Positions 1 through 42,339 of a stretch of 42,339 nt of DNA are shown in pieces. The DNA comes from Ignavibacteria bacterium (GTDB taxonomy: Bacteria > Bacteroidota > Ignavibacteria > Tepidaquicellales > OLB5): the NCBI GenBank assembly GCA_019912545.1, contig JAIOIK010000112.1:74038-116376 (forward strand). Direction: 5' to 3'. Position 1 is the stretch's first letter. Every line of letters begins with the position of its first letter. A program made the position numbers and the translations under genes. The notes beneath the pieces were generated by a model. It saw only the letters and a list, made by a program, of their open reading frames with translations. It was not told where the DNA came from and searched no databases.

Positions 1-2
1 TT

Positions 3-173
3 TGTTTTTCTAAAATTGATACTCTTACAGAAGATGAAAAAAAGAAGCTTGATAAGATCAAGTTCAACAAAGGAAAAAGCAAAGAAAAATATCCTGTGTT
101 AAAGATCTCGGCTGTAAACGGCGAGAACATTAGTAAACTTTTAGATGAGATCTGGATGGTTTTACACGAATGA
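3..173 (+). CDS. obg: Obg-family GTPase, C-terminal fragment (partial)
   Basis: This open frame enters from the left edge and ends at TGA 171-173, giving about 56 residues. It reads FSKIDTLTEDEKKKL, then a lysine-rich stretch, then ISAVNGENISKLLDEIW. The 'SKID' piece matches the G4 (NKxD-like) region and 'ISAVNGENI' the G5 (SA) region of TRAFAC GTPases, in the arrangement found near the end of Obg/CgtA, a ribosome-associated GTPase involved in 50S assembly. The stop overlaps the surE start as ATGA, so the two are probably translationally coupled. The G1-G3 motifs and the Obg fold lie outside the window, so another small GTPase such as Era or EngA cannot be fully excluded. Confidence 0.7.
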   Translation, partial: CFSKIDTLTEDEKKKLDKIKFNKGKSKEKYPVLKISAVNGENISKLLDEIWMVLHE

Positions 174-952
174 AAAATAAACCAAACATACTGGTTTCTA
201 ACGATGACGGCATTGAAGCGCCGGGATTACAGTTACTTGTAGAAGAACTTAAGAAATTTGCAAATGTATACGTATGCGCTCCCTACCGTCAGCAAAGTGC
301 TGTTGGGCACTCGATTACAATATTCTATCCCCTTCGTGCTTATGAACACTTAAAAGATGGCGAATTATTCGGAATGGCTGTCGAAGGCACTCCCGCTGAT
401 GCAGTTAAAATAGGTGTGTTGTTCTTTTTCAAAGATGTGAAATTTGACTTAGTTGTTTCGGGGATTAACCACGGTGCAAATACTGCTATCAATATCATTT
501 ATTCCGGAACAGTATCCGCGGCTACAGAAGGCACAATACTTGGCATTCCATCAATTGCGGTTTCATTGACAACATTCAGCAAAGTTGATTTCAGGGAACC
601 GGCAAAGATCGCCTCTAAGGTCATCCGTCAGATTTGGGAAGACGATTCGATCAAGATCAGCAAAGGGACCTTACTTAATATCAATATCCCTAATGCAGAG
701 GCAAACCAGATAAAAGGTGTAAAGATCACCAAGCAGGGAAAATCATACTGGGAAGATTCCTTCGATGTACGCGCAGACCCCAACGGCAGGGATTATTACT
801 GGCTTACAGGTAAAATGGTATATAAGGATGAATCAACGGAGTATGATATTGCTGCTGTAAATGATAATTATATTTCAATTACTCCTTTACACTTTGATCT
901 CACTGATTACGCAGCTTACGAAGAAATTAATAAATGGAAAATAAAAATATAA
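170..952 (+). CDS. surE: 5'/3'-nucleotidase SurE
   Basis: SurE is a metal-dependent phosphatase that removes phosphate from nucleoside 5'- and 3'-monophosphates in the cytoplasm. The 260-residue length is typical of the family. The N-terminal ILVSNDDGIEAPG carries the metal-binding pair D12-D13. The family Ser lies in YRQQSAVGHS (S43), and the conserved Asn in VVSGINHGAN (N100) is followed by the typical YSGTVSAATEG segment. The ATG overlaps the stop of the upstream GTPase by 3 nt and the next gene begins 4 nt after the stop, so it sits inside an operon. No intact surE partner genes such as pcm or nlpD are beside it here. Identification is firm. Confidence 0.96.
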   Translation: MKNKPNILVSNDDGIEAPGLQLLVEELKKFANVYVCAPYRQQSAVGHSITIFYPLRAYEHLKDGELFGMAVEGTPADAVKIGVLFFFKDVKFDLVVSGINHGANTAINIIYSGTVSAATEGTILGIPSIAVSLTTFSKVDFREPAKIASKVIRQIWEDDSIKISKGTLLNINIPNAEANQIKGVKITKQGKSYWEDSFDVRADPNGRDYYWLTGKMVYKDESTEYDIAAVNDNYISITPLHFDLTDYAAYEEINKWKIKI

Positions 953-956
953 CAAT

Positions 957-1973
957 ATGATAAGTGAAGTAGCAGTTCTCACTCACACAAGTAAAGTTTT
1001 AGAAGATAATCCGCTCAAAGATCCTTATGTAAGAAATGTAATTGTATATCTCCCTCCTTCTTATGCCGCTTCTTCCAAACATTATCCGGTCGTTTACCTG
1101 ATAGCTGGATTCACCGGTTTTGGCGCAATGAATATGAATCTCTCTGCATTTTCCGAAAATATTCAGCAAAGACTTGATAGGCTTATTAAAACAAAGAAAA
1201 TCAAAGAAATGATCGTGGTAATGCCCGATTGTTTTACAAAATACGGCGGCTCGCAGTATGTGAATTCCACTGCCACAGGACGATATGAAAATTATATGGT
1301 TAATGAAATTGTCCCATTTATTGATAGCAAGCTCAGAACAATAAAGAAACCAGCTTCACGATGCATAATAGGTAAATCTTCCGGTGGATACGGAGCAATG
1401 TGGCTTGCAATGAGACACCCTGATGTTTTCGGACTGATGGCAACACATTCGGGTGATTCTGCATTTGAGTATTGTTACATGAAGGATTTTCCGCAATTTA
1501 TTACCGGCATTCAGAATTACGGCAGCGGGCATAAAGCTGTAGCCAATTTCATTAAGCAGCAGATCAATTACGATCAGCCAAAACCAAGGGATTTTCATGA
1601 TATTATTAACATCATTGCCATGTCTGCATGCTACTCACCCAATCCCAAACGAAAAGAATATAATTTTGACCTCCCATTCAACATAGAAACAGGTGAAATT
1701 ATTCCCGAAATTTGGAATAAGTGGCTTAAGTTTGATCCCGTAAGACTTGTTTCAAAATATAAAACAAACCTCAGAAAGCTTAAGATGATATATGTTGATT
1801 GCGGAACAAAGGATGAATTCAACCTGCAGGCCGGTGAAAGAATTTACTGTGATAAGCTCAGGAAAAATGGTATCAAATGCATTCAGAAAGAGTTTAATGC
1901 CGGCCATATGAGCATACAATACAGGTACGATGTAAGTTTTCCATATATCTCAAAGCATTTTTCTTATAAATAG
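957..1973 (+). CDS. alpha/beta-hydrolase of the esterase D family
   Basis: The 338-residue protein has the layout of the putative esterase (esterase D/Fes-like, PF00756) family. After an N-terminal beta region (VIVYLPPSY) comes VVYLIAGFTG, the usual oxyanion-hole strand. The nucleophile elbow is GKSSGGYGAMWLA, a GxSxG motif with S141 as the likely catalytic Ser. Near the C-terminus are an acidic candidate in YVDCGTKDEFN and the His candidate in FNAGHMSIQYR. There is no signal peptide, so it is probably cytoplasmic. It lies 4 nt after surE, and its TAG shares one base with the GTG of the next gene. The natural substrate cannot be read from sequence; S-formylglutathione, siderophore and acyl esters are all used in this family. 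Confidence 0.82.
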   Translation: MISEVAVLTHTSKVLEDNPLKDPYVRNVIVYLPPSYAASSKHYPVVYLIAGFTGFGAMNMNLSAFSENIQQRLDRLIKTKKIKEMIVVMPDCFTKYGGSQYVNSTATGRYENYMVNEIVPFIDSKLRTIKKPASRCIIGKSSGGYGAMWLAMRHPDVFGLMATHSGDSAFEYCYMKDFPQFITGIQNYGSGHKAVANFIKQQINYDQPKPRDFHDIINIIAMSACYSPNPKRKEYNFDLPFNIETGEIIPEIWNKWLKFDPVRLVSKYKTNLRKLKMIYVDCGTKDEFNLQAGERIYCDKLRKNGIKCIQKEFNAGHMSIQYRYDVSFPYISKHFSYK

Positions 1974-2716
1974 TGAAATTTAAAGATCACTTTTCCGTAC
2001 AGGCAAAGGAGTATTCTAAACACCGGCCTAAGTACCCTGCAGAATTATTTGATTACCTAAGTTCACTTTGTTCAGCCCATAATACAGCCTGGGATTGCGC
2101 CACCGGCAACGGACAGGCTGCAATAGGTCTTGAGCCTTACTTTGATGAGATCATTGCTACAGATGGAAGCGCATCTCAGATCGAACACGCTGAAATACAT
2201 CCGAAAATAAGATACAGGACTGCACTTGCGGAAAGCAGTGGATTGGATGATAAATCCGTTGATATTATCACTGTCGCAACTGCAATTCACTGGATAGATC
2301 TGAAAGTATTTAATAAAGAAGTTCGGCGTATCCTGAAGCCGGGAGGAATAATTGCTGTTTGGGTTTACAAAGATAGTGTAATTAATGAGGAAATTGATAA
2401 GATTGTGAAGAACTATTCCCAAAACATAGTTGGGAAATACTGGTCGGAAGAAAACAGAAAAGCAGAACATTTCGAAAAGTCGATAGAATTTCCATTTGAA
2501 AGAATTGATACTCCTGTGTTTATACTAACAAAAAACCGGAATTTGGGGGATTATATGAATTACCTTTATACATGGAGTGCAACTCAATATTATATAAAAG
2601 ATAAAGGCAGTAATCCTCTGGAATTAATCTATGAAGAGATACTCAAAGCCTGGAAAGTTGAAAACAGTAAAAGAGAAGTCAAATGGGAATTGTTAATGAA
2701 AGTTGGAAGAATATGA
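1973..2716 (+). CDS. class I SAM-dependent methyltransferase
   Basis: This 247-residue protein has a Rossmann-type methyltransferase core. Motif I is seen as AWDCATGNGQAA (residues 39-50). Motif II is IIATDGSASQI, with D64 as the expected ribose-binding acid. The segment VDIITVATAIHWIDL followed by ILKPGGIIAVWVY matches motifs IV-VI of the methyltransferase type 11 group. The GTG start at 1973 overlaps the upstream TAG by one base (TAGTG), which suggests coupled translation. The substrate is unknown; small-molecule methylases of the UbiE/trans-aconitate kind are closest by eye. It is the last gene of the plus-strand run, with convergent minus-strand genes following after 22 nt. Confidence 0.85.
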   Translation: MKFKDHFSVQAKEYSKHRPKYPAELFDYLSSLCSAHNTAWDCATGNGQAAIGLEPYFDEIIATDGSASQIEHAEIHPKIRYRTALAESSGLDDKSVDIITVATAIHWIDLKVFNKEVRRILKPGGIIAVWVYKDSVINEEIDKIVKNYSQNIVGKYWSEENRKAEHFEKSIEFPFERIDTPVFILTKNRNLGDYMNYLYTWSATQYYIKDKGSNPLELIYEEILKAWKVENSKREVKWELLMKVGRI

Positions 2717-2738
2717 TATTAATATGAAAGAATCAGGT

Positions 2739-3356
2739 TCACTCCAGCAGCAAATAATACACCAGTGCACCCAGTCCTAGCTGAAATACCACTAGAGAAA
2801 CTCCGCTTAAAATATCATACTTCTTTTTCCTGTCGAGCGCAGAAGGGTCTCCGTACATATCATAATTATCCCTGTTTTCAGTAGCAAGATTCTTGAAGTA
2901 AAACGCTGATACTCCTGCTCCTATTGTTACTAGTGAAGAAAGTACAATTGGGATTAGTTTACGCGGCCTTTCAAAGTATGGCTTTTTATCTTCTTTAACC
3001 GGGTTTATTAATTTCGTACCGGGTAGAGGAACAAGAGTATATGTCCGGTTTATTTTTTCATTTCCGATAAATGTTTCGGAACAATCTGAATATCCTTTTA
3101 GCGAAAGCTTTATCTGCAGATCACTCCCTTTTAAAGAATCGCTTATCATAAAAAACAAAGGCGTATTGCCTATGTTCTCATTGTTCAGATAGAGTTCTGC
3201 ATTTTGAGGAAATGAGTTTACATAACTGTAACCTATCCTTAAAGAATCAGCATCCTGCGCATTTATTGCAAAAGTGCAAAAAATAACAACGAGAAATGTT
3301 AATATTTTATTTTTTCTTTTCAACGATCTTACTTGTAAAGCAATAAACAATTTCAT
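2739..3356 (-). CDS. PEGA-domain membrane protein
   Basis: The protein begins with a basic, hydrophobic leader (KRKNKILTFLVVIFCTFAINAQ) and then a PEGA-like domain with SYVNSFPQNAELYLNNENIG followed by NTPLF. PEGA domains are small extracytoplasmic beta-sandwich modules. Two hydrophobic helices follow (IPIVLSSLVTIGAGVSAFYF and VSLVVFQLGLGALVYYLLL), so the C-terminal part is probably membrane-embedded. The start is uncertain. ATG 3356 is used here and overlaps the upstream gene by 50 nt. A TTG at 3323 would give a textbook signal peptide and only 17 nt of overlap. Either way it follows the PQQ-repeat lipoprotein and is probably cotranscribed with it. Function is not known. Confidence 0.72.
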   Translation of the reverse strand: MKLFIALQVRSLKRKNKILTFLVVIFCTFAINAQDADSLRIGYSYVNSFPQNAELYLNNENIGNTPLFFMISDSLKGSDLQIKLSLKGYSDCSETFIGNEKINRTYTLVPLPGTKLINPVKEDKKPYFERPRKLIPIVLSSLVTIGAGVSAFYFKNLATENRDNYDMYGDPSALDRKKKYDILSGVSLVVFQLGLGALVYYLLLE

Positions 3357-4464
3357 CTGCAGCCACAAAAAGGTAATCCTTCCAGATCACCGGCGAGGTT
3401 TTAACCTTATTTTCAAGCTCATAGCTCCACAATAATCTGCCGTCATCAGCATCAAGTGAATATATAAACCCGTCATATGAAGAACAATAAACAAGATTTC
3501 CGGATACTACCGGTGTAGAAATTATTGCTCCCTTAGTGGAGTATTTCCAATTGATCGTTCCGTCCTCAATCTTCAATGAATATATGCTTCCGTCAACGCA
3601 TCCAAAAATCGCGTTAGAATCTTGATACAAAGCAGATCCCGAGATCATTTTAGAGTGCATATTCTGCTTCCACCTGGCAGTTCCGCTATCTAAACCAATA
3701 ACACAGTAGTTGGAATCATCTCCTCCTATAAACACATAACCATCTTTGATCATTGGAGTTGATATAACAGGTCCGCCGGTCTTAAATTCCCATAATTTAT
3801 CACCTGTTGCTGTATTCAGGCAATAAAGCGTTCCTGCATCATTACCAAAGATGACTTTTTCTGTACCAACTGCACAAGTTGAGTGTATCGGAGCTTTAGA
3901 ATCGAATTTCCAGCTCTTAAGACCCGTTGTAATATCAACTTTGTACAAATTACCGTTCAGGCTGCCGAAATAAACATATCCATTTTTCAGAATAGGAGAA
4001 GTTTGGATGTCTCCGTATTTCTTTCTCCAGTTTATATTTCCCTCTGATAGATCATATGAAACAAGTGAATACTTTTTATCTCCTGCAAATGATACAATAA
4101 CATCATTTCCTAATACTAAAGGGGCTGTACTGGCATCTTTACCCAGAAATTTAATGTTTCCTATTTTCCCGCCTGTTGCTACGTCAAAAGTAAACATTTC
4201 ACCCTGTAAAGCATTCACAAAAACAACGGCATCAGTTGATGTTATCCCGGCAGGGCCAACTCCACCCTCTATATTATAATCCCACATCAGGTTCAAAGGC
4301 GGTTCCAGTGTGTAGCCTGAAATATTTTGCTGCAAACTTGAACCGCCTGCCATTATCCAGTCTTCTGGGCTAACATTTATACTCTTTTCTACCCTGATCC
4401 CTGAACACCCCGCAAGAAGGATGAGCAAAATAACCAAAATAAAATTTGTATTTCGTGAATTCAT
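3307..4464 (-). CDS. PQQ-type beta-propeller lipoprotein (BamB-like)
   Basis: The N-terminus is a lipoprotein signal (FILVILLILLAGC, lipidated C20), so the protein is probably anchored in an envelope membrane facing the periplasm or surface. The rest is a series of about seven PQQ-like propeller repeats, each with the pattern 'G.vY.gs.dG.lYalD..tG...W'; clear copies are YVYFGSLNGNLYKVDITTG, GNDAGTLYCLNTATGDKLW and YCSSYDGFIYSLDADDGRL. The fold resembles the outer-membrane assembly factor BamB, but the family also includes dehydrogenases and pure scaffolds. No PQQ-binding or catalytic residues were identified, so a structural role is more likely. The 385-residue length fits BamB. The PEGA gene overlaps its 3' end. 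Confidence 0.82.
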   Translation of the reverse strand: MNSRNTNFILVILLILLAGCSGIRVEKSINVSPEDWIMAGGSSLQQNISGYTLEPPLNLMWDYNIEGGVGPAGITSTDAVVFVNALQGEMFTFDVATGGKIGNIKFLGKDASTAPLVLGNDVIVSFAGDKKYSLVSYDLSEGNINWRKKYGDIQTSPILKNGYVYFGSLNGNLYKVDITTGLKSWKFDSKAPIHSTCAVGTEKVIFGNDAGTLYCLNTATGDKLWEFKTGGPVISTPMIKDGYVFIGGDDSNYCVIGLDSGTARWKQNMHSKMISGSALYQDSNAIFGCVDGSIYSLKIEDGTINWKYSTKGAIISTPVVSGNLVYCSSYDGFIYSLDADDGRLLWSYELENKVKTSPVIWKDYLFVAADEIVYCFTSKIVEKKK

Positions 4465-4551
4465 GAAGTTAAAATAACATTTGACATAATATAATCAAAG
4501 ACAATAAATGTCTTGAAGAAGGGCAAATCAGCGGCAAAGTTAAACTAAAAA

Positions 4552-4580
4552 CCGGGCCTTACACTATTGATAAAGCCCGG
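4552..4580 (-). terminator. intrinsic terminator after the M43 protease gene
   Basis: Arms CCGGGCCTT (4552-4560) and AAAGCCCGG (4572-4580) pair over 9 bp with one G-U type mismatch and an 11-nt loop. Read on the minus strand the stem is followed by TTTTTAG, the usual form of a rho-independent terminator. It lies 11 nt beyond the M43 stop codon. Confidence 0.8.
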
Positions 4581-4590
4581 CTAATATCAA

Positions 4591-6543
4591 TTATTTTATC
4601 AAGATCATTTTTCTTGTGTCAGTATATTCTCCTGCTGAGATCCTGTAAAAATAAACTCCGCTTGGATAATTTGATGCATCCCAATCAGCTTCATACTTTC
4701 CTGCTTTCAAGTATTGATTTACCAGTACAGCCGACTGCTTGCCCAGAATATCAAATACAGCAAGATTTACTATATCATTTCCTGCAATATTAGGAATATC
4801 AAACTTTATCCTGGTAACGGGATTGAATGGATTAGGATAATTATTATACAGATTAAAGCTTGCCGGTATTTCTGATGAAATTATCTGTATGCCAATTGTA
4901 CTCCTCACAAGCGTTAAAATATTGGAGCCTGATGATGAAAGTGAATCAATACCATTATATGACCATGCGCGCCAGGTGCACCTTACTGAATCACCGGTCG
5001 TACCCATAATTCCGGCAAGTGAGTCCAAAGTGCTTTTCCTTACGCCGGCCGTCGTATCAAGGCCGCCCAAATTGCTTGTAAAGAAATAATCTGTTGAGCT
5101 TCCGATCTTCCTGAGTTTTATCTTATAATTTACAGTTGGATTAGTTGAGCTTTTTGTCCATGAAAAATTGAGTTTTGATGTATCACTGCCGGAAACGGTT
5201 ATTCTAGTGAAAGTCACCGGCGAGATAAGGCTAAATGGACTCATACCGGCGCCCCTGACCCTTATGTAAGAGGTTCTGGTTAATGAATCACTTCCAAATG
5301 TATTGCTGATCCTGAGTTTAACGGTATATAATCCGGGAGTACTGTATGAAATAACCGGGTTCTGAACCGTTGAATTTGCAGGAGTGCCTCCGGTGAAAGT
5401 CCATTGCCAGCCTGTGGGTATTCCTGCAGAAATATCTGAAAAATGAACCTGGTTGCCATACTCTATTGATAAGCTATCAGCTTTAAACGAGCAAAGCGGG
5501 GTACCACTCACATTTACATGTCCATTGGAAGTTTGTATAGGTAATCTGGGTCCTTCAATTGCTGCATTTATTCTTGTTAGCTGGCCCTGAGTGAATAAGT
5601 TCATACAGGCATCGTCAGTATAGTCCATATAGTTCATGAACATAACTCCTGGAGCGCTGGGTGAACATGCATCGGTGGTTGGATAAGAAGGACAGCCGTA
5701 GAATTCCAAAGCCTGGTTCGGAGTATCACCAACAAGATCAGAGCCGCCGCATGAACCGCCGTCATCCCCCCATATGTGATAAAGCCATAACCAATGGCCA
5801 ACTTCATGAGTTGCTGTTCTTCCTTTGTTAAATGGAGGAGAAACAGCCCCTACTGTTCCAAAAAAATTGTAACCAATTACTACACCATCCAAAGATGCAC
5901 TTCCGCCCGGGAATGTTGCATACCCCAGTATGCTGCCGCCAATATTGCATGACCAAAAGTTTAAATATTTATCTCTATCCCATGCGTCATGGCCACCCTG
6001 AGATGTAAATTTCACAGCACTACTTTGCCCAAATGAGGCTATGCTTGTCTGAGTTCTGGTAATACCCAAGGTCGGATTATTACCGGGATCCCTTCTTGCC
6101 ATGGCAAACTGTATTTGGCAATCGGCTGCAAGCGGCTTGAAAGGCAGGGGTGTAAGTGTCGTATCAGAATTAAGCCTCCTGAAATCCTTATTCAGTACAT
6201 CTATTTGCGATAATACCTGGTCATCCGAAATGTTCTGAGCCGCTGTATTCCATACTACATGCACAACAACAGGAATGGTGATAATGCCGCTGGCATCCCT
6301 TTGGTGACCGTACTGCTTTGCATAACTTTCAGCATATTTTTCAAGTTCGATCATTCTCTGCCTGTAAGCCGGATCCATTTTGTAAAGTGATTCCATATAC
6401 TCTACAGTACCGCAAGACCTCTTTTCCGGTACAAAAACAGAATTAGTTTCATTTGAAAATGCATCGTTCTTATTGCTGTTAAAAATCAGGAAAGTTGTTA
6501 TAAGTATTGAGGCAAATAAAATAGTAAATATAAATTTTTTCAT
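4591..6543 (-). CDS. secreted M43 (pappalysin/cytophagalysin-type) metalloprotease with PKD domain and T9SS sorting domain
   Basis: ATG 6543 starts a clean signal peptide (KKFIFTILFASILITTFLIF); an in-frame TTG lies at 6561. The catalytic motif is THEVGHWLWLYHIWGDD, with zinc ligands H246, H250 and H256 counted from this ATG. The M43 segment GDTPNQ and the Met-turn MFMNYMDYTDDACM follow. The usual metzincin Gly between the second and third His is replaced by Trp. Next come a PKD domain (about residues 350-430, with GWQWTFTGGTP), a second beta-sandwich (about 437-540, WTKSSTNPTVNYKIKLR) and a C-terminal sorting domain with NYPNPFNP and SGVYFYR that ends in TDTRKMILIK. T9SS would export it and cleave the tail. 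It is probably an extracellular endopeptidase. It is flanked by hairpins on both sides. Confidence 0.92.
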   Translation of the reverse strand: MKKFIFTILFASILITTFLIFNSNKNDAFSNETNSVFVPEKRSCGTVEYMESLYKMDPAYRQRMIELEKYAESYAKQYGHQRDASGIITIPVVVHVVWNTAAQNISDDQVLSQIDVLNKDFRRLNSDTTLTPLPFKPLAADCQIQFAMARRDPGNNPTLGITRTQTSIASFGQSSAVKFTSQGGHDAWDRDKYLNFWSCNIGGSILGYATFPGGSASLDGVVIGYNFFGTVGAVSPPFNKGRTATHEVGHWLWLYHIWGDDGGSCGGSDLVGDTPNQALEFYGCPSYPTTDACSPSAPGVMFMNYMDYTDDACMNLFTQGQLTRINAAIEGPRLPIQTSNGHVNVSGTPLCSFKADSLSIEYGNQVHFSDISAGIPTGWQWTFTGGTPANSTVQNPVISYSTPGLYTVKLRISNTFGSDSLTRTSYIRVRGAGMSPFSLISPVTFTRITVSGSDTSKLNFSWTKSSTNPTVNYKIKLRKIGSSTDYFFTSNLGGLDTTAGVRKSTLDSLAGIMGTTGDSVRCTWRAWSYNGIDSLSSSGSNILTLVRSTIGIQIISSEIPASFNLYNNYPNPFNPVTRIKFDIPNIAGNDIVNLAVFDILGKQSAVLVNQYLKAGKYEADWDASNYPSGVYFYRISAGEYTDTRKMILIK

Positions 6544-6573
6544 TACTTTATTATTTTTCAAAATTAAAAAATC

Positions 6574-6599
6574 AAGCCTGCTGAAGATTCAGCAGGCTT
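6574..6599 (-). terminator. bidirectional intrinsic terminator after the first M14 gene
   Basis: Arms AAGCCTGCTGAA (6574-6585) and TTCAGCAGGCTT (6588-6599) form a perfect 12-bp stem. On the minus strand GATTTTTTAA follows and on the plus strand TTTATA follows, so it could stop transcription in either direction. It lies 27 nt after the M14 stop. Confidence 0.85.
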
Positions 6600-6625
6600 T
6601 TTATATTCCACAATTTAACTAAAAA

Positions 6626-9067
6626 TTACTTAACTAACATCATCTTTTTTACATCACTAAAATCACCGGCTTCAATTCTGTAAATATATAATCCTGATGC
6701 CAGATTTTTACCACTGAATTCAACTTCGTGGAATCCTGCTTCTTTCTTCTGATCAACAAGTGTAGCTACTTTTTTACCAAGAATATCAAATACCGTTATT
6801 TTTACATTAGTAGAAACCGGGACCTGGTATTTTATCAAAGTAAAAGGATTGAAAGGATTAGGATAGTTTTGTTCAAGTAAGAATTTACCTGGAATATTGT
6901 TATTACTACTGGTTATTCCGGTTATCCCAATACTATATCCAATTATTCTTACATCATCTATATACCAACCATCGTAAACGTCACCACCGTCTGCCAATAG
7001 CCTGAATCGAACTTTAAAAGCATTTGAGTTATTTGCTGCGGATGTTATGTCATAAAATCTTTCGCGCCAATTACCGCGTGCATGTCCATTATATGAGTAT
7101 GTATTTAAAGCAGTCCACAAAGTCCCATTATTTGTAGATACTTCAACAATACAGAAATCATATCTTGCTTCAGTATCAAACCTGTGCCAAAAACTTAAGA
7201 ACAATTTCTGATAGCTTGAAACGTTTAATGAACTAGCCAACGTAAGTGGGTTGTTGGCATTATTAGCATAATTACCTGTGGGGCTATCTGTAAACGAGTG
7301 CGTAGAGCTGTGAAATTGTGTTGTTACAGTATTCCACCCCTGTCCTAATGTCCAGTTTGAAGTGCCGTTTTCAGCGCTATCTAAAAGCAGGACTGTACCG
7401 TTGACGGGAACGTAAACAACTTCAGTGTACACAGTATTGGTATCATTTTGTTTTATCTTCAATGTTGTAGCTAAAAGCGAGCCATTGGGTGCCGAACCGG
7501 ATACAGTAAAACTAAAAGTAACGCTGTCATTTACAAATGAATTAATGTTAGCTCTGGTAAATGATTGTGTTGGAATTGAAACAAGCGGACTGATAGGCGT
7601 CCATTCGATTTTTACATTTGCAGCAGAAAGCAAACCTTTGTTTTTCAATACAATTTTATATGTCCCGCTTTCATTTTGAGTGTAGTTTAATTTGCTGAAG
7701 GTTTTTGAAAGCGGATTTGTAAATGCTCCTGCCGCCATAGCTATATACTGATTGGTAAACAGCATACCCTGGGCTAACGGAATAATCCTGTTTTGTGGCG
7801 GCCAAAAACCCTCTGTTACACTGCCGGTTTCAGGTGTCAATGCTATTATCTTTGTATGGCCGGAGTCGTTATAATACCAATCATCAGCTCCCCCTCTAAC
7901 TGCGTACGCAACTGTTTGTGTTGCAGTTCCTATTGCATAATTACTTGTATCAGTCATATCAAGTGAGTATTGCTGAAATATTGCATCATCAGTTGTTACC
8001 TGAGGATCACTCCATGCCCACGGCTTTATTAATAAATTTCCGTAAGTGTGAGCGCCTAAACATGTCTTAAAATTTCTGGAGTTCACAAAATTTCTCATAG
8101 CCTGTGTTTCAAGTTCTGAAAACGGGCTCGATCCTCGGTATGTACCAAGGCCCCCGCTACACTGGTCAGTACTTGAACCGTTATTGGATGAATTCCAGAA
8201 TTCGTATATTCCATAGTTCCTGTTTGGATCAGTGTAACCACAATTACTACCTGTATTATGCCTATTTGTTCTCCACTGTCCGCCGCCGTTTGGGTTTGTT
8301 GTCTGGTTATAAACATAACCGTCAACGTTATAAACAGGAACCCAGTATATTTCACGGTTGTTCAGGATATACCTGGCAACATGTTCTGTATTATAGTTTT
8401 CAAATAGCCAGTAGAAATAATAAAGCTGCGCTTCCATGCTTTCCGGCTCACGTGCATGAATTAAGGCATGGTACAAAACCTCCTGCCTACCTGTTGGCGC
8501 ATCCGGCCCGTTTGTGATTCTAACAGCCCAGATTGTTCTATTTTCATAAGTAGTACCAATGGAAAACTTTGCAGAAATAAACTGGGGGTATTCCTGTCTC
8601 AATGAATCTAACTTGGCTACCATTTCATCATATTTGAGATATCCATTCATTGATCCAAAGATTGAATGCGTTATATTATCTTCTTCATAAACTTGTCGCA
8701 TTTGCGCGTCAACTTCACCCTGTGTCATTTTGGGGCGGCTGTCATAATAAATCTGCCAGTCATCAACCAAAACTTGATAAGATATCCCGGATTTTATTAA
8801 TGATTCTATTTCATACTCAGAAAGCCATGTATCTATATAATATCCAATTTTAGACTCAGCATGATCCAAAAATAATCCCGCATCATTCATTCTACCTATA
8901 TCTGCTTGATTCTTAGCAAATATTCTGATTAATGAAACCTTTGGCTGCGGCTCAATAACTGGAGCAGTCGATTCAGAAACATTAAATGCATTCATGGATA
9001 GATAAGAGATAAATCCGAGCGCAAATAAAGCAAATACTGTATAAAGAGTGCTTTTATACCTTTTCAT
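6626..9067 (-). CDS. secreted M14 zinc carboxypeptidase with T9SS sorting domain (paralogue 1)
   Basis: An N-terminal signal/anchor helix (VFALFALGFISYLSM) is followed by a propeptide-like region of about 100 residues. The M14 catalytic domain then carries zinc ligands H204 and E207 (IHAREPES), the substrate-binding DPNRNYG (R283), the third ligand H340 (GAHTYGN) and the catalytic Glu E413 (LTPETGS). This pattern resembles carboxypeptidase T. Next come a CARDB-like beta domain, a jelly-roll module with SAENGTSNWTLGQGWN and DGWYIDDVRI, and a C-terminal sorting domain ending in DVKKMMLVK. At 813 residues it is long for M14 because of these appendages. It is roughly half identical, by eye, to the protein at 12023-14431. 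It probably trims peptides outside the cell. Confidence 0.92.
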   Translation of the reverse strand: MKRYKSTLYTVFALFALGFISYLSMNAFNVSESTAPVIEPQPKVSLIRIFAKNQADIGRMNDAGLFLDHAESKIGYYIDTWLSEYEIESLIKSGISYQVLVDDWQIYYDSRPKMTQGEVDAQMRQVYEEDNITHSIFGSMNGYLKYDEMVAKLDSLRQEYPQFISAKFSIGTTYENRTIWAVRITNGPDAPTGRQEVLYHALIHAREPESMEAQLYYFYWLFENYNTEHVARYILNNREIYWVPVYNVDGYVYNQTTNPNGGGQWRTNRHNTGSNCGYTDPNRNYGIYEFWNSSNNGSSTDQCSGGLGTYRGSSPFSELETQAMRNFVNSRNFKTCLGAHTYGNLLIKPWAWSDPQVTTDDAIFQQYSLDMTDTSNYAIGTATQTVAYAVRGGADDWYYNDSGHTKIIALTPETGSVTEGFWPPQNRIIPLAQGMLFTNQYIAMAAGAFTNPLSKTFSKLNYTQNESGTYKIVLKNKGLLSAANVKIEWTPISPLVSIPTQSFTRANINSFVNDSVTFSFTVSGSAPNGSLLATTLKIKQNDTNTVYTEVVYVPVNGTVLLLDSAENGTSNWTLGQGWNTVTTQFHSSTHSFTDSPTGNYANNANNPLTLASSLNVSSYQKLFLSFWHRFDTEARYDFCIVEVSTNNGTLWTALNTYSYNGHARGNWRERFYDITSAANNSNAFKVRFRLLADGGDVYDGWYIDDVRIIGYSIGITGITSSNNNIPGKFLLEQNYPNPFNPFTLIKYQVPVSTNVKITVFDILGKKVATLVDQKKEAGFHEVEFSGKNLASGLYIYRIEAGDFSDVKKMMLVK

Positions 9068-9369
9068 TTTCTTTATAAATAATTGAGTAAATGCTGATTT
9101 AACTGATAAATTACCAAATAAATGCTACTAAAACAATATTCATTGAAGAGCAGTTATTAACTATTCCCGTGATGGGTTTTACAACGGGTTTAAGGTAGCC
9201 ATTTGAATCGACTAGAAAAGGGACATCAAATGCCCTTTTCAATTACTCACTAAAATATTGATATTACTTAATCTATCACTCATGGGTCAGGATTTCCGAA
9301 TTACGGAGGCAGGCAAAAAATTTACGTTATTTTAACAGCCCTCCGGAGGCGTATTTCAAAAGTAAGACG
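9068..9369. other. 302-nt intergenic region without a gene
   Basis: No open frame of coding character was found here. It contains the hairpin at 9215-9240. Closer to 9370 there is a G+C-rich patch with the 10-nt palindrome CCTCCGGAGG and a second CGGAGG copy (about 9305), separated by an A+T-rich spacer. The patch could be a degenerate intergenic repeat. The promoter of the M14 gene at 9067 should lie here, but no convincing TAnnTTTG box was seen on the minus strand. Confidence 0.6.
9215..9240 (-). terminator. hairpin, possible terminator after the BNR gene
   Basis: Arms GAAAAGGG (9215-9222) and CCCTTTTC (9233-9240) pair perfectly over 8 bp around a 10-nt loop. No U-run follows beyond the stem's own T's, and it lies about 130 nt after the BNR stop, so the assignment as a terminator is tentative. 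Confidence 0.45.
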
Positions 9370-11916
9370 CTACTTTATCAGCATCATTTTCTTGACATCT
9401 GTGAAGCTTCCAGCTTCAATCTTATAAAAGTAAATTCCGGATGAAATATTCAAACCGTCAAATGAAATTTCATAATTTCCTGAAGGTTTGTTCTCATTTA
9501 CCAGTATCTTAATCAATTTGCCAAGAGCATCAAATACTGCTAATTTCACAAATCCTGCCTCTGGCAGTTGATACTTTACTATTGTAACAGGATTAAAAGG
9601 ATTGGGATAATTTTGCCAAAGCCTGAACACAGTTGGTATTTCACTATTACCAGGCTCGACGCCAACAAATACCATATCAGTTGAATATGCGCTCCTGCCG
9701 TGAGTCCACACAACAAGTTTTCTGGTTCCGTTGTGAATTGTAATGTCATGGCACGGCACACTCGAAGGAATCCCCTGGCTGAAAAGAGACCATGAGCCGC
9801 CATCATTAGTACTTAACATAACCCCCACATCCGTAGCAAGATATATTGTCTGGTTTAGCACAGGGTCAATTACCAGATCGTTCACAGGAGCATTAGGAAG
9901 ATTAGATGAAATTGAAATCCATGAAGCGCCGTAATTTGTAGTTTTAAATACATGTGCGCCTGTTGAATCTGTTTTGTAGCCTGAAAGTGTAACATAACAA
10001 ACATTCGCAAGTGCAGGGTGAATTGTAACCCTTGTTACCCACCTGTACGGAAGACCAGTATTTATTTTTGTCCAGTTCGTCCCCCCGCTAGTTGTTACCC
10101 AAACATTCGCGTCATCGGTACCGCAGTATATCACTGACGGGTTCGAAGCTGATACATCAACTGTTGTTATGGTACCAAGATTCTGCACATGCGCGTTTGC
10201 CAAGTCAGGGCTTATGACAGTCCAGCTCTGCATTCCGTTAGTTGTTCTGTGGATCTTGTAAGTGCCGCAATACAATACTAAAGGATTTGATTTATCCATA
10301 ACATAGGGTGTCATCCAGTTAGTGTAAGCCAGGTCAAGTCCTGATGTTGCGCTTAAAAAACCAGCTCCACCGTTTGTTGAGCGCACCAATCCCCCGGTCT
10401 GTGATGATGCATATACTCTTTGTGAATTTGTATAGTCAACCAGGCAGTAAAAACCGTCGCCCCCATGGATGCTTTGCCAACCGCCTGGACTGCCGGTTGT
10501 TCTGTTTGTACCATTATCCTGAGCGCCGCCCAATATTGTTGAAGGATTATTATTATCAATTTCACCTGCATAAAATTGAGTAATGGGAAGTGAATTGCTG
10601 GCAAGCCAGCTTACCCCGCCACTAGTTGAATAATCAATTCCGCCATCATTTCCGTTTACAACAAAGCTCGGATTAGAAGGAGCAAATGCCTGGGCATGAT
10701 GATCTACATGTGATGCTCCGATAGTTGAAAATGATGTACCCCCGTTGGTACTTCTTTCCATGTTAAGTCCGCCGCAATATACATTATTGGGGTCAGCGGG
10801 ATTCACTTTGCATATTCTGTTGAACCATGCATAATTTGATGAACCTGCTACGGATGCATTAATTAGTACCCAGTTTGTACCCCCATCAATTGATTTATAC
10901 AAACCTCTGGAATTACCGTTTGCATAAGCTGTAAGCGCATAAATTATCAGCGGATTTGATGCGCAGATATCAAGTGATATTCTTCCCATATCAGGTGAAT
11001 TTGAAGGAAACCCGCCGTTTACTACACTCCAATTCACACCTGCATTGGTTGATACATATAATGCCGTCATGGGTCCGCCGTATTTAATGTAATCTTCCCT
11101 GCGCTGCCTTTCCCACATTGCTGCAAAAACTTTATTCGGATTTACCGGATCTACTGCAACATCAATAGCACCAACAGAATCAGCAATGAATAATGATTGT
11201 ATCCACGTTACTCCTCCGTTTGTTGAGCGGTATATGCCGCGCTCATTATTTTTCCTTCGCGTTGAACCAACCGCAGCAGCATATAATACCTGTGTGTTCA
11301 AAGGATTAACAGCAATGTTGCCAAAACTATACGCATCACCCAAACCAATGAAGCTCCACGATGCTCCTGCGTCCGTTGATCTGTACATCCCTGTACCGGG
11401 GTAATAACTTCGCAGTGAATTTGATTCTCCTGTTCCGCAATAGAGTATATTGGGATTAGCGGGATCTATTGCAAGCGCTCCGATTGATGAAGTATTCTGG
11501 TTATCAAATACACTTACCCAGCTTTGGCAAAAATTGGTTGATTTCCATATACCACCGTTTGCAGTACCCGCATAAACTATCTGCTGATTGGTTGGATGAA
11601 TGACAATTGCAGTAATCCTGCCTTCAATATTTGTTGGTCCGGCAAGCACCCACGGCAAAGGGTTATCATGTGAATACGCAGGCATTTGTTTTACATAGCT
11701 TATAGCTTCAGTGTATTTGTTAGCAGGAATTTCATTATAAGGAAATGCGCGCTGTTTTTCGAACCAGTCTTCAGCAGGCGCACCGGGGATTTTGCCGCTT
11801 GTTCCATTGGCAGTTTTAATCTCCGTTTCAATATTATCAACTAAGAAATAGAATATAGATGCAGAAGAGATTACAGATAAAATTAAGACCAGGGCTGTTT
11901 GTTTTAAGATCTTCAT
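9370..11916 (-). CDS. secreted BNR/sortilin-type beta-propeller protein with T9SS sorting domain
   Basis: The 848-residue protein has a signal peptide (ALVLILSVISSASIFYF) and a short pro-region. A long series of BNR (Asp-box) repeats follows, such as GTANGGIWKSTNFCQSW, GTGMYRSTDAGASW, RGIYRSTNGGVTW and GLYKSIDGGTNW. These are typical of VPS10/sialidase-like propellers found in many Ignavibacteria cargo proteins. No sialidase catalytic Arg triad was recognised, so binding or scaffolding is more likely than hydrolysis. The C-terminal sorting domain has NYPNPFNPVT and ends in DVKKMMLIK. At DNA level part of this tail is almost identical to that of the unrelated M14 gene at 12023-14431 (see findings). 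It lies between two M14 paralogues. Confidence 0.88.
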   Translation of the reverse strand: MKILKQTALVLILSVISSASIFYFLVDNIETEIKTANGTSGKIPGAPAEDWFEKQRAFPYNEIPANKYTEAISYVKQMPAYSHDNPLPWVLAGPTNIEGRITAIVIHPTNQQIVYAGTANGGIWKSTNFCQSWVSVFDNQNTSSIGALAIDPANPNILYCGTGESNSLRSYYPGTGMYRSTDAGASWSFIGLGDAYSFGNIAVNPLNTQVLYAAAVGSTRRKNNERGIYRSTNGGVTWIQSLFIADSVGAIDVAVDPVNPNKVFAAMWERQRREDYIKYGGPMTALYVSTNAGVNWSVVNGGFPSNSPDMGRISLDICASNPLIIYALTAYANGNSRGLYKSIDGGTNWVLINASVAGSSNYAWFNRICKVNPADPNNVYCGGLNMERSTNGGTSFSTIGASHVDHHAQAFAPSNPSFVVNGNDGGIDYSTSGGVSWLASNSLPITQFYAGEIDNNNPSTILGGAQDNGTNRTTGSPGGWQSIHGGDGFYCLVDYTNSQRVYASSQTGGLVRSTNGGAGFLSATSGLDLAYTNWMTPYVMDKSNPLVLYCGTYKIHRTTNGMQSWTVISPDLANAHVQNLGTITTVDVSASNPSVIYCGTDDANVWVTTSGGTNWTKINTGLPYRWVTRVTIHPALANVCYVTLSGYKTDSTGAHVFKTTNYGASWISISSNLPNAPVNDLVIDPVLNQTIYLATDVGVMLSTNDGGSWSLFSQGIPSSVPCHDITIHNGTRKLVVWTHGRSAYSTDMVFVGVEPGNSEIPTVFRLWQNYPNPFNPVTIVKYQLPEAGFVKLAVFDALGKLIKILVNENKPSGNYEISFDGLNISSGIYFYKIEAGSFTDVKKMMLIK

Positions 11917-11965
11917 TAGCTTATTATAAAGTTTGTTATAATGAATTTGTTACAGTACAAATTAA

Positions 11966-11996
11966 AACCTGACAGGTTTTGAAAACATGTCAGGTT
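11966..11996 (-). terminator. intrinsic terminator after the second M14 gene
   Basis: Arms AACCTGACA (11966-11974) and TGTCAGGTT (11988-11996) form a perfect 9-bp stem around a 13-nt loop. On the minus strand TTAATTTG follows the stem, a modest U-rich tail. It lies between the M14 stop (12023) and the start of the BNR gene (11916). Confidence 0.7.
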
Positions 11997-12022
11997 CATT
12001 TAAATAAAATACGCTGTTCGTG

Positions 12023-14431
12023 TTATTTTATCAACATCATTTTCTTTACATCCCGGAAACTACCGGCTTCAATTTTATAGAAGTAAATTCCGGATGATAA
12101 ATTCAAACCGTCAAATGAAATTTCATAATTTCCTGCCGGTTTGTTCTCATTTACCAGTGTCTGGATTTCTCTGCCAAGAGCATCAAATATTGCCAATTTC
12201 ACAAATGAATTTTCAGGCAACTGATACTTAATAGTTGTTGATGGATTAAACGGATTCGGATAATTCTGATTCAAAGAGAATCTATTCGGAATCTCTCCGA
12301 TGCCGGTAACACCAGTTAAGACATCCTGGTAATTTGAGATCTTTACATTATCAACATACCAGCCATCGGCTACGGTGTTCTTGTTGCTTACTAGCGTGAA
12401 CCTGATCTTCATTGTAGTTGACTTATTGGCAAGATCCGTTATATCCAGTACTTCCTGCTTCCATGCGCTTTGAATGCCATAAAAATATTTTGCTGAACTC
12501 CACGTTGTTCCGTTATCGCTCGAAACATCTACATATGCATTATCCATTATATCAATTGCATACTTGTGATAAAAAGTAAGGATCGTAACCGGATTAGCGG
12601 AAATATTTCTGGCAACAGTTAATGTAAGCATCCTGTTTGTGCTGTTTGGATAGTTTACATTATTTCCGGGGCTTTCTGTAAATGAATTGTTTGGTGAGTA
12701 TGACTGAAGGTTCGTTACATTCCAGCCCCCGCCGCTTACTGTCCAGTTACCCATTCCGTTTTCAGCGCTATCAGCAAGTGTAGTTACACCGCCGCCCACA
12801 CAAATATAGATCTTCTGCAGATGGATTATGCTTGTGTCATTCTGTTTTATTCTTACAAGTATCGGGAGACCGTTGTTTATCGGAGCAGTGTTGAGTACGT
12901 TGAAATTGAAGCTTAGGCTATCCTGGTAAAATGTGGCTATTGAATTGTAAGAAAATGTTGCTGCACTTACGTTCAAATGCGGACTTTGTGAAACAAGATC
13001 TATCTTCACATTCTGAGCATCAATTAAGCCTTTATTCTTAAAATGGAGTTTGAAACTGCCTGCTTCACCGGGTGAATATGAAACTTTGTTTAACTGCGTT
13101 TGAACAGGCGAAACATATCCGCCTGAGGCAAGAGAGAAATATATATTGCTCCAGACAGTTGATTGTGCAAGAGGCAAAATCCTGTTCTGAGCCGGCCAGA
13201 AACCATCCGAGCCTGTTCCCACCTCAGGGGTCATGGAGATCATCTTAGTATGCCCTGAATCACTATAATACCAGTCATCGGTTGTTCCCCTCACTGTATA
13301 GTTTACTGTTTCAAGAGATCTTCCAACTGTAAAGTGATTATGAAGCGCCATATCTGCTGAGAAATTCTGGAAAATACTTTCATCCGGAGTGGAAACGCCT
13401 GAATGTCCCCAGGGTCTGATGAAATAATTCCCGTATGTATGATAACTCAAGGAACCTTTGAAATTCCTGGAATTAACAAAATTCAAAGCATTCTGTGTCT
13501 CAATCTGATCAAACGGAAGATCGCCGCGGAATGTTTCTCCTCCGCATATTGTAGTTGATCCCGGGCCGCCGGGGCCGCCAAAATTCCAGAAAGCATATGG
13601 ACCGTAATTCCTGTTGAGGTCGGCACCTATTCCGCCCGTACATGGTTTTCTGCTAATCCTCCACATGCCGCCGCCACCCGGAGTTGTTGTCTGGTTATAA
13701 ACATAACCATCAGCGTTAAAAACCGGGGTAAAATATAACTCTCTATAGCGAAGTATATAAGTAGCAAGCGGATCAATATTATAATTTTCGAGCAGCCAAT
13801 AAATGAAATACATGTTCTGGGTCATGCTCATTGGTTCACGTGCATGTATGAGGGAATGAAACCATACCTCCGGCCTGCCTGTCGGGGCATCAGGGCTGTT
13901 TGAAACCCTGACTGTCCACATCTGCCTATTCTCATGTGTATTTCCAATTGAAAACTTTGTTGAAATAAGACCGGGATATTGTATGCGCATTGAATCCAGC
14001 TTATTTACAACTTCAGCATAAGTCATATAGCCGCCCATTGTGCCATAAACTGAATGGCTTACGCTGTATGCATCTGTTGATTGTTCTATTGAGGCACGCA
14101 TTTCTGCCTCAGTCATTTTAGGAAGAGCATTGTAATATTGCATCCAGTCATCAATCGTTACCTGGTAAGCAACACCTGACCTTTTCAGCGATTCGATTTC
14201 CGTTGCTGATAGCCATGCAATAACATGGTCTTCAAAACTTTCAACATGATCAAGTTCCAGTCCAGCAGTCTCAAGCCTGCGAAAATCCAGTTCTGAGGAT
14301 GCGAAGATCTTAACTTGTGAATATTTCTCCTGTGCCGTATTTTGAGTTTCCATGGTACTAAATCCATAAAAAGCCAGGGCAATGGTTACTAAGAGGAGGG
14401 CTGAGGTAAAAATAGTTCTGCGCGGTTTCAT
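12023..14431 (-). CDS. secreted M14 zinc carboxypeptidase with T9SS sorting domain (paralogue 2)
   Basis: The architecture is the same as the protein at 6626-9067: a signal peptide (TSALLLVTIALAFYGF), a propeptide, an M14 domain, a CARDB-like region, a jelly-roll module (AENGMGNWTVSGGGWN to DGWYVDNVKI) and a sorting domain. All expected catalytic residues are present: H196 and E199 in IHAREPMS, R274 in DLNRNYG, H331 in YHTYGNY and E403 in MTPEVGT. The passenger is clearly a duplicate of the other M14 protein, but the tail (GNYEISFDGLNLSSG then DVKKMMLIK) is closer to that of the neighbouring BNR protein. It probably acts as an extracellular carboxypeptidase. A specificity difference from paralogue 1 is possible but cannot be read here. 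Confidence 0.92.
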   Translation of the reverse strand: MKPRRTIFTSALLLVTIALAFYGFSTMETQNTAQEKYSQVKIFASSELDFRRLETAGLELDHVESFEDHVIAWLSATEIESLKRSGVAYQVTIDDWMQYYNALPKMTEAEMRASIEQSTDAYSVSHSVYGTMGGYMTYAEVVNKLDSMRIQYPGLISTKFSIGNTHENRQMWTVRVSNSPDAPTGRPEVWFHSLIHAREPMSMTQNMYFIYWLLENYNIDPLATYILRYRELYFTPVFNADGYVYNQTTTPGGGGMWRISRKPCTGGIGADLNRNYGPYAFWNFGGPGGPGSTTICGGETFRGDLPFDQIETQNALNFVNSRNFKGSLSYHTYGNYFIRPWGHSGVSTPDESIFQNFSADMALHNHFTVGRSLETVNYTVRGTTDDWYYSDSGHTKMISMTPEVGTGSDGFWPAQNRILPLAQSTVWSNIYFSLASGGYVSPVQTQLNKVSYSPGEAGSFKLHFKNKGLIDAQNVKIDLVSQSPHLNVSAATFSYNSIATFYQDSLSFNFNVLNTAPINNGLPILVRIKQNDTSIIHLQKIYICVGGGVTTLADSAENGMGNWTVSGGGWNVTNLQSYSPNNSFTESPGNNVNYPNSTNRMLTLTVARNISANPVTILTFYHKYAIDIMDNAYVDVSSDNGTTWSSAKYFYGIQSAWKQEVLDITDLANKSTTMKIRFTLVSNKNTVADGWYVDNVKISNYQDVLTGVTGIGEIPNRFSLNQNYPNPFNPSTTIKYQLPENSFVKLAIFDALGREIQTLVNENKPAGNYEISFDGLNLSSGIYFYKIEAGSFRDVKKMMLIK

Positions 14432-14524
14432 ATTATTTTATTAAGTTATTTCCGGAGTCTAAGTCAGTAAATTAACTAAAACATACTGTTAATTCAACAA
14501 AGTAAATCATGGTCATAAAGAGTA

Positions 14525-14557
14525 AATGCCCAAAAAAATATCTCACTTTGGGGCATT
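14525..14557 (-). terminator. possible terminator after the beta-helix gene
   Basis: Arms AATGCCC (14525-14531) and GGGCATT (14551-14557) pair over 7 bp with a 19-nt loop. The loop is long and no U-run follows on the minus strand, so this is weaker than the other terminators. Confidence 0.4.
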
Positions 14558-14578
14558 AAAATTGAAACAAATCGAAGA

Positions 14579-16084
14579 TTATTTTAACAAAACCAGCTTT
14601 TTGGATTCAGTGAAAAATGGTGTGCTGAGAGTGTAGAAGTAAACTCCGCTTGCTAGCCCGCTTGCATCAAAATCAAATTGGTAACTCCCGGCAGGGAATT
14701 TCTGCTCTACTATAGTTCTAATCAGCTTACCTGAAACATCAAAAACAGATAAGTTAATATCTATATCTCTGGCCACAGTTTCAGGTACATCAAACCTCAA
14801 CTTAGTTGAAGGGTTAAATGGATTCGGATATGCTTCGTACAAATGATATTTCACTGGCACTCCGTAGTACTGAGTATTAATACCAACAGGAATAAAAATC
14901 GGCAAATAATCCACAAAACCATATATTATGCTATCAGGCTGATGACAAATGTGAGCCTCGATACTATCAAGATTGCCAGTTCCCCAAAAATTATTTTCTG
15001 CTTTAACCGGACTGGGGGTACTATTATAAAAATCATAGAACTTCCCGCTATTTGAATTAAAGAATATATAATTCAACCCAACATAATTAGTATCCGGGTT
15101 TGAAAGGTCGCCAAAAACAGATGAAGATCCGCTTTGAAGGGTCACTCCCCACAAATTCCATCGAATTATGTTCTTCGATACGATTGCTGCTACTCCTGAG
15201 CCGATGAAATTCAGACCACTGCCCCCCTGAAGCGGTATGCCCTGAATATTGTTACTATCTATAATATTGTTCCTGATAATTGCGTTACAACTTCCGTTTA
15301 ATGAAATTCCATACCGATTTTTCTTGATTGTATTATTTTCAATTATAATAGTGAGTGTTCCACTCGGCAAAGCAGCAATACCACCGCTGAGGATTGCCAG
15401 TCCTGTGATCATATTTCCTCTGATAATAACTGTTCCGTTTCCGGATTGACCCAAACTTATCTGCGGCACATTTCCATTAGAGAGATCATTTTCATAGATC
15501 AGGTTATTTAGGATTTGAGGCACATTTGCAATGTTCGATCCGCCTGCAATTCCAACCCTATAATTTCTGTAAATTTTACTGTTCGAAATAACAGAATTGC
15601 AGTTAAACAAGCTAATGGCTGTTGAAGTTGTACCATTGCCTTTGCAGTTATACCGGAAAGTACAACCTTCGATTAATGGACTACAATCGAGCATCCTCAG
15701 ACCGTTAAAGCTATACTCAAATATCATTTTCCTAAACGAACTGGCGACACTATTATCGATTCTTACTTCCTGAAAAATCAAATTAGTATCAATTGAAGTG
15801 ATCTTCATTGAATCCGGCGGATTAATGATCAATGTACCGGTAATATTAAGAGAAACACTCTGTGCCAATTTAACGGTTGAGTTTGAAAGTATCTTCAGAG
15901 TATCAGAGTTAAGCACATTAACCGTTTGATTCACCATGTATGAACCAGAGGAAAATGTTACAACTCCTCCCGAAAATGCAACAAGGCTATCAAGGTTCCA
16001 ATTCCTGGATGTATTTGGAGTAGAGTAATCTGCAAAAATACCTGAAGTAAAAAACATTATAAAAATTACTAAAGTCTTTTTCAT
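14579..16084 (-). CDS. secreted right-handed beta-helix repeat protein with T9SS sorting domain
   Basis: ATG 16084 starts a good signal peptide (KKTLVIFIMFFTSGIFA); an in-frame upstream start at 16114 would add ten unlikely residues. The middle of the protein is a parallel beta-helix (PbH1/NosD type), shown by repeated short turns with Asn: SNSKIYRNYRVGIAGG, VIIRGNMITG, IIIENNTIKKNRYGI, AIIRNNIIDSNNIQG. Such folds occur in polysaccharide lyases and adhesins, but no catalytic residues were recognised. The sorting domain is divergent at its start (EAYPNPFNPS instead of QNYPNPFNPS) and ends in ESKKLVLLK. Length from this start is 501 residues. It is the first gene of the five-cargo minus-strand run. 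Confidence 0.87.
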   Translation of the reverse strand: MKKTLVIFIMFFTSGIFADYSTPNTSRNWNLDSLVAFSGGVVTFSSGSYMVNQTVNVLNSDTLKILSNSTVKLAQSVSLNITGTLIINPPDSMKITSIDTNLIFQEVRIDNSVASSFRKMIFEYSFNGLRMLDCSPLIEGCTFRYNCKGNGTTSTAISLFNCNSVISNSKIYRNYRVGIAGGSNIANVPQILNNLIYENDLSNGNVPQISLGQSGNGTVIIRGNMITGLAILSGGIAALPSGTLTIIIENNTIKKNRYGISLNGSCNAIIRNNIIDSNNIQGIPLQGGSGLNFIGSGVAAIVSKNIIRWNLWGVTLQSGSSSVFGDLSNPDTNYVGLNYIFFNSNSGKFYDFYNSTPSPVKAENNFWGTGNLDSIEAHICHQPDSIIYGFVDYLPIFIPVGINTQYYGVPVKYHLYEAYPNPFNPSTKLRFDVPETVARDIDINLSVFDVSGKLIRTIVEQKFPAGSYQFDFDASGLASGVYFYTLSTPFFTESKKLVLLK

Positions 16085-16176
16085 ATTGTGTTTATTTGAA
16101 CAAAAATAAAACATATTGTTTGAACCTGAAACGCATAATCAAATGATAATATTTATCTCTCATTGATAATTGTTGA

Positions 16177-16216
16177 ACCCCGACTTGTCGGGGTGAAATC
16201 CGGCTACTGCCGGATT
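16177..16216 (-). repeat. tandem REP-like hairpins after the MFS gene
   Basis: Two perfect 8-bp stems lie side by side: ACCCCGAC/GTCGGGGT (16177-16184 and 16187-16194, loop TT) and AATCCGGC/GCCGGATT (16197-16204 and 16209-16216, loop TACT). They are 2 nt apart and lie 7 nt beyond the MFS stop codon. There is no U-run, so they look more like REP-type extragenic repeats or an mRNA 3'-end stabiliser than a classical terminator. Confidence 0.6.
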
Positions 16217-16223
16217 AATTGTT

Positions 16224-17444
16224 TCATATCATTTCAATATAATCCAGGTCTTTCCCATAAGTTTCATCCAGCTTCGAAACTGATATGTATGCAAATATGA
16301 AAGCAATTGCTGCTACAATTCCAGCCGCATAAACTATGCCAACGGGCGATTTTAGATACTGGAAAAGCAGTGTTAACGGAACAACTGAACCCCTTACGAA
16401 ATTTGGAACTGTAGTAGTTACTGTTGCCCTTAAGTTTGTACCGAATTGCTCCGAAGCATTAGTAACAAAAACTGCCCAGTATCCGCAGCTTACCCCAAGA
16501 AGCAAACACATAGTATAGAAATAGAATGTACCAAAATGGTTGAAGAAGAGATAAAGTACAATTAGTATATTCGTAGAAAGTATGAATGCAAATATGATCT
16601 TCTTTCGCGTCTTAAAATATTGGCTCAGGTATCCGCTTAACAGATCGCCAAAAGCCAGCCCGATGTAACAAAACATAACTGATTTTGATGGTGCAATTCC
16701 TTCAACCCCCATAACCTTTGCAAATGCATCTGAAAATGTTATCAGCACACCAACTACAAACCATAATGGAGCACCGATCATTATGCATTTCAGGTACTTG
16801 GTAAACCTGGACCAGCTTGTGAACAAGTGCTGGAACTGACCCTTTGCAATCTTTTCACTTTGAATGTTTTTGAACATTCCGGATTCATATACGCCTATTC
16901 TTAATATCAGAAGCAGCAAACCAAGCCCTCCCCCTACAAAATAAGCAGTTCTCCACTCAAACAAGTCAGCTACAAAGGCTGCCACAACAGCGCCTAGAAT
17001 ACCGACAGATGCGACTATTGTTGTGCCGTAGCCACGCGCTTCTTTTGACATAACTTCACTAACCAGCGTTATACCCGCGCCAAGTTCCCCTGCAAGTCCG
17101 ATCCCGGCAATTACTCTTAGAACTGCATACTGCTGAACATCCATTACAAATCCGTTAAGTATATTGGCTACTGAGTACATTATAATAGAACCAAACAACA
17201 CTGATATTCTGCCGCGCTTATCACCAAGCACTCCCCATATTATTCCCCCTATCAGCATTCCTGCCATTTGCATATTCAGCAGCAGCACCCCGTCTGAAAG
17301 AAGTGCATCACCGGTAACACCAAGAGATTTAAGTGACGAAACCCTGACTATGCTGAATAGGATCAGATCGTATATATCCACAAAGTAACCCAGGGCCGCA
17401 ACAATAACAATTGCTGAAACGTTTTTTGAACCGGACTTTTGCAT
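16224..17444 (-). CDS. MFS transporter, sugar/metabolite:H+ symporter-like
   Basis: The 406-residue protein has about 12 hydrophobic helices, as expected for the major facilitator superfamily in the inner membrane. The loop 2-3 signature appears as GGIIWGVLGDKRGRISVLFG, and the first helix carries two acidic residues (GYFVDIYDLILF), as in the metabolite:H+ symporter branch. Helix 4 has RVIAGIGLAGELGAGITLVSE, also typical of that branch. The substrate is not determinable; sugars and small organic acids are common for relatives. It appears monocistronic: the next gene upstream (17525) is divergent, leaving about 80 nt for two promoters, and tandem hairpins follow its stop. Confidence 0.88.
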   Translation of the reverse strand: MQKSGSKNVSAIVIVAALGYFVDIYDLILFSIVRVSSLKSLGVTGDALLSDGVLLLNMQMAGMLIGGIIWGVLGDKRGRISVLFGSIIMYSVANILNGFVMDVQQYAVLRVIAGIGLAGELGAGITLVSEVMSKEARGYGTTIVASVGILGAVVAAFVADLFEWRTAYFVGGGLGLLLLILRIGVYESGMFKNIQSEKIAKGQFQHLFTSWSRFTKYLKCIMIGAPLWFVVGVLITFSDAFAKVMGVEGIAPSKSVMFCYIGLAFGDLLSGYLSQYFKTRKKIIFAFILSTNILIVLYLFFNHFGTFYFYTMCLLLGVSCGYWAVFVTNASEQFGTNLRATVTTTVPNFVRGSVVPLTLLFQYLKSPVGIVYAAGIVAAIAFIFAYISVSKLDETYGKDLDYIEMI

Positions 17445-17524
17445 TAAATTAGTCTAAGAATAGTATTAAATTGTAAAATTAATCCCCGAAAATAACAGTT
17501 TTAAGCATTTATTAAAAGTAAATT

Positions 17525-18448
17525 ATGGCTATAACTAAATTAGTTTCAGATTTTGACGGCGTTTGGACAAACCAGGAAGTTGAAGCAGAATATGTATGGC
17601 GTTTTATCCTTACAAGAATATCAGGATTAACCGGTGAATCTTCTGCTATGGTTGATGAAATTTTGCAGCAATGCAGAAGTGAGATGGACAAAACTCCATA
17701 TGATTACGGATGGTATTATGATGGCGAGATAGCTGCATATTACCAGGAAGATCCTTTTGGAGATAATAATGCAATATTTGATTACATAGAAAAAAACGCA
17801 AGCAGCAAAAGTTATTCCAATTTCAAGCAGCAGCTTGCTACGATCAAAGCTGCCGTTGAACAAAAAGACAAGATGTCACTTGCTGTGTTTTCTAATGATT
17901 GCTTCATGAAATCTACAACGCAATTTAAGCTTGAAGGAAAATTAAAACCCGTCGATACTGCAGGCGAAATTATTAAGAAGCTTAACTCAATGGGGGTTGA
18001 AATAATTGTTGCATCAAATTCCAAAACAGATAAAATTGAGCATCTGTTCCGGAAAGCAGGGCAAATAGTTACAAATGAAAGAACTATTAAGCGCGGAAGG
18101 CTTCATGCTATTGGCGATGCAAGGAAATTTGTAATTGATAGAGAATTCAACGAACTCCCCGAAAAGCTCCAGATCACAAAAAGATTTAAGGTAAATCTCC
18201 GCAGAAGCAAATATTATAAAATACTTCAGAAAGAATTGCCACATTATGTTATCGGGGATGTTTTTTCATTAGATCTTGCGCTGCCGATATATTTGAGATT
18301 GAACGACAAGAGATTCAAAGATCTGAAAGTTATCCAGAAAGTGCAGCCGCACACTCCGAAATGGGTGAAAGACTATCTTTCGAAGCCGGAACATAAAGGG
18401 ATTGCATTCATGGTGGATTCAATTGATGAATTGCCGGGATTACTGTAA
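17525..18448 (+). CDS. HAD-superfamily hydrolase
   Basis: The N-terminus gives HAD motif I as KLVSDFDGVWT, with the Asp nucleophile D9 and the general acid D11. A large cap-like insertion follows (roughly residues 20-150, rich in aromatic and acidic residues). Motif II is probably EIIVASNSKTDKIEHLF, and motif IV is VIGDVFSLDLALP. A basic patch lies between them (KRFKVNLRRSKYYK). It is probably a cytoplasmic phosphatase, but substrate and pathway are not recognisable. At 307 residues it is larger than simple HAD phosphatases. It stands alone on the plus strand between a divergent MFS gene and a convergent toxin-antitoxin pair. Confidence 0.72.
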   Translation: MAITKLVSDFDGVWTNQEVEAEYVWRFILTRISGLTGESSAMVDEILQQCRSEMDKTPYDYGWYYDGEIAAYYQEDPFGDNNAIFDYIEKNASSKSYSNFKQQLATIKAAVEQKDKMSLAVFSNDCFMKSTTQFKLEGKLKPVDTAGEIIKKLNSMGVEIIVASNSKTDKIEHLFRKAGQIVTNERTIKRGRLHAIGDARKFVIDREFNELPEKLQITKRFKVNLRRSKYYKILQKELPHYVIGDVFSLDLALPIYLRLNDKRFKDLKVIQKVQPHTPKWVKDYLSKPEHKGIAFMVDSIDELPGLL

Positions 18449-18464
18449 TACTTATTTTTCTATT

Positions 18465-18812
18465 TCAGCAGTTAATTTCAATTATCTGTGACTCAAGTTT
18501 CCCGGAATAAATATCTTCCAAAGTAGATATTAGTTTGGGGATTGCAGCCTGGATCGTAGTAAGTTTATTATTGTAGCTTCTGAGGATAATTATTTTTGTG
18601 CTTATACCGGAAAGGTTTTGCTGATGCCGGATATTTTTATCCATGGTTACAAGAACATTGAATTCATTCTCGTTTATACTCTGCAAAAGCTTCCCATTTT
18701 TGACCCCAAGCCATCCCATTTCTCTCACCGTATTAACTTCGAATGCAACTTTATCAGAAATAATAACGGGAGCTAATTCAGGATCTAAATTTTCATCGAG
18801 AATTATTCTCAA
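18465..18812 (-). CDS. DUF5615 PIN-like toxin candidate
   Basis: The 115-residue protein starts RIILDENLDPELAPVI and has a central VLVTMDKNIRHQQNL, the two acidic patches expected for the PIN-like DUF5615 family, whose members are thought to be ribonuclease-type toxins. The start is TTG at 18812, one base after the stop of the DUF433 gene. That spacing fits translational coupling, so the toxin would be made only when the antitoxin frame has been translated. Together they form a probable type II toxin-antitoxin pair. Toxicity and the RNA target are inferred from the family, not shown. Confidence 0.78.
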   Translation of the reverse strand: MRIILDENLDPELAPVIISDKVAFEVNTVREMGWLGVKNGKLLQSINENEFNVLVTMDKNIRHQQNLSGISTKIIILRSYNNKLTTIQAAIPKLISTLEDIYSGKLESQIIEINC

Positions 18813-18813
18813 T

Positions 18814-19068
18814 TTACTTTAAGTAAATTTCTTTGATCTTCCTGGCCGAATCGAATGAATTTTTCGCTAGCTCCAAAACTGCCAATGCATGCTCTTTTTT
18901 GACCCAATCAAAATGTTTTACAAAATCATCTAATGTATAGCCTTCTTCAAGATAATCGAACAGTGTTTGGATTGTCACTCGTGTACCCTTGAAAACCGGC
19001 GCACCACTCATAATTTCGGGGTCAATAGTTATCGCTTCTGTAAATTCTTTAATTTTATTTGTATCCAT
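18814..19068 (-). CDS. DUF433 antitoxin candidate
   Basis: This 84-residue protein contains ITIDPEIMSGAPVFKGTR followed by VTIQTLFDYLEEGYTLDDF, the standard signature of DUF433 (a small winged-helix-like fold). DUF433 proteins are commonly found beside PIN-like DUF5615 proteins and are regarded as their antitoxins and probable autorepressors. The order antitoxin-first with a 1-nt gap to the toxin is as expected. Upstream, a TAGATTTG box on the minus strand (19128-19135) resembles the Bacteroidota -7 element, but no good -33 partner is seen. Confidence 0.82.
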   Translation of the reverse strand: MDTNKIKEFTEAITIDPEIMSGAPVFKGTRVTIQTLFDYLEEGYTLDDFVKHFDWVKKEHALAVLELAKNSFDSARKIKEIYLK

Positions 19069-19203
19069 AATAATGTGTTTTTTTTTATCTGATTTAAGAA
19101 TAAGCTAATAAAAGTATTTTCCAATTTCAAATCTAAAATGAAATGACATAATTACCGCAAGGTTAAATAGGTAAATTTAGCTGAATTAAATTAAATATTC
19201 TGT

Positions 19204-21063
19204 TTAAAAACCTGTTCTTGCAAACATTTTATCAAGCTCATCCATTGAGATCTTTACAATAGTGGGCCTGCCGTGTGGACAAACATACGGCATCTTCACA
19301 GAAAACAGTTTATCTATCAGATTCAGCATCTCATCTTCGGTCAAATAATCACCTGCCTTAATTGCATGCTTGCAGCCATAAGTTTTTGCAAGGTTATCCC
19401 TCTTTTCAAGATTCAGCTTAACATCATTTTCTTTGTACTGGTCAATCAGTTCCTGAAGGATTTTCCCTTCATTGCCAATCTTAACATCTGAGGGTATTCC
19501 TTTTATCTTTACTTTGCGTTTTGACTGGATCTCCAGGTCAAATCCCAAAGCTCTGAGTTCTTCTTCAATTGATTTGCACACTTCATAATCAACCGGATTC
19601 AGCTCAACATATATTGGCATTAGTAATTGCTGAGAGAGGTTGGCATTAGAGTTTAGCCTGTCTAAAGCCTGCTCATATAATATGCGTTCATGGGCTGCAT
19701 GTTGATCTATGATCATTAAAGTGCTATCCAACTGATACATTATATACTTTTTCTGGAACTGCCAAATCTCACTTCTACCGATCAGGCTATCTGTATCTTC
19801 ATCCTTGTGCAGCATACCTGAAAGTACATCAGTCTGCGAATCCTGAACGCTGCCAGCATCCACAACCGAATTATCTGTTTTTTGCCCGCTGAACATTTCA
19901 TGTATCTGCGCGCCGGATGGAAGGTTTGTGTCTTCATGCTTCCTGAAAGTGAATGCGGATTCTTTCCTGCCGGTAAATGCTGTTGATTGAATTATGTTTG
20001 CGCCTCCGCTGCCCGGGGAACTAAATCCCGAAATAGATTCATTTGAATCCGGTATCTTCATGCTGATGATGAGGTCATTTCTCTCAAGTGTATTCCACAC
20101 ACCTTTTCTCACAAAGCTGAAAAGCGCCCGCTCTTCCTCGAATTTAACTTCAAGCTTGGACGGGTGAACATTAACATCAAATTTTGCCGGATCAAGCACA
20201 AGGAAAAGGAAAAAATTCGGGTAATCTCCTTTATCTATCAAGTCCTCGTAAGCCATATGCACAGCATAAGAAAGCGCCTTATTCACGATATATCGTTTGT
20301 TAAGAAACAACAATTGATCCTGTTTACTTTTCTTTGTAAAGCTTGGCTTTGAAATAAATCCTTTAAGTGAAAGAAGTTCGTTTGAATAGTCAACCTCAAT
20401 TAAATTGCCTGCAATTTCCGGTCCGTATATTTGCCGTAATCTCTCAAACAAATTTCCGGGTTCCATCTCAAATATCAGTTCATCCTCATTAAAAAATGTA
20501 AATGCCTTATCGTGATTGGCAATGGCAAGTCTTACAAATGTATCGTAAATATGCCTGAATTCGGTTTGATTCGTTTTGAGGAAACTCCTTCTGGCAGGTG
20601 TGTTATAAAACAGATTCCTGACTGATATTGATGTTCCTTTTTCTGCCTGGACACTGGAGTGTTCAACAATTTCGCTGCCGTGATTCTTTATTAGTATCCC
20701 AAGTTCTGATTCCGCAGTTCTCGTTTTGAGTTCAACCTGTGCAACAGCAGAAATTGATGCAAGCGCTTCACCCCTGAAGCCAAGGGTTTTAATATTTTCA
20801 AGATCTTCGGCGTTTGTGATTTTGCTGGTAGCATGCCTTTGGAAACTGAGTATTGCATCATCTTCATTCATACCTGTACCATTATCGATAACCTGTATCA
20901 GGGCTTTGCCTGCATCCCGGATAATTAACTGAATATTTGCTGCACCTGCATCAATTGAGTTTTCAATAAGCTCCTTAACAACAGCCTCGGGCCTGCCAAC
21001 TACTTCGCCGGCTGCAATTCTGTTAGCAATGTACTGGGGTAATATTTTAATGTTGTTTGCCAA
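19204..21063 (-). CDS. mutL: DNA mismatch repair protein MutL (endonuclease type)
   Basis: MutL couples mismatch recognition by MutS to strand incision. The GHKL ATPase domain has IANRIAAGEVVGRPEAVVKE, VIDNGTGM and GFRGEALASI, and the transducer domain ends near NVHPSKLEV. A variable linker of about 130 residues is followed by the C-terminal dimerisation/nuclease domain. DQHAAHERILYEQ fits the endonuclease signature DQHA(X)2E(X)4E, supported by GCKHAIKAGD and CPHGRPT, so this MutL should nick DNA itself as expected where MutH is absent. The start chosen is TTG 21063, just after the ftsY stop and preceded by GAGGA. A TTG at 21075 would overlap ftsY by 11 nt. No mutS is in the window. Confidence 0.96.
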   Translation of the reverse strand: MANNIKILPQYIANRIAAGEVVGRPEAVVKELIENSIDAGAANIQLIIRDAGKALIQVIDNGTGMNEDDAILSFQRHATSKITNAEDLENIKTLGFRGEALASISAVAQVELKTRTAESELGILIKNHGSEIVEHSSVQAEKGTSISVRNLFYNTPARRSFLKTNQTEFRHIYDTFVRLAIANHDKAFTFFNEDELIFEMEPGNLFERLRQIYGPEIAGNLIEVDYSNELLSLKGFISKPSFTKKSKQDQLLFLNKRYIVNKALSYAVHMAYEDLIDKGDYPNFFLFLVLDPAKFDVNVHPSKLEVKFEEERALFSFVRKGVWNTLERNDLIISMKIPDSNESISGFSSPGSGGANIIQSTAFTGRKESAFTFRKHEDTNLPSGAQIHEMFSGQKTDNSVVDAGSVQDSQTDVLSGMLHKDEDTDSLIGRSEIWQFQKKYIMYQLDSTLMIIDQHAAHERILYEQALDRLNSNANLSQQLLMPIYVELNPVDYEVCKSIEEELRALGFDLEIQSKRKVKIKGIPSDVKIGNEGKILQELIDQYKENDVKLNLEKRDNLAKTYGCKHAIKAGDYLTEDEMLNLIDKLFSVKMPYVCPHGRPTIVKISMDELDKMFARTGF

Positions 21064-21064
21064 A

Positions 21065-21988
21065 CTAGTCCTCAAGCAGCGCTTTTACAAAGCTTTCTTT
21101 ATCAAATACCTGCAGGTCATCAATCTGCTCGCCAACACCTATATAATTTACGGGAATTTTCATTTCATTGCTTATCTTCAATACAATTCCGCCCTTTGCA
21201 GTTCCATCGAGTTTTGTTAATATAAGTCCGGTAAGTTTAATTGAATTACTGAACTCTCTTGCCTGAACCATTCCGTTCTGCCCGGTAGTTGCATCAATAA
21301 CAAGCAGTACTTCATGTGGTGCGTCAGGCATTTGTTTTTGTATAACGCGTTTTATCTTGCTAAGCTCTTCCATGAGGTTGGTTTTTGTATGCAGCCTGCC
21401 TGCAGTATCAATAATAACAACATCATATCCTTTGGCTATGCCTGATTGAATTGTATTGTAAACTACTGCACTTGGGTCACTGCCCTGTGCAAGCTGTATT
21501 ATTTCCGTACCCGAACGTTTCGCCCATGTTTCAAGTTGTTCGTTTGCCGCAGCACGGAAAGTATCTGCCGCACCGATAAGAACTGAGTGGCCGGCATTTT
21601 TATAATTGTATGCAAGCTTTCCTATTGATGTAGTTTTACCAACACCGTTAACACCAACTACAATTATTACATACGGTTTCGCAGATATTTTGAAAGGTTC
21701 CTTCGCTTCGCCACTCAAGCTTATGAAAACTTTTTGAAGTTCATCACGAATTATTGCTTTAAGCTGGTCAGTTCTTTCGTACTGTTCTTTTTTTACCCTT
21801 TTCTTAAGGTTATCAATTATTACCTCTGTAGTGTTTACTCCAACATCAGAGCTAAGGAATATTTCCTCGAGGTTATCAAGGAAATCATCATCAATATCGC
21901 TCTTTGCGTTAACCAGACGGTCAATTTTACTGAATATATTTTCGTGGGTTTTTTTTAAACCCTGTTTAAGCTTGTCAAAAAGTCCCAT
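21065..21988 (-). CDS. ftsY: signal recognition particle receptor FtsY
   Basis: FtsY docks SRP-ribosome complexes at the inner membrane. The N domain is seen at residues 1-95, then the GTPase G domain: G1 VGVNGVGKTTSIGKLAY (P-loop 112-120), the insertion GAADTFRAAANEQLE, G3 VIIDTAGRLHTK (194-198) and G4 LTKLDGTAKGG (258-261). At 307 residues it lacks the long acidic A domain of E. coli FtsY, as in many Bacteroidota. The gene lies 14 nt downstream of a RelE-like toxin gene and directly upstream of mutL, so the three or four genes may share a transcript. Distinguished from Ffh by the absence of a methionine-rich M domain. Confidence 0.96.
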   Translation of the reverse strand: MGLFDKLKQGLKKTHENIFSKIDRLVNAKSDIDDDFLDNLEEIFLSSDVGVNTTEVIIDNLKKRVKKEQYERTDQLKAIIRDELQKVFISLSGEAKEPFKISAKPYVIIVVGVNGVGKTTSIGKLAYNYKNAGHSVLIGAADTFRAAANEQLETWAKRSGTEIIQLAQGSDPSAVVYNTIQSGIAKGYDVVIIDTAGRLHTKTNLMEELSKIKRVIQKQMPDAPHEVLLVIDATTGQNGMVQAREFSNSIKLTGLILTKLDGTAKGGIVLKISNEMKIPVNYIGVGEQIDDLQVFDKESFVKALLED

Positions 21989-22002
21989 ATTTAATTAACC
22001 TG

Positions 22003-22269
22003 TTAAATTACTTTGTAAACATCTTTTCTGTGTCTTACATACCAAACAATCACAATTTTAAGTTTGTTATTAACTGAGTATACTATTCTGAAATCTCCTA
22101 CTCTTATCCTGTAGAATTCGTTTGAACCTGATAGTTTAATATTACCATGAGGGAAAGGGTTCGTTTCAAATCCTGTTAACCTCTTTAAAACATTTTTAAG
22201 AAATTGTTTGGGTAGTTTACTTAAATCCTTTTTTGCACTTTGTTTAAATAAAAGCTTATATTGAGCCAT
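22003..22269 (-). CDS. RelE/ParE-family toxin
   Basis: The 88-residue protein shows the compact RelE/ParE fold pattern: YKLLFKQSAKKDLSKLP at the N-terminus, GNIKLSGSNEFYRIRVGDFRIVY in the centre and VIVWYVRHRKDVYK at the end. The basic and aromatic residues in the last two strands (R, Y, H-R) are those used by RelE-type mRNA interferases. Its ATG overlaps the antitoxin frame by 14 nt, giving the standard antitoxin-toxin order and coupling. The activity (ribosome-dependent mRNA cleavage versus gyrase inhibition) cannot be separated by sequence alone, although the RelE side is favoured. It ends 14 nt before ftsY. Confidence 0.85.
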   Translation of the reverse strand: MAQYKLLFKQSAKKDLSKLPKQFLKNVLKRLTGFETNPFPHGNIKLSGSNEFYRIRVGDFRIVYSVNNKLKIVIVWYVRHRKDVYKVI

Positions 22270-22477
22270 CCTTTTTCAATCCGTTTAGCACGCTATCCAA
22301 TGTAAGTAAATTCTCTTTTTTTCTTTGCGCAATTACTGATAAATCATGCAAATCCTCAAGAAGGTTTTCATATTCACCAATTGGCATTACAACTTTTGTC
22401 TTTTTGCCTTTAATATCGGTAATATATTCCAATTTGGTATTTCTACCCCTGTGAAGCTCAACTATTTTTACTGACAT
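22256..22477 (-). CDS. Phd/RelB-type antitoxin
   Basis: This 73-residue protein precedes and overlaps the RelE-like toxin. Its N-terminal half could form a small beta-rich DNA-binding or dimer domain (KLEYITDIKGKKTKVVMPI). The segment GEYENLLEDLHDLSVIAQRK is the helix typical of Phd/YefM and RelB antitoxins, and the last 20 residues form the extension expected to wrap the toxin. The family is assigned by this helix and gene order. Autoregulation is likely, but no operator was identified upstream. Confidence 0.78.
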   Translation of the reverse strand: MSVKIVELHRGRNTKLEYITDIKGKKTKVVMPIGEYENLLEDLHDLSVIAQRKKENLLTLDSVLNGLKKDGSI

Positions 22478-22614
22478 AAATATTAAATTATTTTGTCAAA
22501 GTTACTCAATATGTATGAATATTAAAAGCGAAATAATGAGATGCCTGAATTGAAGAATTGAGAATCATCCTCTATTTAATAAAAAGATGTGCGTTATGCT
22601 ATCTTATATAAACA

Positions 22615-22638
22615 AACAAGGGGTTTTAGCCCCTTGTT
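22615..22638 (-). terminator. intrinsic terminator after the YCF48-like cargo gene
   Basis: Arms AACAAGGGG (22615-22623) and CCCCTTGTT (22630-22638) form a perfect 9-bp stem with a 6-nt loop. On the minus strand TGTTTATATAAG follows, a U-rich tail. It lies 28 nt after the stop at 22666. Confidence 0.78.
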
Positions 22639-22665
22639 CCAAGAAAAGTAATTTGAAATTATTGA

Positions 22666-24795
22666 TTATTTAATCAGTACCATCTTCCTCGTTTCTGAAT
22701 AATCACCAGTCTCAAGTCTATAAAAATAAACTCCGCTTGGATAATTTGCAGCGTTCCAGTTCACCTCATAATTACCTGCCTTAAGTTCTTCATTCACCAA
22801 AACAGAAATTTCTCTTCCCAACACATCGTATATCACAAGCTTCGCATGATCACCTTTAACAAGCTGAAATTTTATTTTAGTATTTGGATTAAATGGATTT
22901 GGATAGTTTTGTGATAACTTAAACTCTTTCGGAATAGAGCTGTTAATCGGCTGGATGCCGATAAAATTCCCGCCGCCGGTAGTTGTTTTGATTATCCGCC
23001 CGCCGGAACCTACACCATAACCAGTATTATCATTAATAAAAAATAAACCATCCAAAGAAGAGCTGGCAATGCATTCTGTAGGAAACCAGCTATCTCCCCC
23101 ATTCGTCGTCTTGAAGATTAAACCGCCATGAGAACTTGCATATCCGGACATACTGCTTGGAAAAGTAATTGCTGTAATATGACTTGGGAAATATGATTTA
23201 CCCCATGATACCCCTCCATCTGTCGATCGAAGAACAACACCCTTGGTGGGAGAGTATTGAGAGCCGGCCGCAAACCATGTTGTTGGAGTTGCAATACATG
23301 CATCATAGAAGAATTCTACGGAATCAAATCTTGAAATTTTCCAGGATTCACCTCCGTTTGTTGTCACACTGATTAATCCAAACCCCAGACTACCTAGACT
23401 TGAATCACCCGCGGCAAAACCAGTTGTATTATTTACGAAACATACATCTCCATACCCTTGATTTTCCCTTTGACCGGAATTTACCCAAGTAACTCCGCCA
23501 TTAGTAGTCTTCAGATAAAAGCCATATTTAGTAACTGCATAACCGGTATCTGCACTTGGAAATGACATCCCGTGGTTATGGTCATAACAGCCGGTTTCAT
23601 AAACTATCCAGTTAATTCCGCAATTAGTTGTCTTGGCTATTCTGCCGCCATCTATACCGGCGTAACCCGTATTATCGTTTACGAACATGATATTTTCAAC
23701 AGCAGCAAAGCCTGATAAATTCAAATAATACTCAACCCACTCTATTCCGGCATTTGTAGTTTTTTGGATCCTGTTATCGGCAACTGCAAAGCCGGTGTTT
23801 TCATTAATGAAAGTAACATCTAAAAAGTCACCTACAACTGATGTTGTTATTTGAGTCCAATTTTGTCCAAAATTCGTTGTTTTAAAAATCAAGTTATAAA
23901 GATAATTGCTTCTAAATCCCAAACCCTGATTTAGATCAAAAGGGAAAAAGGGAGAATAAATATTTGATTGACTCCAATTTATACCCGCATTTGTTGTAAC
24001 TTGGTATATACTACTGCCTCTAAAATATCCTTCTGTCTGATTAAAAAATCTGAAAGATCCCGAAGAAGTACTTGTGCTTAATACAGTATCCCAGCCTATG
24101 CATCCATTAGTAGTTTTCAGAATTCTGCCGGGAATTGTAGTAGTTACATATCCGGTTATTGAATCAGTAAAACAAATTGTGCCCAATGTTCTACTCACAA
24201 TTGTCTTAATAGTATCCCATGTTAAACCGCCATTAGAAGTCTTATAAAATTGCGCCATAAAGTGATCAGTTCTTTGGCAAGTTGCATACCCTGTTTGACT
24301 ATCTGCAAAATGAAAAGCAGTTAATGAAGTATTGATATATGGTATAAGACTCTCGTTCCATGTTTCACCAAGATCTGTACTTTTGAATATTCTGTTGTAA
24401 TTACTCATTGAGTAAAAAACCGTCGTTGGCGTTGACAATACTTGTCCGATTGAATTCACAGGCGCAGGAATATACTGCCAATTAATACCGCCATTTTGAG
24501 TTCTAAAAATCCCGTTATGTGCAGAGGAAAAACCGGTCAGTTCATTTATAAATGTGACATAAAGATTGTCTCTCAATCCGGTTGGAACCAAATCAAAGCT
24601 GTTGCCGCCATCAGTAGATTTCATCAATGTACCCAGATTTCCTGAAACATAAACTGTCTGCGCATCAACATAAGATACATTACTCAAACTATTTCCCTGC
24701 GGTAATGGGCTTAGCCAGAGCCAGCCGTTTTGGGATAATAATTTACAATTAACAATTGAGAAAATTGAGATTAGGATTAAGAGTATTTTTTTCAT
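22666..24795 (-). CDS. secreted YCF48/BNR-like beta-propeller protein with T9SS sorting domain
   Basis: The 709-residue protein has a signal peptide (ILLILISIFSIVNCKLLSQ) and about a dozen propeller strands of the YCF48/BNR kind. The repeats have the form 'ff.n..tGyavg..g.i.kTtnGG.nW', for example GFAVADNRIQKTTNAGIEW, GYAGIDGGRIAKTTNCGINW and GYASSHGGLIFKTTNGGDSW. YCF48 itself is a photosystem II assembly factor, but in this group the fold is a common extracellular module without known catalysis. The sorting domain has NYPNPFNPNTKIKF and SGVYFYRLETG and ends in TRKMVLIK. It stands apart from the other cargo clusters, has its own terminator and starts divergently from the lipoprotein gene. Confidence 0.88.
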   Translation of the reverse strand: MKKILLILISIFSIVNCKLLSQNGWLWLSPLPQGNSLSNVSYVDAQTVYVSGNLGTLMKSTDGGNSFDLVPTGLRDNLYVTFINELTGFSSAHNGIFRTQNGGINWQYIPAPVNSIGQVLSTPTTVFYSMSNYNRIFKSTDLGETWNESLIPYINTSLTAFHFADSQTGYATCQRTDHFMAQFYKTSNGGLTWDTIKTIVSRTLGTICFTDSITGYVTTTIPGRILKTTNGCIGWDTVLSTSTSSGSFRFFNQTEGYFRGSSIYQVTTNAGINWSQSNIYSPFFPFDLNQGLGFRSNYLYNLIFKTTNFGQNWTQITTSVVGDFLDVTFINENTGFAVADNRIQKTTNAGIEWVEYYLNLSGFAAVENIMFVNDNTGYAGIDGGRIAKTTNCGINWIVYETGCYDHNHGMSFPSADTGYAVTKYGFYLKTTNGGVTWVNSGQRENQGYGDVCFVNNTTGFAAGDSSLGSLGFGLISVTTNGGESWKISRFDSVEFFYDACIATPTTWFAAGSQYSPTKGVVLRSTDGGVSWGKSYFPSHITAITFPSSMSGYASSHGGLIFKTTNGGDSWFPTECIASSSLDGLFFINDNTGYGVGSGGRIIKTTTGGGNFIGIQPINSSIPKEFKLSQNYPNPFNPNTKIKFQLVKGDHAKLVIYDVLGREISVLVNEELKAGNYEVNWNAANYPSGVYFYRLETGDYSETRKMVLIK

Positions 24796-24857
24796 ATCCA
24801 GGTAAGTTAGTTAATGTAAAATTAGCACTTAAAACATAACGATACAAGGATTTTACC

Positions 24858-24888
24858 TTTAACCTGTATTTTACTTTCGCTATATTTG
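24858..24888 (+). promoter_or_regulatory. Bacteroidota-type promoter for the lipoprotein-TerC pair
   Basis: TTTA at 24858-24861 is separated by exactly 19 nt from TATATTTG at 24881-24888. This matches the Bacteroidota housekeeping promoter (TTTG, about 19 nt, TAnnTTTG) at 11 of 12 informative positions or nearly so. It sits 35 nt upstream of the lipoprotein ATG. Confidence 0.7.
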
Positions 24889-24923
24889 CAGGAAGTAGAA
24901 ATTTCATAATAAAAGTGCAAAAA

Positions 24924-25436
24924 ATGAAGATTTTTCAAGGTTTTCTCCTGATTATTGCTGTTTTTTTGATTTCTTCCTGTGGAAGTAATAAGCAAAATCA
25001 GTCGAATTTAGGCAATGTAAGCGACGAGGAATCGCAGTTTGCACGAACTCTATATGGGGAAGGCGCTTTGGTGATAATTAAAGGCGATCTCCTTGCCAGC
25101 GGAAAGACATCTGCAATTGCCGGTATTGTAAAACAGAAAACCGATAACAGCTTCTGGATACAGAAAGCAAGTTTTATACAAAAAGAAACTGATGGCTGGA
25201 AAGTAGTTATGAAGATGGAAGATAAGCTATCCAACAGTAAGGGTGAGCTAATCAGCCAGGTCGATTCAAAGAATGGATATATAATAAGTTTTGATTCTTC
25301 AAAAAAACCGATAGAGATAAATATTGTAATGGCAAATGAATACGGCAAAAGTAATTCAGATGATGCATTATTAAAATGGAACAAAGAAAAGGATACTTTT
25401 GAATTTTCCGCACCACTTGAAAATAACGCTCAATAA
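24924..25436 (+). CDS. small lipoprotein of unknown function
   Basis: The N-terminus KIFQGFLLIIAVFLISSC is a lipoprotein signal, with C19 the lipidated residue from ATG 24924; an in-frame GTG lies 9 nt upstream. After a polar linker, the remaining 140 residues alternate beta strands and turns (GALVIIKGDLLASGKTSAIA, SFWIQKASFIQKETDGWKVV). By eye this could be a small periplasmic beta domain of the kind that recalls repeat-containing surface lipoproteins. No family was recognised. It is led by a good promoter and followed 36 nt later by the TerC-family gene, so the two are probably cotranscribed. Confidence 0.72.
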   Translation: MKIFQGFLLIIAVFLISSCGSNKQNQSNLGNVSDEESQFARTLYGEGALVIIKGDLLASGKTSAIAGIVKQKTDNSFWIQKASFIQKETDGWKVVMKMEDKLSNSKGELISQVDSKNGYIISFDSSKKPIEINIVMANEYGKSNSDDALLKWNKEKDTFEFSAPLENNAQ

Positions 25437-25472
25437 TTTTTCCCCTTCAAAATATTATAGCAGGATAGACTG

Positions 25473-26306
25473 ATGTCTCCAAAAAAAGCTCTGAAATGGG
25501 TTATATTCTGGATAGGTATTGCACTCGTGTTCAATGCCGGCGTGTATTATTTTCTTGGCCAGCAAAAAGCAATCGAGTTCCTTACCGGATACATCATTGA
25601 GGAATCCCTTAGTGTAGATAATCTTTTTGTGTTTCTGGTTTTATTTAAATATTTCAAGATCCCCTCCCACGCCCAGCGCAGAGTTCTGAACTGGGGCATA
25701 GTGGGTGTAATAATACTTCGTGGAATATTTATTTTGCTTGGCTCGGCTCTCGTATCAAATTTTGGCTTTGTCCTTTTTATTTTTGGGGCTATTCTTATTT
25801 ACTCAGGCTACCAAATGGCATTTGGCAAAGAGAAAGAAATCCACCCTGAACAAAATCCGGTACTTAGGCTCTTCAAGCGGTTTTATAAAGTCACAACTGA
25901 TTATCACGGTGAAAAGTTCTTTATCAAAAAAGACGGTGTGAAATTTGCCACTCCGCTTTTTGTCTGTCTGCTTGTAATTGAATCAACCGACCTCGTCTTT
26001 GCCGTGGATTCTATCCCCGCTATATTTGCCATAACTACCGACCCTTTTATTGTATTTTCTTCAAATATACTGGCAGTGCTCGGGCTGCGCTCAATGTACT
26101 TCCTGCTGGCGGCTATAGCAGATAAGTTTGAGTTTGTCAAAAAAGGAGTTGGAATTATCCTATGTTATGTAGGCGTAAAAATGCTCTTACCCATGATAAA
26201 TCCGATGTGGCACATACCGGTCTTCATATCTTTAATCGTAATAGTTTCAATTCTGGCATTATCTGTGCTTGTTTCCTTATTTCTGAATAAGTCAAAAGGA
26301 AAGTAG
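25473..26306 (+). CDS. TerC/Alx-family membrane protein
   Basis: The 277-residue protein has about seven transmembrane helices and the two acidic signatures of the TerC/Alx family: FLTGYIIEESLSVDNLFVF in helix 2 and LLVIESTDLVFAVDSIPAIF in a later helix. In characterised relatives the intramembrane acids carry Mn2+ or other divalent metal out of the cell, and some members are linked to tellurite resistance or to loading metals onto exported enzymes. An AGGA sequence lies just upstream of the ATG. Export of metal here is inferred from the family. The 36-nt leader is too short for the yybP-ykoY Mn riboswitch that controls many relatives. Confidence 0.9.
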   Translation: MSPKKALKWVIFWIGIALVFNAGVYYFLGQQKAIEFLTGYIIEESLSVDNLFVFLVLFKYFKIPSHAQRRVLNWGIVGVIILRGIFILLGSALVSNFGFVLFIFGAILIYSGYQMAFGKEKEIHPEQNPVLRLFKRFYKVTTDYHGEKFFIKKDGVKFATPLFVCLLVIESTDLVFAVDSIPAIFAITTDPFIVFSSNILAVLGLRSMYFLLAAIADKFEFVKKGVGIILCYVGVKMLLPMINPMWHIPVFISLIVIVSILALSVLVSLFLNKSKGK

Positions 26307-26388
26307 TTAGTATATTATCTTTAATAACAATATATTAGGGAATAAATACCGTTAATAGTGCATGTATATTGGATACAAAAAGTCTTAA

Positions 26389-26411
26389 ATTTTGCTTAAT
26401 TTAAGCAAAAT
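26389..26411. promoter_or_regulatory. 23-nt palindrome in the leader of the polysaccharide operon
   Basis: Arms ATTTTGCTTAA (26389-26399) and its exact reverse complement (26401-26411) surround a single T. It lies 35 nt before the aminotransferase ATG. The length and symmetry suit a dimeric repressor operator. As RNA it would form a weak A+U-rich hairpin, and the following sequence (ATTAAACATATTTT) could also make it a poor terminator for the TerC gene. Confidence 0.5.
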
Positions 26412-26446
26412 ATTAAACATATTTTATATAGAAAGCCAAGGATTTG

Positions 26447-27556
26447 ATGAAGGTACCGTTTGTGGATCTAAAAACACAATATTCGGGAATTAAAGAAGGA
26501 GTATTAAAAGAGATTAATGAGGTTCTTGAAAGCACAGCTTATATTTGCGGAAAGAAAGCGAAGAAGTTTGAGGAAGATTTCGCTAAAATTCATGATGTTA
26601 AGTATTCAATAGCTCTTAGCTCCGGTACAGATGCCCTCCATGTAGCAGTTCACTCTCTCGGAATTGGCCCGGGTGACGAAGTTATAGTTCCTGTAAACAC
26701 ATTTATTGCAACCGCAGAAGGTGTTTCTGCATGCGGTGCGACACCCGTTTTTGTGGATAATGATGAACAAACATATAACATTGATCCTTCAAAAATTGAT
26801 GCAGCAATTACCTCCAAGACTAAAGCAATCATACCAGTACATTTGTATGGACAGCCGGCAGAAATGGACCGGATTCTTGATATCGCAGATGATCACAATC
26901 TATATGTTATTGAAGACTGCGCGCAGGCTCACTTGGCAGAATACAAAGACCAAAAAATTGGCGGACTGGGAGATATTGGTACATTTAGTTTTTACCCGGG
27001 CAAAAATCTTGGCGCATATGGCGAGGGCGGAGCAGTCACAACAAATGATGACAGGCTTTTTGACTTCATGCTTAAATACCGCCAGCACGGTTCAACTGAA
27101 AAATATGTACATGAAATTATTGGACATAATTTCAGAATGGAAGAGATCCAGGCCGGTGTGCTTAACGTTAAATTGAAGTATATCGAAAAGTGGACCCAAA
27201 ACCGCAGAAGGATCGCAGCTTTATACTCTAAGACATTTGCTGATCTGGGAATAAGCGAAGTTATTACTCCTTATAATCCTGTTCACGTCAAGCCGGTTTA
27301 TCATTTGTATATTGTTCGTGTTCCTAAAAGAGAGGAACTGGTTAAATTTCTCAATGAGAAAGGGATCCAAACTGGGCTTCACTATCCCCTCCCGCTTCAT
27401 ATGCAGAAGGCATACTCTCACATGGGATATACTCCGGATGATTTCCCGGTCGCGAAGAAACTTGCTGGTGAAATACTTTCAATACCGATGTACCCGGAGA
27501 TGACTGGTGATATGGTAGAATATGTTTGCGACACAGTTAAAGCTTTCTACAAATAA
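26447..27556 (+). CDS. PLP-dependent sugar aminotransferase (DegT/DnrJ/EryC1/StrS family)
   Basis: This enzyme transfers an amino group from glutamate to a keto-sugar nucleotide, with PLP as cofactor. Family marks include SIALSSGTDALHVAV, GDEVIVPVNTFIAT, VIPVHLYGQ, VIEDCAQAHLA and FSFYPGKNLGAYGEGGA, in which K186 is the PLP lysine. The FYPGKNLGA form is that of WbpE, FdtB and PorR-like 3-aminotransferases rather than of PglE types, so a 3-keto substrate is favoured. ATG 26447 is chosen because AAGGA precedes it at good spacing; the TTG at 26444 is in frame. It is the first gene of the operon and abuts the next with no gap. The oxidoreductase and acyltransferase that would act before and after it are three and four genes on. 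Confidence 0.92.
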   Translation: MKVPFVDLKTQYSGIKEGVLKEINEVLESTAYICGKKAKKFEEDFAKIHDVKYSIALSSGTDALHVAVHSLGIGPGDEVIVPVNTFIATAEGVSACGATPVFVDNDEQTYNIDPSKIDAAITSKTKAIIPVHLYGQPAEMDRILDIADDHNLYVIEDCAQAHLAEYKDQKIGGLGDIGTFSFYPGKNLGAYGEGGAVTTNDDRLFDFMLKYRQHGSTEKYVHEIIGHNFRMEEIQAGVLNVKLKYIEKWTQNRRRIAALYSKTFADLGISEVITPYNPVHVKPVYHLYIVRVPKREELVKFLNEKGIQTGLHYPLPLHMQKAYSHMGYTPDDFPVAKKLAGEILSIPMYPEMTGDMVEYVCDTVKAFYK

Positions 27557-29017
27557 ATGCTGGACGAATTCATAAAAAAGTGGGGAGCAAAAAAGCTGAT
27601 CATATCAGTCAATGATATTTTCTGCACAACACTTTCATTTATCCTGGCGTTATATTTAACTGTCCCTGATATCAGCGTGTATTTTACAGAGGCCTCATAT
27701 ATCGAAAAACTCTTGATCTTTATTTTCGGTGCTTTTCTCATAATTCCTATCTTCAGATACTACCAGCTATACAAGCACAAATATTTCCTGCAGGTTGGCG
27801 AGCAGACACTCCTGATATTAAAAGGATTGTTAATAAACAGCATATTAATAATCCTCGCCATATTCTTAGTTAAAACTCAGGAAGCATTGCATGATTCAAG
27901 AACGCAAGTTATAATTTATTTTGCATCTGCATTCACTCTGCTGTTCTTATCCAGAGTATTGATCTTGAGGCGGTTCCTGCGTGCAAACTATGTTGGCGGG
28001 AATATCAAAGAGTTCCTTACAAGGCGGGTTCTTGCAATTGGCGCCGGCAATCTAGGGATGTTTTTTGCAGAATTACTGACGGTTAAGCCCCATTATCACA
28101 TAGAACTGGTTGCCTTCCTGGATGACAATCCTCTAAAGCAAGGGCTGAGCATTAATCATATCCCGGTACTTGGTACTTCAAAAGATATTGATAGAATTGT
28201 AGATGAGCAGGAAATCGATGAGATTTTTATAACGATCCAGAGTATAGAGAACAAGAACCTTCTTGATCTGATCGAAAAATGCAAATTAACTAACTGCCAT
28301 GTCAATCTTGTATCAAACCATTTTGATATAATCACAGCTAAGCTTGATGAAGGAGAGTACCATGACCTGAAGGTTATTTCGGTTTCTCCGAAAATGTCAC
28401 CCTTGTATTCTGAAAGATTCAAACGGAAGTTTGATATTGCTGCATCGGGCTTCCTGATCTTATTATTGGCTCCAGTTTGGATATCAATTGCTCTTGCTAT
28501 AAAGTTAAGTTCAAAAGGGCCGGTTTTTTATAGTACTGATGTTATAGGAAAAAACGGGAAAAAATTCAAATGGTTCAAATTCAGAACTATGATGGAAAAT
28601 AATGACTCAAGTGTTCACGAATTACACCTGGAAAAGCTCATCACGGCTAACAAAGGATATAAAAAGCTGGTAAATGACCCGAGGATAACATCAGTTGGAA
28701 GGCTTCTCAGGAAATTCAGTCTTGATGAACTGCCGCAGTTATTCAATGTATTTAAAGGGAATATGAGCCTGGTTGGCCCGCGCCCGTGTCTGCCATATGA
28801 ATACGAACATTTCAAAGACTGGCATAAGCTGAAATATAAAGTTATACCGGGCATAACAGGCCTTGCACAGATAGTAGCAAGAAACCGTGAAGATGTTACG
28901 TTCAGCGATTCTGTTTTGCTTGATCTTTATTATGCCGATAATCAGTCTCTATGGCTTGATCTTAAAATACTTTTCAAAACCATACCTGTTATGGTTTTTG
29001 GCAAGGGAGGAATTTAG
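27557..29017 (+). CDS. polyprenyl-phosphate sugar-1-phosphate transferase (WcaJ-like)
   Basis: This is an initiating transferase that moves a sugar-1-phosphate from a nucleotide sugar to undecaprenyl phosphate at the inner membrane. It has four N-terminal helices (about residues 15-138), a CoA-binding-like Rossmann domain with [19 protein letters not shown] (157-174), a membrane helix at about 295-316 and a C-terminal catalytic domain. That domain carries WFKFRTM (339-345), the catalytic-type [11 protein letters not shown] (388-398, D390-E391) and MSLVGPRP (403-410). At 486 residues it matches the long WcaJ/WbaP class. It begins on the base after the aminotransferase stop. Which sugar it transfers is unknown. 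Its UAG stop at 29015 is in frame with the following gene. Confidence 0.94.
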
Positions 29018-29020
29018 AAA

Positions 29021-30064
29021 ATCAAATCAACTCAGAAAACAATTAATGTAGGTGTTATTGGATGCGGATATTGGGGACCCAAGCTGGTCAGAAATTTCCA
29101 CAGCATTCCCGGCTGCAGGGTAAAGAAAGTAAGCGACTTGAAATCCGGCAGGCTGGATTTTATCAGGAAAGAATTCCCTGTTGTTGAAACAACAAAAGAC
29201 TACCGTGAGATATTGAAGGACAAAGGTATTAATGCAGTTGTAATTGCAACACCCGTTACAACACATCGTGAAATTGCCGAAGAAGCAATGTTTTTGGGAA
29301 AACACGTTTTTGTTGAAAAACCGCTTGCCCTCAGCATAGAAGAAGCTGAATCGATGGTGTATACATCAGGCAAGCTTGAAAAGAAACTCGCTGTTGGCCA
29401 TGTTTTCCAGTTCGCTCCGGCAGTAATGAAGATCAAAGAACTGCTGAAGAAAAAGATTATTGGCAAAGTACTGCATATTACTTCTACCAGGATCAATTTG
29501 GGGCCTCCCGAAACAGAAGTTGATGTAATCTGGGACCTGGGCCCTCATGATTATTCCATAATACTTCATTTGCTCGGAGAGTCACCATGGAAAGTTAATT
29601 CTACAAGGAATGAATATCCTTTTGGAACTTCTAACAAACCTGGATCAAAAACAAAAAACAGACTTACAAATAATGCTCATATAGATCTTAGTTTCAAAAG
29701 CGGTATAACCGCTCATATTCATCTTGGATGGCTGTCATCAAACAAAATGCGTTTGATGCAGATATTTGGAACTGAAGGAACTCTTGTGTACGATGAGATG
29801 CTCGCGCTTGATGGAAAACTGAAACTGTATGGAAAAGGCGTTGATAACAGGATCAAAAATAAAGCTTCTGATTCGGCAAGCCTGGGATATAATTCAGGCG
29901 AAATTACATTGATACAACTGGAACAGCATGAACCGCTTAGGCTTGAATGCCAGGAATTTATTAATGCCATATTGTTCGATAAACCAATTATTAACAATGG
30001 GATTATCGGGCTTGAAGTAGTTAAGCTGCTTGAGACCTCAAGCGAGTCATTTACCAAAAGCTGA
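29021..30064 (+). CDS. Gfo/Idh/MocA-family oxidoreductase with no standard start codon
   Basis: The protein is an NAD(P)-dependent sugar dehydrogenase of the WbpB/WlbA kind. The Rossmann motif is INVGVIGCGYWGPK, followed by VIATPVTTHREIAEEA, KHVFVEKPLALS (the EKP catalytic Lys motif) and VAVGHVFQF-like AVGHVFQFAPA. The Rossmann region is encoded at about 29042-29083, yet no ATG, GTG or TTG occurs in frame between the upstream UAG (29015) and TTG 29138, and that TTG would delete the motif. ATC 29021 follows GGAGG by 10 nt and is used here; ATT 29042 is another candidate. The gene is in the same frame as the preceding transferase. It presumably oxidises C3 of a UDP- or dTDP-sugar before transamination. 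Confidence 0.86.
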   Translation: MKSTQKTINVGVIGCGYWGPKLVRNFHSIPGCRVKKVSDLKSGRLDFIRKEFPVVETTKDYREILKDKGINAVVIATPVTTHREIAEEAMFLGKHVFVEKPLALSIEEAESMVYTSGKLEKKLAVGHVFQFAPAVMKIKELLKKKIIGKVLHITSTRINLGPPETEVDVIWDLGPHDYSIILHLLGESPWKVNSTRNEYPFGTSNKPGSKTKNRLTNNAHIDLSFKSGITAHIHLGWLSSNKMRLMQIFGTEGTLVYDEMLALDGKLKLYGKGVDNRIKNKASDSASLGYNSGEITLIQLEQHEPLRLECQEFINAILFDKPIINNGIIGLEVVKLLETSSESFTKS

Positions 30065-30066
30065 AA

Positions 30067-30654
30067 ATGGAAAAGAATGCGTATTTTATCCACCCAAATG
30101 CAATAGTTGAGTCTACAAGTATCGGGGCGAAAACCAGGATTTGGGCTTTTGCTCATGTACTGAAAAATGTTGAGATCGGGGAAGATTGCAATTTGTGCGA
30201 TTATGTTTTTGTTGAAAGCGGTGTGAGAATCGGTAACCGTGTCACAATAAAAAATGGCATATCTCTTTGGGAGGGACTTGAAGTTGAAGATGATGTGTTC
30301 CTTGGGCCAAACGCTGTTTTCACAAACGATATGTTCCCAAGAAGTAAAAGGCATAGTGGGAATTTTCTGAAAACCTTATTGAAAAAAGGCTGCAGCGTTG
30401 GGGCAAATGCTACTATTTTGTGCGGAATTACATTAGGAAAGTATTGTATGATTGGCGCAGGAGCAGTTGTAACCAAAAGCGTACCGGATTTTGCTCTGGT
30501 TACAGGTAATCCGGCAAGAATAATGTACTGGATATCGAAGACTGGGGAGAAACTTATATTTGATTCAGAGAAACAGGCTTCAGATTCAGACGGAAATAAA
30601 TATTTGCTGAACATTAAAGAGCAGGAAAACTTAAATTACGTAACGGAAATCTAA
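30067..30654 (+). CDS. left-handed beta-helix sugar N-acyltransferase (WbpD/WlbB-like)
   Basis: The 195-residue protein is built of hexapeptide repeats ([LIV]-G-x4), e.g. ATSIGAKTRIWAFAHV-like turns, VEIGEDCNL, VRIGNRVTIKNG and VFLGPNAVFTND. The FLGPNAVFTNDMFPRS stretch and the final IGAGAVVTKSVPDFALVTGNPARIM are diagnostic of WbpD/WlbB and FdtC-like transferases, which put an acetyl group from acetyl-CoA on a sugar amine. It lies 2 nt after the oxidoreductase stop and abuts the next gene. With the aminotransferase and oxidoreductase it forms the classical three-step set that makes a 3-acetamido sugar nucleotide. Whether the sugar is a uronic acid cannot be decided; no WbpA-like dehydrogenase is present. 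Confidence 0.9.
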   Translation: MEKNAYFIHPNAIVESTSIGAKTRIWAFAHVLKNVEIGEDCNLCDYVFVESGVRIGNRVTIKNGISLWEGLEVEDDVFLGPNAVFTNDMFPRSKRHSGNFLKTLLKKGCSVGANATILCGITLGKYCMIGAGAVVTKSVPDFALVTGNPARIMYWISKTGEKLIFDSEKQASDSDGNKYLLNIKEQENLNYVTEI

Positions 30655-31644
30655 ATGATAATTTCACAGACTCCACTTAGAATTAGTCTCGCAGGAGGCG
30701 GGACAGATCTAACGAATTATTATTCTGCACATGAAGGCTTAGTTGTAAGCACTGCTATTGATAAGTATATTTATGTGGTAATAAAAGAAAGATTTGATGA
30801 CCTTATCTATGTTGATTATTCCAAAAAAGAGATCGTAAACTCAATAGATGAAATTCAACATGACCTTGTACGGGAAGCTGCCAAAAAAACCGGATTGCAC
30901 CATGGCTTTGAGGTCATGATGCTTGCAGACATCCCTTCCGAAGGATCCGGACTTGGTTCTTCCAGCAGTTTAACTGTTGGATTGCTGCACGCATTTTACC
31001 AATTCAGAGGAATTCTTGTCACATCTGAGCAGCTGGCTAAAGAAGCATGCGAGATAGAAATAAAAATCCTAAAAAGACCCATAGGTAAGCAGGATCAGTA
31101 TATTGCAGCATACGGCGGTTTAAAGGCTTTCAGGTTCTGCAAAGATGAATCTGTAGAAGTTAAAGATATAAATATAGATAGCGAACCCAAGAGGAAGCTT
31201 GGCTCAAACCTGCTGCTTTTTTTTACAGATGTTACCCGTAAAGCTGCATCAATACTTGAAGAGCAAAGCAATAACATACTATCAAAGCTTGAATTCCACC
31301 ACAGGATAAAAGAACTTGCCTTCGATTCACTTGACGGATTAAACAGTCTTGATATAAACAGGATTGGTGATAACCTGAAAATTAACTGGGAAATGAAAAA
31401 ACAGCTGGCATCAAATGTCTCTAACCGCGAAATTGACAAAATGCACAATTTAGCTATGGATGGCGGCGCACTTGGGGCTAAAATTTCCGGTGCCGGAGGC
31501 GGTGGTTTTCTGCTGGTGTATTGTGAAAGAGACAGACAGGATAATTTGAGGAGAACTTTAAGAAAATACAGAGAACTTCCTTTTCTTCTTGAAAAATTCG
31601 GCAGCAAAATTATATTTGATCAGACCCGGTACGATATTAAGTAA
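30655..31644 (+). CDS. GHMP-family sugar kinase, heptose-7-phosphate kinase-like (HddA)
   Basis: The protein has the three GHMP kinase motifs: ISQTPLRISLAGGGTDL at the N-terminus, ADIPSEGSGLGSSSSLTVGL (phosphate-binding loop, residues 94-106) and KISGAGGGGFLLVY near the C-terminus. The PLRISLAGGGTDL and GSGLGSSSSLTV forms are those of HddA, which phosphorylates D-glycero-D-manno-heptose 7-phosphate at C1 in the GDP-heptose route. Length (329) fits. A GmhA-like isomerase three genes on supports this, but the phosphatase and nucleotidyltransferase of the route are not in the window. Related kinases for fucose or other sugars are an alternative. Confidence 0.87.
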   Translation: MIISQTPLRISLAGGGTDLTNYYSAHEGLVVSTAIDKYIYVVIKERFDDLIYVDYSKKEIVNSIDEIQHDLVREAAKKTGLHHGFEVMMLADIPSEGSGLGSSSSLTVGLLHAFYQFRGILVTSEQLAKEACEIEIKILKRPIGKQDQYIAAYGGLKAFRFCKDESVEVKDINIDSEPKRKLGSNLLLFFTDVTRKAASILEEQSNNILSKLEFHHRIKELAFDSLDGLNSLDINRIGDNLKINWEMKKQLASNVSNREIDKMHNLAMDGGALGAKISGAGGGGFLLVYCERDRQDNLRRTLRKYRELPFLLEKFGSKIIFDQTRYDIK

Positions 31645-31662
31645 TTTTAAGATAAGCAGTAT

Positions 31663-32787
31663 ATGTCATTAGTTTTAGTAACAGGAGGAGCCGGCTTCAT
31701 AGGGTCACATACAGTTGATAGGCTTTTACAGCTTGGCTATGATGTGCGGATACTGGATAATCTTCAAAAACCCGTTCACCTTAAAGGAAAGCCGTCTTAT
31801 GTACCCGCTGAAGCAGAGTTTATCCTGGGCGATGTAAGAGACCGTGAGACAATTGAAAATGCATTGAATGACGTAGAATACATCTTTCATCTTGCTGCAT
31901 ACCAGGATTACCTGCCGGATTTTTCAACTTTTTTTCATGTTAATTCTGTAAGCACTGCCTTGATCTACGAAATCGCAGTTGCCAAAAATCTGCCGATTAA
32001 AAAGATAATTGTTGCATCTTCTCAATTTGTTACCGGTGAAGGCATATACCGTTCTGCATCCGGCAAGTTGTACTATCCAAAACGCAGAAGTAATCAGCAG
32101 CTTGAAAAAGGGCAGTGGGATTTTACAGATGAAGACGGAATTAAGCTCGAATATGTATGGACACCTGAAACTTATGCAGCCCCTCCTAATCAATATGCAA
32201 TTTCCAAGTATTCCCAGGAATTAATGGCGCTCAACTTTGGGGTACGGTACAATATTCCCAGTGTTGCTATGAGATATTCCATCGTGCAGGGATCAAGGCA
32301 ATCATTTTATAATATGTACAGCGGTGCATGCAGGATATTTTCTTTAAGCTATTACTTTGATAAAGCTCCGGTTGTTTACGAAGATGGATTGATGCAAAGA
32401 GATTTTGTAAATGTACATGATGTTGTTGATGCAAATATTCTTGCTATGACAGATGACAGAGCAGATTACCAGGCATTTAATGTTGGCGGAGGAATCTCAT
32501 ATACAGTAAAAGAATTTGCCGGGTTAGTTGCAGCAGAATTCGGAAAGAGCTCTATTAAGCCAAATATTACAGGAGAGTACCGGTTTGGCGATACAAGGAA
32601 CGCATGTTCTGATATAACCAAATTAAAGGGGCTTGGCTGGAGCCCAAAAAGGGCAGCCAGTGATAGCGTAAAAGAATATATTGAATACCTAAAAGCACAA
32701 ACAGATATAGAAGATATACTTGATTATGCAGAAAAAACAATGAAAAACCTTAATGTTGTAAGAAAATCTATTAAACGTATAAAATGA
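31663..32787 (+). CDS. NAD-dependent sugar epimerase/dehydratase (extended SDR)
   Basis: This is an extended short-chain dehydrogenase: VTGGAGFIGSHTVDRL (residues 6-21) binds NAD, IFHLAAYQDYLPD follows, IIVASSQF supplies the catalytic Ser, and NQYAISKY gives the YxxxK pair (Y178, K182). The C-terminal half binds the sugar nucleotide (MQRDFVNVHDVVDANILAM, AFNVGGG). Family members epimerise, dehydrate or reduce nucleotide sugars in the cytoplasm; the reaction is not determinable here. A lysine-rich tail of about 40 residues extends beyond the usual end. Given its place between heptose-type genes, it could act on a nucleotide heptose, which is inference. Confidence 0.88.
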   Translation: MSLVLVTGGAGFIGSHTVDRLLQLGYDVRILDNLQKPVHLKGKPSYVPAEAEFILGDVRDRETIENALNDVEYIFHLAAYQDYLPDFSTFFHVNSVSTALIYEIAVAKNLPIKKIIVASSQFVTGEGIYRSASGKLYYPKRRSNQQLEKGQWDFTDEDGIKLEYVWTPETYAAPPNQYAISKYSQELMALNFGVRYNIPSVAMRYSIVQGSRQSFYNMYSGACRIFSLSYYFDKAPVVYEDGLMQRDFVNVHDVVDANILAMTDDRADYQAFNVGGGISYTVKEFAGLVAAEFGKSSIKPNITGEYRFGDTRNACSDITKLKGLGWSPKRAASDSVKEYIEYLKAQTDIEDILDYAEKTMKNLNVVRKSIKRIK

Positions 32788-32877
32788 ATATTATTTTCCC
32801 CTTTCTGCATTCTTCATTGAGTAATACATAATTTATGATGATTTTTGTGAAATCAGGAAAGGAATATTTCAATAATT

Positions 32878-33450
32878 ATGGATTTTAGACAATATCAGAA
32901 ATCAGTGATCGGTGTGTTAGATACGCTTGATGGTGATGAAATTGAAACGTTTATCGACATGCTTATGGAAGCTTATAAAAACGATAGATTTGTTTTTGTA
33001 ATAGGCAATGGCGGGAGTGCTGCAAATGCATCTCATCTGGCACAAGATTTAGCTAAAGGAACACGCCGCTCTAAGGATCAGACTAAGAGGCTCAAAGCTT
33101 TAAGCTTAACAGATAATATGCCATTCATAACTGCACAGGGTAATGACGAAGGCTACGAGAGCATTTTCGAACAGCAGTTAAGGACATTTGCCAAATCAGG
33201 CGATTATGTTATAGCGATTAGCGGTTCAGGAAACAGCCCTAACATCATAAAAGCCATCGAGTGGGCAAATAGCAATGGCTTAAAGACAATTGGAGTTACT
33301 GGATTTGACGGAGGCAAACTAAGGGAAATGGCATCTCATACAGTACATGTTCCCCTTAATGACATGTGCACAGCCGAAAGCGTCCATTCAATTATATTTC
33401 ATTATGTTATTCTCGAAGTCCTTGAAAAAATGAAAAGCATCGCAAAATAA
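32878..33450 (+). CDS. SIS-domain phosphoheptose isomerase-like protein (GmhA-like)
   Basis: The 190-residue protein is a single SIS domain of GmhA type, which converts sedoheptulose 7-phosphate to heptose 7-phosphate. Seen are FVIGNGGSAANASHLAQDL (GNGGSAA 43-49), ITAQGNDEGYESIFEQQL, YVIAISGSGNSPNIIKA and MCTAESVHSIIFHYV. The last matches the position of the active-site acid and His of GmhA, although the exact residues differ (E-S-V-H). It lies 90 nt after the SDR gene, so an internal promoter is possible. No TAnnTTTG box was found there. An alternative is a DiaA-like or other sugar-phosphate isomerase, but the adjacent HddA-like kinase favours heptose. Confidence 0.84.
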   Translation: MDFRQYQKSVIGVLDTLDGDEIETFIDMLMEAYKNDRFVFVIGNGGSAANASHLAQDLAKGTRRSKDQTKRLKALSLTDNMPFITAQGNDEGYESIFEQQLRTFAKSGDYVIAISGSGNSPNIIKAIEWANSNGLKTIGVTGFDGGKLREMASHTVHVPLNDMCTAESVHSIIFHYVILEVLEKMKSIAK

Positions 33451-33475
33451 CACTTCAAACAACTAATAATACAAC

Positions 33476-35170
33476 ATGGGTAAGCTAAATTACTTTCTGG
33501 TTTTCTTTCTGGTCTTAACTGCTTCAGGAATATCTTTCTCGCAAGTGGAATTGGTTCCATTAAGTAATCCGGTATATGATTATCTTGATAGAATGTCTGT
33601 TCAAAAAGTAATTTCTGATTACTCATCATCCATGAGCCCTGTTTCAAGAAAAGAAGCGGCAAAAATGCTTCTTGAAATTAATACAAAACGTACTGAACTT
33701 TCAAAAACCGATAAAGCCCTGCTGGATCACTACCTTGTAGAATTTGAGTATGATGCTTACGGTACATTAAAGAAATCATCGAACTTCTTTTCAAAAAAAG
33801 GGATTGGCGAATTATTTTCAAATAAAAAACAAAAATATCTTTACTCTTCGACTGACTCAAATGTATCTTTTTTCTGGGATGCCATCGGAGAGATCCGCTA
33901 TATAGGATTGAATGGTGATTCCTCCGGTAAACCTCATGTTTTGCTTGGGCAGCTTGGCACGAGGATCAGGGGTACATTATTTAACTCAGTTGGATATTAT
34001 CTGAAACTCTCAAACGGAGCAAGGCTCGGAGGAACATCTGAAGACGCACAAAAAACTGCATTTGTTGACCCGATATTGTATTCAACCCGCAAATATGTGA
34101 GCGAGGGAAACAAAACTTTTGATAGTTATGAAGGATATTTAAGATACTCCACCGCATCAGAATGGATCGGGTTAACCGTTGGACGTGAAGCGCTTAGTTT
34201 CGGTACCGGTTTCATTGATAAAGTGATATTATCCAACAAGAACTCTGCGCCTTTTGATTTCCTGAAGCTTGACTTGCATTACAAAAAAGTGAGGTATTCC
34301 TTTTTTCATTCCAGTATTGTTGGTAATGATTCAGCCGGTGTACAGCTTTCTTCAAAGTATTTTGTATTCCACCGCTTAGAGCTTGGGCCATTCTTCAATA
34401 ACACTTTTAGGCTGGGTTTCAATGAAATGGTAATATACAGTAATATACCTATCAACTTTGCCTTCATTAATCCCATCAGCTTTTTGACTTCTGCCGATCT
34501 TAACACAGAGCTCCCGGGTAAGAATTCCAACAATACACTGCTTGGACTTGATATGCAGTTTACACCGGTAAAGAATCTCTCAATACAGGGTTCCATTCTT
34601 GCTGATGATATAAATTTCGGGACTATTACTAGCGACTCTACCGCTGGGAATGATAATAAATTTGGTTTACAGGCAGGCTTGATGTGGCAAAATGCATTTA
34701 CACTTCCGAACTTAAGCTTGACTTACGAGTATACAAGGCTTGATCCATTCGTATATTCTCACAGGGAGATAAACAACTCATACGCCAACTGGGGTCTGCC
34801 AATTGGTCATTCACTTAATCCTAATTCAGATGAACACGCTGTGAGGCTTGGTTTTAATTTTGGAAGCAGGTTGTATCTAGCGTTAACTTTCAAGCATCAA
34901 AGAACCGGTGAGAACTATACAGATAGCCTTGGAAATTTTGTAAATGCCGGTTCAGATATTCTCTACGGAAAAGGCGACTTCCTGAGAAAGAATACATTTT
35001 TGAATGGATTAAGAGTAGATAGAAATATCATTATAGCTGAACTTGTTTGGCAGCCAATACGTCAATATTATATTACTCTCAGATACCAAAGAAGAAATTT
35101 TGATTATCTGCAAAGTAACTCCAGGTTTGGAGAAAGTATATTTTGGGGAAGCTTAAGGATTGATTATTAA
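33476..35170 (+). CDS. outer-membrane beta-barrel, Wzi-like capsule assembly protein
   Basis: A signal peptide (NYFLVFFLVLTASGISFSQ) is followed by a helical N-terminal region with alternating charge (PVYDYLDRMSVQKVISDYSSS). Then there are many amphipathic strands ending in aromatic residues, e.g. GYYLKLSNGARLGG, EWIGLTVGREALSFGTGFID and YITLRYQRRNFDYL. The last residue region (IFWGSLRIDY) resembles an outer-membrane insertion signal. These features match Wzi/capsule-assembly barrels, which help hold exported polysaccharide on the surface. The family call is by pattern and gene context, so a generic porin-like barrel remains possible. Length 564 is in range. The next gene starts 1 nt after the stop. 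Confidence 0.75.
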   Translation: MGKLNYFLVFFLVLTASGISFSQVELVPLSNPVYDYLDRMSVQKVISDYSSSMSPVSRKEAAKMLLEINTKRTELSKTDKALLDHYLVEFEYDAYGTLKKSSNFFSKKGIGELFSNKKQKYLYSSTDSNVSFFWDAIGEIRYIGLNGDSSGKPHVLLGQLGTRIRGTLFNSVGYYLKLSNGARLGGTSEDAQKTAFVDPILYSTRKYVSEGNKTFDSYEGYLRYSTASEWIGLTVGREALSFGTGFIDKVILSNKNSAPFDFLKLDLHYKKVRYSFFHSSIVGNDSAGVQLSSKYFVFHRLELGPFFNNTFRLGFNEMVIYSNIPINFAFINPISFLTSADLNTELPGKNSNNTLLGLDMQFTPVKNLSIQGSILADDINFGTITSDSTAGNDNKFGLQAGLMWQNAFTLPNLSLTYEYTRLDPFVYSHREINNSYANWGLPIGHSLNPNSDEHAVRLGFNFGSRLYLALTFKHQRTGENYTDSLGNFVNAGSDILYGKGDFLRKNTFLNGLRVDRNIIIAELVWQPIRQYYITLRYQRRNFDYLQSNSRFGESIFWGSLRIDY

Positions 35171-35171
35171 A

Positions 35172-36353
35172 ATGGATATCCGGGCAAAAATAAAATCACT
35201 TGCTGACGAATACGAAGATGAGATCATCAGCATTCGGAGAAAAATACATCAAAATCCGGAGATTGCATTTAATGAACATGAAACGACAAAACTGATCTTT
35301 GAGAAGCTGAATAGATTAAAGATAGATAAGGTAAAAAGTATTTCTGAAACAGGTGTAATAGGTTTGATCAGGAATAAACCCGGTAAGTGTGTTGCTCTGA
35401 GAGCTGATATTGATGCGCTTCCAATACAGGAAAATACCGGGCTTCCGTTTACATCCAAGAATATTGGAATAATGCATGCCTGCGGGCATGACGCACATAC
35501 TGCAATGCTTTATGGTGCCGCTAAGATACTGAAAGAGTTAAAGAATGAATTAAACGGCTCTGTCAAACTGATATTCCAGCCTGCCGAAGAAAAAAACCCC
35601 GGAGGCGCATCGATCCTGATCAAAAATGGAGTTCTTAAGAATCCGAGAGTAGATGCGATTTTTGGTCAGCACATAATTGTTGATAAGCCGGCAGGAAGCC
35701 TTGGATTCTGTCCCGGGGTAACTTTTGCATCACAGGATGAATTATACATTACAATTTATGGAAGGCAGTCTCACGGGGCAAAGCCTCACAAATCTATTGA
35801 CCCAATTGTAGTGGCTTCACAGGTAATTCTTGCTTTGCAGTCGGTTGTATCCCGAAATACCGATCCTTATGAACCTATTGTGATAACAATTGGTAAAATT
35901 GAAGGCGGATCGGCAACAAATATAATTCCTTCTGAGGTAAAAATGTGCGGTACTATCCGGACTCTTAACGAAAAACTTCGCAAAAAGTCACTTAAGTTAA
36001 TTGATAGAACCATTAAAGGAATTACATCAGCTGCCGGAGCAAAATATAAATTCACAATATCGCCCGGCTATCCAGAGTTAAATAATGATATAAAATTAAC
36101 GGAGTTTGCGCGTAAGACTGCTGAGAAATATTCCGGAAGAAGTAATTTATTTAAAGCTGAAAGGATAATGGGAGCCGAAGATTTTGCTTTTTATTTAAAG
36201 AAAGTGCCCGGCACTTTTTATAGAATTGGAGTTGGCAATACTACAGATATTCATACTCCCACAATTGATATTGATGAAAAAGCGCTTTCGGTAGGGGCAG
36301 GTTTTATGGCATTTTTGGCAATTAATTATTTGAATGATTCAGGAAACAAATAG
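35172..36353 (+). CDS. M20-family amidohydrolase/deacylase
   Basis: The protein has the M20D dinuclear metal site: GIMHACGHDAHTAML (C104, H106, with H109), FQPAEEKNPGGA (E139-E140), FGQHIIV (H167), MGAEDFAFYL and IHTPTIDI. These match IAA-amino acid hydrolase, N-acetyl-diaminopimelate deacetylase and aminoacylase enzymes. The 393-residue length is typical, and a dimerisation 'lid' domain (about 180-290) is present. There is no signal peptide, so it is cytoplasmic. ATG 35172 is preferred; the in-frame TTG at 35160 would overlap the barrel gene. It is the last gene of the operon. It could have a role in sugar or peptide-linker amide chemistry, or simply be a peptidase carried along. Confidence 0.9.
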   Translation: MDIRAKIKSLADEYEDEIISIRRKIHQNPEIAFNEHETTKLIFEKLNRLKIDKVKSISETGVIGLIRNKPGKCVALRADIDALPIQENTGLPFTSKNIGIMHACGHDAHTAMLYGAAKILKELKNELNGSVKLIFQPAEEKNPGGASILIKNGVLKNPRVDAIFGQHIIVDKPAGSLGFCPGVTFASQDELYITIYGRQSHGAKPHKSIDPIVVASQVILALQSVVSRNTDPYEPIVITIGKIEGGSATNIIPSEVKMCGTIRTLNEKLRKKSLKLIDRTIKGITSAAGAKYKFTISPGYPELNNDIKLTEFARKTAEKYSGRSNLFKAERIMGAEDFAFYLKKVPGTFYRIGVGNTTDIHTPTIDIDEKALSVGAGFMAFLAINYLNDSGNK

Positions 36354-36393
36354 TTTTTTTAGACTCCGTGTTTAGACTCCACATATGAGTTAA

Positions 36394-37767
36394 TTACTTA
36401 ATCATCAACATCTTTTTTGTATCAGTGAACTCACCGGCAACTATCGTATAGAAATAAACTCCGCTTGATAGATTCTCAGCATTAAAATCAACTGAATGAT
36501 TCCCTGCCTGGTATAATCTGTTTGTTAATTCCAGAATCTGCCTGCCTGCAACATTACTTACAACAAGTTTAACAAGACCGCCTGAGGGAAGAGAAAAATT
36601 TATCTTTGTTGATGGATTGAAAGGATTTGGATAATTTTGCTTCAGTTCAAATTTTGAAGGGATTGAGTTTTGATTTGTTCCCGTTCCAACCATGTTCATA
36701 CAAGGGCCGTCAATATTGGTAAATGTTATCGCTTCGGTTGTTCCAACGCCGGTATTTGTATAACCGGATGCAAAGTAAACTTTTTCATATCCTTTTCCAC
36801 AGGCTTTAAAGTTTGATCTTGCCAAAGAATTATCCGGCAGCCCGGAAAACCAGGACTGTGTGCAGAAATTCCAGAAGTATGTTCGAGCAGTAGGATTAGT
36901 GCCTCCCAGAGCGCCGCCTGTAACAACAATCCCAACACCTGTATTCTTTACCGCTGTGTATGATGCCATTCTGGTAATTGGTCCGCCAGGATATGATGGC
37001 ATTGTTTGCCATTGAATATTTAATGTTGAAGGATTTATTACACCTTTATAGCAGTTAGCTGTAGCCACTCCGCCGGTTGTATATCCGCCTATTGCAATTA
37101 TTGTATCTCTGTAAATACCACCACCAAGCATAGCACAGGATATCGGGTAATCATTTTTGTATGAGTATGAATTGCTGGAGACATTATATAACTGAACTTT
37201 ATTTGTTTTAAATGCTGATGATCCAAAGAATCCGTCTCCGCCGCCTATTATAAAGATATATTGATCACTGTACTTAACAACAAGAGCATCCGTTATTTTT
37301 GTCGGCATGTCGCTCTTGGTTTGCCAGGAGTTAGAAGCAACATCATACTTCAATGTTCTGCCAAGAACTCCGGGAGAGTTATTTCCTCCAAATACATAAA
37401 TTTCAGCACCGCCATTGACAGGTATTGCCGTACCTGATGAAATCTGGTGAGGCATCGTTGAATAGTTGTTTTGCCAGGAGTTTGTATTCAGGTTGAGGCG
37501 GGCAACTCTTTTCATTTCGCTTGTGGAATTTCCGCCGCCAAACTGGTATAAGTACGGAATACCTCCAATTTCTACGTAAGCACAACATGATCTTGATACT
37601 GACAAAGGAGAATTTGGATATGATGACCAAATGCCGGTAATAGTAAATGGAGAGTATCCTGGAGTATAACCATTTCCTATTGTCATATTCTCGTCAAAAT
37701 CCTGGTTTTGGGATTTTAGACTGAAAAGGTTGAGCAATAGTATTGAAATTAATACGATAATCTTCAT
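36394..37767 (-). CDS. secreted Kelch-type beta-propeller protein with T9SS sorting domain (1)
   Basis: The 457-residue protein has a signal peptide (IIVLISILLLNLFSLKSQ). About six Kelch repeats follow, each with a Gly-Gly pair and a Trp or Tyr some 20 residues later: YLYQFGGGNSTSEMKRVARL ... SWQNNYSTMP, IYVFGGNNSPG ... SWQTKSDMP and IFIIGGGDGFFG. A cysteine-containing linker (DGPCMNMVGTG) leads to the sorting domain, with NYPNPFNPSTKINF and SGVYFYTIVAG, ending in DTKKMLMIK. Kelch propellers bind proteins or sugars; galactose oxidase-type copper ligands were not recognised. It is convergent with the polysaccharide operon, 40 nt away. Confidence 0.88.
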   Translation of the reverse strand: MKIIVLISILLLNLFSLKSQNQDFDENMTIGNGYTPGYSPFTITGIWSSYPNSPLSVSRSCCAYVEIGGIPYLYQFGGGNSTSEMKRVARLNLNTNSWQNNYSTMPHQISSGTAIPVNGGAEIYVFGGNNSPGVLGRTLKYDVASNSWQTKSDMPTKITDALVVKYSDQYIFIIGGGDGFFGSSAFKTNKVQLYNVSSNSYSYKNDYPISCAMLGGGIYRDTIIAIGGYTTGGVATANCYKGVINPSTLNIQWQTMPSYPGGPITRMASYTAVKNTGVGIVVTGGALGGTNPTARTYFWNFCTQSWFSGLPDNSLARSNFKACGKGYEKVYFASGYTNTGVGTTEAITFTNIDGPCMNMVGTGTNQNSIPSKFELKQNYPNPFNPSTKINFSLPSGGLVKLVVSNVAGRQILELTNRLYQAGNHSVDFNAENLSSGVYFYTIVAGEFTDTKKMLMIK

Positions 37768-37883
37768 GAACTGAGATCTCCCGTTTTTGGTTACTTAAAT
37801 TTATGTATAACCTAGGAATTCATCAATAACGTAATCACGTTAGTACATTAGAATACTTAAAAAATAGTGTAAATGTATATATT

Positions 37884-39209
37884 TTATTTAATTAGGAGCA
37901 TTTTCTTTACTTCTGAAAAGAGTAAAGTCGAAGCATCATTCACTTCAAGCCTGTAGAAGTAAACACCGCTCGCAAATTCTGTCCCGTCAAAGCTTAATTC
38001 AAATTTTCCTGCAGACTTGAACTCATTTTCAAGAATTACGGCCTCTTTGCCAAGTATATCACTGATTGTAATCTTAACCCAACCGCTATGTGGGATATCA
38101 TATGAAATATTTGTAACCGGATTGAAAGGATTTGGGTAATTCTGAGACAATTTAAAGCCGGTTACATTGCTGTTCAAATTTATGCCGGTCAATGGATTGG
38201 TACAGTTCAGCAGGCACGTATCTGCGTAAACATCAAGCGGTCTTGTCGTTTGCCCCTGGATTGAGCCGCCTGCACACCAGATCTTAACCCCCGGCCTGTT
38301 GTTGCAGTATGTAATACTTGCTGAAACCGATCCTGAAAGATTATTGGTCCTTATAGGTTTGCCATCTCTGTAAGACCACAAAGATGTAGTTGTATCCCAA
38401 ATTGCTATAGAATCGTTAGCCGAACCTCCGCTGATCTCTCCCATAATAACATAGAATTTCCCCATTATGCCAACTCCCCCGGGTCTGCTTGTAGGAATGG
38501 CAATATTTGTTTTTTGCTGCCATGTTATTTGTAAATGATTTGCAGGGTTAATTGTTCCTGTCCAAAAATCATTTCTGAAAAGACTGTTTGCATATCCCGC
38601 ACATACAAAAAGCTTATTACCAGTCAAACCGCCTGCAAAGCTTCTTCTGCCATTTCCGGATGGAATTGGAGTTGCCTGTGACCATGAATTAGAATTCACA
38701 TTATATACCTGGATGAGAGTCTCATATGTAAGCCATCCGCCTAGCATACAGTAAATAAGGCTATCCTGATAGCTCTCGGCCACATTGCCGCTTACAGCAG
38801 TTGGAATGTCCGCTATTTGCTGCCAGTTCCCGCTAAGTGGCGTATAAACATAACACTCCGGCGTTGCTAAAGAAATGGTTATGCTTCCACCGCCAATATA
38901 ATAAATTTTATTCCCGCATGTTACAAGATCGCCACCAGATTTAGCAGTAGGCGTGCCTGCTGCAATAGTCCAGCTGTTCCCGCTTATTGAGTACTTATAG
39001 AAGGTAGTTGATGGGCTTCCTGTTGATGATCCTCCTGCTACATATAAAGTATCACCTAAAACACATGATGCATGTCCCCAGATCACACCGCCGCCCGGTA
39101 GATTCGGAAAACTACCGCACCACTCATCAGGCTGTGCTACTTGCGAGTTTGTTGTATTAAGCAATGTCATTGCTGCAAGCAAGAAAAAGAAAGAAATGAA
39201 CTTTTTCAT
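37884..39209 (-). CDS. secreted Kelch-type beta-propeller protein with T9SS sorting domain (2)
   Basis: ATG 39209 follows a strong GGAGGGG ribosome site and opens a clear signal peptide (KKFISFFFLLAAMTLLNTTNSQ); an upstream in-frame start at 39239 is less likely. The propeller has Kelch repeats such as YVAGGSSTGSPSTTFYKY ... SWTIAAGTP, IYYIGGGSITIS ... NWQQIADIP and LFVCAGYANSLF. The sorting domain begins KLSQNYPNPFNPVTNISY. Near its end it has a five-residue or so insertion (LEVNDASTLLFSEVKKMLLIK region) not seen in the other nine tails of the window. It is related to the Kelch proteins on either side and is probably part of a tandem family. Confidence 0.87.
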   Translation of the reverse strand: MKKFISFFFLLAAMTLLNTTNSQVAQPDEWCGSFPNLPGGGVIWGHASCVLGDTLYVAGGSSTGSPSTTFYKYSISGNSWTIAAGTPTAKSGGDLVTCGNKIYYIGGGSITISLATPECYVYTPLSGNWQQIADIPTAVSGNVAESYQDSLIYCMLGGWLTYETLIQVYNVNSNSWSQATPIPSGNGRRSFAGGLTGNKLFVCAGYANSLFRNDFWTGTINPANHLQITWQQKTNIAIPTSRPGGVGIMGKFYVIMGEISGGSANDSIAIWDTTTSLWSYRDGKPIRTNNLSGSVSASITYCNNRPGVKIWCAGGSIQGQTTRPLDVYADTCLLNCTNPLTGINLNSNVTGFKLSQNYPNPFNPVTNISYDIPHSGWVKITISDILGKEAVILENEFKSAGKFELSFDGTEFASGVYFYRLEVNDASTLLFSEVKKMLLIK

Positions 39210-39328
39210 AATAAACCCCTCCAATTTGCAATGTGGCAAATTTAGTTAGCTTAAAATAGGTAGATTTGAGTTTAGTAGCAATAGGGGGATTGGTTAACTT
39301 TAATCGCTATAAACACGTTATGGCAACA

Positions 39329-39358
39329 AAAAACCCGCTTATTTCTAAGCGGGTTTTT
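39329..39358 (-). terminator. bidirectional intrinsic terminator after the 39387-40484 gene
   Basis: Arms AAAAACCCGCTTA (39329-39341) and TAAGCGGGTTTTT (39346-39358) form a perfect 13-bp stem around TTTC. U-runs occur on both strands as part of the stem, so it works in either direction. It lies 29 nt after the stop at 39387. Confidence 0.88.
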
Positions 39359-39386
39359 GTAAAGCTAATCAAGAAAGAATTGAATT

Positions 39387-40484
39387 TTACTTAACAAGAA
39401 TCATTTTCTTGGTTGATGCAAAACTGCTTGTTGTCATTTTGTAGAAATAAACACCGGTTGAGAGTTTTGATGCGTTGAAATCAACTGTAAAGCTTCCTGC
39501 ATCAACTACCCTGTTTAAAATTGTTTCAACTTCTTTTCCTGACATATCATAAACAGAAATTTTCACTAAATCCTGTTTTGGAAGATCAAAAGAGATCTTT
39601 GTGCTTGGGTTGAACGGATTCGGATAATTTTGTTTCAGGCTATGTGAAGAAGGAATACCAGTATTGTTGTTTGTAATACCGGTTATATTAGTACCATAAA
39701 TAATAAAAGGCAGACCCTGCTGGCTTGTACCATCCATTGCAGGAGCCCATACACCAGCTATCCTTTGCTGAGCGTTACCGGTAAGCGGAGTATTCAAAAT
39801 GGTTCTTGGCGGAGCCCATGGTCCTGAAGTCAAAGAGCCCGTAAAGCCCACTTCTACCCAATAAGTCCCGGCAGCCAAAGTTGTATTTATTGTATCAACA
39901 ACATGATAGATAGGTCTTGTAGTCTGGGTGTTATAAGGAGGTGTCCCGGTCGTTCTGTAAATTCCCGGGGCAGAAGCTCCTTCCCAGTATGTTTTATGCA
40001 ATCTGTTAACAGCAGTATCACCCGCTACCAAAGCACCGGTTATTGTGGTACTCCTGATTGCAATGCGGCATCCTGTTATTGTTGAAGTTCCAATAGTACC
40101 ACCGGTCTGATAACTGAAGAACTTAATTGAGTCAATTTTCCATGTCTGACCTGCGGGAATAACGAAATCATCTCCCATCCAGTTACCCAGGTTAGCCTGA
40201 GCGCCGAAACCAAATAATGTTCCGGGTGTGGTAATAGCGCTTACATCTTTGCCACCAGCCCCTTGGCCCGGAAAGTTTACAAGCTCACCTTGTAGAAACA
40301 AGTTAGCGAGCGGATTATCTGAATTGTAGCCGGCAATGTACTGTATATTCTGATCGAATACGACATTTGTAACATCGACATTGACGTTAACATCTCTATC
40401 CTGGTTTCCATCATTTGATGTGAAGCCCCAGCCTAATAATGCTGTTGCTGCAACCAGAACGAACAAAATTGAAAGTTTTTTCAT
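39387..40484 (-). CDS. secreted T9SS-sorted protein with an unrecognised passenger domain
   Basis: The 365-residue protein has a signal peptide (KLSILFVLVAATALLGWGF), an acidic, valine-rich N-terminal stretch (DRDVNVNVDVTNVVFDQ) and a passenger of about 200 residues with beta-strand character. The passenger includes MGDDFVIPAGQTWKIDSIKF and AAGTYWVEVGFTGSLTSGPW. This pattern is that of a beta-sandwich ('choice-of-anchor'-like) domain found in exported proteins, but no named family was recognised. The sorting domain has NYPNPFNPSTKISFDLP and STGVYFYKMTT and ends in STKKMILVK. A GGGAG ribosome site precedes the ATG, and a strong terminator follows. It is the shortest cargo protein here. Confidence 0.82.
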   Translation of the reverse strand: MKKLSILFVLVAATALLGWGFTSNDGNQDRDVNVNVDVTNVVFDQNIQYIAGYNSDNPLANLFLQGELVNFPGQGAGGKDVSAITTPGTLFGFGAQANLGNWMGDDFVIPAGQTWKIDSIKFFSYQTGGTIGTSTITGCRIAIRSTTITGALVAGDTAVNRLHKTYWEGASAPGIYRTTGTPPYNTQTTRPIYHVVDTINTTLAAGTYWVEVGFTGSLTSGPWAPPRTILNTPLTGNAQQRIAGVWAPAMDGTSQQGLPFIIYGTNITGITNNNTGIPSSHSLKQNYPNPFNPSTKISFDLPKQDLVKISVYDMSGKEVETILNRVVDAGSFTVDFNASKLSTGVYFYKMTTSSFASTKKMILVK

Positions 40485-40661
40485 ATTTTTCTCCCTATAT
40501 GAATTTAGTTTGTAAATAGTTATTTAAAGCGATACTTTTTGAATATATAAAGATTAAATACTGACACTTTATAATCAAGTCAAAAATTATGAAACATGAG
40601 CAGTCCAATAGTAACACTTCAAAATATCAAAAAAAAGCACTAATTTCAATGGTCAATTCTA

Positions 40662-42062
40662 TTATTTTAAAACAATCATTTTTCTGGTTATTATCAATTC
40701 ACCTGCAATTAACCTGTAGAAATATAGCCCGCTGGAAACTCCAATAGCATCCCAGCTCGTTTCATAAATACCCGGCTTCAGGTTTTCATTTACCAATAAT
40801 GCAATTTCTCTTCCCAAAACATCATAAACAGAAATCATAATATTATCATTCACATTTTCGGGGACTTCAAATTTTATCTTTGTTACAGGGTTAAAAGGGT
40901 TAGGATAATTCTGCTGCAAATAAAATTTCTCCGGAATACTGCCGGCTATATTGATAATTCCAATCGGCGGAGGTGGTGTTGCAAAAGCAAATTTTTGAGC
41001 AGTGTTAACTGCAGTTAGATTTTTATAACCGCCAAAAAGGAAAAAGTAATTGCTGTCAACTCCACTCTTCACACCAAATGTGGAAATGTTGGCTAATGTA
41101 TCAATAGTATTCGGATAGAATTTTCTCCATACAGTATCCGTTCCGTATTTCAATCCCCATATCTGGTTAACCGGAGTATTTCCATTCACCCCGGGACCGA
41201 AAAGCATGTACTCATTCCACTTTGCACCGGCAACTCTGTAGATACCCTGATCAAATGGCAAAGAAATACTATATATATCCCATAGAATTGTAATAGTATC
41301 ACCTGCAGCATTAAAACCAATATCCCCTGTATAAACCTGGTCAACATTCCCGGATGAGTAGCCTCCTAGTGTATAAATAACCGAAAGAGTATCATCGGGA
41401 ACATTTACGCACTCAGAATGTGATGCAGTAATGTTAATAGGAAACAAAGATGAACTTCTCCAAATATCGGTATATGGATCATAAATACTTACCAGCTTAG
41501 TTGGGCTTAGAAAAGAATTCGTAGAACCGCCTATGACGGCAATAAGGCTGTCTTTGACCACACAAACCGCTGATTCATGTACGAACGGCTGAGGCATAGT
41601 ATCCTTTAACTCCCATGTGTTTTGTGTAAGTGAGTATTTATAGATCAAACCGTCGGCTGATGAAAAAGTCGAATCAACTGACCCGATAAGATAGAGTGAA
41701 TCTTTCACCCTCACAAGCTTCCCCGACCATCTGCCCATTGGAAGAGATGCAGCAGCTTCATAAGAATTCGCTGAAATGTTATACCAGTAGCATGAATTTT
41801 GCGGAACTGACGACTGGTTCAAACCTCCGCAGATGAAAACTTTATCGTTACCACTCCAGTAAAAAGCATTGACCCCCAGTAATTGCTGGTTCATCGGCGC
41901 TATAAAATTCCAAGTACCATAAACAGAATCATACGGGTCAGTAAACACTATGCTTTCAGGTTTTGTATTCAGGAAGTTTGTGGCATAAAAGGGGTTTGTT
42001 TGTCCAAAAATACTCTGAAATAAGCAGATAACAACAATTAAAAGCACAGGATAGAATTTCAT
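40662..42062 (-). CDS. secreted Kelch-type beta-propeller protein with T9SS sorting domain (3)
   Basis: ATG 42062 opens the signal peptide (KFYPVLLIVVICLFQSIFGQ); a TTG 9 nt upstream is in frame. The propeller carries Kelch-like blades: VFICGGLNQSSVPQNSCYWY ... AASLPMGRW, LYLIGSVDSTFSSADGLIYKY ... WELKDTMP, IAVIGGSTNSFLSPTKLVSIYD and YTLGGYSSGNVDQVY. The sorting domain has NYPNPFNPVTKIKFEVP and SSGLYFYRLIAG and ends in TRKMIVLK. It is similar in plan to the proteins at 36394 and 37884 but more divergent. Its likely role is surface binding. No terminator hairpin was seen in the 177-nt gap below it. Confidence 0.86.
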   Translation of the reverse strand: MKFYPVLLIVVICLFQSIFGQTNPFYATNFLNTKPESIVFTDPYDSVYGTWNFIAPMNQQLLGVNAFYWSGNDKVFICGGLNQSSVPQNSCYWYNISANSYEAAASLPMGRWSGKLVRVKDSLYLIGSVDSTFSSADGLIYKYSLTQNTWELKDTMPQPFVHESAVCVVKDSLIAVIGGSTNSFLSPTKLVSIYDPYTDIWRSSSLFPINITASHSECVNVPDDTLSVIYTLGGYSSGNVDQVYTGDIGFNAAGDTITILWDIYSISLPFDQGIYRVAGAKWNEYMLFGPGVNGNTPVNQIWGLKYGTDTVWRKFYPNTIDTLANISTFGVKSGVDSNYFFLFGGYKNLTAVNTAQKFAFATPPPPIGIINIAGSIPEKFYLQQNYPNPFNPVTKIKFEVPENVNDNIMISVYDVLGREIALLVNENLKPGIYETSWDAIGVSSGLYFYRLIAGELIITRKMIVLK

Positions 42063-42160
42063 ATAATGCAAGATTATGCAAATTTTAAGTTATAATCAAT
42101 TTAAAAAGGAATTAACGAAATGATAGTAATGGGGTTATTTCTATATTTGCGCACTATTGT

Positions 42161-42222
42161 CATTCCGAACTTGATGCGGAATCTTACATTAATCAAGCAA
42201 GATTCCTGCTTTCGCAGGAATG
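42161..42222. repeat. REP/MITE-like double hairpin
   Basis: Two hairpins lie within an outer inverted repeat (CATTCC 42161-42166 and GGAATG 42217-42222). The first is ATTCCG/CGGAAT (42162-42167 and 42177-42182). The second is the perfect 8-bp ATTCCTGC/GCAGGAAT (42202-42209 and 42214-42221). The opening GTCATTCCGAACTTGAT is of a kind met as extragenic repeats in many bacterial genomes. Only one copy occurs in this window. Confidence 0.6.
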
Positions 42223-42269
42223 TCTATTAACAAAAAAGACAAGTGCAATAATAACCCTACAACAAAAAT

Positions 42270-42339
42270 TCATTTTTTTGCTGGTCTTTTGGGGTCACAA
42301 TCTTCAGAACAATATTCTATTTCCAACAGCTTCTGCTTA
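42270..42339 (-). CDS. possible C-terminal end of a minus-strand gene (partial)
   Basis: On the minus strand a frame runs from the window edge to TGA at 42272-42270 and reads KQKLLEIEYC then SEDCDPKRPAKK. The other two minus-strand frames are closed within this stretch. The 22 residues, with two cysteines and a basic tail, look protein-like but are too short to identify. The gap to the next gene (42063-42269) holds only the REP-like repeat and A+T-rich sequence. Confidence 0.4.
   Translation of the reverse strand, partial: KQKLLEIEYCSEDCDPKRPAKK

Follow-up and report, generated by a model that had tools for sequence, protein, structure and literature searches.

A predicted AUC start codon, conserved as AUC or AUU, for a sugar dehydrogenase gene placed directly behind a transferase stop in a family of Ignavibacteria

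The DNA analyzed here is a stretch of 42,339 nucleotides (the window) from the contig JAIOIK010000112.1 of an Ignavibacteria bacterium (assembly GCA_019912545.1). It carries a gene cluster whose order is conserved among relatives: aminotransferase, polyprenyl glycosylphosphotransferase, dehydrogenase, acetyltransferase, sugar kinase, epimerase, and a GmhA-like gene. The features on which this study is centered are collected in Table 1. The dehydrogenase contains a Rossmann domain (PF01408, 87.2 bits) and a C-terminal domain (PF22725, 47 bits), and its translation includes GCGYWG, of the GxGxxG type, and VEKP, the EKP motif, by which it is assigned to the Gfo/Idh/MocA family. The top NCBIfam model was UDP-N-acetylglucosamine 3-dehydrogenase (NF040723) with 167.7 bits against a curated cutoff of 450; because this score is far under the cutoff, the substrate of the enzyme is unproven. 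Concerning the next gene, we also noticed that in one relative (G011, locus L012) the acetyltransferase apparently starts at an ATA overlapping the TGA stop of the oxidoreductase (tgATAAATAATC), while the start is ATG in relatives.

Table 1. Coordinates of the genes and sequence elements discussed (positions of the window unless a genome and contig are given).
Feature	Position	Strand	Remarks
DegT-like aminotransferase	26444..27556	+	co-oriented, 5' gene of the conserved cluster; family name by reading of the sequence
Polyprenyl glycosylphosphotransferase (upstream gene)	27557..29017	+	ATG start, end ...FGKGGI, stop UAG; PF02397, PF13727; TIGR03025 above cutoff
Shine-Dalgarno-like GGAGG	29006..29010	+	in the stretch encoding the transferase GKGG tail; spaced 10 nt from ATC 29021
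Transferase stop UAG	29015..29017	+	3 nt before AUC; in the oxidoreductase frame by chance
Proposed start codon AUC	29021..29023	+	ATC/ATT in 12/12 orthologues; conservation onset
Gfo/Idh/MocA-family sugar dehydrogenase	29021..30064	+	347 aa counted from AUC; stop TGA 30062-30064; PF01408, PF22725
ATT, other candidate start of the earlier note	29042..29044	+	rejected, ordinary strand residue; aligned codons in relatives ATC, ATT, ATA, GTA, CTG, TTA
TTG	29138..29140	+	choice of a gene finder limited to ATG/GTG/TTG; nucleotide-binding motif lost; position not conserved in relatives
Hexapeptide acetyltransferase-like gene	30067..30654	+	ATG start
GHMP-type sugar kinase-like gene (HddA-like)	30655..31644	+	
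Carboxyl transferase loci	G000 C6:47078 (L234); G009 C1:1578450		also in G002, G003, G004, G008, G010, G012

The dehydrogenase frame is open from 29018 (AAA ATC AAA TCA ACT CAG AAA ACA ATT AAT GTA GGT GTT ATT GGA TGC GGA TAT TGG GGA) to its TGA. An earlier note on this DNA had pointed out that the frame holds no ATG, GTG, or TTG between the transferase UAG and the Rossmann motif, the first one being TTG 29138 within the Rossmann domain, and that a GGAGG is spaced 10 nt from ATC 29021; both observations were confirmed in the sequence. Three options had been offered there, namely a rare ATC or ATT start, a fusion protein made by UAG readthrough, and a sequencing error. Results presented below support the rare start, specifically at ATC 29021, and speak against readthrough, against the error, and against ATT 29042 as the start.

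Among 59 relatives searched, 11 genomes that belong to the family of the window genome and share its gene order carry a close orthologue (73-83% identity), so that the set comprises 12 genes with that of the window. None of these 12 has a canonical start in the segment that runs from the end of the transferase gene to the Rossmann motif, which includes the interval corresponding to 29018-29045, where the earlier note had considered that relatives might reveal one. At the aligned start codon, 7 orthologues have ATC and 5 have ATT, and none has ATA, ATG, GTG, or TTG, counts that are not independent trials because the 12 sequences share ancestry. The codon that follows is AAA, AAG, or AAT, and the first canonical codon of the relatives is found 26-89 codons downstream, at a position that is not conserved. 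Relatives also have a Shine-Dalgarno (SD)-like core at this place, as GGAGG, GGCGG, GGTGG, or GGGGG, with the weaker GGCGG or GGTGG in several of them; its conservation is not independent evidence, because the core also encodes the GKGG tail of the transferase.

The same comparison decides on a sequencing or assembly error concealing a normal start. The window belongs to a draft genome in 206 contigs, and a single base change would be enough to create a canonical codon; nevertheless, the chance of such an error is negligible, and we exclude it because twelve separate assemblies, including the two-contig G009 and the ten-contig G002, all lack ATG, GTG, or TTG at this codon.

We also compared the ATC/ATT codon (AUY hereafter) with ordinary isoleucine codons. 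ATA accounts for 125 of the 342 isoleucine codons of the alignment (36.5%), and each of the 12 other all-isoleucine columns has ATA in at least one species, the start column being the sole one free of it. Among fourfold-degenerate columns, 1 of 64 was all-pyrimidine. The fraction of codon differences that are synonymous was 0.07 in the six same-frame codons upstream of the AUY codon (5% in an off-frame control), rising downstream to 0.29 in codons 2-7 and to 0.76 in codons 8-26. Judged from these fractions, protein-like conservation begins at the ATC 29021 codon, and we consider it very probable that translation of the dehydrogenase starts at this AUC.

A different product would be expected if ribosomes read through the UAG or shifted frame, that is, a fusion of transferase and dehydrogenase, and in the window genome both frames are indeed in register across a single UAG. 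Among the orthologues, however, the offset between the two frames is 0, 1, or 2, the frames differing in 10 of the 12 (some by one base, some by two), and the stop is either TAA or TAG, with 3, 2, 2, 1, 1, 2, 2, 2, 4, 1, 3, and 2 nt between stop and AUY codon. As all three registers occur, the in-frame arrangement of the UAG in the window is accidental. In addition, the codons between the two genes are not conserved as protein (synonymous fraction 0.07), and in the search for a suppressor tRNA that the earlier note had suggested, none of the 38 tRNAs matched in the genome of the window had a CUA anticodon. A fusion is thus extremely improbable and, by the comparison of genomes, a readthrough or frameshift product is refuted as a general mechanism.

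Initiation at another site, either ATT 29042, an in-frame TTG farther upstream, or TTG 29138, is also improbable, if somewhat less so. An in-frame TTG upstream is present in two relatives (L005 and L009), 18-21 nt before the aligned start region, but not in the remaining ones. We rejected this TTG as the start of L005 and L009, considering that it is not conserved and that it lies upstream of the SD-like core; in the window gene, such a start is impossible because the UAG intervenes in frame. The codons aligned with ATT 29042 in relatives are those of ordinary isoleucine, valine, or leucine residues (GTA, CTG, TTA, and ATA among them), and initiation at TTG 29138, which is not conserved, would delete the nucleotide-binding motif.

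The history of the AUY start was followed on a tree of 17 sequences, comprising the 12 AUY genes and the outgroups L013-L017. All AUY genes group together in a single clade (98/99 support), and the outgroups start with TTG (L013 and L015), ATG (L014 and L016), or GTG (L017); L015-L017 share the transferase-oxidoreductase order. On this tree, the third base of the start shows at least four changes between T and C, none to G or A, and the AUY state is never lost. The simplest reading is that this state arose once, inside this family, and was then kept, and the comparison shows its retention over a genus-level span. Because AUY was kept through this radiation and never became AUG, the data suggest selection for a weak start in the dehydrogenase.

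The initiator tRNA (L166) looks normal, with a CAU anticodon and the GGG/CCC anticodon stem; an altered initiator anticodon was rejected on these features. AUY would therefore be read with a mismatch at the third base, the only position at which non-Watson-Crick pairing is tolerated by IF3 (PMC10158994). No conserved RNA structure or hairpin was found at the start by RNAalifold. We propose that the dehydrogenase starts at AUC 29021, a near-cognate codon rarely used for initiation, which the ordinary initiator tRNA would read; the protein would then begin with fMet-KSTQKTINVGVIGCGYWG... Ribosomes ending the transferase at the UAG may be held by the adjacent upstream GGAGG and may re-initiate 3 nt downstream of this stop, at the AUC; alternatively, 30S subunits would initiate there afresh. 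In E. coli, ribosomes are known to re-initiate near a stop, a process that is sensitive to IF3, and less so with an SD sequence (PMC2268962). Because of the mismatch between its third base and the CAU anticodon, the AUC would initiate weakly, and IF3, which represses noncanonical starts (PMC5472188), should hold it down as it does with infC. In this way, the soluble dehydrogenase would be kept low relative to the membrane transferase. We infer the coupling to the transferase, the fMet, the IF3 sensitivity, and the ratio-setting, and the proposal that AUC 29021 sets this ratio in an IF3-sensitive manner seems to us evenly poised.

It is also possible, although we find it doubtful, that the AUY codon is a real start with no regulatory role, the tight coupling of termination and re-initiation making the identity of the codon nearly irrelevant. 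The start indeed follows the stop by only 1-4 nt and is preceded by an SD-like core, and the re-initiation known from E. coli would fit such a case. On the contrary, an irrelevant codon should drift to ATA and others or back to ATG, whereas ATC and ATT alone are found in the 12 species, and neither infC nor a carboxyl transferase described below has its AUY start 1-4 nt behind a stop.

The start of infC is ATC or ATT in 15 of 15 genomes of the family (L033-L047; L036 is at about 5.76 kb of G000 C105), as expected from infC elsewhere. We scanned 2.4 Mb of G009, a near-complete genome in two contigs (about 2,100 ORFs, some two-thirds of G009), and 0.29 Mb of G000, retaining genes in which coding potential was seen far ahead of the first canonical codon, reaching back to an SD-spaced near-cognate codon. 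The scan detected both controls, infC and the dehydrogenase, and it also picked up prfB, as expected from the known frameshift of this gene. Among the approximately 2,100 ORFs of G009, four genes were credible SD-supported AUY cases: infC, the dehydrogenase, a carboxyl transferase (PF01039), and a lipoprotein (DUF4292). With only these four, a generally relaxed usage of start codons was rejected.

A search with a fixed-spacing pattern showed that the carboxyl transferase starts with ATC in 7 genomes and with ATT in 1, out of the 8 that were readable (8/8 AUY), and this codon coincides with the coordinates where protein alignments begin. In the 3 genomes checked, AGGAGA lies a short way before this codon, which opens a conserved N-terminal extension of 20 codons ahead of the next ATG; the 19 codons lying between the two starts vary in a protein-like manner (43% of codon differences synonymous). 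For the lipoprotein, on the minus strand at L241:16706-17491 (G009 C1:1737491), the start is a single-genome prediction, in which an SD-spaced ATC opens the signal peptide and no canonical start occurs for 50 codons. Two further genes came to our attention. A metallophosphoesterase-like gene (G009 C1:206063-206705) has a stop adjoining its SDIHL motif and is probably a frame break. A prfB-like (RF2) body without a start (G000 C173:28180-29212, L228) is consistent with the usual programmed frameshift.

One may speculate that infC, the surface-sugar dehydrogenase, the carboxyl transferase, and perhaps the lipoprotein make up a translational regulon set by the level of IF3 through conserved AUY starts in this Ignavibacteria family, so that the synthesis of envelope sugars and the supply of carboxylase would respond to the state of the initiation machinery. 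We regard such a regulon as rather unlikely. Together, the dehydrogenase, infC, and the carboxyl transferase make the question of a regulon governed by IF3 open to direct test.

It is very rare for a gene to start with a codon other than AUG, GUG, or UUG. Of 61,358 ancestral AUG starts in one reconstruction, 1 had switched to AUU (PMC5622118), and E. coli reportedly has only two genes starting with AUU (PMC9410913). From the comparison of orthologues, we consider the dehydrogenase a real case of a conserved noncanonical start, of a small known kind that includes infC, pcnB, Borrelia pncA, and sigR. The gene for IF3, infC, starts with AUU in E. coli and with AUC in Streptomyces (PMC5472188). 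The dehydrogenase gene resembles it in having a conserved AUY codon with an SD sequence and no canonical start nearby; however, infC is autoregulatory, whereas the dehydrogenase is a sugar enzyme encoded 1-4 nt behind the stop of another gene. In Streptomyces, sigR starts with GTC (GTT in 2 of 34 species) and is repressed by IF3, by which the ratio to its operon partner is set (PMC5472188). Here the likeness consists of a genus-wide noncanonical start, a pyrimidine as third base, and an operon setting, while sigR has GTC instead of AUY and encodes a sigma factor rather than an enzyme, and the effect of IF3, demonstrated for sigR, is inferred for the dehydrogenase. As summarized in PMC9410913, E. 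coli pcnB has an AUU start (Binns and Masters 2002, cited therein) that limits expression, providing a case of this kind in a gene other than infC. In Borrelia burgdorferi, pncA (bbe22) starts with AUU (PMC13398362). As with the dehydrogenase, it encodes a metabolic enzyme whose functional N-terminus is truncated by canonical-only annotation, although pncA is an experimental case in a single species and the start of the dehydrogenase is predicted from a comparison of 12 species. As for pcnB, it is a different gene, and we know of no coupling of it to an upstream stop. Gene finders limited to ATG, GTG, and TTG would truncate the dehydrogenase as well, losing its nucleotide-binding motif. Compared with these systems, the new features are that such a start has persisted through a genus in a gene of metabolism, that it follows the stop of another gene by 1-4 nt, and that further AUY genes are present in the same genomes.
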